Positions 1 to 43,611 of a stretch of 43,611 bases of DNA are shown here, one piece after another. Positions within the stretch are counted from its first letter, which is position 1; every line of letters starts with the position of its first letter. Under the pieces are notes generated by a model. It was given only the letters and a program-made list of their open reading frames with translations, had not been told where the DNA came from and did not search any database. The DNA is from an uncultured Candidatus Saccharibacteria bacterium (lineage in GTDB: Bacteria; Patescibacteriota; Saccharimonadia; Saccharimonadales; Saccharimonadaceae): the NCBI GenBank assembly GCA_947304135.1, contig CAMYZZ010000006.1, forward strand, positions 1-43,611. The letters are read 5' to 3'. The position numbers and the translations under genes are program-made.

Positions 1-42
1 TTTTACTAGCTCTTCAGCAAGTTTTTTAACATCAGCAGCCAT
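1..42 (-). CDS. rplL: Ribosomal protein bL12 (L7/L12), N-terminal fragment
   Basis: Only the first 14 codons are inside the window (MAADVKKLAEELVK); the gene runs off the left edge. The sequence resembles the N-terminal dimerisation helix of L7/L12, the stalk protein that recruits translation factors. An AAAGGAG ribosome-binding site lies just before the ATG at 42. Its position downstream of rplJ on the same strand is the universal rplJ-rplL order, so the call rests on context as well as on the short sequence. The 279-bp gap to rplJ is unusually long and holds two big hairpins. Confidence 0.85.
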   Translation of the reverse strand, partial: MAADVKKLAEELVK

Positions 43-75
43 GATAGCTCCTTTCATTTATTAAATTGATAGCGA

Positions 76-178
76 GGAGAGCTTGAATTGTTTTTTCGGT
101 GTGGCCACAAATGCGCCACTGGCGCATTTGACGGTGTTGAAGACTCTACACACCTCAAAAACGAATTCAAGTTCTCCC
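76..178 (-). repeat. Family A interrupted palindrome, copy 1 (rplJ-rplL spacer)
   Basis: First of three copies of a structured repeat. The plus strand reads GTGGCCACAAA, a small hairpin (TGCGCC act GGCGCA), then TTTGACGGTGTTGAAGACTC. Long imperfectly complementary arms flank this (GAGAGCTTGAATT on the left, GAATTCAAGTTCTC on the right). Copies 2 and 3 have the same core but different arm and hairpin sequences, both still paired. The inner closing pairs are GGTGT/ACACC here and GGCGT/ACGCC in the other copies, which is compensatory change. No T-tract follows on either strand, so it is not a simple intrinsic terminator. Function unknown. Confidence 0.85.
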
Positions 179-189
179 TTGATATTATA

Positions 190-303
190 AGCTGATAAAA
201 ATATTACTTTATGCATTGTAAAAGCGGATTTCACCTTAAAACGGTTCAGTGAATCGTTTTAAGGCTGAAACCAAGCAATGCAAAAAGTAATTTTTTATCA
301 GCT
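190..303. repeat. Long near-perfect hairpin between rplJ and rplL
   Basis: A 114-bp inverted repeat. The outer arms are AGCTGATAAAA and TTTTATCAGCT, with TTACTTTATGCATTG pairing with CAATGCAAAAAGTAA. The inner stem is CCTTAAAACG / CGTTTTAAGG around an 11-nt loop. It is unrelated in sequence to the adjacent Family A element. In the rplJ-rplL transcript it would form a very stable stem, so plausible roles are an RNase III processing site, an attenuator that sets the L10:L12 ratio, or a mobile palindrome. The sequence alone does not decide between them. Confidence 0.8.
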
Positions 304-321
304 CATTTGTTACTAATTGAC

Positions 322-843
322 TTAAGCAGCGTGGGCTTCTAGGCCAGATACGATAGCGGAAACACCGCCGGCAAGGCCGGAGATAGAATCTGTAGCTGGG
401 GAGAGAAGCTGAGCGACAACCTGGGCAATAAGTTCGTTCTTGGATGGAAGAGCTGCAAGAGCTTTGACATCTTCGAGCGGAACAACTGCACCAGCGTCGT
501 TGAACGCACCTGCGATCTCGAGCGCTTCGTGTTTCTTAGCGAATTCTGCTAGAACTTTAGCAGGAGCAACTTCGTCGCTATCAGATACGGCGTAGAGGAG
601 TTGACCCTCGAGGCCGGTTGTATCTGTATCTTTGTAAACGGCGATTTCGCCCATTGCTACGCGAACGAGACGGTTTTTGACGACTTTAATCTTAACACCG
701 TTCTCACGGGCGTTTTTGCGGAGTTCTTGGAGCTCAGCAACAGTAAGACCCTGATATTTGGCGAAGACGGTCATCTTAGAACTAGATAATAGCTCAGTCA
801 AATCAGCAACAAGAGTTTTCTTCTTGTCTTTTGAAATTGCCAT
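322..843 (-). CDS. rplJ: Ribosomal protein uL10
   Basis: 173 aa, the usual length for L10, which anchors the L7/L12 dimers to the GTPase-associated centre of the 50S subunit. The N-terminal half is typical of the family (the VFAKYQGLTVAELQELR region, then KVVKNRLVRVA), and the C-terminal helix that binds L12 is present. AAGGAAC precedes the ATG at 843. It is transcribed from a strong promoter at 976-1004 through an L10-type leader and is followed by rplL. Its own promoter is separated from rpoBC, which lies about 31 kb away in this genome instead of directly downstream. Confidence 0.97.
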   Translation of the reverse strand: MAISKDKKKTLVADLTELLSSSKMTVFAKYQGLTVAELQELRKNARENGVKIKVVKNRLVRVAMGEIAVYKDTDTTGLEGQLLYAVSDSDEVAPAKVLAEFAKKHEALEIAGAFNDAGAVVPLEDVKALAALPSKNELIAQVVAQLLSPATDSISGLAGGVSAIVSGLEAHAA

Positions 844-868
844 AGAATAAGTTCCTTGTTAGTTTAAT

Positions 869-968
869 AGATTGGCCGAATTGTTAAAACACGTTACCAA
901 TCTAAAAATAAGAAATTTCCTCGGCGACATGATTAAGGATACGAGTTCCCGTCGCTGTCTTTGGTAAC
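869..968 (-). promoter_or_regulatory. L10-type autoregulatory leader of rplJ
   Basis: The transcript contains GTTACCAAAGACAGC, a GCGAC / GTCGC stem, then GTCGCCGAGG, closed by TTGGTAAC (893-900) pairing with GTTACCAA (961-968). This matches what is known of the ribosomal L10 leader, in which the L10-(L12)4 complex binds its own mRNA. A competing pairing is visible: AGATTGG (897-903 on the plus strand as CCAATCT) can pair with CCAATCT (869-875) instead and would disrupt the closing stem close to the start codon. Regulation by this switch is inferred. Confidence 0.75.
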
Positions 969-975
969 TTCTGAT

Positions 976-1004
976 ATTATAACAAAGTTCCGTGGATTTT
1001 TCAA
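976..1004 (-). promoter_or_regulatory. Promoter of rplJ-rplL
   Basis: On the minus strand TTGAAA (999-1004) and TATAAT (976-981) are separated by exactly 17 bp. It is back to back with the divergent promoter of the ThyX-like operon; the two lie within about 45 bp. Confidence 0.85.
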
Positions 1005-1012
1005 GGGTTTTA

Positions 1013-1047
1013 TGATACAATATTTCTTGTGGGCCTGCAAGGCCCAC
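1013..1047 (+). promoter_or_regulatory. Extended -10 promoter and leader hairpin of the ThyX-like operon
   Basis: TGATACAAT (1013-1021) is an extended -10. The best -35 is a weak TGGATT at 993-998, which overlaps the divergent rplJ promoter. Just after the expected start site there is a perfect 8-bp hairpin, GTGGGCCT gca AGGCCCAC (1029-1047), which could stabilise the transcript or act as an operator. Confidence 0.6.
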
Positions 1048-1084
1048 TTTGTACTTTAAAAACTTATATCAGGAGGTGGATGTT

Positions 1085-2344
1085 ATGAAAATCAGGATTT
1101 TGGCAAAGAGCCAATTCAACAGCGGGAAGGATGGCTTTGGCACAAGCTGCGGATACCATACAATGGTCTCTGGGGATGCTAGGTCTCTTGCCGGTCTTTC
1201 TGCGGGCGTATGTTATATGCCTACTACTCTCGATGCTTTGGTTATGGAAGAGTCGGACAAACGTTTCAAACGTGCTGAAAAAACTCTTTTGAACAAACAT
1301 CATAGTGTATTTGGCCATGGTCAGGTAACTTTGGCGATTGAAGATGCTCCAAAAATTTTAGCGATGATCTTGAATAACGAGAAAATCTATAATACTTCGG
1401 AGAAATCGGGTCGCTATACCGAGATGTGGACAGTTGGTTTAGAGAAAGACTATTATGAGAGATGGACCAAGGTATTTGAACAGCGGATTGCCGAGGTATA
1501 TCCAGAAATGTCTGAGAAAATGAGACATAAATATGCGCTAGAAAACGCAAGATATATAATCTCAATCTCTACACCAGCTACAACAATGATCTATACTTGC
1601 AGTATCCAGCAGCTCAACTATATTTATGGTTGGATGAAAAAATGGTGGGATGACGCTTCGTATAGATTCCAGGGCGTATTAGATCCGTTGGCGCTTAGGA
1701 TTGGCAAGGTGTTTGATGAGTTTACCCAGCAGATTGAGGACTTAGGTTTAGTCGTAGAAGGGTTGGAAGATCCAAAAGATAGGACCTTTTCCCTATTTGC
1801 TGAACGTAAGCGTACAGAGGAGTTTGGCGAGAATTATTGTATAAACTATACTGGTAGTTTTACGCAACTTGCCCAGGCCCAGAGACATAGAACTCTTAGC
1901 TATGAGTTTTATATTGATGCGCCGTTTGAGATTTATGTTCCAAGAATCATTCGTGGAACAGAATTCGAAGAAAAGTGGAGAAACGATGCCTGGGATCTTT
2001 TTATAGAGACTGGCGACTATCCACAAGGCATGCTTGTCAATATTTGCGAACGTGGTACGTTTGATAATTTCATCTTGAAATGCAAAGAGAGACTTTGTTC
2101 TAGGACAATGCTTGAAATTGCCGACCAGACCGAAGCTACACTCGTTAAATATTATTATAGTGTGATAGCAAAATACGGTAATCCTTGCAGTGCTGAGTAT
2201 AATCCAGCGATGCTTACATTCATCGGTAAGCCACTTGAAAAACGTATTGGTGTGGCTAGATGCATGTGTCCGTTTAATTTTGAATGTACGGAGGAGAGTG
2301 CTTGCCCATTTGGGCCAAAGCATTTTGTTGATCGTTTAATCTAA
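1085..2344 (+). CDS. ThyX-like protein 1 (divergent flavin-dependent thymidylate synthase family)
   Basis: 419 aa with the start at ATG 1085, preceded by AGGAGGTGG; an upstream in-frame ATG at 1049 lacks such a site. ThyX methylates dUMP with methylene-THF using FAD. The first half has a ThyX-like block (HHSVFGHGQVTLAI, near residues 72-85) followed by NTSEKSGRYTEM (about 103-114), aligning with the end of the ThyX signature but without RHR. The second half contains RHRTLSYEF near residue 266, close to the ThyX RHRxxSxNE motif, then CERGTFDNF and a helix resembling the ThyX C-terminus. It therefore looks like two ThyX-like halves, about twice the usual length. A Cys-rich tail (RCMCPFNFECTEESACPFG) could bind metal. 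Activity is not certain because the genome also has thyA. Confidence 0.6.
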   Translation: MKIRILAKSQFNSGKDGFGTSCGYHTMVSGDARSLAGLSAGVCYMPTTLDALVMEESDKRFKRAEKTLLNKHHSVFGHGQVTLAIEDAPKILAMILNNEKIYNTSEKSGRYTEMWTVGLEKDYYERWTKVFEQRIAEVYPEMSEKMRHKYALENARYIISISTPATTMIYTCSIQQLNYIYGWMKKWWDDASYRFQGVLDPLALRIGKVFDEFTQQIEDLGLVVEGLEDPKDRTFSLFAERKRTEEFGENYCINYTGSFTQLAQAQRHRTLSYEFYIDAPFEIYVPRIIRGTEFEEKWRNDAWDLFIETGDYPQGMLVNICERGTFDNFILKCKERLCSRTMLEIADQTEATLVKYYYSVIAKYGNPCSAEYNPAMLTFIGKPLEKRIGVARCMCPFNFECTEESACPFGPKHFVDRLI

Positions 2345-2359
2345 GGGGGGTGACAAAAA

Positions 2360-3346
2360 ATGAAAATTTCATTACTTAATTACGATATTCAACATTATAA
2401 TCGGGAAAACCGTCTGCTTATTGGCGTTGCCGATGCGCCACTGATTCTTGGAATGATTCTTGAGAGCGAATATGGCAGATATGGAACTGTCGACTCTGTT
2501 GGATTTATTGACAAAGGAAAAGGTTTGCCATTTGAGATGTGGCAAAAGTGGCAGAAGATTTTCTCGGAAATTAGTACTAATCCCGATTTTTCTAGGGGTG
2601 AAAGGCTGATGATATCTCACTTTGTCCGTTACACATTTCCAACGTTTGCTTCGAGGTCGTTTAATTACGATTGTACACCTAGTCAGCTTCAGCAGATTGT
2701 TTGTCAGATGGAGCAATTTTTAAGAGAAGCCGACAAAGTGTATCTGGGTATGCCAGCCGATTTTTCGCTCGAGCTCTGTAGAGTTTTTGAGGATTTTATT
2801 AATCAGGTATCGCCATTTTTAAAGCCTCTGCCAAGTTCTACTAAGCCGGACAGAAATATTCCACTATTTGCAAAGCGTCAACGTACTGATGAGTGGGGTG
2901 AGAATTATTGTGCAAACTATCAGGCTTCGTTGCAATATCTTAGTAAAATGATTACTTTTAGTCCGATGATAGACTATGAGTTTAGCTTCGGACGCAAAAG
3001 TGGGGTTTTTGCAAGTGATATTGCATTTCCTGCTGTTTTTACGCCGGATTCTAAATATGGCATAGAATGGGCTCGGGATATGAACTTGATGATTGATGCC
3101 GGGCTTTATCCTATGTGTATCAAGGTCAACGTTTGTGAGAGGGGCACATTAGACGAATTTATCGCTAAGTGTAACAGGCTTCGTCTAGCGGACCATGCTT
3201 TGGTAGACCGTGAAGTTGGTGTTGGTCTGAAAAATGAAGTTCATACACAGACAATCAGTACGCTCGAGAAATATCTGAATGAGACTCAGTATGTTGGTAG
3301 CGCTGAAATGGTGGCAATATCCAACGAGCTTAACGAAATTTATTAA
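2360..3346 (+). CDS. ThyX-like paralogue 2, motif degenerate
   Basis: 328 aa, ATG 2360 with GGGGGGTGAC upstream, 15 bp after paralogue 1. It shares with its neighbours the blocks FAKRQRTDEWGENYCANY and VNVCERGTLDEFI, so it is a clear paralogue. It lacks the RHR of the signature: the aligned stretch reads TFSPMIDYEFSF. It also lacks the first-half ThyX block with HHSVFGH and the Cys-rich tail. Without RHR a normal ThyX reaction is unlikely. A structural, regulatory or partner-subunit role in a heteromer with paralogue 1 is possible but is inference. Confidence 0.55.
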   Translation: MKISLLNYDIQHYNRENRLLIGVADAPLILGMILESEYGRYGTVDSVGFIDKGKGLPFEMWQKWQKIFSEISTNPDFSRGERLMISHFVRYTFPTFASRSFNYDCTPSQLQQIVCQMEQFLREADKVYLGMPADFSLELCRVFEDFINQVSPFLKPLPSSTKPDRNIPLFAKRQRTDEWGENYCANYQASLQYLSKMITFSPMIDYEFSFGRKSGVFASDIAFPAVFTPDSKYGIEWARDMNLMIDAGLYPMCIKVNVCERGTLDEFIAKCNRLRLADHALVDREVGVGLKNEVHTQTISTLEKYLNETQYVGSAEMVAISNELNEIY

Positions 3347-3362
3347 GGGGGGATAATAATAA

Positions 3363-4322
3363 ATGAAAGTTCAAATTGTCGAACTCAAGAAATCGAAGAA
3401 TAACTCTAGCAATGTGGTTGAATATACTTTCTCGGATATGCCAATAATTCTTGGTACAGTTCTTGCGAACGAGTTTCGAGGTAGGGTATATAGAGAAAGT
3501 ACTGTCTCTGCAGAAGGGTTTCTAGACAAAGAAATGGCGGATAAGTGGCATGACGTTTTCTTGTCGCTTGCAGGCCATCAAAAAATTGCAGGTGCAGCAA
3601 TTCCATTTATTGCAGCAGATGAGTCTAGATATGCTCTTTCGGTGTTCGCTACCCGAGCAACATCTGTAGTTTGCACATCTATGGAAATGCAGTCTTTTGT
3701 TTTGAAATTGAGCGCATTTCTGAAGAGCTCCTCTCAGCTTACTGACAGAATGCCAGCTGATTTTTTGAAGAAGCTTTGCCAAGTTTTTTCTGAGTTCCTG
3801 GATTTGATACAAGTATCGAATTCTGATGAAGAGGTGGACTATCTTTCTCTGTTTGCTTGGCGTGAGCGCCGAGATGAGTGGGGGGAGAACTATTGTACGA
3901 CTTTTCCCGCTTCGCTTGGTCTGCTCGACTATTGCATTTTCAACAGTTCGAGTGTTCAGGAGTTTAGCTTTATTAAAGAGCCTTGTTCCAAGAAGTTCGT
4001 AATGCGTTTTCATGTTCCGGATATCATCAACGGAACTAAATTTGCTGACGCCTGGCGCGAAGATTTGGAGCATTTGGTCAAGATGGGTTACTACCCTATG
4101 GGCCTGCTTGTTAATATTTGCGAACGCGGAACGCTGGACAGTTTTATCAATCGTTATAAGCTAATACAGGGTTCGTCTCTGAGGCGTTCGGAAATAGAGG
4201 GTCAGTTAGTGATAAATATGTGGGCTAGGTATAGCAATGAGGTCTTTCTACATCTTTATAGCCTTGATCGCGATGGTCATAGTCTGGAAGATGTTTCTGA
4301 TGAGCTCAGCAACCTACTCTAG
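3363..4322 (+). CDS. ThyX-like paralogue 3, motif degenerate
   Basis: 319 aa, ATG 3363 after GGGGGGATAATAATAA, third gene of the operon. It keeps the family blocks FAWRERRDEWGENYC and VNICERGTLDSFINRY, plus a region like FHVPDIINGTKFADAW that matches paralogue 1. At the RHR position it reads LGLLDYCIFNSSSVQEFSF, so the flavin/dUMP-binding arginines are gone. It ends just before an intrinsic terminator. Conservation of full length and of the flanking blocks argues against recent decay; all three genes appear intact. Confidence 0.55.
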   Translation: MKVQIVELKKSKNNSSNVVEYTFSDMPIILGTVLANEFRGRVYRESTVSAEGFLDKEMADKWHDVFLSLAGHQKIAGAAIPFIAADESRYALSVFATRATSVVCTSMEMQSFVLKLSAFLKSSSQLTDRMPADFLKKLCQVFSEFLDLIQVSNSDEEVDYLSLFAWRERRDEWGENYCTTFPASLGLLDYCIFNSSSVQEFSFIKEPCSKKFVMRFHVPDIINGTKFADAWREDLEHLVKMGYYPMGLLVNICERGTLDSFINRYKLIQGSSLRRSEIEGQLVINMWARYSNEVFLHLYSLDRDGHSLEDVSDELSNLL

Positions 4323-4333
4323 ATATAAGTTTT

Positions 4334-4360
4334 TACCCCGCTTTACGCGGGGTATTTTTT
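4334..4360 (+). terminator. Terminator of the ThyX-like operon
   Basis: TACCCCGC tttac GCGGGGTA followed by six T. It lies only 12 bp after the stop codon and is immediately followed by the rlmH promoter. Confidence 0.9.
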
Positions 4361-4361
4361 A

Positions 4362-4370
4362 TGTTATAAT
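4362..4370 (+). promoter_or_regulatory. Extended -10 promoter of rlmH
   Basis: TGTTATAAT ends 7 nt before the rlmH ATG (4378), so transcription should start at or within a base of the start codon. No -35 is visible because the upstream bases are the preceding terminator. Confidence 0.7.
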
Positions 4371-4377
4371 ATTTTTT

Positions 4378-4809
4378 ATGATTAAAATTATTGCTGGTGG
4401 GAAAAAATCAAAGAATTGGGTCCTGGATGGACAAAATGAATACCTAAAAAGGCTGAAAAAGCCATTTGATGTTGATATTTCTTATATGAATGATGAAAAA
4501 GTGGCAAATTTAGGCCACAGCTGGCCTTTTAAGGCTGACCAATATGTGGTCCTCATGGATGAGCGGGGCGAAAATATCTCCTCTCCGGCGCTATCTGAGA
4601 AGCTCTCGAGGGCATTTTTGATGGGCAAGCAAGTGGTAATTATCATTGGTGGAGCTTATGGCGTCTCCCAAGAGACCAGGGACAAGGCTGATTTTGTCTG
4701 GAGTGTTTCTAAGCTTGTTTTTCCTCATGAGTTGATGCGAGTGTTACTTTCTGAGCAGATTTACCGCGCACAGGAAATCTATAGAGGTGGTAAATATCAT
4801 CACGAATAA
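4378..4809 (+). CDS. rlmH: 23S rRNA pseudouridine-1915 N3-methyltransferase RlmH
   Basis: 143 aa. RlmH is a small SPOUT-family SAM methyltransferase that modifies pseudouridine 1915 in helix 69 of 23S rRNA on assembled 70S ribosomes. Visible hallmarks are the early KxxAGGKK, the MDERG segment, the IIIGGAYGVS glycine-rich knot loop near residues 95-105, FPHELMRVLLSEQIYRA, and the C-terminal GGKYHHE. ATG 4378 is chosen because it gives the family N-terminus; the frame is open further upstream only through the ThyX-like gene. No Shine-Dalgarno site precedes it and the promoter is 7 nt away, so the mRNA is probably leaderless. Confidence 0.93.
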   Translation: MIKIIAGGKKSKNWVLDGQNEYLKRLKKPFDVDISYMNDEKVANLGHSWPFKADQYVVLMDERGENISSPALSEKLSRAFLMGKQVVIIIGGAYGVSQETRDKADFVWSVSKLVFPHELMRVLLSEQIYRAQEIYRGGKYHHE

Positions 4810-4822
4810 TAATTTTTGAGAC

Positions 4823-4860
4823 AAAAAAACAGAAAATCTCCCCAACCCGGGAGATTTTCT
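4823..4860 (-). terminator. Terminator of rplK-rplA
   Basis: On the minus strand AGAAAATCTCCC and GGGAGATTTTCT form a 12-bp stem followed, after one G, by seven T. It sits between convergent rlmH and rplA and may also stop rlmH transcripts. Confidence 0.88.
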
Positions 4861-4884
4861 GCAACCGTACTAAAAGTACGTAGT

Positions 4885-5832
4885 TTAATTATATACGTTT
4901 TCTACAGAAATGGAAGGACCCATAGATGTAGTAATGTAAACAGATTTGACGTACTGGCCCTTGAGAGATGCAGGCTTCATAGACTTTAGGGAGCTAAAGA
5001 AGGTATTTGCATTCTGAAGGAGCTTGTCTGCGCCAAAGGAAACTTTGCCAAGGCCGATGTGGACAATAGACTGTTTATCTACACGGTATTCAACTTTACC
5101 AGCTTTGGCTTCTTTGACGGCTTTTTCTACGTCGGTGGCAACAGTGCCAGCTTTTGGATTTGGCATAAGGCCTTTTGGACCAAGAGAGCGGGCAAATTTA
5201 CCTAGTTTTGGCATGTAGGCTGGAGTAGCGATGAGGACGTCAAAGTTGATTTCGCCTTTCTCAAGACGGTTTAAGAATTCGTCATCTTCTGCAATGTCTG
5301 CGCCTGCAGCTTTAGCTTTTTTAGCTTCGTCAAGCGGAGCAAAGACAGCAACGCGGACGGTTTTGCCATTACCGTTTGGAAGAACGATAGTGGTGCGAAT
5401 GTTCTGATCGGCCTGACGTGGGTCGACGCCTAGGCGGACGTGAGCTTCGAGAGTAGCGTCAAATTTGACTGGAGAAGTCTTGATGGCTAGATCGATAGCA
5501 TCTTTAAGATTGTAGGTCTTGCCCTTTTCGATGAGCTTATGAGCTTCCTGGTATTTTTTACCACGGCGCTCTAGCTTTGGACGGACGATTGGAGCGGCAC
5601 CTTTTGGTTTTTTGGCGGCTTCTTCGTCTTTTTCGGCTTTCTCAGCCTTTTTTGCTTGGCGTTCTTCTTCGGCCTTAACTTCTTCGATGTGTTTTTTGGA
5701 TTTTTTACCGGATTTTGCAAAAGTTTCTTTTGCTTCTTCGGTAGCTTCTACTACTTCAGTGACCTCTGTGGTTTCTGGGGTTTCTGCTACGATTTCTTCG
5801 GTAGCTTCGATTTTGGCTTTATCTTCTGCCAT
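4885..5832 (-). CDS. rplA: Ribosomal protein uL1 with long charged N-terminal extension
   Basis: 315 aa against about 230 aa for typical L1. The L1 body (23S rRNA L1 stalk, E-site tRNA release) begins near residue 90 with [21 protein letters not shown], and includes [18 protein letters not shown]. The first 85 residues are Glu/Ala/Lys/Thr-rich, low in complexity and unrelated to the family. An AGAAAGGAT site supports the start at 5832. Downstream of rplK by 61 bp, in the usual L11-L1 order. L1 normally autoregulates this operon. Several CPR lineages lack L1, so its presence helps narrow the group. Confidence 0.96.
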
Positions 5833-5893
5833 ATTTTATCCTTTCTGTGGTACGAGCGGCTTTTATTTTGGGCCTCCCACATGATTAATTTAA

Positions 5894-6328
5894 TTAGTCT
5901 ACGACTTCTACGCCCATGGAGCGAGCTGTGCCGGCGACGACTTTGACGGCACCGTCTAGATCGATAGCGTTGAGCTGTTCCATCTTTTTGTTGGCAATTT
6001 CTTCGAGCTGAGCGCGTGTAATTTTGCCGACTTTCTCGGTGTTTGGACGACCAGAGCCCTTGTTGATTTTGATAGCCTCGCGGATGAGGTCGTCAACTGG
6101 CTGGCCAAGGCATACCCAATCAAAGGTACGATCTTCGTAAACTTTGATATGGACGATAACGTTTTTGCCCATGTAGTCTTTGGTGGCTTCGTTGAATGGA
6201 TTGATGAAATCCATCATGTTGAGGCCCCACTGACCAAGCGTAGAACCAACTGGAGGTCCTGCGGTGGCTTTACCACCCATAACACGGAGTTTAAGGTTTC
6301 CGATACATTTTTTGGCTTCTTTTGCCAT
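5894..6328 (-). CDS. rplK: Ribosomal protein uL11
   Basis: 144 aa, normal length. L11 binds the GTPase-associated region of 23S rRNA and contacts EF-G and EF-Tu. The signature GNLKLRVMGGKATAGPPVGSTLGQ near the N-terminus and the C-terminal RNA-binding domain are present. A compact hairpin sits right before the start and the ribosome-binding site is weak (TTAGGG), suggesting translational control. Transcribed from a consensus promoter 120 bp upstream and separate from nusG. Confidence 0.97.
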   Translation of the reverse strand: MAKEAKKCIGNLKLRVMGGKATAGPPVGSTLGQWGLNMMDFINPFNEATKDYMGKNVIVHIKVYEDRTFDWVCLGQPVDDLIREAIKINKGSGRPNTEKVGKITRAQLEEIANKKMEQLNAIDLDGAVKVVAGTARSMGVEVVD

Positions 6329-6337
6329 AATTACCCT

Positions 6338-6452
6338 AAGAAAGGGAACACATTTCCCTTTCTTCCTTTCCTTTTGATTATGGTTTGAAAGTTACGCACA
6401 TGTCGTAACTTCCAAACTGTTTATAAATTTTTAAAGATTTGAATGCGTAACT
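6338..6452 (-). promoter_or_regulatory. Structured leader of rplK-rplA
   Basis: Two hairpins are visible: HP1 at 6383-6417 (GTTTGnAAGTTACG pairing with CGTAACTTnCAAAC) and HP2 at 6338-6364 (AAGAAAGGGAA pairing with TTCCCTTTCTT), the latter next to the start codon. The first transcribed bases, AGTTACGCA (6444-6452), are also complementary to the 3' arm of HP1, TGCGTAACT. Two exclusive folds are therefore possible. L1 control of this operon is known in other bacteria; this particular switch is inferred. Confidence 0.5.
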
Positions 6453-6457
6453 CTTAC

Positions 6458-6486
6458 ATTATACATGATTTGCGGCTAATTGTCAA
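6458..6486 (-). promoter_or_regulatory. Consensus promoter of rplK-rplA
   Basis: Perfect TTGACA (6481-6486) and perfect TATAAT (6458-6463) with a 17-bp spacer on the minus strand, just past the nusG stop. Confidence 0.92.
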
Positions 6487-6490
6487 AGGT

Positions 6491-7039
6491 CTAGCCAACC
6501 TTTTTAACCTGGAGAGCGTCAAGCTCAACAGGGGTTTCGCGACCAAACATGGAGACCATAACCTTGATCTTCCCTTTTTCAGAGTCGATCTCAGAGATGG
6601 TGCCGTCAAAGCCCTTGAATGGGCCGTCGGTGATAGATACAACCTCGTCGATTGCGTAATTGACGGAGAATTTTGGATTCTCTACGCCCATGCGTTTCTT
6701 GATCTTAGTAATTTCTTTTTCTGAAACAGGGGTAGGTTGGGTACCGGTACCGATAAATCCGGTAACGCCAGGGGTGTTTCTGACAATATACCAGGTTTCG
6801 TCAGAGAGTTTCATCTCTACAAGGACGTAACCTTGGAAAATTTTACGGTCGACAACTTTGCGTTTGCCGTTTCTGATCTCAATTTGTTTCTCTTTTGGGA
6901 CGATAGCACCGAAGATTTTACCTTTCATTTCGATGCCGTCAACGCGCTGGTTGATAGAATCGGCAACCTTGTCTTCGTAGCCAGAGTAGGTAGAGATTGC
7001 GTACCATGCTCTCGTATCGTCATATCTGTTTACTGCCAT
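6491..7039 (-). CDS. nusG: Transcription elongation factor NusG
   Basis: 182 aa, typical length. NusG binds the RNA polymerase clamp helices through its NGN domain (AWYAISTYSGYEDKVADSI at the start, then GYVLVEMKL and TPGVTGFIG) and contacts S10 or Rho through the C-terminal KOW domain (ITDGPFKGFDGTISEID). An AAAGGAGC site precedes the ATG. It follows secE by 18 bp, the standard secE-nusG pair, but rpmG and a neighbouring tRNA-Trp are absent here. Confidence 0.97.
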   Translation of the reverse strand: MAVNRYDDTRAWYAISTYSGYEDKVADSINQRVDGIEMKGKIFGAIVPKEKQIEIRNGKRKVVDRKIFQGYVLVEMKLSDETWYIVRNTPGVTGFIGTGTQPTPVSEKEITKIKKRMGVENPKFSVNYAIDEVVSITDGPFKGFDGTISEIDSEKGKIKVMVSMFGRETPVELDALQVKKVG

Positions 7040-7057
7040 TTTTGCTCCTTTCCCTTA

Positions 7058-7303
7058 TTAAATAACAGTTTTGAAAATCCATGCAAATAATGCGTCTAGT
7101 AGCATAATAAGTGCAATAAATAGCACTGTGTAGATGAGGATGGCAAAGAATAGTTTCCAGGTGGCTTTCCTGGATGGCCAGCGAACCTGGCGGATTTCAC
7201 GCCAAGAATCACGGATATAGCGACCGAGATAGACTAGAGGCCTAATTAAAATAAATGGTTTTTTGTCGGTCTTTTTAACTTTAACTGTAACTTTTTTCGC
7301 CAT
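7058..7303 (-). CDS. secE: Preprotein translocase subunit SecE
   Basis: 81 aa with the start at ATG 7303, preceded by GGAGGAAT; a longer in-frame reading to 7348 has no such site. SecE clamps SecY in the membrane. After a Lys-rich N-terminus comes the family segment YIRDSWREIRQVRWPSRKAT, then one hydrophobic helix (LFFAILIYTVLFIALIMLL). The minimal one-helix form is normal outside gamma-proteobacteria. Co-transcribed with nusG. Confidence 0.93.
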   Translation of the reverse strand: MAKKVTVKVKKTDKKPFILIRPLVYLGRYIRDSWREIRQVRWPSRKATWKLFFAILIYTVLFIALIMLLDALFAWIFKTVI

Positions 7304-7352
7304 ATTCCTCCGTATGCTATAAAAAATAATCTCTCTCGAGATTGTCAAGACT

Positions 7353-7381
7353 ATTCTATCAGATTGGAGAAAATTTGTAAA
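7353..7381 (-). promoter_or_regulatory. Promoter of secE-nusG
   Basis: Minus strand TTTACA (7376-7381), 17-bp spacer, TAGAAT (7353-7358). Confidence 0.8.
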
Positions 7382-7406
7382 GGGGGTTTATTTTTTGAAT
7401 GAAATA

Positions 7407-7415
7407 TGTTATTAT
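7407..7415 (+). promoter_or_regulatory. Possible promoter of the HD-domain gene
   Basis: TGTTATTAT forms an extended -10 about 45 bp before the start codon; a TTTATT 17 bp upstream is a poor -35. Confidence 0.45.
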
Positions 7416-7460
7416 AGTTATCGGTAGGTGGGACAGTACTTTTACACGGAGGTGGTTATT

Positions 7461-8234
7461 TTGAGAACAATGGAAAACATTTGGGCCGCTTACAAGATGA
7501 AGTGTGAAACTTCATTCATACAAAGGTCGGGCACAATTGTCTGTGGAGCAACTCAGCAGATTGATATGGATGATATCTATCAAAAGGCAGAGTTTGTTTC
7601 TGAACACGAAGGACGCGTAGCGTTTTTATATGCACTTATCATGATGTATCACAAGCAACCATTCACAGTAAGAAGCGACAGCGTGTCTGAAAGCTTGAGA
7701 CATGTATTTTGGCTTCTTTCTCATGATGTTGGAGAGATAGCATCTGGCGATCAGCCGGATGACGGTACGTTTGGGCATAGTGATGCTAGGGCAAAAGAAG
7801 ATAGGATTTTTAACGAATTCTTCGATTATTTGCCAGGTGAAGACCGTAGTTGGTTTGAGAGAACGCACGATAATTTTGAGAGCTATGGGGGAACGGTCGA
7901 AACTCAATTCGACAAGGCTCTTGATAAAGTTGAGGCGATTCTCTATTTGCTGTTCTTGAGGGAGAAAGGTATTGAGGGGGATGTAATGAAGAAAAATCCG
8001 CCGTCAAGACAGGATGCTAAGCTTGCAAAACTTCTCGGCACATCAAATACAATTGATGTTTGGTGTCTACATATGAGAATCAAAATCAAGCAGATGAATC
8101 CTAGGATTATTGACGTACTAGACGAGCTTCTAGTAGCTGCTTTTTCAGACATATATAGAGCAGAAATCATCGCTAACGGCGATAAGTTACCAAAATGCTT
8201 GACAATGGATGTTACTAATCTTAGATTAGATTAA
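7461..8234 (+). CDS. HD-domain phosphohydrolase, 5'-deoxynucleotidase (YfbR)-like
   Basis: 257 aa if it starts at TTG 7461, which is 8 nt after GGAGG; the alternative ATG 7470 is 17 nt away. HD metal ligands are visible as EHEGRVAF (His49), LLSHDVGEI (His88-Asp89) and DKALDKVEA (Asp155), the H...HD...D pattern of the HD_3/YfbR group that dephosphorylates deoxynucleoside monophosphates. Directly upstream of thyA-folA, so a role in dUMP or dNMP balance is attractive but inferred. Longer than YfbR (about 200 aa), and the C-terminal 90 residues are unplaced. Confidence 0.6.
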   Translation: MRTMENIWAAYKMKCETSFIQRSGTIVCGATQQIDMDDIYQKAEFVSEHEGRVAFLYALIMMYHKQPFTVRSDSVSESLRHVFWLLSHDVGEIASGDQPDDGTFGHSDARAKEDRIFNEFFDYLPGEDRSWFERTHDNFESYGGTVETQFDKALDKVEAILYLLFLREKGIEGDVMKKNPPSRQDAKLAKLLGTSNTIDVWCLHMRIKIKQMNPRIIDVLDELLVAAFSDIYRAEIIANGDKLPKCLTMDVTNLRLD

Positions 8235-8250
8235 TATCCGTTTCAAGGAA

Positions 8251-8325
8251 CTCGGACCTCGGCTCTAGCACTAGAGCTTAATATCCTCATGCTAGAATGA
8301 GGTGCCGCCGCTAGAGCTGGCCGAG
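8251..8325 (+). other. Palindrome-dense intergenic structure
   Basis: Outer CTCGG (8251) pairs with CCGAG (8321-8325). Inside are GCTCTA gcac TAGAGC, CCTCAT gctaga ATGAGG, and a third GCTAGAGC. The 3' end of the HD-gene transcript would therefore fold into a multi-hairpin domain before the terminator at 8351. No matching RNA class is recognised. Confidence 0.5.
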
Positions 8326-8350
8326 ATTCAAATATAACCCACCGTCCACA

Positions 8351-8379
8351 CCCCGGGATGTACACCCGGGGTATTTTTT
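8351..8379 (+). terminator. Terminator of the HD-domain gene
   Basis: CCCCGGG atgtaca CCCGGGG followed by TATTTTTT. It is immediately followed by the thyA promoter, the same arrangement as at 4334-4370. Confidence 0.9.
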
Positions 8380-8380
8380 A

Positions 8381-8389
8381 TGCTATAAT
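8381..8389 (+). promoter_or_regulatory. Extended -10 promoter of thyA-folA-glyA
   Basis: TGCTATAAT two bases after the terminator T-tract; a GGAGGT site and ATG 8408 follow. Confidence 0.75.
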
Positions 8390-8407
8390 GAAGAAAACGG
8401 AGGTAAA

Positions 8408-9346
8408 ATGACGAAATTTGACGACCAATATATTGACCTTTGTAAGAGGATTCTAGAGAATGGTCAGAAAATTCAGAATTATTCTGGCAAGACACATGGC
8501 AATTCTGCTGTGCCAGAGCACGTGGCGCAAAATGGCGTCAAGACAATTCGTTTGCCGCACCAAATATTGCAATTTGATTTATCAGAGGAATTTCCGATTT
8601 TGACCTCTAAAAAAGTAGCGTTTAAAACTGCTGTACTCGAAATGCTTTGGATTTACCAAGAACAGAGTAACCAGGTCTCTTGGCTGCGTGACCGCGGGAT
8701 TAAAATTTGGGACGAATGGGAGATTCCTGCGGACGGTGTTTATATGGGCCGCGATTTCAAGAAGTTATATTCTGAATTGGGCCTCTCTGAAGATCCTGTC
8801 GGTACGATCGGCACAGCTTATGGCTGGATTGTGAACCGTTATCAGTTGACGCAAAATCTGATTGATACTCTGAAAAATGACCCAGGCAATCGTAGGATGG
8901 TCTTATCTCTGTGGCAGAATGAGTTTTTGAAAGCTGCAGCGCTTCCCTCTTGTGTTTGGAATTCGGAATGGAATATTACCGATGGTCGTTTGAACCTTTT
9001 GGTTAATTCTCGTTCTTCTGATGTGCCACTGGGCTTACCGTTTAATATTGTCCAGTACGCAACTTTTTGCTATCTGATTGCACATTGTATTGGTGTTCAG
9101 CCAGGACAGTTTACTTTTGTGACAAATGATGCGCACATCTACGAAAACCAAGTAGACGGTATTCGTGAACAGATTGAACGTTATGAAAAGGCCAAGGCGG
9201 ACGGTTCTTTGCCTGTCGCACCGAAACTTTGGATTAATCCTGATGTCCGCGATTTCTTCAAATTTGACAACTCTAAAGATCTTTCTGATATTCGACTGGA
9301 AAATTATGAGAATCTAGGAGTGATTAAAATGCCGATTTCGGCATAG
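8408..9346 (+). CDS. thyA: Thymidylate synthase ThyA
   Basis: 312 aa. ThyA converts dUMP to dTMP with methylene-THF, producing DHF that FolA recycles. Conserved elements: GTIGTAYGW, GNRRMVLSLWQ, the nucleophile Cys in ALPSCVWNSEWN near residue 182, RSSDVPLGLPFNIVQY for dUMP binding, and NDAHIYENQ. The usual PCH after the nucleophile reads SCV here: Cys is kept and His is replaced by Val. GGAGGT precedes ATG 8408. First gene of a thyA-folA-glyA operon. Confidence 0.95.
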   Translation: MTKFDDQYIDLCKRILENGQKIQNYSGKTHGNSAVPEHVAQNGVKTIRLPHQILQFDLSEEFPILTSKKVAFKTAVLEMLWIYQEQSNQVSWLRDRGIKIWDEWEIPADGVYMGRDFKKLYSELGLSEDPVGTIGTAYGWIVNRYQLTQNLIDTLKNDPGNRRMVLSLWQNEFLKAAALPSCVWNSEWNITDGRLNLLVNSRSSDVPLGLPFNIVQYATFCYLIAHCIGVQPGQFTFVTNDAHIYENQVDGIREQIERYEKAKADGSLPVAPKLWINPDVRDFFKFDNSKDLSDIRLENYENLGVIKMPISA

Positions 9347-9357
9347 GAGCTACTTTT

Positions 9358-9933
9358 ATGTCGTTTTCGATAATCGCAGCACTAGGAAAAAACAGAGAAC
9401 TTGGCAAAAATGGTGGGTTGATTTTTAAGCTTCCAACCGATCTCAAGTATTTTAAAGAGACGACAATGGGGCATCCAGTGTTGGTTGGCGAACGAACTTT
9501 TCAGTCATTACCAGGAGTATTGCCAGGAAGAAAACATTATATCGTAACACACAAAACGAGGCTTTGTGTTGACGCATTTTCTCCGAAACGCTCCTCGCGC
9601 GCGTCGTCACGCGGCTCGTCGCCGGTCCTCGTCGTAACTGCGGACGTCGGAGAAAATGGTCAAGCACCAATCCTCGTTAATGATTTAGATAAGTTTATTT
9701 CTGAACATCAGGATTTGCCAGAGGAGATTTTTGTGATTGGTGGCGGGATGATTTATAAGCAATTATTAGACCATGCGGATAAATTGTATTTGACAGAAGT
9801 AGATGCGGAAGATGCAGAGGCGGATACATTCTTCCCGGAGTTTGATAAATCAAAATATAATCGGGTGGAGTTAGGAAAAGGTGAGGACAATGGCATAAAT
9901 TTCACTTTTGTTCGCTACGACAAGATTAAATAA
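9358..9933 (+). CDS. folA: Dihydrofolate reductase with in-frame palindromic insertion
   Basis: 191 aa against about 160 for typical DHFR. It reduces DHF to THF with NADPH. The N-terminus SIIAALGKNRELGKNGGLIFKLPTDLKYFK carries the substrate-loop features, VLVGERTFQSLPGVLPGRKHYIV follows, and FVIGGGMIYKQLL is the cofactor motif near residues 125-137. Between these, residues about 67-107 are encoded by a 122-bp palindrome; its core gives SPKRSSRASSRGSS and ends in ADVGEN. The insert falls in the surface loop that precedes the strand equivalent to VTWVKS in E. coli DHFR, so folding can survive. The frame stays open and downstream motifs are intact, so the gene is probably functional. Confidence 0.93.
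   Translation: MSFSIIAALGKNRELGKNGGLIFKLPTDLKYFKETTMGHPVLVGERTFQSLPGVLPGRKHYIVTHKTRLCVDAFSPKRSSRASSRGSSPVLVVTADVGENGQAPILVNDLDKFISEHQDLPEEIFVIGGGMIYKQLLDHADKLYLTEVDAEDAEADTFFPEFDKSKYNRVELGKGEDNGINFTFVRYDKIK
9556..9677 (+). repeat. Family B coding palindrome, copy 1 (inside folA)
   Basis: A 122-bp interrupted palindrome. The core ends are TTTTCTCCGA (9577-9586) and TCGGAGAAAA (9647-9656). The outer arms from ACGAGG at 9556 to CCTCGT at 9677 are complementary with few mismatches. The core also holds CGCCGGTCCTCGT and AACTGCGGACGTCGGAG, shared word for word or nearly so with the leuS copy. The core is visibly richer in G+C than the surrounding gene. It adds codons without stops. Confidence 0.88.
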
Positions 9934-9941
9934 GGAGGTAT

Positions 9942-11378
9942 ATGAAAGATCCAGTTTTTGATTTGATTGAACAAGAAAAAAACCGACAGAGGGAGGGGCT
10001 TGAGCTCATTCCGAGTGAGAACTATGTGTCTTCGGGCGTGCTTAGGGCAATGGGCTCTGTTTTGACGAATAAGTATTCCGAAGGTTACCCATCGTTTAAG
10101 AATATTTCTAATTTGGATGAGCTCGTATCTTCTAAGATTGAGCCTGATACTGGGGCTTTGACTGAGGATTTGGATGCCTCTGAGAAGAAGATTTCTGAAG
10201 AAATATTGCCAAATTATCGCTATTATGGTGGACAAACTAATATTGACAGAGTCGAGAGGCTCGCGATTTCCCGTGCGATGCGTCTGTTCCATGGAGACCA
10301 TGCTAATGTACAGCCCCATTCTGGCGCAAATGCTAACGAGGCGGTTTATTTTGCATGGTGCGAGCCGGGTGATAAGATTTTGGCGATGCGGCTGTCTGAT
10401 GGTGGGCATTTGACTCACGGCTCTCCGGTAACTCGTTCTGCTAAAATTTATAATTTCATCGACTATGGTGTGACGGCAGATGGTGATATCGATTATGACG
10501 AGCTCGAGAAAAGGGCTATGGAAGAGGCGCCAAAAATCATCCTTGTGGGCTACTCTGCCTTTATGAAAATTCCAGATTTTGATAGAGTGGCAGATATTGC
10601 CAAACGAGCATCCGAGAAAGCTGGTCACGATATTCTCTTGATGGCTGATATGGCACATGTGGCAGGTCTTATTGCTGGTGGAGTACATCCTAATCCGCTC
10701 GATCATGGTTTTCATGTTTTAACGACCACAACGCACAAGACCCTTCGTGGGCCACGCGGTGGATTGATTGTTTCCCGTGGTAATGTGGCATCACCTCTGA
10801 AGCGCCCAGAGAAAACACTCGAAAATATCCCGATTTTGATTGATCGCTCTGTGTTTCCTGGTACTCAAGGTGGTCCGCTTGAACATGTGATTGCGGCCAA
10901 GGCGGTGGCTTTTTATGAGGCTCTTCAGCCAGAGTTTAGGAATTATGCTAGAAACATCGTTGAGAATGCCAAGGCCCTTGCAAAAAGATTGTCTGAAAAT
11001 GGGTTTGTTTTGCAAGGAGGTGGCACCGAGAACCACTTAGTGCTTGTTGATGTGAAAAAGAGCTATGGGATTGATGGAAAATTCTTTGAGAAGGCGCTAG
11101 ATATGGTAGGCCTTACTCTGAATGCTAATGCTCTTCCGACGGACAAGGGCGCAGCATTTAGACCTTCTGGTGTGCGTCTGGGTACTCCAGCAATCACAAC
11201 TCGTGGCATGGGTATTCCTGAGATGAATCAGATCGGCGACTGGATGAAACGCGTAGTTGACCTTTGTGTAGAGATTGGCGATGAGTCTAAGCTTGCCCAG
11301 AATGCTGAAAAATTTGAGACTATTCATCAAGAAGTAAAGGTTTTGGCGCAAAAGTTCCCGCTTCCTACAGAGGGGTAA
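9942..11378 (+). CDS. glyA: Serine hydroxymethyltransferase
   Basis: 478 aa, longer than the usual 415-430. It converts serine and THF to glycine and methylene-THF, which feeds ThyA. Seen: LELIPSENYVS near the start, the GYPSFKN region, HSGANANEAVYFAW, and VLTTTTHKTLRGPRGG with the PLP lysine at residue 266. Then GTQGGPLEH and RLGTPAITTRGM. AGGAGGTAT precedes ATG 9942, 8 bp after folA. With thyA and folA it completes the dTMP cycle in one transcript. Confidence 0.95.
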   Translation: MKDPVFDLIEQEKNRQREGLELIPSENYVSSGVLRAMGSVLTNKYSEGYPSFKNISNLDELVSSKIEPDTGALTEDLDASEKKISEEILPNYRYYGGQTNIDRVERLAISRAMRLFHGDHANVQPHSGANANEAVYFAWCEPGDKILAMRLSDGGHLTHGSPVTRSAKIYNFIDYGVTADGDIDYDELEKRAMEEAPKIILVGYSAFMKIPDFDRVADIAKRASEKAGHDILLMADMAHVAGLIAGGVHPNPLDHGFHVLTTTTHKTLRGPRGGLIVSRGNVASPLKRPEKTLENIPILIDRSVFPGTQGGPLEHVIAAKAVAFYEALQPEFRNYARNIVENAKALAKRLSENGFVLQGGGTENHLVLVDVKKSYGIDGKFFEKALDMVGLTLNANALPTDKGAAFRPSGVRLGTPAITTRGMGIPEMNQIGDWMKRVVDLCVEIGDESKLAQNAEKFETIHQEVKVLAQKFPLPTEG

Positions 11379-11381
11379 ATA

Positions 11382-11390
11382 TGCTATAAT
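11382..11390 (+). promoter_or_regulatory. Extended -10 promoter of tRNA-Ala
   Basis: TGCTATAAT ends 9 bp before the first base of the tRNA, directly after the glyA stop codon. Confidence 0.75.
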
Positions 11391-11399
11391 TATACTGTT

Positions 11400-11475
11400 G
11401 GGCCTGTAGCTCAGTTGATAGAGCGCTGCATTCGCATTGCAGAGGTCGTGAGTTTGAATCTCATCAGGTCCACCA
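11400..11475 (+). tRNA. tRNA-Ala (anticodon CGC)
   Basis: A 76-nt cloverleaf with an encoded CCA end. The acceptor stem GGGCCTG pairs with CAGGTCC and contains the G3:U70 identity pair of alanine tRNAs. The anticodon stem-loop is CTGCA TTCGCAT TGCAG, so the anticodon is CGC and reads GCG. D-arm (AGCTCAGTTGATAGAGC) and T-loop (GTTTGAATC) are standard. Confidence 0.96.
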
Positions 11476-11485
11476 GTTATATTTA

Positions 11486-11508
11486 AATCGGCATTTTGCC
11501 GGTTTTTT
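11486..11508 (+). terminator. Terminator after tRNA-Ala
   Basis: CGGCA ttt TGCCG followed by G and six T, with an A-run before it. Confidence 0.85.
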
Positions 11509-11556
11509 GTTTGGTTCTCCTGCAAAACAGCTCAAGTTTAATTTTCGCTTTTCCTA

Positions 11557-11585
11557 TTGACTTTTTTCCTAAAGTATGATAGAAT
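11557..11585 (+). promoter_or_regulatory. Promoter of the secreted hydrolase gene
   Basis: TTGACT (11557-11562), 17-bp spacer, TAGAAT (11580-11585). Confidence 0.85.
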
Positions 11586-11593
11586 ATAGGAGT

Positions 11594-11669
11594 TAGGGTC
11601 GTTTTAGGGGGATATCATCCTTATCTTACCCCTGTGGACTTATGCGATCACCACGTTATACCGACCCTA
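11594..11669 (+). promoter_or_regulatory. Three-way-junction-like 5' leader
   Basis: Starting a few bases after the predicted transcription start, TAGGGTCG (11594-11601) pairs with CGACCCTA (11662-11669), enclosing two further stems: AGGGG...CCCCT with an inner GGAT/ATCC, and GTGG...CCAC. The compact junction lies about 45 nt upstream of the start codon of a cell-wall hydrolase. It has the shape of a riboswitch or protein-binding leader, but matches no class that I recognise. Confidence 0.5.
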
Positions 11670-11712
11670 GTATTTTAAAAAGATGTGTGCAAATTTATGA
11701 AAGGAGGTGCTT

Positions 11713-12696
11713 ATGAAGGTCTCAAATAAGCACCCGATGGTGTTGATTAGAGCAGTAACAGTCCTTTCCTTTGGGCTGGTGCTTACAGCACAATCGTTGG
11801 CTTCATGCCCGGTCGCGGGTAACACCGTCGCAGTTACTGACGTTGATGTCAGGGACTTCGATGGATCTTACACGGCCTTTAGCGGCGTGAGCCTGGCTAC
11901 AATTGATTTTTTGGGCGAAGCTCAAAGGATTGCAGAGCTTGAGGTTTCTGCAGTAGAAGTTGTAGCTGCTCCAGAAGAGACAGAAGAACCAGAGGAGGTT
12001 GAAGAAATCATTGAGGAGACAACACCCGAAGAAAATTCGGATATTGCTTTGCTTGCACGATTGATTCAATCTGAAGCTGGTGGTTTAGACATCAAGGAGC
12101 AAGCCGCAGTTGCACTTACGGTTTTATATCGTTGTGACAGCTCGCGGTGGCCAGATACCGTTTCTGGCAACATCTATAAGGCTAATCAGTACGCTACACC
12201 GTCAGGTAGTTATTCTGAGCAGGCTTATCAAGCTGCTGAGCTTGCCTATACTCTTTGGAGTGAAGGCAGAGGTAGCGAGATTTTGCCAAGTAGCTGTATG
12301 AGCTTCTTTGGTAACGGAAGTCATAATTATTTTTATGACAGTAGTATGCAGATTTATAATATGCCTGGTGTTTCTACACCAAGTGATATTTATGATCAGA
12401 TGCATGATATAATACCGGCGCTCCGCCGGTCTGCCGAACAACAAGCAGAGGTTGCTGATAATTTAGAACTAACCGTTGAATCTGATGATGAAGATGACGA
12501 GTCATGCCCTGACTCTGCTTCTGAAGATTCTGCTCAACTTGAGGTGGATACCCCTTCTTATGAATATAATGAAGAAAAAAATGTTGGTGTCAGTCAAGGA
12601 TCTGCTTCGGATGAGCAAACAACCCTATCCAGCGGTCAAAGTTCTGAAACTTCAGAAATCCCTTCCGATACTGGAAATATCGTTACGGCACAATAG
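11713..12696 (+). CDS. Secreted SleB/Hydrolase_2-type cell-wall hydrolase, probable lipoprotein
   Basis: 327 aa from ATG 11713, preceded by AAAGGAGGTG. The N-terminus has basic residues, a hydrophobic stretch (residues 9-28) and LASC at 29-32, which fits a lipobox or ordinary signal cleavage. A Glu-rich linker (about 88-108) leads to the domain: IALLARLIQSEAGGLDIKEQAAVALTVLYR with the likely catalytic Glu121, then a WP near 146-147 and NQYATP, as in SleB-type peptidoglycan hydrolases. The C-terminal 100 residues are acidic, Ser-rich and low in complexity. It probably acts on the cell's own wall or that of a host bacterium; the target is inferred. Confidence 0.75.
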   Translation: MKVSNKHPMVLIRAVTVLSFGLVLTAQSLASCPVAGNTVAVTDVDVRDFDGSYTAFSGVSLATIDFLGEAQRIAELEVSAVEVVAAPEETEEPEEVEEIIEETTPEENSDIALLARLIQSEAGGLDIKEQAAVALTVLYRCDSSRWPDTVSGNIYKANQYATPSGSYSEQAYQAAELAYTLWSEGRGSEILPSSCMSFFGNGSHNYFYDSSMQIYNMPGVSTPSDIYDQMHDIIPALRRSAEQQAEVADNLELTVESDDEDDESCPDSASEDSAQLEVDTPSYEYNEEKNVGVSQGSASDEQTTLSSGQSSETSEIPSDTGNIVTAQ

Positions 12697-12789
12697 GAGC
12701 ACAAGGGGAAGATTGAGAATATAATATTGAAGATTTGGTAATTATATATATTACCGCACGTAACTATTAACAATTATCGCGCACATCTA

Positions 12790-12816
12790 AAGGCCCGTCT
12801 CGTACGGGCCTTTTTT
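12790..12816 (+). terminator. Terminator of the hydrolase gene
   Basis: AAGGCCCGT ctcgt ACGGGCC followed by six T. The preceding 90 bp after the stop codon show nothing coding. Confidence 0.9.
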
Positions 12817-12839
12817 ATTGTTTAATATTGATAAGATAT

Positions 12840-12870
12840 AAAAAACAGAGCCAGACACATGTCTGACTCT
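12840..12870 (-). terminator. Terminator of the ribosomal superoperon (after rpsI)
   Basis: Minus strand AGAGTCAGAC atgt GTCTGGCTCT, then G and six T. Confidence 0.9.
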
Positions 12871-12880
12871 GCTTTTTTGC

Positions 12881-13279
12881 TTAACGCTTGCTGAATTGCT
12901 CTTTCTTACGAGCGGAGCGAAGACCATATTTCTTGCGCTCTTTCTCGCGTGGATCACGTTTCATGAAGCCTGCTTTCTTCAAAACTGGGCGAAGATCAGC
13001 TGCCTCTGTGGTGATAGCTTTAGAAATTGCAAGTTTAATAGCGTCAACCTGACCTGCAAGTCCGCCGCCGGTAACTTTGATAGAAATATCGTAGTCCTTT
13101 TGTTTCTGGGCGAGGGCTAGTGGATCGGTGATTTCAGCTAACTTAGACTTGTCACCGGATAGATATTCTAGAGCCGGTTTACCGTTGATGGTGATTTCAC
13201 CTTTACCTTTGTAGAGGCGAGCACGTGCGGTAGCAGCTTTGCGGCGACCAAGTCCGTAAGTATATTTCTTCTCTGCCAT
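12881..13279 (-). CDS. rpsI: Ribosomal protein uS9
   Basis: 132 aa, usual length. S9 contacts the P-site tRNA through its C-terminal arginine; here the tail ends EQFSKR, the canonical SKR. The start YTYGLGRRKAATARARLYKG and the GGGLAGQVDAIKLAISKA segment are characteristic. Last gene of the run; its ATG touches the rplM stop at 13279. Its fusion to the alpha operon end through L13 is common in bacteria with streamlined genomes. Confidence 0.97.
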   Translation of the reverse strand: MAEKKYTYGLGRRKAATARARLYKGKGEITINGKPALEYLSGDKSKLAEITDPLALAQKQKDYDISIKVTGGGLAGQVDAIKLAISKAITTEAADLRPVLKKAGFMKRDPREKERKKYGLRSARKKEQFSKR

Positions 13280-13704
13280 TACTTAATCTCCTTTGGATTT
13301 TGCGCAGTGTGAGTATGCTCGGCGCCATCGAAAACGCGAAGGCGAGCGAGACGATCTGCTGCTAGTTTGTTCTTTGGGAGCATACCTTTGACAGCTTCGC
13401 GAATAGCGTAGCCTGGATCTTTCTCAATAACTTCTTCGAGCTTGAGAGCCTTAATGCCACCTGGGAAGCCGCTATGGCGGTAGTACATTTTGTCGGTCAT
13501 TTTATTGCCAGTAACTTTGAGGTTTTTGGCGTTGATGACGACAACATAGTCACCGTTATCGGTATGTGGGGTGTAAGTAACTTTGCTTTTGCCCATGAGT
13601 TTGTCTGCAATAACAACAGCAAGCTTGCCTAGAGGAAGTGTGCTGGCGTCAATGAGGTACCACTCACGAGAGATTTCTGAGCTTTTTTGAGAATAAGTTT
13701 TCAT
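13279..13704 (-). CDS. rplM: Ribosomal protein uL13
   Basis: 141 aa. L13 is an early-assembly 50S protein. Recognised by REWYLIDASTLPLGKLAVVIADKLMGK, TPHTDNGDYVVVINA, the YRHSGFPGG segment and GMLPKNKLA. AGGAGGAC just upstream, within the end of rplQ, supports the ATG at 13704. Overlaps rpsI by one base, indicating translational coupling. Confidence 0.97.
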   Translation of the reverse strand: MKTYSQKSSEISREWYLIDASTLPLGKLAVVIADKLMGKSKVTYTPHTDNGDYVVVINAKNLKVTGNKMTDKMYYRHSGFPGGIKALKLEEVIEKDPGYAIREAVKGMLPKNKLAADRLARLRVFDGAEHTHTAQNPKEIK

Positions 13705-13705
13705 A

Positions 13706-14083
13706 TTACTTGTCCTCCTTTAGCACGATTTCGTCGACAAAAGAGATAGTAGCCATCTCAGTGTTATCGCCTTTGCGATTCTCGGCACGCTCAATGCGTA
13801 GATAGCCAGAATCACGTTTGATCTGTGGAGCGATTTTGTCCATGAGAAGGTCTGCAGTCTCGATACTGTCAAGACGAGAGATTAGTAGGCGGCGATTAGC
13901 GAGGCCACCTTTTCTCGCGATGGTCACGAGTTTCTCTGTTTCGCGGCGGATTTCCTTTGCGCGAGCAAGAGTTGTCGTGATGGATTGGTGTTCGATTAGA
14001 GCGCACATCAGCCCACGAGTCAGTGCTTTTCTCTCACCGGTTTCACGGCCGAATTTGCGGCCCTTGTATCCGTGGCGATGCAT
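13706..14083 (-). CDS. rplQ: Ribosomal protein bL17
   Basis: 125 aa. L17 lies near the peptide exit tunnel. The N-terminus MHRHGYKGRKFGRETGERKALTRGLMCALIEH matches the family start (RHR...LGR...R..L...L...L). It follows rpoA by 1 bp, as in most bacteria. No separate promoter or terminator is seen. Confidence 0.96.
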   Translation of the reverse strand: MHRHGYKGRKFGRETGERKALTRGLMCALIEHQSITTTLARAKEIRRETEKLVTIARKGGLANRRLLISRLDSIETADLLMDKIAPQIKRDSGYLRIERAENRKGDNTEMATISFVDEIVLKEDK

Positions 14084-14084
14084 A

Positions 14085-15035
14085 TTAAATATTTAACTCC
14101 GTTATCTTTTCTTTGACTTCGTCTAGTGCTTTGGCGCCAAAACCTTTAAGATCTTTCAAATCAGAATCAGAGAGCATGACAAGGTCGCGGACAGTCTTAA
14201 TGTCATTGTTGGTTAGAGCATTAGCTGTACGAGCGGAAAGGCCAAGTTCCTCAATTGGAAGCATAAGGCCGGTGTCCTCTTCTTCTTGGTTGACGCCTGG
14301 AGCAGGGGCACTTTCGACAGTGGTGCCACCAGCTAGAGCGGTATATTGGTTGACTAGGATAGCTGCTGCTTCCTCAAATGCCTCACGTGGAGTGATGGTG
14401 CCATCGGTGTCGATGGTGAGAGTAAGCTGCTGCAAATTGGTATCTTGGCCAACGCGGGTGCTTTCAACTTTGTAGCGAACGCGAAGAACTGGGGAGAAGA
14501 CTGCATCTAGGGCAATCATGTCGCTATGGATGCGTTCTTCGCCAGATTTCTCGATAGTGAGGTAACCACGACCAGTGTCAACGATCATGTGCATCTTTAG
14601 AGTATACTTTGGATCGTCGATGTGGCAGATTACCTGGTTTGGATTAGCGATTTCGACTTCGGCTGGGAGCTTGATATCACCAGCTACGACGCGCTTATCG
14701 CCATCTTTTTCAGATTGGTCGGAGCCTTTGATCTCTAGATAGAGCTCAACGGGGGCATCGGAGTGAGATTTAACGCGAACGTTCTTGAGATTGAGCATGA
14801 TGTCAACGACATCTTCACGAATGCCAGGAACAGCGGTAAACTCATGAGTGGCGCCTTCGATGCTGAAAGATGTAATTGCAGCACCTTTGACACTTGAGAG
14901 AAGTACACGGCGCAAGGAGTTGCCGAGAGTATTGCCATATCCATAGTAAAGTGGACGGATGACAAATTCTGCGCTGTTTTCACCTAGCTCTTTGACTTCT
15001 TCAAGCTTTGCCTCGTGAATAACTTTAGTTGTCAT
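14085..15035 (-). CDS. rpoA: RNA polymerase alpha subunit
   Basis: 316 aa, usual length. The N-terminal domain for dimerisation and beta/beta-prime binding is marked by FVIRPLYYGYGNTLGNSLRRVLLSS (residues about 24-48). The C-terminal domain after an acidic linker is LMLPIEELGLSARTANALTNNDIKTVRDLV, the helix-hairpin-helix that binds UP elements and regulators. The rpsK-rpsD-rpoA-rplQ order is standard. Confidence 0.97.
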   Translation of the reverse strand: MTTKVIHEAKLEEVKELGENSAEFVIRPLYYGYGNTLGNSLRRVLLSSVKGAAITSFSIEGATHEFTAVPGIREDVVDIMLNLKNVRVKSHSDAPVELYLEIKGSDQSEKDGDKRVVAGDIKLPAEVEIANPNQVICHIDDPKYTLKMHMIVDTGRGYLTIEKSGEERIHSDMIALDAVFSPVLRVRYKVESTRVGQDTNLQQLTLTIDTDGTITPREAFEEAAAILVNQYTALAGGTTVESAPAPGVNQEEEDTGLMLPIEELGLSARTANALTNNDIKTVRDLVMLSDSDLKDLKGFGAKALDEVKEKITELNI

Positions 15036-15052
15036 AAACTTTAAATTCCTCC

Positions 15053-15670
15053 TTAGCGTGAGTAGTACTCAACGATTAATTGTTCGTTAATGCCCGCCTC
15101 TGCTTCTTCGCGCTTTGGCAAACCGGTTATTTCGATTTTCATCTTTTTTCCGTCGGCTTTGAGCCAAGATAGAGATGGCTGGCCAGCGGCGCCCATAATC
15201 TGCTCTAGACCCTTGAAATAGGATGATTTAGTAGATTTTGGACGAACTTCCAAGATGTCGCCTGGTTTCAAACGGATGGAAGGAATATCGATACGGCGAC
15301 CATTCAAGAGGAAATGTCCGTGAGAAACGAGCTGGCGAGCTTGGCGACGAGTTGTCGCAAAGCCAGCGCGATACACTACGTTGTCTGCGCGGCGCTCAAG
15401 GTATTCAAGGAGTTTTTCGCCTGTCAAACCTTCAGCGTGAGTTGCCTCTTTCATTAATTTTGCAAATTGTTTTTCTAGTAAACCGTAGAGACGGCGAACT
15501 TTCTGCTTCTCGCGGAGCTGAGTTAGGTAAAGGCTGCCGCCACGCTGACGCATATCGGCGTGCTGACCTGGAATACCAGTCTTTTTAGCCATTACTTTAT
15601 GAGCTTTTGGTGCGAGGGCATAGCCTTCACGACGGGATTGTTTTACAATTGGAGATTTATCGCGTGCCAT
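15053..15670 (-). CDS. rpsD: Ribosomal protein uS4
   Basis: 205 aa. S4 nucleates 30S assembly and, in many bacteria, represses the alpha operon. The S4 RNA-binding domain is RRADNVVYRAGFATTRRQARQLVSHGHFLLNGRRIDIPS near residues 91-130. The N-terminal zinc cysteines present in some bacteria are missing, as in many others. Overlaps rpsK by one base. Confidence 0.97.
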   Translation of the reverse strand: MARDKSPIVKQSRREGYALAPKAHKVMAKKTGIPGQHADMRQRGGSLYLTQLREKQKVRRLYGLLEKQFAKLMKEATHAEGLTGEKLLEYLERRADNVVYRAGFATTRRQARQLVSHGHFLLNGRRIDIPSIRLKPGDILEVRPKSTKSSYFKGLEQIMGAAGQPSLSWLKADGKKMKIEITGLPKREEAEAGINEQLIVEYYSR

Positions 15671-16119
15671 TATGGTTTCCTTTCTCCTTTAGGACGGACA
15701 CCACCGTGAGCGATAGGGGTCAAATCGGTGATACTGTCGATTTTCATACCAATACCAGAGACGGCGCGGATAGCACTGTCGCGACCTAGGCCGATACCTT
15801 TGACGAATACGTCAACGCTATTCATGCCATGGTCTTTTTTGGCGATTTCACCGGCTTTTTCTGCGGCGATCTGGGCTGCATATGCAGTACCCTTTTTGCT
15901 TCCGCGGAAACCGTTCGCACCTGCGGACGACTGAGAAAGAACTTCGCCGTTCTTGTCAGAGAAGCTGATGATGGTGTTGTTAAATGTTGCTTGGATGTGC
16001 ATCTGGCCAGAAGTCACGATGCGCTTACCTTTTTTAGCCTTTTTAGCTTTTGGAGCAGCAACTTCTTCGGTTGCAGGAGCTTCAATAGCTTCAGTTTTCT
16101 TGATATCTTCTTCTGCCAT
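15670..16119 (-). CDS. rpsK: Ribosomal protein uS11
   Basis: 149 aa, about 20 longer than usual because of an N-terminal Glu/Ala/Lys-rich extension (residues 1-32). The body has GQMHIQATFNNTIISFSDKNG, SSAGANGFRGSKKGTAYAAQ and the C-terminal PIAHGGVRPKG, where the family usually has PHNGCRPPK. S11 forms the 30S platform. AAGGAGT precedes ATG 16119. Confidence 0.96.
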   Translation of the reverse strand: MAEEDIKKTEAIEAPATEEVAAPKAKKAKKGKRIVTSGQMHIQATFNNTIISFSDKNGEVLSQSSAGANGFRGSKKGTAYAAQIAAEKAGEIAKKDHGMNSVDVFVKGIGLGRDSAIRAVSGIGMKIDSITDLTPIAHGGVRPKGERKP

Positions 16120-16134
16120 ATTTTACTCCTTTCC

Positions 16135-16521
16135 TTAAGTCTTACTTGCTGCCTTTGGTTGCGTGCCACCAACTGCGATAGCCTTACCCTTGCGAGTACG
16201 TGCGTTCGTACGAGTACGCTGTCCGTTGACTGGGAGTTTTGCCTTGTGGCGAAGCCCCTTGTAGGAATTAATATCCTTGATACGTTTAATATTGTTGGTC
16301 ACCAAGCGTCTGAGATCACCTTCAACGTGATATTTGTTTGCAACTATCTCGTTGATTTTCTGTTCCTCAGCCTCGGTGAGATCTTTCACCCGAGTGGTAG
16401 GCTCAATCTTAGCCTCCGCAAGGATGGCTTTAGCGGTCGTACGTCCGATACCGTAAACATAGGTCAATGCAATCCAGACCTGTTTTTCGTTAGGGATGAC
16501 AACACTTGCAATTCTTGCCAT
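16135..16521 (-). CDS. rpsM: Ribosomal protein uS13
   Basis: 128 aa. S13 sits in the 30S head and forms the B1 bridges. [26 protein letters not shown] and the basic tail segment [24 protein letters not shown] are diagnostic. It follows rpmJ by 2 bp. Confidence 0.97.
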
Positions 16522-16523
16522 GC

Positions 16524-16640
16524 TTAACCCTGCCTTTGCTTATTCTTAGGTTTCTTCTTATTGATGACGCGAAGTACACCTTTGCGGCGCACAATAATGT
16601 CATCAGGGGAGATTTTTTTAACACTTGCACGTACTTTCAT
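16524..16640 (-). CDS. rpmJ: Ribosomal protein bL36, zinc-free form
   Basis: 38 aa, too short for most gene tables but certain from sequence and position: it begins [10 protein letters not shown] and ends KNKQRQG, with [10 protein letters not shown] in the middle. The zinc ribbon of standard L36 (C, C, C, H) is gone; the first pair reads SPDD instead of CxxC and the later Cys is Asn. AAAGGAT lies upstream. It occupies the conserved infA-rpmJ-rpsM slot. Confidence 0.95.
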
Positions 16641-16669
16641 AAGTGTCAAAATCCTTTCCTGTTAGTTAA

Positions 16670-16894
16670 TTAATCTTTTAGGCGAAAGCTGATTCTGCCC
16701 TTTGTAAGATCATACGGGGTTAACTCAACTTTGACCTTATCGCCCGGAACGAGACGGATGTAGTTTTTACGCATTTTTCCGCTCATATGGGCAATAATAA
16801 TATGACCATTCTCGAGTTCGACCCGAAATTGGGTATTAGGCAACGCCTCAACGACTTTGCCGGTGAGTTCTATCACTTCCTTTTGACTAGCCAT
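16670..16894 (-). CDS. infA: Translation initiation factor IF-1
   Basis: 74 aa, one OB-fold. IF-1 binds the 30S A site. [57 protein letters not shown] is almost textbook in sequence. A promoter only a few bases upstream (16908-16936) implies a leader of about six nucleotides. The gene starts a separately transcribed alpha-operon segment downstream of a Family A palindrome. Confidence 0.97.
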
Positions 16895-16907
16895 AAATTA
16901 CCTTGTA

Positions 16908-16936
16908 ATTATATCAAATTTTAAGATAAAAGTAAA
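16908..16936 (-). promoter_or_regulatory. Promoter of infA-rpmJ-rpsM and following genes
   Basis: Minus strand TTTACT (16931-16936), 17-bp spacer, TATAAT (16908-16913). The -10 ends 13 bp before the infA ATG. Confidence 0.85.
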
Positions 16937-16953
16937 GACCTAATTTGCTAGAT

Positions 16954-17069
16954 ATTCCAAGAAAACTTGCTGAGGTTTCTAGGCGTGGCCACAAAAGTGC
17001 CACCGGCACTTTTGACGGTGTTGAAGACTCTACACGCCTAGAAACCCGCAGCTGCGTTTTCTTAGGAAT
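16954..17069 (-). repeat. Family A interrupted palindrome, copy 2 (sortase-infA spacer)
   Basis: Core GGCGTGGCCACAAA, hairpin AGTGCC acc GGCACT, TTTGACGGTGTTGAAGACTC, closing ACACGCC. The arms ATTCCAAGAAAAC and GTTTTCTTAGGAAT continue the stem, and GGTTTCTAGG pairs with CCTAGAAACC. The right arm contains the last codons and stop of the sortase gene (TTA at 17062-17064), so the left arm looks like an inverted copy of the gene's own 3' end. Confidence 0.88.
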
Positions 17070-17844
17070 TTTCTTCCTCAGCTTCTTTTTGCTTGTCGCG
17101 TTTTTCTTGGAGTTCGTTTTTGATTTCGGTTTTTTCGAAATTGGTGTTTTCTGCGACGAGGACGGCGCGGACGAATTGGCGCGAGAGGTAGGTTTGTTGC
17201 CTCTGCGACCAGACGCCGCTACAAGTGATAAGGGTGAGGGATTCACGACCTGTTTCTGGCGAAGACATGGCTTTTGCCATATAGGCGTCGGAGTCTGCAA
17301 GCGCGACTTCTTCGTTTTCTACGACTTCATAGCGGAAAAATTTACCATCGCCTCGCTCGATAGTAAGTAAATCCCCGGTTTGGAGATCTGGCAAATGCTT
17401 AAACACGCCCTCAATGTTTGGGCCGCCATTATGTCCATCGATCAGAAGCGTACCACCAGAACCTGGTTTGCCCGAGCTTCTATACCATCCAACGTCAAAA
17501 ATGTTATCCGGCACAAGCAAACGGCCGACGTTATTTAATCCAACTTCTCTGACTCTTGCGCGGTCGACATTTAGTCTAGGGATAGATAAGAATCTTGGTT
17601 TATCGGCTGCAACTTTCCAGGCCTGTTTCATTTGTTCAGTGACGTCTGATTCGTCGACTGTTTCTGGGGTGTCCGTTGGGGCATTTGTGGAGGATACCGC
17701 CGTGGCTCTTGCGGAACCTTCTTTGCTGGAGTAGTAATACGCTTCCCAGATCGCAATCTTGATGATACAGATAGCTAAGATTAGGAGGATAATACCCCAA
17801 ATGATGCGTGGTAGGTTCTTTTTCCAGTTAAATTTGAGCGCCAT
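17062..17844 (-). CDS. Sortase family transpeptidase
   Basis: 260 aa. An N-terminal membrane anchor (residues about 12-32) is followed by a Thr/Ser-rich spacer and a sortase domain (about 84-232): DGHNGG with catalytic His138, TLITCSG with catalytic Cys208, and the SRQFVRAVL arginine (Arg222). Sortases cleave sorting signals and join surface proteins to the wall or to each other; the subclass (E/D/F-like) is uncertain. The C-terminal 30 residues are Lys/Glu-rich. It overlaps the secY stop by one base, so the two are translationally coupled. The location between secY and infA, where adk and map are usual, is unusual. Confidence 0.88.
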   Translation of the reverse strand: MALKFNWKKNLPRIIWGIILLILAICIIKIAIWEAYYYSSKEGSARATAVSSTNAPTDTPETVDESDVTEQMKQAWKVAADKPRFLSIPRLNVDRARVREVGLNNVGRLLVPDNIFDVGWYRSSGKPGSGGTLLIDGHNGGPNIEGVFKHLPDLQTGDLLTIERGDGKFFRYEVVENEEVALADSDAYMAKAMSSPETGRESLTLITCSGVWSQRQQTYLSRQFVRAVLVAENTNFEKTEIKNELQEKRDKQKEAEEENS

Positions 17845-19259
17845 TATTTATAATCATCATAAGTTACCATCAGCGCACGGGAGTCTAGCTGACGGAGACT
17901 TTCGAGTGCCACCGTCACTACGATAAGAAGACCTGTTCCAGAGATTGATAGGCCAATTGGATAGCCCATAGTCATGATAAAGATGTAGTCTGTAATAAAT
18001 GGCAACATGGCTATGAGACCAAGGGCTAGTGCGCCAAATAAATTAAGGCGATTTACGACAGTGCTGAGGTATTTTGCCGTGGTTAGTCCAGGGCGGACAC
18101 CTTCAATAAAGCCACCTTGTTTTTGGAGATTGTCGGCAATTTCATTGGTGTTGAAGATGATCGATGTATAGAAATAGGTGAATGCCACAACGAGCACGAA
18201 ATACATAGCTGGATAGATAAACCACTGACCATTAATTCCGTCTGGATAGAGCGTAGAGAAGTTAGAAGCGCTTGGTGCAGAGAAGAAGTTGACCATGTTA
18301 GTGCCAACCTCGTTGCCAGGGTTAAAGGTCAGAATCATTTGGCCGACAAGGGCTGGGAGTGCTAGAAACGACGTCGCGAAGATCACTGGGATAACGCCGG
18401 CAGCGATGAGTTTGATTGGTAGAATAGATTTGATACCGCCATAGCTGCTGTTGGCGTGGACGCGTTTGGCATAGTTAATAGTGATAATACGCTGAGCTTC
18501 GTTAAGTTTTACTAGGATATAGACTACTATGACTAGTGCTACTGCAAAGCCTAGGATGATCCAGAAAACTGTTGGGTTGACTGGGATATCGAACCAACCA
18601 AAGACTGACAAAGAGCCATTTGACGTATCGAATAGAGATGTAGTGAGCGAACCAAACGTGGTTGGGAATTGAGAGATAATAGAGGCGAAGATAATCATGG
18701 AAATACCGTTGCCGATTCCCTGTTCGGAGATGAGCTCGCCAAGCCACATCAGGATAACTGAGCCAGCTGTCATGGCGGTAATAGCTAACGCCCACTGGGA
18801 GGTTGACAAATCAATAGAGGTAGCCGTGTTGGCGAGGGCCGATTCTTTTAGGATAAAGATATATGCGAACGACTGGACGATAGCTAGTGGAACAGTGGCG
18901 ATGCGGGTCCACTGATTGATCTTGCGGCGGCCGGATTCGCCATCTTGGGAGAGCTCTTCTAACTTTGGTACAGCTTTTGTAATAAGCTGCACAACGATGG
19001 ATGCTGTGATAAATGGAGAGAGGCCGACCAGGATAATCGAGAGAGATGTTAGCCCGCCGCCAGAGATAAGGTTTAGGAAATTGCTGAAATCGGACTTAGA
19101 CAAGAGGTTCTCAATGGCCTCTTTGAAAGTTGCAGAGTCGCCTAGTGGAACTGGAACGTGAGCCAAAAAACGGTATACTACGATAATTCCAAGCACGATT
19201 AGGATGCGCTTTAGCATGTCTTTGTTTTTGAATGATTTAAAAATAGTCTTGAAATGCAT
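17844..19259 (-). CDS. secY: Preprotein translocase subunit SecY
   Basis: 471 aa with ten hydrophobic segments, forming the protein-conducting channel with SecE. Typical pieces: LGIIVVYRFLAHVPVPLGD in the first helix, GGGLTSLSIILVGLSPFITASIVVQLI, ISEQGIGNGISMIIFASI, and TVVNRLNLFGALALGLIAMLPF. The start at 19259 is supported by homology of the early residues but has no close Shine-Dalgarno; GAAGGAG is about 20 nt away. It has its own promoter and terminates upstream transcription at 19297. Confidence 0.96.
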   Translation of the reverse strand: MHFKTIFKSFKNKDMLKRILIVLGIIVVYRFLAHVPVPLGDSATFKEAIENLLSKSDFSNFLNLISGGGLTSLSIILVGLSPFITASIVVQLITKAVPKLEELSQDGESGRRKINQWTRIATVPLAIVQSFAYIFILKESALANTATSIDLSTSQWALAITAMTAGSVILMWLGELISEQGIGNGISMIIFASIISQFPTTFGSLTTSLFDTSNGSLSVFGWFDIPVNPTVFWIILGFAVALVIVVYILVKLNEAQRIITINYAKRVHANSSYGGIKSILPIKLIAAGVIPVIFATSFLALPALVGQMILTFNPGNEVGTNMVNFFSAPSASNFSTLYPDGINGQWFIYPAMYFVLVVAFTYFYTSIIFNTNEIADNLQKQGGFIEGVRPGLTTAKYLSTVVNRLNLFGALALGLIAMLPFITDYIFIMTMGYPIGLSISGTGLLIVVTVALESLRQLDSRALMVTYDDYK

Positions 19260-19285
19260 AGGGATAACTCTGTATTACTCCTTCT

Positions 19286-19314
19286 ATGATAGCACCAAAA
19301 AGCCCCTCTATCAA
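19286..19314 (-). promoter_or_regulatory. Promoter of secY-sortase, overlapping a terminator
   Basis: Minus strand TTGATA (19309-19314) and TATCAT (19286-19291) with a 17-bp spacer and TG before the -10. The -35 lies in the loop of the terminator hairpin at 19297-19324. Confidence 0.7.
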
Positions 19315-19324
19315 GGGGCTTTTT
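19297..19324 (-). terminator. Terminator between rplO and secY
   Basis: AAAAAGCCCCT and AGGGGCTTTTT around a short loop; U-tract on the minus strand. It probably allows partial read-through, since secY is normally cotranscribed. Confidence 0.8.
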
Positions 19325-19339
19325 CAGAGAATAGGCTCG

Positions 19340-19828
19340 TTATTTAGTAGCTCTGCTACCTTTACGGCTGTCTTCGCTAGTTTGGCGAGCAGCAATAGTA
19401 ACTTTTGTGAAGCTACCACCAGCTTTCTCGATGGCTTCTACAGCAGATTTGGATGCAAACTGTGTAGAGAGGTTGATTTTAGCTTTGAATTCACCACGAG
19501 TGATAACTTTTACTTTGACGAATGGGCTAGAGATTAGGCCTGCTTCGTAAAGCTTAGCGTTATCAACATCGCCAGAGAGTTCATTCAAACGATCAGTGTA
19601 AACGACTTCTGCTTTGGTGTGAATAGATTTAAAACCTTTGAGTTTTGGCACAGCTTGCATAATTGCACGCTGACCGCCCATGAAGCCGGCTGGCATCTTG
19701 CGATGACCAGTACGAGCTTTTTGACCTTTGGTACCGCGGCCGGCAGTTTTACCTTGACCAGCGGAGATACCGCGTCCTTTGCGGGAAGGACGAGTGTTTT
19801 TGTCGACAACTAGATCATTGTACTTCAT
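19340..19828 (-). CDS. rplO: Ribosomal protein uL15
   Basis: 162 aa. L15 is a late-assembly 50S protein. The N-terminus RKGRGISAGQGKTAGRGTKGQKARTG with Gly/Arg richness and the GGQRAIMQAVPKLKGFKS segment are diagnostic. Directly adjacent to rpsE with one base shared, so the usual intervening rpmD (uL30) is absent, as reported for CPR bacteria. Confidence 0.97.
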   Translation of the reverse strand: MKYNDLVVDKNTRPSRKGRGISAGQGKTAGRGTKGQKARTGHRKMPAGFMGGQRAIMQAVPKLKGFKSIHTKAEVVYTDRLNELSGDVDNAKLYEAGLISSPFVKVKVITRGEFKAKINLSTQFASKSAVEAIEKAGGSFTKVTIAARQTSEDSRKGSRATK

Positions 19829-20508
19829 TATTTCTCCTCCTTCTTTGTGGTTTTCTTAGTTGTAGCCTTTTTTACGGCTGGCTTAGCAGCGCCCTTAGCT
19901 TTAGTGGTTTCCCAATCTTTGCGTGGGGTCTGCTGACGAAGGCCTTCGACTACGGCGTAAGCAATGTTGACCTTGTTGGTAGAACCAAGACTCTTAGAGA
20001 TGAGGTTCTTGATGCCAGTAAGACCAATGATGGAACGGACTACGCCGCCGGCGATAATACCAGTACCAGGAGCAGCTGGCTTCATAAGTACATCTGCACC
20101 AGTCTCTTTGGTTTCGACTTCGTGGCAGATAGTCTCGCCATCCATGGCGAATTCAATCATGTTCTTTTTGGCTTTTGCGGTAGCTTTTTGAACAGCGGAT
20201 GTAACATCGTTGCCTTTTGCTACGCCAACACCGATTTTGTTCTTGTGATTACCAATAGCAACAAGAGCTTTGAAGCGCATGCGGCGACCACCAGCAACGG
20301 TACGAGAAACGCGATCGATATTGATAGTGACTTCGTCAAACTCTTTTGGAGCAACGTCAGCCTTGACACCGCCACGACGACGATTATTACGGCGATCAAA
20401 TGGGCGACCGCCCATATCACGAGATTTGCGGCTTGCGGCAGTCTCGTCGGTCATTTTCAAAGTACCAGACTTATTAATAACCTTTGGTTGTTTTGCATTC
20501 TCTGGCAT
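19828..20508 (-). CDS. rpsE: Ribosomal protein uS5
   Basis: 226 aa from ATG 20508, which follows a GGAG; a longer in-frame reading to 20541 would run into rplR. S5 has a dsRNA-binding-like domain (VTINIDRVSRTVAGGRRMRFKALVAIGNHKNKIGVGVAKG) and GTGIIAGGVVRSIIGLTGIKN. N-terminal (about 45 residues) and C-terminal Lys/Ala/Thr-rich extensions make it longer than usual (about 165). Confidence 0.96.
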   Translation of the reverse strand: MPENAKQPKVINKSGTLKMTDETAASRKSRDMGGRPFDRRNNRRRGGVKADVAPKEFDEVTINIDRVSRTVAGGRRMRFKALVAIGNHKNKIGVGVAKGNDVTSAVQKATAKAKKNMIEFAMDGETICHEVETKETGADVLMKPAAPGTGIIAGGVVRSIIGLTGIKNLISKSLGSTNKVNIAYAVVEGLRQQTPRKDWETTKAKGAAKPAVKKATTKKTTKKEEK

Positions 20509-20509
20509 A

Positions 20510-20839
20510 TTAGAACTCCAATCCTTCCTTGCGGGCGGCATCTGCTAGAGCGGACATACGGCCGGCGTAAGCATTTGCACCACGGTCAAATACGACTGTT
20601 TTGACCTTAGCTTTTTTAGCTTTCTCTGCAATCTCTTTGCCAATGGCAGCAGCTTTTTCGGTTTTAGAACCGGTGAGTTTGCTTCCAACGGTTGTAGCGT
20701 ATGCTAGAGTGACTTTTTTGTCGTCATCAATAACCTGCGCGGTAATGTGGAGGTTGCTGATATGGACGGTAAGGCGAGGACGCTCAGATGTACCATGAAT
20801 TTTAGCACGAGTACGTGCTGCACGATATTCAGCTTTCAT
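20510..20839 (-). CDS. rplR: Ribosomal protein uL18
   Basis: 109 aa, slightly shorter than the E. coli protein. L18 binds 5S rRNA with L5. Seen: RPRLTVHISNLHITAQVIDDD, then the C-terminal VFDRGANAYAGRMSALADAARKEGLEF, which is the family signature. Shares a base with rplF. Confidence 0.96.
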   Translation of the reverse strand: MKAEYRAARTRAKIHGTSERPRLTVHISNLHITAQVIDDDKKVTLAYATTVGSKLTGSKTEKAAAIGKEIAEKAKKAKVKTVVFDRGANAYAGRMSALADAARKEGLEF

Positions 20840-21375
20840 TATTTCTTACCTGCCTTTCCAGCCTTACGGATAATATATTCATCAACATATTTGATGCCTT
20901 TACCCTTGTACGGCTCTGGTTTCTTAAGTGCGCGAATCTCTGCTGCAACCTGGCCGACTTTTTGTTTATCGATGCCAGAAACAGTGATTTCCATCTTGTT
21001 GGTCTTGAGTTCAACACCTTCTGGAGCGTTGAATTTGACAGGATGAGAGAAGCCAAGGGCCATCTCGATCTGTCTGCCACCACCAGAAAGGCGATAACCG
21101 ACACCGTTGATCTCAAGTTTTTTCTCAAAACCCTCGGTCACACCTTTAACGGCATTGGCGATAAGCGCGCGCTGAAGGCCGTGCCAGGCACGAGATTTTG
21201 GCTCGTCATCTTTACGAGAGATAACAACTTTGCCATCTTCTACCTTAGTGGTAGTGTTTTCCTGAACAGGGACCTGAAGCGTGCCTTTAGGACCTGCGAC
21301 AGTGATTTCGGTGTCGCCGACCGTGATTGTCACGCCTGCAGGAATCTCTACAGGTAGTTTTCCGATACGACTCAT
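20839..21375 (-). CDS. rplF: Ribosomal protein uL6
   Basis: 178 aa, normal. L6 lies near the sarcin-ricin loop. MSRIGKLPVEIPAGV at the start, VTGPKG-like AGPKGTLQVPV, and the C-terminal KPEPYKGKGIKY are all typical. Confidence 0.97.
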   Translation of the reverse strand: MSRIGKLPVEIPAGVTITVGDTEITVAGPKGTLQVPVQENTTTKVEDGKVVISRKDDEPKSRAWHGLQRALIANAVKGVTEGFEKKLEINGVGYRLSGGGRQIEMALGFSHPVKFNAPEGVELKTNKMEITVSGIDKQKVGQVAAEIRALKKPEPYKGKGIKYVDEYIIRKAGKAGKK

Positions 21376-21410
21376 ATTATTCCTTTATTAATACCTTTAT
21401 TATACAATAA

Positions 21411-21812
21411 TTACCAAACTTTGACAAGGATTTCTCCACCGAGGCGGTTCTTCTTTGCCTCTGCGCCACTCATGATACCTTTGGAGGTAGAGATGAGGAC
21501 GATGCCGCGACCAGATTTGATGGTTGGGATATCTTCTGCAGAAGTATAAACTCTGCGGCCTGGCTTAGAAACTTTGGTAATCTCATTAATGTTGGATAGT
21601 TCGTTCTCGCCACAGATAGTGACATGAAGAATATCGCGTGGATGTGCCTTTTCGATGCTGTAGTCAGCAATGTAGCCACCTTTTTTGAGGCCTTCTACAA
21701 CTGCGACTTTGAGCTTAGAAGTCGGGGCACTAATTTCGTTTTTTCCAACCTGAATAGCGTTGCGGATGCGGGTAATCAGGTCAGCAATTTGATCAGTAGA
21801 TTGTAATGACAT
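21411..21812 (-). CDS. rpsH: Ribosomal protein uS8
   Basis: 133 aa. S8 is a primary 16S-binding protein and the known repressor of the spc operon in E. coli. DQIADLITRIRNAI at the start and TSKGIMSGAEAKKNRLGGEILVKVW at the end are diagnostic. There is a 35-bp spacer to rplF, slightly more than the usual 0-4 bp here. Confidence 0.97.
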   Translation of the reverse strand: MSLQSTDQIADLITRIRNAIQVGKNEISAPTSKLKVAVVEGLKKGGYIADYSIEKAHPRDILHVTICGENELSNINEITKVSKPGRRVYTSAEDIPTIKSGRGIVLISTSKGIMSGAEAKKNRLGGEILVKVW

Positions 21813-21827
21813 AATACTCCTTTCTCC

Positions 21828-22097
21828 TTACCAGCTACTCTTTGTTACACCAGGGATTTCACCCTTGCTTGCTTTTTCACGGAAATTGATACGGGAAATA
21901 CCGAATCTGCGCATGTAACCACGTGGACGGCCGTCCAAGAGATCGCGGTTTTTGAGGCGGGTTGGGCTGGAGTTGCGAGGAAGTTTTTGCAAACCCTCGA
22001 GGTCGCCAGCAGCCTTCAAGGCCGCACGCTTATCTTTGTATTTGTCGTACATTTTCTGCCTTTTTTGGTCACGGAGGACAGCTGATTTCTTAGCCAT
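21828..22097 (-). CDS. rpsN: Ribosomal protein uS14, long zinc-free type
   Basis: 89 aa from ATG 22097 ([13 protein letters not shown]); an extended reading to 22118 overlaps rplE and lacks a site. S14 binds the 30S head. The C-terminal half [49 protein letters not shown] is characteristic. There is no CxxC...CxxC zinc ribbon, so this is the long C-minus type. Confidence 0.96.
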
Positions 22098-22098
22098 A

Positions 22099-22671
22099 TT
22101 ATTTACCCTCCTTCTCAAACGGCATGCCGAATAGCTCTAGCAATCTAGTGCTCCCTTCTTTAGATCCGTTCTTAATTGTAAATGTAATCTCTAGGCCATG
22201 AAGAACTGCTGCGTCCTCAAAGGTAATTTCTGGGAAGACGGTTTGTTCTTTGAGGCCGAGGCTGTAGTTGCCCTGAGCATCAAAGCTCTTCCTGGAAACG
22301 CCGTGGAAGTCACGAACGTGTGGAAGTGCAATGTTGATGAGGCGGTCAACGAATTCATACATCTTGACACCACGAAGAGTGGTAAGATAGCCGATTGGTG
22401 CGCCCATGCCTTTTCTGATTTTGAAAGTTGCAATAGACTTCTTGGCGAGGCGAGATGTGGTGGCCTGACCAGTAATCTTCGCAAGGGTGAGCTCGACAGT
22501 CTCGGTGTAGCGTTTGTCATCGCGTTTTTTGCCAACGCCACAAGAAACGGTTACTTTTTCGAGTTTTGGAACTTCGTTGATATTCTTGATGCCAAGATCT
22601 TTCATTAAAGTCTTGACGATTTCTGCGTCGTACTTCTCTTTTAGTCTTGGGATATATTTAGCGTCTGCCAT
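22099..22671 (-). CDS. rplE: Ribosomal protein uL5
   Basis: 190 aa. L5 binds 5S rRNA and bridges to S13. Recognised by [60 protein letters not shown] and the C-terminal [21 protein letters not shown]. One base overlaps rplX. Confidence 0.97.
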
Positions 22672-22898
22672 TACTTACCCTCCTTTTTAAGATTAGATAG
22701 GTCAATGCCGACGTGGATAGTCTTTTTGCCACCAGCTGGATTGAACTGGGTTTTCTTGAGGTGGCGTTCGCGAACCTCGATGCCTTCAACCATAGCTTTG
22801 TGAGCCTTGATATCCATCTTGACGATTTTTCCGGATTTGCCTTTGTTGTCACCTGTGATGATAACAACTTTATCACCGGTTTTTAGATTCTGTGCCAT
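22671..22898 (-). CDS. rplX: Ribosomal protein uL24, short form
   Basis: 75 aa against about 100 in E. coli; the KOW domain is complete (KTGDKVVIITGDNKGKSGKIVKMDIKAHKAMVEGI) but the C-terminal extension is missing. L24 initiates 50S assembly. Positioned normally between rplN and rplE. Confidence 0.95.
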   Translation of the reverse strand: MAQNLKTGDKVVIITGDNKGKSGKIVKMDIKAHKAMVEGIEVRERHLKKTQFNPAGGKKTIHVGIDLSNLKKEGK

Positions 22899-22899
22899 A

Positions 22900-23268
22900 T
22901 TATAGTACCTCCGGTGCTAAGCTGATAATCTTCGAAAAACCACGTTCACGTAGTTCACGAGGGACTGGCCCGAATACACGTGTGCCTTTAGGGGTTTTAT
23001 CGTCGTTGATTAGAACTGCAGCGTTGTCGTCAAAGCGGATGGTGGAACCATCTGGACGGCGAATCTGACCGCGGGTTCTAACAATTACTGCACGAACAAC
23101 AGCTTTTTTCTTGACGCCACCGGTAGGAGACGCATCTTTGACGCTGGCGGTGACGATATCACCGACACGAGCGTAACGAGCGCGGGTTCCACCTAGGACA
23201 CGGATTACACCAAGTTCCTTGGCGCCGCTGTTGTCAGCAACTTTTAATCTAGTTTCCTGTTGGATCAT
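22900..23268 (-). CDS. rplN: Ribosomal protein uL14
   Basis: 122 aa, the invariant family length. L14 forms bridge B8 with 16S rRNA. Begins [27 protein letters not shown] and ends [12 protein letters not shown], nearly canonical throughout. Spaced 3 bp from rpsQ. Confidence 0.98.
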
Positions 23269-23271
23269 AAT

Positions 23272-23679
23272 TTACTCCTCTGTACTTTCTGAGGCAGATG
23301 CTTCGTTGCCGTCTTCTTCGGACACGCTCGAGGCCGCTCGGCCAAGCTTACGGTCCGAAGAAGAGGCAACGTGCGCATCTGCTCCAACCTTTTCAGGTAA
23401 CTCAACTTCGTTGACGTTATCTTTAAGAGCGATAGTGCCGTGAGATCTCTCAAGTACCTTCACTAGCTTGTAGGAACAGGTCTTAGAGAATGGACGGCAG
23501 GCGACGATTTCGACTTTATCGCCGACTTTTGCTTCGTTGTTCTCATCGTGGGCAGTGTATTTACGAGTTTTCGTATACTGCTTGCGATAGAGAGGGTGCG
23601 TTTCACGAGAAGCGATGGAGACAGTAATAGTCTTATCGCGTTTGTCGGAAGAAACGAGACCAATTAGTGTCTGTGCCAT
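23272..23679 (-). CDS. rpsQ: Ribosomal protein uS17 with palindromic C-terminal insertion
   Basis: 135 aa against about 85 for S17. The first 90 residues are a normal OB-fold S17 (LIGLVSSDKRDKTITVSI, HPLYRKQYTKTRKYTAHDE, GDKVEIVACRPFSKTCSYKLVKVLE). The last 40, beginning near GADAHVASSSDRKLG, are encoded largely by an 89-bp palindrome and end in an acidic Ser/Glu tail. The tail probably projects from the ribosome surface. Its start is 1 bp from the rplP stop, leaving no room for rpmC (uL29). Confidence 0.95.
   Translation of the reverse strand: MAQTLIGLVSSDKRDKTITVSIASRETHPLYRKQYTKTRKYTAHDENNEAKVGDKVEIVACRPFSKTCSYKLVKVLERSHGTIALKDNVNEVELPEKVGADAHVASSSDRKLGRAASSVSEEDGNEASASESTEE
23294..23382 (-). 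repeat. Coding palindrome in the 3' end of rpsQ
   Basis: GCAGATGC (23294-23301) pairs with GCATCTGC (23375-23382). Moving inward, CGTTGCC pairs with GGCAACG, and TCTTCTTCGGAC with GTCCGAAGAAGA. The loop holds its own GGCC gctc GGCC. It has the same architecture as Family B but no clear sequence identity apart from a short ACGCTC after the left arm. Confidence 0.78.
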
Positions 23680-23680
23680 A

Positions 23681-24100
23681 TTAAAACTCCTCTTTCTTAA
23701 TAATCTTACAGCGGACTGGAAGTTTGTGAGAAGCTAAACGAAGAGCCTCTTTTGCCTGTTCTTCAGTCACGTCTGCGATTTCAAACATAACGGTGCCAGC
23801 TTTGACCTTTGCGGCAAAGAATTGTGGTTCGCCTTTACCACCACCCATCTTGACATCAAGAGGTTTCTTGGTGACAGGGGTATGTGGGAAGATGCGAATC
23901 CAAACTTTACCACCACGTTTGACGTAACGGTTGATAGCCTGGCGGGCTGCCTCGATCTGACGAGAGTTGATACGCTCGTTGTCAAGAGACATTAGACCGT
24001 AATCACCAAAGGCGACGGTGTTACAACGAGTAGCGATACCGTTGTTTTTACCGATACGAACCTTGCGGTGAGCGGTTTTCTTTGGAACTAACATTGCCAT
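23681..24100 (-). CDS. rplP: Ribosomal protein uL16
   Basis: 139 aa. L16 organises the A-site region of the 50S. Seen: LVPKKTAHRKVRIGKNNGIATRCNTVAFGDYGL, INRYVKRGGKVWIRIFPHTPVTKKPLDVKMGGGKG, and FEIADVTEEQAKEALRLASHKLPVRC. GGGGGAG is 8 nt before the first ATG (24100), preferred over the Met two codons later. Confidence 0.97.
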   Translation of the reverse strand: MAMLVPKKTAHRKVRIGKNNGIATRCNTVAFGDYGLMSLDNERINSRQIEAARQAINRYVKRGGKVWIRIFPHTPVTKKPLDVKMGGGKGEPQFFAAKVKAGTVMFEIADVTEEQAKEALRLASHKLPVRCKIIKKEEF

Positions 24101-24102
24101 AA

Positions 24103-24729
24103 TTATTTCTCCCCCTTATAGATCCAGACCTTTACGCCGACAATACCAGCGGTTGTTGGGGCATGGTGGCAATAGAAGTCGATGTCTGCACGAAGGGTAT
24201 GTAGAGGAACGGAGCCCTCAATAAACTTTTCGCGGCGAGACATTTCTGCGCCGTTGAGACGGCCAGAGACCTCAATGCGAACACCTTTGGCGCCTGCAGC
24301 CATGGTAGACTGGCAAGCCATTTTAACTGCGCGGCGGAAGTTCATACGTTTTCCAAGCTGGAAGCCGATGTTTTCTGCAACGAGTTTGGCATTTAGTTCT
24401 GGTTTTTTAACTTCTTCTACGTTCAAACGAACTGGCTGAGAAGTGAATTTCTCGAGCTCTTTTTTGAGTTCGTTAATACCTGCACCCTGCTTACCAATGA
24501 CAGCACCGGCTTTGGCGGTCAAGATGGTAATAGTGGTAAGATTAGAACTTCTTTCGATGTTAATCTTAGCAATTGTTGGGCGGGTTTTGAAACGGTTTTC
24601 GATTGTTTCACGAATCTTTGCGTCTTCGACCAACCATTTTTTAAAATCGGTCTTTTTGGTGAACCACTTAGAAGACCAATCCTTGCTGATCTGGAGACGA
24701 TAAGATACTGGATTAACTTTCTGACCCAT
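24103..24729 (-). CDS. rpsC: Ribosomal protein uS3
   Basis: 208 aa. S3 lines the mRNA entry site and has helicase activity. The type-II KH domain is visible with GKQG in LTAKAGAVIGKQGAGINELKKEL (residues about 73-95). The C-terminal domain MACQSTMAAGAKGVRIEVSGRLNGAEMSRREKFIEGSVPLHTLRADIDF is classic. No long tail. Confidence 0.98.
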   Translation of the reverse strand: MGQKVNPVSYRLQISKDWSSKWFTKKTDFKKWLVEDAKIRETIENRFKTRPTIAKINIERSSNLTTITILTAKAGAVIGKQGAGINELKKELEKFTSQPVRLNVEEVKKPELNAKLVAENIGFQLGKRMNFRRAVKMACQSTMAAGAKGVRIEVSGRLNGAEMSRREKFIEGSVPLHTLRADIDFYCHHAPTTAGIVGVKVWIYKGEK

Positions 24730-25136
24730 TACTTAGTCTCCTTTTTCTCTGCCTTGGCTTCAGTTTTCTTAGCTTCGGCTTTTTTAGCTTTTTCTTCACC
24801 AGCAACTTCGACGAAGATGTTGGAAGAAACTTTTTCAAATGGAAGTGCACGACCGCGAGAAGCTGGAACATAACGACGAATGCGGGTACCTGCTGTAACG
24901 GAGATTCTAGCGATGCGAATAGTCTTTGGATCGATAGAAGCGCCAGAGTTTAGTAGGTTTGCATTGGCGGATTCAATAGCTTTTTTAACTGCACGTGCGG
25001 CACGGCGTGGGGTATTGTCTAGAATAACCAGAGCGTCGGCAACGTAGCGATCGCGAACGAGGCTAGCGACAACGCCAGTTTTTCTAGGCATACTGTCAAC
25101 ACCTTTGATATAGGCTTTAGCGAAGTGAGTTTCCAT
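24729..25136 (-). CDS. rplV: Ribosomal protein uL22
   Basis: 135 aa. L22 extends a hairpin into the exit tunnel. DNTPRRAARAVKKAIESANANLLN, RIARISVTAGTRIRRYVPASRGRALPFEK match the family's C-terminal loop, followed by an added Ala/Lys/Glu tail of about 25 residues. One base overlaps rpsS. Confidence 0.96.
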   Translation of the reverse strand: METHFAKAYIKGVDSMPRKTGVVASLVRDRYVADALVILDNTPRRAARAVKKAIESANANLLNSGASIDPKTIRIARISVTAGTRIRRYVPASRGRALPFEKVSSNIFVEVAGEEKAKKAEAKKTEAKAEKKETK

Positions 25137-25429
25137 TAGTTATCTCCTTTCGCTGCTGCAGCTTCAGCTGCTTTCTTACCACCATGACGGCGGAATTTAC
25201 GAGTTGGGGCAAACTCACCGAGTTTGTGGCCAACCATGTTTTCACTGACGAACACAGGGACATGAACTTTGCCGTTGTGAACAGCGATTGTGCGGCCAAC
25301 CATCTCTGGGGAGATTGTCGACTGGCGAGCCCATGTTTTAACCACGGTGCGATCGTCGGCGGATAAGGCTTCGATTTTCTTCTGTAGCTTATAATCTACA
25401 AAAAGGCCTTTTTTAAGACTTCTACTCAT
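25136..25429 (-). CDS. rpsS: Ribosomal protein uS19
   Basis: 97 aa. S19 pairs with S13 in the 30S head. [73 protein letters not shown], with an Ala-rich end. Confidence 0.97.
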
Positions 25430-25432
25430 AGA

Positions 25433-26269
25433 TTATTTCCTCTTTCCTTCGTGGCGACTGCGCACGATCATTTTATTAGTCTTCTTGTTATGACGAGTGC
25501 GGTAACCAAGCGTCAACTGACCCCAAGGGGTGCGAGGAGCTTTACCGGAACCGTGACGGCCACCGTCACCACCACCGTGAGGGTGATCAGTTGCGTTCAT
25601 CACAACACCACGGACAGTTGGGCGAATACCTTTTCTGCGGGTACGGCCAGCTGCACCGATTTTAACGTTCTGGTGCTGCTCGTTGCCAACGACACCAACA
25701 GATGCCTGGCAGGCGCTTAGAACTTTACGAACTTCGCCGGATGGCATTCTGAGAGTGGCATAGCCATCTTCTTTTGCCATGAGCTGAGCGGAGCTACCTG
25801 CAGCACGGATCATCTGAGCACCGCGGCCTGGAGTTAGCTCGACAGCATAGACAAAGGTACCAACAGGAATATTCTCAAGTGGTAGGCGGTTGGATTCTTC
25901 GACGGCGACTTCGTCACCAGTGGAGAATTTAGAGCCTTTTGTCATATTCTTGTCTGCTAGAACATAGTAATAAGTACCATTCTGATCTTTGACGCGTGCG
26001 ATGCGTGCAGAGCGGTTTGGATCATATTCGATCTCTACAACTTCTAGTTTGAGATCTTTTGGTAGATTGTGGGTGAGCAAGCGATAATGACGCTTGACGC
26101 CACCACCACGATGACGAACCGTGATACGACCCTGGTTATTTTTACCAGCTTGCTGCTTCTTAGCCTTGAGAAGAGATTTCATAGGCTTTTTTGTAGTGAT
26201 CTGGTCGAAATCCTGGGTGGTTTTACCACGCTGAGCAGGGGTGGTTGGGCGATATGCTTTAATTGCCAT
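25433..26269 (-). CDS. rplB: Ribosomal protein uL2
   Basis: 278 aa, normal length. L2 supports the peptidyl-transferase centre. GRITVRHRGGGVKRHYRLL near residue 45, and the highly conserved HPHGGGDGGRHGSGKAPRTPWGQLTLGYRTRHNKKTNKMIVRSR at the end, including the functionally important His of the GGGDGG loop. Confidence 0.98.
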   Translation of the reverse strand: MAIKAYRPTTPAQRGKTTQDFDQITTKKPMKSLLKAKKQQAGKNNQGRITVRHRGGGVKRHYRLLTHNLPKDLKLEVVEIEYDPNRSARIARVKDQNGTYYYVLADKNMTKGSKFSTGDEVAVEESNRLPLENIPVGTFVYAVELTPGRGAQMIRAAGSSAQLMAKEDGYATLRMPSGEVRKVLSACQASVGVVGNEQHQNVKIGAAGRTRRKGIRPTVRGVVMNATDHPHGGGDGGRHGSGKAPRTPWGQLTLGYRTRHNKKTNKMIVRSRHEGKRK

Positions 26270-26721
26270 TACTTATCCCCTTTCTTTTCTGCCTTTTTGT
26301 CGGCTTTTTTATCAGCTTTTTCTGCCTTCTTTTCGGCCTTTTCGGCTTTCTTGTCGGCAGGTTTTTCGGAAGTTTCTTCCTCTGCAAAGACTGCGATTTT
26401 ATCGCCTTCTTTTAAGGTGACATAGGCGAATTTGTGATCTCTGCGGTGAGTGATGCCAGGATAGGCATGTTTGCCACGAGAGAAACGAGTCTTTTTGCCT
26501 TTTCTAATAACAACGCGTACGTCTTCGACGGTAACGTTGAAAGCTTTTTCAACTTCTTTTGCAATTTCTTGCTTGGAAGCTGCTAGCGGAACCTGGATAA
26601 TGTAGGTGCGCATAGTTTGGAGGACATATGCCTTCTCAGTAGCACGAGCAAGATATTGTGGTTTGACAATTTCTGCTTTTTCTACTTTTTTAGGCTTGGT
26701 AGTGGTTTTCTTGTCTGCCAT
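26269..26721 (-). CDS. rplW: Ribosomal protein uL23 with Lys/Ala/Glu tail
   Basis: 150 aa against about 95-100. L23 docks SRP and trigger factor at the tunnel exit. The core is about residues 20-110 (ARATEKAYVLQTMRTYIIQVPLAASKQEIAKEVEKAFNVTVEDVRVVIRKGK). The C-terminal 40 residues are repetitive KAEKKAEKADKKADKK, like the tails on several proteins here. A one-base overlap with rplB couples the two. Confidence 0.95.
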   Translation of the reverse strand: MADKKTTTKPKKVEKAEIVKPQYLARATEKAYVLQTMRTYIIQVPLAASKQEIAKEVEKAFNVTVEDVRVVIRKGKKTRFSRGKHAYPGITHRRDHKFAYVTLKEGDKIAVFAEEETSEKPADKKAEKAEKKAEKADKKADKKAEKKGDK

Positions 26722-26722
26722 A

Positions 26723-27334
26723 CTACTTATCCTCCTTTGGGGTTAGCCATTCTTCCAGGATAGGAAGGGCTTTTTCTACGATAACGATTTTGTCGGCATT
26801 CATGATGTCAAAGACGTTAAGGTAGGTTGGGCGAACAACTTTGATGTTTGCGATATTGTTGGTTGCGCGAAGAGTGAGTTCATCTTTCTCTGGGACAACA
26901 ACAACTGCATTGCCTTCAATTTTGTTGCTCTCAAGAGTCTTTTCGACTTCTTTGGTTTTGCCATCTTTGACTCCGAGGTTTGCGATAACGACAACGGCTT
27001 TGTCAGCATTCTTGATGCTGAGAGCCTGCATTACAGCAACGCGCTTAGAGGTCTTGGATAGTTTTTTGGTGAAGTTTTCGTTGCCAGTGCGGCCGAAAGC
27101 GACACCACCGTGGCGCCAGATAGGGTTACGGGTAGAGCCAAAACGAGCGCGACCAGTACCTTTCTGCTTCCATGGTTTTTTACCACCACCGCGGACTTCG
27201 CCACGCTTCAAGGTTTTGGCGTGAGAGCTGCGGGAGTTAGCAAGATATGCATCGTAGGCAGTCTTGACTAGCTCGTGGTTTTCTACTTTGAGGTCAAAGA
27301 TTTCTGGATTCAACTTAGATTTAGTTTCTGCCAT
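26723..27334 (-). CDS. rplD: Ribosomal protein uL4
   Basis: 203 aa. L4 reaches the tunnel constriction and in E. coli represses the S10 operon. GEVRGGGKKPWKQKGTGRARFGSTRNPIWRHGGVAFG is the tunnel loop, residues about 43-80; FDIMNADKIVIVEKAL closes the C-terminal domain. Confidence 0.97.
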   Translation of the reverse strand: MAETKSKLNPEIFDLKVENHELVKTAYDAYLANSRSSHAKTLKRGEVRGGGKKPWKQKGTGRARFGSTRNPIWRHGGVAFGRTGNENFTKKLSKTSKRVAVMQALSIKNADKAVVVIANLGVKDGKTKEVEKTLESNKIEGNAVVVVPEKDELTLRATNNIANIKVVRPTYLNVFDIMNADKIVIVEKALPILEEWLTPKEDK

Positions 27335-27335
27335 A

Positions 27336-27956
27336 TTACTCCTTTCCCTCCACAGTTACAATACCCTTGTTCGGGCCAGGGACAGCGCCCTTGACGCCAA
27401 GGAGATTGTTGTCTTTGTCGATGTAAGCTACGACGAGGTTTTTGACGGTAACTTGGTCGTGGCCCATGCGGCCCGGCATTCTTTTACCCTTGAAAACCTT
27501 TTGCGGATACATTGAACCGATAGAACCAACGCGACGAATATTTCCCTTGAAACCGTGGGTATTACGTGATTCGTTGAAATTCCACCTCTTGACGGTACCA
27601 GCGAAACCTTTACCCTTGGAGGTACCGGTTACTGTTACCTTGTCTCCGAGCTCGAAGCTTTCTACGGTGAGAGTGTCGCCAGATTTGATTTCTTCTGGGA
27701 GCTCTTCAACGCGGAACTCTTTGAGGACTTTTGGAGAGACTTTTTCTCCGGCCTTTTTGACGTGGCCAGATACCGACTTGCTCAGGTTCTTACCCTGACC
27801 GTAACCAAGCTGTACAGCGTTATAACCATCGGATTCGACAGTTTTTACCTGAGTCACTGTAGCTGGGCCGGCTTGGAGGATTGTGACAGGGGTCACAACG
27901 CCATCTTCACCGATGATCTGGGTCATACCAATTTTGGTGCCGATGATGACTTTCAT
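27336..27956 (-). CDS. rplC: Ribosomal protein uL3
   Basis: 206 aa. L3 is an early 50S protein near the A-site entrance. MKVIIGTKIGMTQIIGEDGVVTPVTILQAG, KRWNFNESRNTHGFKGNIRRVGSIGSMYPQKVFKGKRMPGRMGHDQVTVKNL are diagnostic. It is the first gene of the superoperon; rpsJ (S10), normally directly upstream, is not in the window. A 220-bp leader precedes it. Confidence 0.97.
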   Translation of the reverse strand: MKVIIGTKIGMTQIIGEDGVVTPVTILQAGPATVTQVKTVESDGYNAVQLGYGQGKNLSKSVSGHVKKAGEKVSPKVLKEFRVEELPEEIKSGDTLTVESFELGDKVTVTGTSKGKGFAGTVKRWNFNESRNTHGFKGNIRRVGSIGSMYPQKVFKGKRMPGRMGHDQVTVKNLVVAYIDKDNNLLGVKGAVPGPNKGIVTVEGKE

Positions 27957-28170
27957 CTTATCCTTTCCTTTATTTTATCCTATTCTTTTTAGGCCTACTC
28001 TAGTTCGTTAGATTTTTGCCTAACACGCACAATACTAGACTTGTGAGCAGTTCCAGGTTTGTTTCGTGTTTTCGCTCCATTACAGAGGTAAAACATTGGA
28101 AACGCACAAGGCTTACTCTATCGTCTAGTTATTTTGCGTTTTCTTTTAGTGTCACCTTAAAAGAATATAC
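27957..28170 (-). promoter_or_regulatory. Long 5' leader of the rplC superoperon
   Basis: About 210 nt between the predicted transcription start and rplC, with no open frame. A hairpin near the 5' end pairs AAACGCA with TGCGTTT. The block ACCTCTGTAA-YG-nn-GCGA-nn-AACA (28068-28089) recurs in the rpoB leader. A protein- or RNA-responsive control element is plausible; L4 is the classical regulator of this operon, but no known L4 fold is recognised. Confidence 0.5.
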
Positions 28171-28176
28171 AAGCTA

Positions 28177-28205
28177 ATTTTACCACACTTTTGGCGTAAT
28201 TTCAA
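28177..28205 (-). promoter_or_regulatory. Promoter of the rplC superoperon
   Basis: Minus strand TTGAAA (28200-28205), 17-bp spacer, TAAAAT (28177-28182). Confidence 0.87.
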
Positions 28206-28216
28206 GAGGTTTTGCA

Positions 28217-28250
28217 CCAAAAAACTCCCCCGGTTTTTAGGGGGAGTTTT
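28217..28250 (-). terminator. Terminator of rpoB-rpoC
   Basis: Minus strand AAAACTCCCCC, loop, GGGGGAGTTTT followed by more T; ends 12 bp before the rplC promoter. Confidence 0.9.
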
Positions 28251-28261
28251 GTGTTTCCGGC

Positions 28262-31200
28262 TTAGACGTTTTCAATGTCTGCGTCGGTTGGTGCTTCGTC
28301 GTCATCCTCAATTGGGTTGACGCCGGTTCCGACAGGAATCTTGCGACCGATGATGACGTTCTCTTTGAGACCGTGCAAGTGATCAACGCGGCCAGAGATG
28401 GCAGAGTTGATGAGCACGCGAGTCGTATCCTGGAAGGATGCGGCTGACAAGAAGGAGTCAGACCAGATAGAGACCTTGGTGATACCAAGTAGTAAGTGGG
28501 TGTACTTGGCAGGCTCTTTACCTTCGGCGGCGAGAGCGGCGTTCTCAGTTTCTACTGCAGCCTGAGAGACGATGTCGCCGACGACAAAGCTAGAATCGCC
28601 AGACTCGTCGATCATGACACGAGAGAACATCTGACGAACGATAATCTCAAGGTGTTTGGAGGAGATTTCGTGGCCCTGAGCAGCGTAAACTGCGAGGACG
28701 TCGTTCATGATGTAGCGCTCGGTTTCTTCTTTACCCTTGTATTTCAAGAGATCTTGGAGGTTTAGAGAACCAGCAGTGAGACGATCGCCAGCTTCAACTT
28801 GGTCGCCAGACTTCACTACCATCTCGGCGTCACCTGGGATTTCGATGCGGACTGGAGAGCCAGCACCAGCGACAAGCACGATTGCACCTTCTACGAGCTG
28901 GGCATTGCCGTCGTATGGGGCCACAATTGGCTCTTTGCCAAGTTTCTTGGATGCGATAACATCACCAGTTTTGACATTGGCACCGTCTTTAACTTTTGGC
29001 TTTCTGCCGTCAAGCTCAATACGGGTGGTTTCGCCTGTTTCTGGGGTGATCTGAACGGTGTAAAGATTGTTATCTTCCCACATTTCGATAGTACCAGCAA
29101 TTGGAGAGACCCATGCCTGACCTTTTGGTGAACGGGCTTCGAGAAGCTCTTCTACACGAGGAAGACCTCTTGCGATAGCACCAGAACCTGCAACACCGGA
29201 GCCGTGCTTGGTATCAAGTGTAAGCTGAGTACCAGGCTCACCAAGAGACTGAGCGGCGATTACGCCAACAGGCTGATGAGCGGCCACAATGTTACGGGTA
29301 GACATGTCGATACCGTAGGCCTTTTGTGGAATGCCATCCACAGCGGTTGTGGTAAGGATTGACTGGATTTTGACGGATTTAATCTTGTCATCTTCAGATA
29401 ATTGTGCGGCAATTTCTGGGGTGATGAGTTCATCTGCGCCAAGATAGCCTGGGATTGGCTCGGCGGTGTAACGGCCAGCAATCCATGCAGAGAACTCGAC
29501 GCCTGCTTCTTCGACTTCGGCTTTTTTAACTTCGAAGCCTGGGTCTTCGGCAATTTCGTCAGTAGTAAATACATCCTGAGCAACATCAACGAGACGACGG
29601 GTGAGGTAACCAGAGTCTGCAGTACGAAGAGCAGTAGACACCTGGCCCTGACGTGCACCACGAGTGGCGATGAAGGATTCGAGAGTGTTGAGTCCTTTCT
29701 TGTAGGAAGACTTGACCGGAAGCTCGATTTCGTTGTTGTTAATATCAACCATGATACCAATCTCGGCGGATGCAAGTTTGATGTTGGAAACACTACCACG
29801 AGCACCGGAGTTAACCATCACTGCGATATCTGTATCCATATCAGAGAGTTTGCTCTTCAAGAAGTCAGAAATCTTGTTGTCGATGTCACGCCAGTTGGCA
29901 ACAGTCAAGCTGTAACGCTCTTCTTCAGTAACAAGACCCTGATCGTATTGCTCTTGAATGAGGGCAGTCTTAGCATCACCTTCGGCGATGAAGTCTTGGA
30001 TTTCTGGGTAAGTTGGATAATCATCTTTGGCGGTTGAAACAGAGGCGATAGTCTCATATTCAAACGCTAGGTTTTTGAGTTTATCTGCAGTCTCGACCAT
30101 AGTCTCGGCACCGTACATATCAAAGATGTTTGCCATAACTTTCTTGAGCTGCTTGCTGGTCTGGACAGAGTTATCGTATGGATAATCTTCTGGCAAGATT
30201 TCGTTGAAGATCACGCGGCCAAGAGTAGTATTTCTAATTTCCTTTTTGGCAAACACGCGAATTGGTGTCTGGAGGTGAATAATGCCCTGGTCGTAGGCCA
30301 TTTCAGCTTCGTAGATAGAGCTGTATGGTTTGACTTCTTCTGTAGCTGTACCAGGCTTGTCATAAGTAAGGTAGTAAATACCAAGCACGACGTCCTGATA
30401 GATAGATAGCACTGGGGCACCATCGGCAGGCTTCAAGAGGTTCTTGGTAGCGGACATAAGTTCGCGAGCCTCGGCCTGAGCGTCTTTTGATAGAGGTAGG
30501 TGGACAGCCATCTGGTCGCCATCGTAGTCGGCGTTGAAACCTGTCGCTACGAGTGGGTGGAGCTGGATTGCTTTACCATCGATAAGCTTTGGCTGGAAGG
30601 CCTGGATAGAAAGACGGTGGAGAGATGGAGCACGGTTTAGGAGGACATATTTGCCCTTAATGACTTCGTCGAGTGCATCCCAGACTTCATTCTCTCCAGC
30701 TTCAATCATGCGAGTAGCCGCGCGGATATTGGCTGCGTGCTCGTTTTCCATGAGCCAGCTGATAACAAATGGCTTAAAGAGTTCTAGTGCCATCTGTTTT
30801 GGAAGACCACATTCGTTGAGCTTGAGCTCTGGGCCAACAACAATCACAGAGCGGCCAGAGTAGTCAACACGCTTACCAAGAAGGTTCTGGCGGAAGCGAC
30901 CCTGCTTACCTTTGAGAAGATCAGAGAGGGATTTGAGCTTTCTTCTACCATTCTGAGAGTTGGCAGTGCGGTTGCCATGAGAAGCGGAGTTGTCGATAAG
31001 AGCATCGACAGCTTCTTGGAGCATGCGCATTTCGTTTCTACAGATGACTTCTGGAGCGTTGAGATCTAGAAGTTTCTTGAGACGATTGTTGCGGTTGATA
31101 ACGCGGCGATAAAGATCGTTTAGATCAGATGTAGCAAAGCGGCCGCCAGGAAGTGCAATCATCGGACGTAGATCTGGTGGGATCACTGGGATAACAGTGA

Positions 31201-32092
31201 GGATAAGATCAGATGGCTTGATACCAGCCATGAACATGCCCTCGATAAGTTTGAGGCGTTTGCTAATTTTCTTCTCTTTTTGACCCTTAGCACCTTCTGC
31301 CTCTTCTTTAAGCTCGGCGATGAGCTGCTCTATATCGATTTCGTCGAGCATTTTCTTGACGGCAGTAGCTCCCATGCCGACTTCGATCATGTCGGCATAT
31401 TCTTCGTAGGTGTTCTCTAGATTGCGATAATCAACCTCAGAGATGACGCCGCCTTTTTTGAGGCCAGCGAGAATATCTTTCTTGGTCTGGTATTCGGCTT
31501 CTAGCTCGTCAAGTTCTTTTGCTTCTTCCTCGGCAAGAGCCTTAGTGTCAGCATTTTTGTCCTTGGCGGCTTCTTTATAGCGAAGAGCGATAGCCTGACG
31601 TGCGGCATCGGTCTGGGCGTCAAGGTCGTTCTTGGCCTGTTCGATTTCGGCGTCTTTTGCATCGGTAATTAGATAAGAGGCAAAGTAGACGATTTTCTCG
31701 ATGTTTTTGACTGTGAGATTCAAAAGCAAAGAGATTGCAGAAGGGGTACCCCGCATAAACCAGATATGCGCAACTGGAGCAGCAAGAGCGATATGACCCA
31801 TGCGCTCACGACGAGAGATAGACTTGGTAACAAGATTTCCCTCTTTGTCGACAGCGGCTTCGCGAGAGCGAACACCTTTTAGCTTGCTGTCGTGTGGATT
31901 AATATCTTTGACTGGGCCAAAGATACGTTCACAGAATAGACCATCGCGCTCAGGTTTCTGTGTGCGGTAGTTAATAGTTTCTGGCTTTAGGACTTCGCCA
32001 TAACTCCAGTTCAAGATATCATCGCTAGATGCTACGCTCAAACGAATGGAGTCAAAGTCTGAAGCTGAAATGAAATTATCCATCCAAGCCAT
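28262..32092 (-). CDS. rpoC: RNA polymerase beta-prime subunit, lacking both zinc sites
   Basis: 1276 aa from ATG 32092 (MAWMDNFISASDF), 1 bp after rpoB, with GGAGTT upstream; a longer in-frame reading overlaps rpoB. The active-site loop is NADYDGDQMAVH near residue 520 (usually NADFDGD). The N-terminus LFCERIFGP is normal, but the zinc ribbon that should follow (about residues 50-85) has no cysteines. The second zinc site, expected around residues 905-935, reads ILTTTAVDGIPQKAYG in place of LTCES...CAKCYG. The bridge/trigger-helix region GYLTRRLVDVAQDV and GVIAAQSLGEPGTQLT is intact. Acidic C-terminus. Confidence 0.97.
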   Translation of the reverse strand: MAWMDNFISASDFDSIRLSVASSDDILNWSYGEVLKPETINYRTQKPERDGLFCERIFGPVKDINPHDSKLKGVRSREAAVDKEGNLVTKSISRRERMGHIALAAPVAHIWFMRGTPSAISLLLNLTVKNIEKIVYFASYLITDAKDAEIEQAKNDLDAQTDAARQAIALRYKEAAKDKNADTKALAEEEAKELDELEAEYQTKKDILAGLKKGGVISEVDYRNLENTYEEYADMIEVGMGATAVKKMLDEIDIEQLIAELKEEAEGAKGQKEKKISKRLKLIEGMFMAGIKPSDLILTVIPVIPPDLRPMIALPGGRFATSDLNDLYRRVINRNNRLKKLLDLNAPEVICRNEMRMLQEAVDALIDNSASHGNRTANSQNGRRKLKSLSDLLKGKQGRFRQNLLGKRVDYSGRSVIVVGPELKLNECGLPKQMALELFKPFVISWLMENEHAANIRAATRMIEAGENEVWDALDEVIKGKYVLLNRAPSLHRLSIQAFQPKLIDGKAIQLHPLVATGFNADYDGDQMAVHLPLSKDAQAEARELMSATKNLLKPADGAPVLSIYQDVVLGIYYLTYDKPGTATEEVKPYSSIYEAEMAYDQGIIHLQTPIRVFAKKEIRNTTLGRVIFNEILPEDYPYDNSVQTSKQLKKVMANIFDMYGAETMVETADKLKNLAFEYETIASVSTAKDDYPTYPEIQDFIAEGDAKTALIQEQYDQGLVTEEERYSLTVANWRDIDNKISDFLKSKLSDMDTDIAVMVNSGARGSVSNIKLASAEIGIMVDINNNEIELPVKSSYKKGLNTLESFIATRGARQGQVSTALRTADSGYLTRRLVDVAQDVFTTDEIAEDPGFEVKKAEVEEAGVEFSAWIAGRYTAEPIPGYLGADELITPEIAAQLSEDDKIKSVKIQSILTTTAVDGIPQKAYGIDMSTRNIVAAHQPVGVIAAQSLGEPGTQLTLDTKHGSGVAGSGAIARGLPRVEELLEARSPKGQAWVSPIAGTIEMWEDNNLYTVQITPETGETTRIELDGRKPKVKDGANVKTGDVIASKKLGKEPIVAPYDGNAQLVEGAIVLVAGAGSPVRIEIPGDAEMVVKSGDQVEAGDRLTAGSLNLQDLLKYKGKEETERYIMNDVLAVYAAQGHEISSKHLEIIVRQMFSRVMIDESGDSSFVVGDIVSQAAVETENAALAAEGKEPAKYTHLLLGITKVSIWSDSFLSAASFQDTTRVLINSAISGRVDHLHGLKENVIIGRKIPVGTGVNPIEDDDEAPTDADIENV

Positions 32093-32093
32093 A

Positions 32094-35000
32094 TTAGAAC
32101 TCCTCTCCGAGGTCAACGGTTCCATCGTCTTCTTCAACGATTTCTTCGCCGTCCTCATCTGTTATTTCTACACCCTCATCGTCGACGATTTCCGACAGAT
32201 CGTCGTCAGATAGGTTATCAAGATCATTATCTGTATCTTGTTTGTGCTGATCATAAATCAATTTATCATCTTGTTGCTTCTCAATCTCGCGAGATGTTTC
32301 TTCGATTACTTCGGAAGCATCGGTGGAATCGCCGTGATCAAGAAGGTCAACCTTGAGACCAAGACCCTGGAGCTCTTTAACGAGAACGTTGAAGCCTTCT
32401 GGGAGTTTTGGACCCTCAATTGGGAGACGCTTGATGATAGATTCGTAAGCTTTGGCGCGTCCGTAGACATCATCAGACTTGATAGTAAGCATCTCTTGAA
32501 GAGTGGTAGCTGCACCATAAGCCTCGAGTGCCCATACCTCCATTTCTCCGAAGCGCTGACCACCGTTCTGAGCTTTACCACCGAGTGGCTGCTGGGTAAC
32601 CATCGTGTATGGACCAGTGGAACGAGCGTGAATCTTGTCGTCAACCATGTGGTGAAGCTTGAGCATGTGCATCACACCAACAGAGGTGCGTTCCTCAAAT
32701 GGTTCACCAGTGAGGCCGTCGAAGAGCTGGACACGACCATCGCGGCTGAATCCGGCTTTTTCGAGCTCGTCAGAGATGACCTCGTCTGGGACACCGTTGA
32801 AGGATGGAGTTGCAACCTTGTAGCCAAGGGCGCGAGCTGCCATACCAAGGTGAATTTCAAAGAGCTGACCGAGGTTCATACGGCTTGGCACACCCATTGG
32901 AGATAGGATGACATCGATTGGAGTACCATCTTCCATGAATGGCATATCCTCTACAGGAAGAACGCGAGAGACCACACCTTTGTTACCGTGGCGACCGGAG
33001 AGCTTATCACCGACACCAATCTTGCGCATTTCTGCAACGTAGATTTTGATTTGCTTAAGAACACCGGCTTTGAGGTCGTGGCCCTGCTCACGAGTGTAAA
33101 CACGGACGCCAACGACTTTACCAGTGGATGAGCCGTTCATGCGTACAGATGTATCGCGGACATCTTTGGCTTTTTCGCCGAAGATCGCGCGGAGGAGACG
33201 CTCCTCGGAGCTTAGCTCCTGCTCGCCTTTTGGTGTAATCTTACCGACGAGAATGTCGCCGTTAGAGACCTCGGAACCAACTGCAACGATACCATCTTCG
33301 CCGAGGTGACGGAGAGAGTGCTCAGACACATTTGGAATATCACGAGTGACCTGCTCTGGGCCGAGCTTTGTTTCGCGAACTTCAACATCGAAATCTTTGA
33401 TATTAATAGAGGTTAATGTATCATCTTGGACCAAGCGAGAAGAAATGACGATGGCGTCATCCATGTTGTAACCGCGCCATGGCATGAATGCAACTAGGAG
33501 ATCACGGCCGAGGGCAAGCTCGCCATCATTAATAGAAGCACCCTCGATAAGAATGTCACCTTTCTTGACTTTTTGGCCACGTTTGACTTTGACACGCTGA
33601 TTGTAACAGCGGTCGTCGTTGGTCTTTTCAAAGTGGATGAGCTTGTATTCTTTGTCGCCATCTTTGTAAGTGACAATGATAGATTCGCCATCGGCTTTTT
33701 TGACCTCGCCAGCACCTTCGGCAAGGATGAGCTGAGAGGTGTTTTTGGCGACCTCTGCCTCGATGCCAGTACCGACAACTGGGTTATCTTGAGTAAGCAA
33801 AGGGACTGCCTGTTTCTGCATGGCGCAGGCCATGAGAGAGCGGTCAACACGGTTTTTCTCTACGAATGGAATGAGGGATGCAGAAACACCAAGAATCTCT
33901 TTGTGTGCAGCATCGATATGGGTAACTTTGGAAGCATCAACCTGAGTAGGTGCACCCTTGACGCGGGCAGAAACACGAGCTTCTTTGAATTTGCCGTTCT
34001 TATCAAGCTCAGCGGATGCGTCGGCAATAACCATATTTTGCTCGGAAGCAGCGTCGACATAGACAACTTCGTCAGTGACTTTGCCGTTCTTAACTACGCG
34101 ATATGGAGCTTCGATGAAGCCGTATTCATTAATGCGGGCATATGTTGCAAGGTTGAGCACGAGGCCGACGTTGGCACCTTCTGGGGTCTCAACTGTACAG
34201 ATACGACCATAGTGGGTTGGGTGAGTATCACGGACATCAAAGCCGGCGCGCTCACGGGTAAGGCCACCAGGACCCATGCTAGATAGACGGCGCTTGTGGG
34301 CAAGCTCGGAGAATGGGTTGGTCTCGTCCATCAACTGAGAGAGCTGAGAAGAAGTAAAGAATTCTTTGACAGCGGCCGTGACTGGGCGGGCGTTGATAAG
34401 CTGAGATGGAGTAACCTCTTCGACGTTGGCCATAGACATGCGGTCTAGGATATTTCTCTGGAGACGTAGCATACCGAGGCGGAACTGGCGCTGAACAAGT
34501 TCGCCTACGAGTTTGATGCGACGGTTGGATAGAGAATCAATATCGTCTGGAGCGTCCTGAGTATTGTTGAGACGGATAATCTCGGCGATGATAGCAATAA
34601 GGTCTTTCATCTGGAGAGTGCGGTTTTTGCTGACATTTGGCGTGTCAAAACCAAGTCTCTGATTGATCTTGAAGCGGCCAACGCGAGAATAGTCGTAGCG
34701 CTTGTAGTCAAAGAAGGTGCGCTCAATCATAGATTTTGCGTTCTCGACGGTAGCAAGATCGCCCGGGCGAAGCTTGCGATAGACCTCGATCAAAGCCTCA
34801 CTCTGACCAGAGGTGGTATCTTTCTCGAGAGTGGCATCGATGTAGCTGATTTCGCCTTCGTCTAGACCCTTGAAAGCCTCCTTGATTTCGCTCTTTTTGG
34901 AAATACCAAGAGCGCGAAGGAAAGTGGTGACAGGGATTTTGCGACGACGGTCAATCTTGACATAGATTGCGCCAGACTGAGATGTTTCAAACTCTAGCCA

Positions 35001-35492
35001 TGCGCCACGGCCAGGAATAACCTTGGCACCGTAGTAGTTGCGGCCACCGATATTGTCGGCAATAAAGAAGACGCCAGCAGAACGGATGAGCTGAGAAACG
35101 ATCACGCGCTCTGTACCGTTGATGATAAAGGTAGCGCGGTCGGTCATCCATGGATAATCACCAAAGAAGATATCTTGTTCTTTCTTGGTGCCGGTGACTT
35201 TGTTCTCGAGTTCTACGGTGACGTGAAGAGCTGATTCGTAGGTGGCAAGGTTGTATTTTGCTTCTTGCTCAGTCTCTTTTGGAGCCTTGAACTCGTAGTC
35301 TTTAAATCTTAGTGATAGTTTTTGTCCGGTATAGTCGTCAATAGGATTTAGCTCATTGAAGACTTCGCGGAGTCCAGATTTGACAAAATCTTCCCATGAG
35401 TCCTTTTGGTGGGCTATCATGTCTGGAATAGGAAGAGCCTGGTCGCCTTCAGTAAAGAATACGCGACCCTGAGATTTCTCTGCGGTTTTCAC
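32094..35492 (-). CDS. rpoB: RNA polymerase beta subunit
   Basis: 1132 aa starting at GTG 35492 after AGAGG. Seen: the rifampicin region SQLSQLMDETNPFSELAHKRRLSSMGPGGLTRERAGFDVRDTHPTHYGRICTVETPEGANVGL; GYNMDDAIVIS; GDKLSGRHGNKGVVSRVLP; and the C-terminal EMEVWALEAYGAATTLQEMLTIKSDDV. After this the protein has an unusual, strongly acidic tail of about 60 residues (DDLSDDDLSEIVDDEG and onward). No lineage insertions are obvious, so it is compact. Cotranscribed with rpoC but not with rplJL. Confidence 0.97.
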   Translation of the reverse strand: MKTAEKSQGRVFFTEGDQALPIPDMIAHQKDSWEDFVKSGLREVFNELNPIDDYTGQKLSLRFKDYEFKAPKETEQEAKYNLATYESALHVTVELENKVTGTKKEQDIFFGDYPWMTDRATFIINGTERVIVSQLIRSAGVFFIADNIGGRNYYGAKVIPGRGAWLEFETSQSGAIYVKIDRRRKIPVTTFLRALGISKKSEIKEAFKGLDEGEISYIDATLEKDTTSGQSEALIEVYRKLRPGDLATVENAKSMIERTFFDYKRYDYSRVGRFKINQRLGFDTPNVSKNRTLQMKDLIAIIAEIIRLNNTQDAPDDIDSLSNRRIKLVGELVQRQFRLGMLRLQRNILDRMSMANVEEVTPSQLINARPVTAAVKEFFTSSQLSQLMDETNPFSELAHKRRLSSMGPGGLTRERAGFDVRDTHPTHYGRICTVETPEGANVGLVLNLATYARINEYGFIEAPYRVVKNGKVTDEVVYVDAASEQNMVIADASAELDKNGKFKEARVSARVKGAPTQVDASKVTHIDAAHKEILGVSASLIPFVEKNRVDRSLMACAMQKQAVPLLTQDNPVVGTGIEAEVAKNTSQLILAEGAGEVKKADGESIIVTYKDGDKEYKLIHFEKTNDDRCYNQRVKVKRGQKVKKGDILIEGASINDGELALGRDLLVAFMPWRGYNMDDAIVISSRLVQDDTLTSINIKDFDVEVRETKLGPEQVTRDIPNVSEHSLRHLGEDGIVAVGSEVSNGDILVGKITPKGEQELSSEERLLRAIFGEKAKDVRDTSVRMNGSSTGKVVGVRVYTREQGHDLKAGVLKQIKIYVAEMRKIGVGDKLSGRHGNKGVVSRVLPVEDMPFMEDGTPIDVILSPMGVPSRMNLGQLFEIHLGMAARALGYKVATPSFNGVPDEVISDELEKAGFSRDGRVQLFDGLTGEPFEERTSVGVMHMLKLHHMVDDKIHARSTGPYTMVTQQPLGGKAQNGGQRFGEMEVWALEAYGAATTLQEMLTIKSDDVYGRAKAYESIIKRLPIEGPKLPEGFNVLVKELQGLGLKVDLLDHGDSTDASEVIEETSREIEKQQDDKLIYDQHKQDTDNDLDNLSDDDLSEIVDDEGVEITDEDGEEIVEEDDGTVDLGEEF

Positions 35493-35648
35493 TAGTTACC
35501 TCTTGTTATTAGTGTTGATAATCTTTAGAGCATACGCCACCTCCCAGGGGCGGATGTTCTACAGCGCCGAAGATTACTGCCAGCTTTACCTCTGTTACTC
35601 GCCACGTTACAGAGGTCATACAAAAACTGGACACACTACTTCTTGGTA
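35493..35648 (-). promoter_or_regulatory. Structured 5' leader of rpoB-rpoC
   Basis: About 150 nt. A stable hairpin pairs ACCTCTGTTA with TAACAGAGGT (35588-35616); its 5' side and loop share ACCTCTGTAA and GCGA with the rplC leader. A second domain pairs AATCTT with AAAGATT and CCGCC with GGTGG around a C-rich loop. Function unknown; autogenous control of beta/beta-prime synthesis is a possible role. Confidence 0.55.
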
Positions 35649-35651
35649 GTT

Positions 35652-35680
35652 ATTTTAGCGCAAATTGGGAAGATTTGCAA
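35652..35680 (-). promoter_or_regulatory. Promoter of rpoB-rpoC
   Basis: Minus strand TTGCAA (35675-35680), 17-bp spacer, TAAAAT (35652-35657). Confidence 0.85.
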
Positions 35681-35706
35681 GGGGTTTGATAGAGATTTTT
35701 CTAGAA

Positions 35707-35735
35707 TTGACTTTTTATGGTAGAGGTGATATAAT
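35707..35735 (+). promoter_or_regulatory. Promoter of the small membrane-protein gene
   Basis: TTGACT (35707-35712), 17-bp spacer, TATAAT (35730-35735). Divergent from the rpoB promoter, 27 bp apart. Confidence 0.9.
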
Positions 35736-35784
35736 TAGGAGATAGGTTGTACATTAAAATTTTTAGCACAGGGGGTAGAAATAT

Positions 35785-36450
35785 ATGGATCAGGATGAAG
35801 TTAAGGCACAAGGTGAGTCAACCCCACCAGGGGCAGTCCGATTAGAAGGAAAAAGGCTTACACTATCATTTTTTGCATTTACTGTAGCAATTATTACAAT
35901 GATGGCGCTCCTAATATGGGTATTCATATTATCAGAACACACCCAGAGGTATGCTTCTAGGGCTGATTTTGCCGACGGAATGGCAGTGGTCTATGTCGAC
36001 TTAGAGGATAAACTCTATGAGCTCGGCGCAACAGATGTTGAGATGGAAGTCGATGATGGCATTAGTAACCATATCTATTTTAAGATTGCAGGTGTTGATG
36101 CTGGACTTACATTTATCCGCGAGGAAATGCAATACAAACCTGTTTGTGACCATGTCGGCGAAACTGTACTGGTATTTTTTCCAGAAAACGCCGGTCTCCC
36201 GACTTGCGATGGCGCAATCTGTGAAGGTATTAATTCTTTCTTAGAAATGAACGATACAGATGCAAGCGTCAAGTATTATGATAAAAAACGTGGCATGTAT
36301 ATAACGGATACAATGATCCGCTGTATCGACTATGTTGGATTTCGTGGTGAATATTACCAGCAAAAATCTGGTAGACATCACGCCATCTATGATGATATCG
36401 GAATTTGGTTAGAAGGCGTTGAGCCACCAGATTACGATTATGACAAATGA
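35785..36450 (+). CDS. Uncharacterised single-pass membrane protein
   Basis: 221 aa. AGGGGGT precedes ATG 35785. A short cytoplasmic N-terminus is followed by one membrane helix (about residues 27-49, LSFFAFTVAIITMMALLIWVF) and a 170-residue outer domain that contains five cysteines (CDHVGE, PTCDGAICEG, RCIDYVG), which could form disulphides. The last residues are acidic and Tyr-rich. No family is recognised. It stands alone with its own consensus promoter and terminator, so it is independently expressed. Confidence 0.8.
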   Translation: MDQDEVKAQGESTPPGAVRLEGKRLTLSFFAFTVAIITMMALLIWVFILSEHTQRYASRADFADGMAVVYVDLEDKLYELGATDVEMEVDDGISNHIYFKIAGVDAGLTFIREEMQYKPVCDHVGETVLVFFPENAGLPTCDGAICEGINSFLEMNDTDASVKYYDKKRGMYITDTMIRCIDYVGFRGEYYQQKSGRHHAIYDDIGIWLEGVEPPDYDYDK

Positions 36451-36471
36451 TTATTTCTAGTGTTCGTGATG

Positions 36472-36570
36472 AGAGACACTCTTTTCGTGACTGTTTTGCA
36501 GTGTCTCTTGTCCCCTTTTCAAAATTGGCGACCGAGCTTCAAATTTCTCAAGTACCTCCGCTCGGTCGCC
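36472..36570 (+). other. Two hairpins in the 3' untranslated region
   Basis: AGAGACACT pairs with AGTGTCTCT (36472-36508) and GGCGACCGAGC with GCTCGGTCGCC (36528-36570). They lie between the membrane-protein stop and its terminator. No open frame with a ribosome site is present. Confidence 0.6.
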
Positions 36571-36585
36571 ATTATTCCAACCCAC

Positions 36586-36613
36586 GACCTCGCAATTTTG
36601 CGGGGTCTTTTTT
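36586..36613 (+). terminator. Terminator of the membrane-protein gene
   Basis: GACCTCGC aatttt GCGGGGTC followed by six T. Confidence 0.9.
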
Positions 36614-36624
36614 TATAAAACCCC

Positions 36625-36653
36625 TTGACAATACGCTTATGATTTTATAAAAT
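36625..36653 (+). promoter_or_regulatory. Promoter of a candidate small RNA
   Basis: Perfect TTGACA (36625-36630), 17-bp spacer, TAAAAT (36648-36653), with no gene downstream on this strand. Confidence 0.85.
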
Positions 36654-36659
36654 AAAGAT

Positions 36660-36755
36660 AGTTCTTTTGAACTAAGCTTACTGCGAGTTAGCTTACACAA
36701 GTGAGTTGAGAGCTTATCTGTTCAAAAATCCACCTTGAGAGACGGGTGGTTTTTT
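36660..36755 (+). ncRNA. Candidate small RNA, about 96 nt
   Basis: Bounded by a consensus promoter and an intrinsic terminator (CCACC, loop, GGTGG and six T, 36730-36755), without a ribosome-binding site or start codon in a useful frame. Internal stems: GTTC tttt GAAC, and AAGCT...AGCTT. It does not look like 6S, SRP, tmRNA or RNase P RNA: no conserved cores are seen. Expression is inferred from the signals. Confidence 0.6.
36730..36755 (+). terminator. Terminator of the candidate small RNA
   Basis: CCACC ... GGTGG stem followed by six T. Confidence 0.8.
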
Positions 36756-36776
36756 GGTTGATCTAGGTTATTTAGA

Positions 36777-36872
36777 AGCGGGTCCTGGCTAAATAGGAGT
36801 GACACAGCAAAAAAGCGGGTCCTGGCTAAACACGAGTGACACAGCAAAAAAGCGGGTCCTGGCTAAACACGA
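36777..36872 (-). repeat. 37-bp tandem repeat, 2.6 units, each with a T-tract
   Basis: Units start at 36777, 36814 and 36851; units 1 and 2 are 37 bp each, beginning AGCGGGTCCTGGCTAAA and ending CACAGCAAAAA. The third is cut after 22 bp, where it becomes the arm of the large hairpin at 36852-36983. On the minus strand, each unit offers GGACCCGCTTTTTT, so the terminator end of khpA is repeated. Confidence 0.9.
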
Positions 36873-36990
36873 ATTTTCAATCGTTGACTTGAATCGAAAA
36901 AATGAATCATTACATGACTCATTTTTCCGATTCAAATCTTCTTACGTTCAAAAACGATTGAAAATTGTGTTTACGCCACCCGCTTTTTTT
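36852..36990. terminator. Very long bidirectional terminator hairpin
   Basis: GCGGGT...ACCCGC closes a 132-bp stem-loop; inner pairs include TTTTCAATCGTT with AACGATTGAAAA and TTGAATCG with CGATTCAA. Seven T follow on the plus strand and six on the minus strand. It ends khpA transcripts and blocks plus-strand entry. Confidence 0.85.
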
Positions 36991-36996
36991 CGGTTT

Positions 36997-37455
36997 TTAG
37001 ATGTCTAGATCGTCGTAATCTGCCAGCTCGGCGCGAGTACGTTCGGCGAGGTCAGATGTTTCGTCAGTTTCTTCGGTAGAAGATTCTTCTGCTGGGGATT
37101 CTTCGGCGGCAGCTTCGGCTGCGTCTTCCTCAAGTGGGGTGGATTCTTCTACGGAATCAGCTGGAGCTTTGGATTCTGCTTTTTCTTCAGTCTTTTCGGC
37201 ATGCGGAGCGTCGTCGTTGACAATTTTAAGATTGTAGCGCGCATCATTCTTGGTGCCTAGGGCACGAAGGAGCGTGCGGATAGATTGCGCGGTGGCGCCA
37301 CGACGGCCAATCACGCGGCCGACGTCTTCAGGGTCCACAGATAAGCTTAGGAGTACACCCTTTTCATCGATTTGGCGATCGACTGTAACCTTTTCCGGAT
37401 TGTTTACGAGAGTTTTTACGATATATTCTACGAATTGCTGGTCAATGGTTGCCAT
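36997..37455 (-). CDS. khpA: KH-domain RNA-binding protein KhpA with acidic tail
   Basis: 152 aa; the first 80 residues are the single KH domain of KhpA (YIVKTLVNNPEKV, VGRVIGRRGATAQSIRTLLRALG with the GRRG loop), a protein known in Firmicutes to pair with KhpB/Jag. The last 70 residues are a Glu/Ser/Ala-rich acidic extension not found in typical KhpA (about 75-80 aa). Next to rpsP as usual, but rimM and trmD are absent. CGGAGAA precedes the ATG. Confidence 0.9.
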   Translation of the reverse strand: MATIDQQFVEYIVKTLVNNPEKVTVDRQIDEKGVLLSLSVDPEDVGRVIGRRGATAQSIRTLLRALGTKNDARYNLKIVNDDAPHAEKTEEKAESKAPADSVEESTPLEEDAAEAAAEESPAEESSTEETDETSDLAERTRAELADYDDLDI

Positions 37456-37486
37456 ATATTCTCCGAAGTTAATTGTTAATAATTTA

Positions 37487-37495
37487 ATTGTATCA
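37487..37495 (-). promoter_or_regulatory. Extended -10 promoter of khpA
   Basis: Minus strand TGATACAAT just after the rpsP terminator; no good -35 is seen. The same arrangement recurs before rlmH and thyA. Confidence 0.6.
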
Positions 37496-37518
37496 CAAAA
37501 AGGCCCCGCATGGGGGCT
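37496..37518 (-). terminator. Terminator of rpsP
   Basis: Minus strand AGCCCCC atgc GGGGCCT followed by T-tract; partial read-through to khpA is likely. Confidence 0.8.
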
Positions 37519-37523
37519 CTTTT

Positions 37524-37895
37524 TTATTCAGCGGCTGGAGCTTCGGCAGCTTCTGCTGGAGCTTCTTCAGCTGGTTCTTCTTTTGGCTGATTTTTGCGAA
37601 GCTTGTCGGCGTGTTTGGCCTTGGCTTGCTTCTTGTCAGCTTCTTTGACCCATTTTGGAAGCGCAATCTTTTCTGCTTTTAAGATGCGGACCACACGGGT
37701 AGAAGGCTGGGCGCCATTATTTAGATATTTTTCTACACTCTCTTTATCGAGAGTAGTAGTTTTGGTATGAGGGTTGTAATGACCAACTTCGGCCACAACG
37801 CGCCCTGAAAGAGGGTGACGCTGCGCTTCTTGGACGATTATCCGGTACGTTGGGTAATGCGACCGGCCATTACGCTGCAAACGAATCGCGAGCAT
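37524..37895 (-). CDS. rpsP: Ribosomal protein bS16
   Basis: 123 aa; family body about 80 residues (MLAIRLQRNGRSHYPTYRIIVQEAQRHPLSGRVVAEVGHYNP, then a Lys-rich middle) plus an Ala/Glu/Pro-rich tail of 40. S16 stabilises the 30S body. AAGGAGAC precedes ATG 37895. Confidence 0.96.
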   Translation of the reverse strand: MLAIRLQRNGRSHYPTYRIIVQEAQRHPLSGRVVAEVGHYNPHTKTTTLDKESVEKYLNNGAQPSTRVVRILKAEKIALPKWVKEADKKQAKAKHADKLRKNQPKEEPAEEAPAEAAEAPAAE

Positions 37896-37925
37896 TTGTC
37901 TCCTTAAATTACTTTAATGTTTGTA

Positions 37926-37954
37926 ATTATAGCGCATTTTCCTCAAATTGTAAA
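37926..37954 (-). promoter_or_regulatory. Promoter of rpsP
   Basis: Minus strand TTTACA (37949-37954), 17-bp spacer, TATAAT (37926-37931). Confidence 0.87.
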
Positions 37955-37970
37955 GAGTGCTTTAGATAAA

Positions 37971-37998
37971 AATCACCCCCGCGGGACCAGCGCGGGGG
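37971..37998 (-). terminator. Likely terminator of the hypothetical gene at 38061
   Basis: Minus strand CCCCCGCG ... CGCGGGGG followed by TGATTTTTATC. The T-run is offset by three bases, so efficiency is uncertain. Upstream, GGGCAG/CTGCCC forms a smaller hairpin. Confidence 0.6.
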
Positions 37999-38060
37999 CT
38001 TTCTAGGAAAGTGAATGTGACATTCTGGGCAGCTTTCAGGACCTGCCCGGAAGAAAACAT

Positions 38061-38762
38061 TTATTTATTCTTACGCCTATGATAAACGTATTTTGCACGC
38101 ATATCACTTGGCGCGAGAACCTTAGTAATAGCCTTCTCTGGCTTGAGGGCTGCGCCGTGAGTTTGAAGCTTTTCTGCTTCTCTCTCTAATTCGGCTTTTT
38201 TAGTATTGATATATCCTCTATACTTTTGGCGAATTTCTCGGCTTTTGAGATCTTCGTCAGCATCTGTAGGATAGTTGATACCAAACCTTAATGCTTGTTT
38301 TGAGAATTTTGCGATTGCGTCTTTTAGCTCATTGCCTCTATCAACGACACATTTTGTCATCTTGTCATAGCTGCCCTTGAAATAATCATTAAGCATTCCA
38401 AGTGAGCCGCTACTAGCACTTTTTAGGCCATTTTTCTTAATGTCCTGCCAAGGGCGGAGCATTTGGATATAAGCTCCGTAGCTATCAATCATGTTCTCAA
38501 AGAGCAAATAGTACCTTTTTGCCTCGGCGTTCCACTTAAGCTGAGTCTCGCGAGTGCGATTCTTAACAGGGGTAACCGTGACTTTTTTGGTCTCTTTTAC
38601 GGTCAGCTGGTTGTCTTTATTTGGAACAAGTTCCATCTGGCCATCTATCTGAGTTTCAGGCTGCTTCTTGCGGCCTCTTTTCTTCGGCATACGACCAATG
38701 GTGCCGCCATGCCAGTCTCTTTCTTCTCTTCCCTCTAAATGTGCTTCTTTTACCTTTGACAT
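38061..38762 (-). CDS. Hypothetical basic protein
   Basis: 233 aa from ATG 38762 (MSKVKEAHLEGREERDW), the start nearest to GGAGGTGG. A Lys/Arg run KKRGRKK (about residues 29-35) resembles an AT-hook, so nucleic-acid binding is possible. The rest is helical and charged, with a Trp/Tyr-rich middle (LKWNAEAKRYYLLFENMIDSYGAYIQMLRPW). No recognised family. Own promoter; not in the rnc operon because a Family A element and that promoter separate them. Confidence 0.75.
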   Translation of the reverse strand: MSKVKEAHLEGREERDWHGGTIGRMPKKRGRKKQPETQIDGQMELVPNKDNQLTVKETKKVTVTPVKNRTRETQLKWNAEAKRYYLLFENMIDSYGAYIQMLRPWQDIKKNGLKSASSGSLGMLNDYFKGSYDKMTKCVVDRGNELKDAIAKFSKQALRFGINYPTDADEDLKSREIRQKYRGYINTKKAELEREAEKLQTHGAALKPEKAITKVLAPSDMRAKYVYHRRKNK

Positions 38763-38805
38763 TATTCCCACCTCCAAAAAATGTCAAAACAATAGTGACT
38801 CTACT

Positions 38806-38834
38806 ATTATATCACACTTCGTCTTTCTAGTCAA
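38806..38834 (-). promoter_or_regulatory. Promoter of the hypothetical basic protein
   Basis: Minus strand TTGACT (38829-38834), 17-bp spacer, TATAAT (38806-38811). Confidence 0.87.
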
Positions 38835-38847
38835 TAGATGCAAGATA

Positions 38848-38955
38848 GCAAGATAGCAAGCTAGGGTTCTTTGGCGTGGCCACAAACGTGCCGCAGGCAC
38901 GTTTGACGGTGTTGAAGACTCTACACGCCTAAGAACCCGTAGCTTGCCATCTTGC
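38848..38955 (-). repeat. Family A interrupted palindrome, copy 3 (after rnc)
   Basis: Core GGCGTGGCCACAAA, hairpin CGTGCC gca GGCACG, TTTGACGGTGTTGAAGACTC, then ACACGCC. The arms GCAAGATAGCAAGCTA and TAGCTTGCCATCTTGC are specific to this copy. It starts 12 bp after the rnc stop codon, in the same orientation relative to its upstream gene as the other two copies. Confidence 0.88.
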
Positions 38956-38966
38956 CGCACCCCCTC

Positions 38967-39728
38967 CTAATGATGTTTGCCGCCGGAGCCGGTGGGAAGT
39001 TTGACAGGGTCAAAATCTTCGTAGTTTTCGCGATAGTATTTGATAGCGTCGTAGGCGGCTTTGCCCTGGGCCTCCTGTTTAGAGTGGCCCTCGCCAGTGC
39101 CACGGCGTTCGCGACCCACATAGACTTCGACCGTAAAGGTTTTGTCGTGGTCTGGGCCCTCTTCTTTGACGGTGCGATAAACTGGGGTGACACCGTCATA
39201 GTGCTGTGTTACCTCTTGGAAGAATGATTTTGGATCACGCCAGGTGCCTTCTTCTATCATGGTTTCTGTCTTGGACAAAATGTGTTTCTCGATAAATTTG
39301 CGAGCCACTTCGTAGCCTTGGTCGACGTAAATTGAGCCGACTACGGCCTCAAAACAATCTGCCATAATTACCTCGTGGGCGCGGGCAGAACCGGATTTTT
39401 CGCCGTTGCTAAGGCGGATAAGCGGAGCGTATCCAAGTTTGGTGCCGGCGTCACAAATAGAGTCCGTGCGGACCAAAGCGCTCCTCCAGGCGGTCATAAT
39501 ACCTTCTGGCTGGTCGTAATTTTTGTAGAGAAAATCAGAGACGACAAGCTCCAAGACCGCATCGCCCAAAAATTCTAGGCGCTCGTTGTGTTCGGCGTGG
39601 GAGTTTTTGTGTTCGTTGACATAGCTCCTGTGAGTAAGCGCGGTGATTAGGAGGTTGATATCGTGATACTCAAAGCCAAGCGCATCTTTAGCGAACTGCT
39701 CGTACTGCTCTTTTACCTCTTTGTTCAT
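38967..39728 (-). CDS. rnc: Ribonuclease III
   Basis: 253 aa. RNase III cuts double-stranded RNA, including rRNA precursors. The catalytic signature NERLEFLGDAVLEL spans residues 48-61 (Glu52, Asp56), with Asp124 and Glu127 in MADCFEA. The dsRNA-binding domain follows (DPKSFFQEVTQHYDGVTPVY ... GHSKQEAQGKAAYDAI). ATG 39728 touches the preceding gene's stop. Given the large perfect hairpins nearby, its substrates could include these transcripts. Confidence 0.96.
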   Translation of the reverse strand: MNKEVKEQYEQFAKDALGFEYHDINLLITALTHRSYVNEHKNSHAEHNERLEFLGDAVLELVVSDFLYKNYDQPEGIMTAWRSALVRTDSICDAGTKLGYAPLIRLSNGEKSGSARAHEVIMADCFEAVVGSIYVDQGYEVARKFIEKHILSKTETMIEEGTWRDPKSFFQEVTQHYDGVTPVYRTVKEEGPDHDKTFTVEVYVGRERRGTGEGHSKQEAQGKAAYDAIKYYRENYEDFDPVKLPTGSGGKHH

Positions 39729-40348
39729 TAGAATTTACCCTCCCTGATTTTCTTTTTTGCAATTAGCATTAATTTTTCAATATCATCATACTCGATAGCG
39801 TTCAAGGCGTCGCCAAATTTGAACCATTTGATGCCATTCATCCACTTCTCTTTCTGTGGCTTTTCGTGCTGGTCGAGTGCACGAACGAGGTAGATTTGGG
39901 TAGTCATCAAAACTAATTTGTCTTGGCGGCGATATTTGAAATGAATCTTGCCAAGCCAAGTCAAAACCTGAACGTGATGGAGGCCAGATTCCTCGCCAAT
40001 CTCGCGGATGGCGGTGATTTTGGCGGTCTCGCCCGGCTCGATATGGCCCTTTGGAATAGTCCAGCGGTTTTTAGAATCTTGGATCAAAAGGATCTCAATA
40101 TCTTTCTTGTCTGGTGTCATTCGAAAAACGATACCACCAGAGGTCGGCTCGCGAACAATTTCTTGAATCGCGGGTTTTTTATGGAAGATTTTAGATAAAG
40201 GGGACTCTTTGTAGGAAGCCGGCAAAGCCTCTGGGACCTTGCGGCCAGCCTGATTACTTTGTGGCTGGCTCGGCCTCTGTTGGTTCGGTCTTTGACTCTG
40301 GTTTCTCTGGGGCCTGTTTGGCGTCTTTTTTATCTTTTGGTTCGTCAT
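39728..40348 (-). CDS. NUDIX hydrolase
   Basis: 206 aa from ATG 40348, which follows AAGGAT and lies inside the end of nusB (95-bp overlap in another frame). The NUDIX box fits GX5EX7REUXEEXGU at residues 101-123 (GHIEPGETAK ... REIGEESGL). The first 45 residues are Gln/Asn/Arg/Pro-rich low complexity. Substrate is not predictable; diadenosine polyphosphates or mRNA caps are options for the family. No later ATG exists before the domain; a TTG near 40232 is a possible alternative start. Confidence 0.85.
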   Translation of the reverse strand: MTNQKIKKTPNRPQRNQSQRPNQQRPSQPQSNQAGRKVPEALPASYKESPLSKIFHKKPAIQEIVREPTSGGIVFRMTPDKKDIEILLIQDSKNRWTIPKGHIEPGETAKITAIREIGEESGLHHVQVLTWLGKIHFKYRRQDKLVLMTTQIYLVRALDQHEKPQKEKWMNGIKWFKFGDALNAIEYDDIEKLMLIAKKKIREGKF

Positions 40349-40799
40349 GATTATCCTTAGTAGCGGCCTCAGGATCAATCTGGCGGAAGGCTGTGCCTAG
40401 TACGCCGTTAATAAATCTTGAGGAGTTGTCGGAGCCAAAAGCTTTGGCTAGTTCGACAGCTTCGTTAATAGCAACTTTTGGTGGGACAGTGTCACCACAA
40501 TATTTGAGCTCGTAGAGACCCATGCGGAGGACGTTGCGGTCGATTGCGGCAATAGAACTGATAGGCCACTCTGGTGCGAGAGGTTTGAGCTCTTCGTCGA
40601 GAGATTTGAACTTGTCTGCTACGCCATGAGTCAGCGAATAGACAAACTCTGTATCTCCAAGAGTTTTCTCGTATGGCTCGATGTTTTTTGCGATGATAGT
40701 GTCAAGATCGGCGTTAGCGTCGCCCGCCTTCTCACGGAACTCATACTCGTATAAGCTCTGTAATGATATAATTCTGCCGAGGTGCCGATTACTTGCCAT
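40254..40799 (-). CDS. nusB: Transcription antitermination factor NusB
   Basis: 181 aa; NusB with S10 forms the antitermination complex on rRNA transcripts. The all-helical domain is recognised by LQSLYEYEFRE near residue 13, IAAIDRNVLRMGLYELKY, and VPPKVAINEAVELAKAFGSDNSSRFINGVLG. The last 40 residues are a charged tail (KDKKDAKQAPEKPESKTEPTEAEPATK) that overlaps the start of the NUDIX gene. Its ATG touches the rpmF stop. Confidence 0.93.
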   Translation of the reverse strand: MASNRHLGRIISLQSLYEYEFREKAGDANADLDTIIAKNIEPYEKTLGDTEFVYSLTHGVADKFKSLDEELKPLAPEWPISSIAAIDRNVLRMGLYELKYCGDTVPPKVAINEAVELAKAFGSDNSSRFINGVLGTAFRQIDPEAATKDNHDEPKDKKDAKQAPEKPESKTEPTEAEPATK

Positions 40800-41008
40800 T
40801 ATTTCGCCTTTTTGGTTGTCTTAGTTGCTTTTTTTGCAGGCTTTGCTGCTTTTTTGACGGTTTTGACCTTGACATTTGGGGTGGTCTTTTTGGTCTCGAA
40901 CGCCTTGACTGGCGATTTCTTGTTAACTGCACGAGCAAGCTTGAGACGAAGGTGGCTGCGGCGCAAACCAGTCTTACGATTGCTGCTCTGTTTCTTAGGT
41001 TCAGGCAT
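40799..41008 (-). CDS. rpmF: Ribosomal protein bL32, zinc-free and with Lys-rich tail
   Basis: 69 aa. MPEPKKQSSNRKTGLRRSHLRL matches the L32 start (PKxKxSxSRxxxRRSH), while the CxxC...C zinc ribbon usually following is absent and replaced by a basic stretch and a KAAKPAKKATKTTKKAK tail. AAAAGGAGC precedes ATG 41008. The rpmF-nusB-rnc neighbourhood fits. It could also be another small basic ribosomal protein, but L32 is the best match. Confidence 0.72.
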   Translation of the reverse strand: MPEPKKQSSNRKTGLRRSHLRLKLARAVNKKSPVKAFETKKTTPNVKVKTVKKAAKPAKKATKTTKKAK

Positions 41009-41042
41009 TAAATGCTCCTTTTATTGATATAACTTTGGAATT

Positions 41043-41071
41043 ATTTTACCATAGTTTTTTACCTTGTGCAA
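41043..41071 (-). promoter_or_regulatory. Promoter of rpmF-nusB-nudix-rnc
   Basis: Minus strand TTGCAC (41066-41071), 17-bp spacer, TAAAAT (41043-41048). Confidence 0.85.
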
Positions 41072-41074
41072 CTA

Positions 41075-41103
41075 TTGACTTTTTTGGATTTTTGTGCTAA
41101 AAT
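41075..41103 (+). promoter_or_regulatory. Promoter of the two small unknown genes
   Basis: TTGACT (41075-41080), 17-bp spacer, TAAAAT (41098-41103). Its -35 is 3 bp from that of the divergent rpmF promoter. Confidence 0.87.
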
Positions 41104-41149
41104 AGTTGATGGGTGAAAAAATTGCACATTAACATGGAGGTGGAATGAG

Positions 41150-41539
41150 ATGTTTAATGAATTTAAGGCCGAGAGAATGGCCAACACTGCCTGGGAGATT
41201 ATCAACCCTGGCTATATTGATAGCCCAGAAATCAGATATCGAATCAAGCTCGAGGGCGAAGATTATCTAGATATCGTAATCATGCTTGGCTATCAGCTAA
41301 AAGTTGTGATTGGCGATGAGCTAAACGGCGATAGAATAGCCGTACTCGAAGCAATCAGGCTGAATAGCACTCTTGGGTTCCAAGTGGAGAGCTTCCACGA
41401 AGGTGCTTGGTGTAAAACCCTCCAAGCAACTCATAAGAGTGCTCTGAAAGCTCGTCACGAAGCAAGAACAAGAGCTTTTGCTCCAATCCAGGAGACAACT
41501 CCAATACAGAAACTCAAGCTTATTATAGGGGGTAAGTAA
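41150..41539 (+). CDS. Hypothetical protein, first of a pair
   Basis: 129 aa. GGAGGTGG lies 10 nt before ATG 41150. No signal or membrane segment; mixed alpha/beta with a hydrophobic strand (YLDIVIMLGYQLKVVIGDEL) and a basic helix (KSALKARHEARTRAF). Not recognised. Its stop codon abuts the next start, so the two products may act together. Confidence 0.75.
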   Translation: MFNEFKAERMANTAWEIINPGYIDSPEIRYRIKLEGEDYLDIVIMLGYQLKVVIGDELNGDRIAVLEAIRLNSTLGFQVESFHEGAWCKTLQATHKSALKARHEARTRAFAPIQETTPIQKLKLIIGGK

Positions 41540-41893
41540 ATGACCAAATTTGGTTATAATGCGACGAAAGCTTGCAGAGTCATCTGGACGATGATTGGCG
41601 TTGGCTCGGATTATCACATTGAGCCAGAAACCATTTATAAGATACCAGGCAGCAACTTAGTGCTAGTCTACGAACATAGGTATCATATAAAGGCCTTTAT
41701 CACGACAGGCAACTCGCACATTGTCGTTTTCGACGCTGTGAAGAAAACGCCGTACAATCGTATGGACTTTGAAATAATTAATTTCATTGACGGAGACTGG
41801 ACCAAAATACTCTATACAGAGTTCCAGAGGCCGCACAAGAAAAGGCGCGCCGAACAAATAATCCAGCAATACAAAGATTCTGTAGCCGTCTAA
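41540..41893 (+). CDS. Hypothetical protein, second of a pair
   Basis: 117 aa; GGGGGTAAGTAA gives both the ribosome site and the preceding stop. Contains several short hydrophobic strands (NLVLVYEHRYHIKAFITTGNSHIVVF) and a basic C-terminal helix (RPHKKRRAEQIIQQY), resembling its neighbour in layout (beta core, basic tail); they may be distant paralogues. No known family. Confidence 0.75.
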   Translation: MTKFGYNATKACRVIWTMIGVGSDYHIEPETIYKIPGSNLVLVYEHRYHIKAFITTGNSHIVVFDAVKKTPYNRMDFEIINFIDGDWTKILYTEFQRPHKKRRAEQIIQQYKDSVAV

Positions 41894-41907
41894 ATTTCAC
41901 CCTCTTT

Positions 41908-41933
41908 GAGCCGCAACTCGCGGCTCTTTTTTT
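41908..41933 (+). terminator. Terminator of the small gene pair
   Basis: GAGCCGC aactc GCGGCTC followed by seven T; the T-tract overlaps the stop of the convergent DinD-like gene. Confidence 0.92.
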
Positions 41934-42768
41934 ATTCTTCAATTCGCTTCTTCTGGTCTGAATCTGGCAAGTAGTTTTGGTTCGTTATGGCGGACTTGCC
42001 CGTGTGGTCTTCAATGGCTTTTCTGGCAATACTTGCTACACCCCCTCCTTCTTTGGCGATATCTCTACTCTCTTTAAAGGTTTTGGGCTTTTTAGCCTTT
42101 GATATCTCTTTGGTGGTGTTTTCTGCAAGCATATTTAAAATTAACTCTGTATCCGTCATGTTGTCGCGGAGATTATGTTTCCTCAAGCCCTTATAGTCCT
42201 TATATTCGCGCGTCGTCATCCCGGACCACTCCTTGGAAATGACATCAGTCAAAACGGCAAACTGCTTGCCGCGCTCCACTCCACGTTTTTTCCATTCATC
42301 GGTGAGACCATTTCGAATCTTGATAGAGAGCATACGCTGATTAATCCATTCTTCGGAATATCCTTTCCTGCGATAAGATTCTACAGCGCGCGCTATTGCT
42401 AGTTCTGGGTCAATGTCTTCGTCAATCCTTTCACTACCGACTTTGGCCAACCATAATTTGAACGGCTCAGCCTTTGGGGATGGGATCGATTGGATGATAC
42501 GGAATAGCTCTTCTATATTAGCCACATCCGTCAAGCGCATCTTGCCGTCGTTTGCTTTTAGTTTCAACTGTACGATTTTTTCGTACAGTTCAGAGCCCTC
42601 TTCCTTTATTTTTATTTTTAGATCACTCCAATATCTTCTTGGGTTTTCGTTGCCAAGTAAGGCTCCCACTACGTCAACTACAGAAAAATACCACTCTTCC
42701 TCGTCTTCTTTCCAGACGGAGCGGATTTTTTGACCTTCAAATAGTTTGATTTTGTTTTTATCCGGCAT
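41932..42768 (-). CDS. DinD-like protein with BRO-N domain
   Basis: 278 aa, normal for DNA-damage-inducible protein D homologues. The BRO-N domain covers residues about 5-110 (IRSVWKEDEEEWYFSVVDVVGALLGNENPRRYWSDLK, LTDVANIEELFRIIQSIPSPKAEPFKLWLAKVG), followed by the DinD-specific part (GYSEEWINQRMLSIKIRNGLTDEWKKRGVERGKQFAVLTDVISKEWSGMT, NLRDNMTDTELILNMLAE). In E. coli DinD inhibits RecA; BRO-N proteins are often phage-linked antirepressors. AAAAGGAGG precedes ATG 42768. No LexA box is seen. Probably mobile between genomes, but no mobile genes flank it. Confidence 0.85.
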   Translation of the reverse strand: MPDKNKIKLFEGQKIRSVWKEDEEEWYFSVVDVVGALLGNENPRRYWSDLKIKIKEEGSELYEKIVQLKLKANDGKMRLTDVANIEELFRIIQSIPSPKAEPFKLWLAKVGSERIDEDIDPELAIARAVESYRRKGYSEEWINQRMLSIKIRNGLTDEWKKRGVERGKQFAVLTDVISKEWSGMTTREYKDYKGLRKHNLRDNMTDTELILNMLAENTTKEISKAKKPKTFKESRDIAKEGGGVASIARKAIEDHTGKSAITNQNYLPDSDQKKRIEE

Positions 42769-42815
42769 CTTTACCTCCTTTTAGATTGATAGTAAGCACC
42801 CCAGCTTATGCATTC

Positions 42816-42863
42816 TATTGCGTCTGGAAACGGAACGCCGGAAGTGGTAAGGACGTCGCAATA
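42816..42863 (-). promoter_or_regulatory. Leader hairpin of the DinD-like gene
   Basis: TATTGCG pairs with CGCAATA around a 34-nt loop in a 100-nt leader that contains no open frame. Confidence 0.45.
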
Positions 42864-42873
42864 CGTTAAATAC

Positions 42874-42902
42874 AAGATATCAAAATACTCCCCTGTCGTC
42901 AA
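42874..42902 (-). promoter_or_regulatory. Promoter of the DinD-like gene
   Basis: Minus strand TTGACG (42897-42902), 17-bp spacer, TATCTT (42874-42879). Confidence 0.7.
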
Positions 42903-42949
42903 GATTTTTGACACCCAAAAAACCGAACACTCTGTCTGTTTTATGTTTT

Positions 42950-43611
42950 TTAGACTACGAGGTTTAGGAGCTTGGCTTTTTTGACATAGATGGTCTTTTT
43001 GACACCACCTTTAGTGAAGTTCTGGACATTCTTGTCGTCTAGGGCGAGCTTCTCGATCTTGGCCTGGTCTTCTAGGTCGCTAGCGGCAACTTTGAGCTTG
43101 GCACGGAGTTTGCCGTTAACCTGGACAACAACTTCTACAGTATCTTCTACTAGATATTTCTCGTCCCAGACTGGCCAGACGTCGTCTGCACCAAATTTTT
43201 CCAACATCTCGGAGGCGAGGTGTGGAGCGAAAGGTTTCAAGAGGCGAGCAAGCGTAATGATATCATCGTCGCTCGCGCCAACTTTGTACAGCTCGTTGAC
43301 ATATTCCATCATGGCGGAGACGGCGGTGTTGAAGTTGTGGCGGTGGAGATCCTCTGTCACTTTCTTTACCGTTCTATTCCGCAAGGAAGCCGTCAACAAC
43401 GAGTTTTCTCCGAAACGCTCCGTCGCTTCGCTCGCCGTCTTCGACGGGGCGCGCCCGTCTTTACGGGTCTCGTCGCCGGTCCTCGTAGCAACTGCGGACG
43501 TCGGAGAAAACTGTTGTTTTCCGGCTTCCTTGAAGCAGAGGTTCCAGCAGCGGTTAAGGAAGCGGTAGACGCCGCCGACGGATTTTGGATCCCAAGCAGC
43601 ATCTTGGTCGT
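42950..43611 (-). CDS. leuS: Leucyl-tRNA synthetase, C-terminal part with in-frame insertion
   Basis: Runs off the right edge; about 220 C-terminal residues are visible. RFLNRCWNLCFKEAGKQQ and LRNRTVKKVTEDLHRHNFNTAVSAMMEYVNELYK belong to the anticodon-binding domain of class I LeuRS, and VVVQVNGKLRAKLKVAA with the KTIYVKKAKLLNLVV end is the C-terminal domain. Between them about 45 extra residues (FSPTSAVATRTGDETRKDG ... ERFGEN) come from a palindromic element. The frame is continuous across it with no stop. The insert falls in a loop that is also variable in E. coli LeuRS, so activity is probably kept. Confidence 0.92.
   Translation of the reverse strand, partial: DQDAAWDPKSVGGVYRFLNRCWNLCFKEAGKQQFSPTSAVATRTGDETRKDGRAPSKTASEATERFGENSLLTASLRNRTVKKVTEDLHRHNFNTAVSAMMEYVNELYKVGASDDDIITLARLLKPFAPHLASEMLEKFGADDVWPVWDEKYLVEDTVEVVVQVNGKLRAKLKVAASDLEDQAKIEKLALDDKNVQNFTKGGVKKTIYVKKAKLLNLVV
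43382..43532 (-). repeat. Family B coding palindrome, copy 2 (inside leuS)
   Basis: 151 bp. Core ends TTTTCTCCGAAACGCTCC and ACGTCGGAGAAAA are shared with the folA copy, as are CGTCGCCGGTCCTCGT and AACTGCGGACG. The middle is about 27 bp longer than in folA. The outer arms CAAGGAAGCCG and CGGCTTCCTTG, plus CAACAACGAG against CTGTTGTT, are specific to this site. Relative to the reading frame its orientation is opposite to that in folA, yet both stay open. Confidence 0.88.

Follow-up and report, generated by a model that had tools for sequence, protein, structure and literature searches.

The window analysed here is a 43,611-nt stretch of a contig (CAMYZZ010000006.1) from the draft genome of an uncultured Candidatus Saccharibacteria bacterium. 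Three of its intergenic gaps each hold a copy of a long palindromic element, which we call family A. The copies, their cores and the genes that border them are the following.

76-178, plus strand: family A copy 1, arms and core, between rplJ and rplL
104-148, plus strand: invariant core of copy 1, GCCACAAA-hairpin-TTTGACGGTGTTGAAGACTCTA
322-843, minus strand: rplJ (ribosomal protein L10; PF00466), upstream of copy 1
16670-16894, minus strand: infA (IF-1), downstream of copy 2
16954-17069, plus strand: family A copy 2, between the sortase gene and infA
16988-17032, plus strand: invariant core of copy 2
17062-17844, minus strand: sortase gene (PF04203), upstream of copy 2
38848-38955, plus strand: family A copy 3, between rnc and the next gene
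38879-38923, plus strand: invariant core of copy 3
38967-39728, minus strand: rnc (RNase III), upstream of copy 3

The original prediction placed copy 1 downstream of rplJ; its actual position is inside one operon, with rplL on the other side. Copies 2 and 3 also occupy gaps between same-strand genes. The right arm of copy 2 covers the stop codon of the sortase gene (17062-17064) together with its last codons, and infA has its own promoter-like site at 16936-16908. Two further structures lie near copy 1. A second long hairpin (190-303) adjoins it in the same gap; with arms of about 27 bp and a different core, it is essentially single-copy in the genome and shares the overall plan of family A. 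Ahead of rplJ, at 894-982, is a ribosomal protein L10 leader (Rfam RF00557), which barely exceeds the gathering score.

A motif search recovered both invariant motifs, exactly and on the plus strand, at all three places where they had been reported. A 20-mer had three matches at three or fewer mismatches, against 0.01 expected, and GTGGCCACAAA had three exact matches. Whole-genome searches added three copies outside the window, for a genome total of six.

C5:35534-35604, minus strand of the contig: family A copy on contig C5
C8:19750-19820, minus strand of the contig: family A copy on contig C8
C11:9012-9082, minus strand of the contig: family A copy on contig C11

The six copies align without internal gaps. 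Their invariant core consists of GCCACAAA, an internal hairpin and TTTGACGGTGTTGAAGACTCTR, from which the C5 copy deviates at two positions. This core, about 45 bp long, is a hairpin with conserved unpaired strands; the internal hairpin varies in sequence and keeps its pairing. Six closing pairs flank the core, followed by the arms; the GTG that precedes GCCACAAA and the CAC that follows CTCTR are part of the variable closing helix. The arms extend over 28-36 aligned positions (bp) per copy and pair almost perfectly, with sequences that differ between copies.

All three window copies folded as RNA far better than shuffled sequences, whichever strand was used (z scores of -7.3 to -10.9). When the proposed structure was applied to the alignment of all six copies, 95.9% of its cells held standard pairs, compared with 83% after shuffling and at most 51% after sliding. 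Of the 25 pairs, 12 had changes at both positions and none had a change at a single position, so the compensatory pairing predicted for the internal hairpin and closing pairs is real and stronger than claimed. The prediction of 20-30 bp arms with preserved pairing was also correct, and the arms of the additional copies, whose loss of pairing had been named as evidence against the idea, are still paired. Summed over the six copies, the arm pairs comprised 177 Watson-Crick, 3 G-T, 2 A-C and 5 other combinations, with 10 gap positions; the G-T and A-C counts, read on the core strand, are too few to show a bias.

The original prediction read these features as the signature of a functional structured nucleic acid. 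Such an RNA would be a 3′-UTR or intercistronic element for processing, protection or regulation, with its pairing under selection. Pairing conserved through double changes, invariant single strands in the core, and the placement of all three window copies between same-strand genes in one orientation agree with this. The preserved arm pairing, however, does not imply an RNA function, because template switching at the DNA level preserves pairing without selection on RNA. Copying of the reverse complement creates and maintains hairpins with perfect stems and produces multi-base compensatory changes without G-U intermediates (PMC8794818). If selection on RNA had kept independently drifting arms paired, wobble intermediates would be expected; the small number of wobbles of either kind in family A counts against such selection.

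The distribution of family A also speaks against a conserved RNA. It was absent from all 149 relatives examined, 59 of them from the same genus, and a scan for exact 20-mers in other bacterial genome contigs and in viral contigs returned only unrelated coding matches. Rfam gave no match at a family A element; its matches in the window were just a tRNA and the L10 leader. Among the genomes examined, family A thus appears to be a young family restricted to this species.

Other classes of element were rejected as well. A Rho-independent terminator does not fit, as no T tract follows the hairpin; the original prediction had noted this, and we found no terminator-like site at copy 2 and, by eye, none in the flanks of copies 1 and 3. 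CRISPR/tracrRNA, attC sites and known self-cleaving ribozymes are unlikely, since the core appears to lack their defining motifs and sits in ORFs.

The orientation of the copies was uniform in the window, as predicted, but not genome-wide. Five of the six copies are intergenic. Copies 1-3 and the C8 copy, the four intergenic ones to which a direction can be assigned, are all antisense to the surrounding genes. The neighbors of the C5 copy converge on it, and the last codons and the stop codons of both genes are part of its arms. The C11 copy is in the sense orientation inside an ORF, opposite to the window copies. The mostly intergenic placement and the orientation shared by four copies would fit a regulatory role and count against reading family A as a mobile element; the shared orientation is a tendency of these four intergenic copies, not a rule. 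Directly before the C5 copy, at about 5500-5650 of L015 (contig C5), the C-terminus of an acyltransferase-like ORF (FEDSDIANYRKKIN) resembles a relic of the family A core edge GAAGATTCTGATA.

The C11 copy is in frame within the receiver domain of a two-component response regulator, where it lengthens the region behind the first helix. The protein has 162 amino acids, compared with mostly 115-130 in uninserted orthologs. The outer left arm of this copy is formed by codons for KQQV. The ortholog lengths imply that these codons are host sequence, which makes the right arm their reverse-complement copy. There are two right arms in series, both of which pair with the left arm. The one adjacent to the core is complementary to it at 31 of 32 positions. 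The second is decayed but clearly related (it scored 33 where shuffled sequences averaged 16, and none of 2000 shuffles scored as high). Each segment starts with the core edge GAAGACTCTG, at a spacing of exactly 42 nt, and there is no pairing beyond the third repeat. This footprint would be expected if a nascent strand repeatedly snapped back, copied the left flank and realigned at the edge of the core. A layout that recalls these serial arms is found in the window at 36776-36992, where tandem 37-nt repeats (AAGCGGGTCCTGGCTAAAYANGAGTGACACAGCAAAA) are followed by nested inverted repeats.

The divergence of the arms was then compared with that of the core. Between family A copies, identity was 98% in the core, 58% in the inner 15 nt of the arm and 34% in the next 15 nt; the arms therefore did not drift in step with the core. 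A weak consensus of the element (RGGTTTTT...) persists over the inner part of about 15 bp, and the outer part is specific to the site. Outer arms scored 19-34 with their own partners and 7-13 with the partners of other copies; these arm tests were local alignments free to choose their own start, so the cross-copy pairings served as the control. Sequence of the host gene makes up part of one arm in several copies.

This pattern bears on whether family A is an ordinary MITE or REPIN, that is, a transposase-mobilized element with fixed terminal inverted repeats, the differences between arms being due to divergence alone. REP elements and REPINs have fixed palindromes and an associated RAYT (Y1) transposase. 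Like them and other MITEs, the elements described here are short, dispersed, palindromic, non-autonomous repeats (PMC3116915, PMC3733652). They are also non-coding, and the weak consensus in the inner arm would be expected of diverged terminal repeats. Their arms, however, are not fixed: the outer parts are unrelated between copies whose cores are nearly identical, and each pairs best with its own partner. A search for the Y1 transposase (PF01797) found no match in this genome, whereas 5 of 14 control genomes had one. No target-site duplication was seen, and the orthologs are too diverged to offer a near empty site for that comparison. We regard this explanation as improbable.

The window contains two other families of palindromes. 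Repeat searches revealed a GC-rich palindrome at two places (family B), and a third kind (family C) ends a ribosomal protein gene.

9555-9678, minus strand: family B element inside folA (9358-9933), in frame, antisense to folA
23294-23382, strand not assigned: family C palindrome at the 3′ coding end of rpsQ
43382-43532, minus strand: family B element inside leuS, in frame, sense to leuS

The family C palindrome encodes the C-terminal tail of ribosomal protein S17, and its core is the same as that of a leuS insert in species G018. Family B is the genus-wide counterpart of family A, with the same anatomy. A covariance model (R2, trained on five copies and applied at E ≤1e-4 with strict filters) detected it in 47 of the 60 genomes searched within the genus; the 40 searched from other genera of the order gave no match, and the weaker of the matches may come from related families. 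Thirty-four of the 36 strong copies lie in stop-free frames, 19 of them sense and 15 antisense to the gene, and many share a loop of a given gene between species. Random occurrence in both orientations with no transcription had been named beforehand as evidence against a functional RNA; of this, both orientations were found.

The arms of family B behave as those of family A do. For outer arms, pairing within a copy exceeded the 99th percentile of the cross-copy pairings in 32 of 36 cases (mean score 25.6 for own partners, 10.3 across copies). Left arms taken from different copies resembled one another no more than expected by chance. Mismatches read on the host mRNA strand comprise 13 G-U and 13 A-C. 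Selection on an RNA hairpin would let G-U pass but not A-C, so the absence of a G-U excess suggests a process at the DNA level. With family A absent from relatives, an in-frame C11 copy, arms that diverge apart from the core, this pattern of mismatches and family B in ORFs in both orientations, a functional structured RNA is not supported. We consider that explanation unlikely, and a conserved regulatory function of the RNA is probably not what maintains these elements.

Orthologous genes illustrate how the inserts are placed (the names leuS, RsuA-like and recX-like were assigned by reading the sequences). Across the genus, the same loop of leuS carries in-frame palindromic inserts in several other species. 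Among the orthologs read, seven had strong hairpins and the remainder had shorter, palindrome-free loops. In leuS, in an RsuA-like pseudouridine synthase gene and in a recX-like gene, the same site holds cores in opposite orientations in different species. The RsuA-like genes L120, L121 and L129 share one insertion site in three species, with both core orientations and similar arms; this pattern reflects either independent insertions or inversion of the top of the hairpin. The right arm of the leuS insert extends into the conserved Arg-His codons in species G004 and G005. In the RsuA-like gene, by contrast with such copying of the host flank, uninserted orthologs can match exactly the length left after removal of both 12-nt arms. 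Both arms there thus lie within the inserted DNA and came with the element, so host-flank copying is not universal, and an arm that is inverted host flank can be claimed for several copies but not for all. It is safest to say that the inner arm is the element's own, and that the palindrome often reaches on into the host flank or has been rebuilt out of it.

The arms might instead be older than the insertion. If the core inserted into the loops of long hairpins that already existed, the arms would be the target and not the product. This would explain why the arms are self-complementary and unique to each copy, and why both ends of some host genes lie within arms, as for the convergent genes at the C5 copy. 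Uninserted sites do not look like such targets. Those of leuS have no long inverted repeat (best score 10-16, in a test that permitted no large loop, was blind to the inserts' own arms for that reason and is used here for uninserted sites only), and uninserted RsuA-like genes have no arms at all. The serial right arms of the C11 copy, moreover, require a copying step. Pre-existing hairpins therefore seem a poor candidate for the origin of the arms.

An artefact of assembly, or a chimera, is very improbable. The genome is a draft of 22 contigs and long palindromes are difficult to assemble; against this, dozens of genomes that were assembled independently of one another show the same anatomy, and the elements there are in frame with conserved genes.

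Taken together, these results suggest that family A probably consists of young, species-restricted mobile (selfish) palindromic DNA elements, which work like Rickettsia palindromic elements and whose arms are produced or mended by template switching. In support of mobility, uninserted orthologs of the leuS and RsuA-like genes are shorter at the insertion site. A fixed core would have inserted at six places, in intergenic gaps and at one in-frame site in a protein gene, and a second arm would then have been made, extended or repaired by template switching. In that step, the nascent strand may fold back on the inner palindrome, copy its own upstream flank and return to the template. In some copies, host sequence would thus form one arm and its reverse-complement copy the other. 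Movement of the elements, snap-back copying and the absence of a benefit to the host are all inferred. A more specific version, which we put forward tentatively, is that the elements spread by hairpin priming: the flank of the target would be reverse-copied into a second arm. Each insertion would thereby make the terminal inverted repeats out of its target, and later snap-back events would renew them.

To our knowledge, no enzyme that mobilizes Rickettsia palindromic elements has been described. Those elements and their Wolbachia counterparts resemble the ones described here in being palindromes of about 100-150 bp that form several families and occur both between genes and in frame within ORFs, with different families at the same site of orthologs (PMC3767692, PMC10969869). 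The elements tested, long hairpins of 103-123 nt, are in that size range. Families A, B and C all occur in the window, which parallels the several families in one genome or genus, and the frame is preserved in the ORFs concerned (one of 6 copies for family A, 34 of 36 for family B). Rickettsia palindromic elements belong to another bacterial group and their families are defined by conserved sequence, whereas the outer arms of the present elements differ from site to site and consist in part of host sequence; the likeness is one of anatomy, not of sequence comparison.

Two other systems share part of this anatomy. The template switching cited above is a mutation process in RNA genes (PMC8794818), not a source of arms for a mobile element as proposed here. 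The coding palindromes of nematomorph mitochondria are also long inverted repeats in translated genes, with a mixture of shared and species-specific positions; they differ in having no common core and no insertion, and both of their arms encode conserved residues (PMC6649704).

We found no report of such palindromic elements in Saccharibacteria in the open-access literature. In-frame palindromic elements are best known from Rickettsiales, and here they are abundant in a genus of bacteria with tiny genomes, with palindromic inserts repeatedly placed in essential genes such as leuS. Strong covariation between copies is usually taken as proof of a functional RNA, and these families point to a trap, in that it can arise from template switching of DNA. 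A fixed core with matching arms specific to each site provides a handle on how such elements move.
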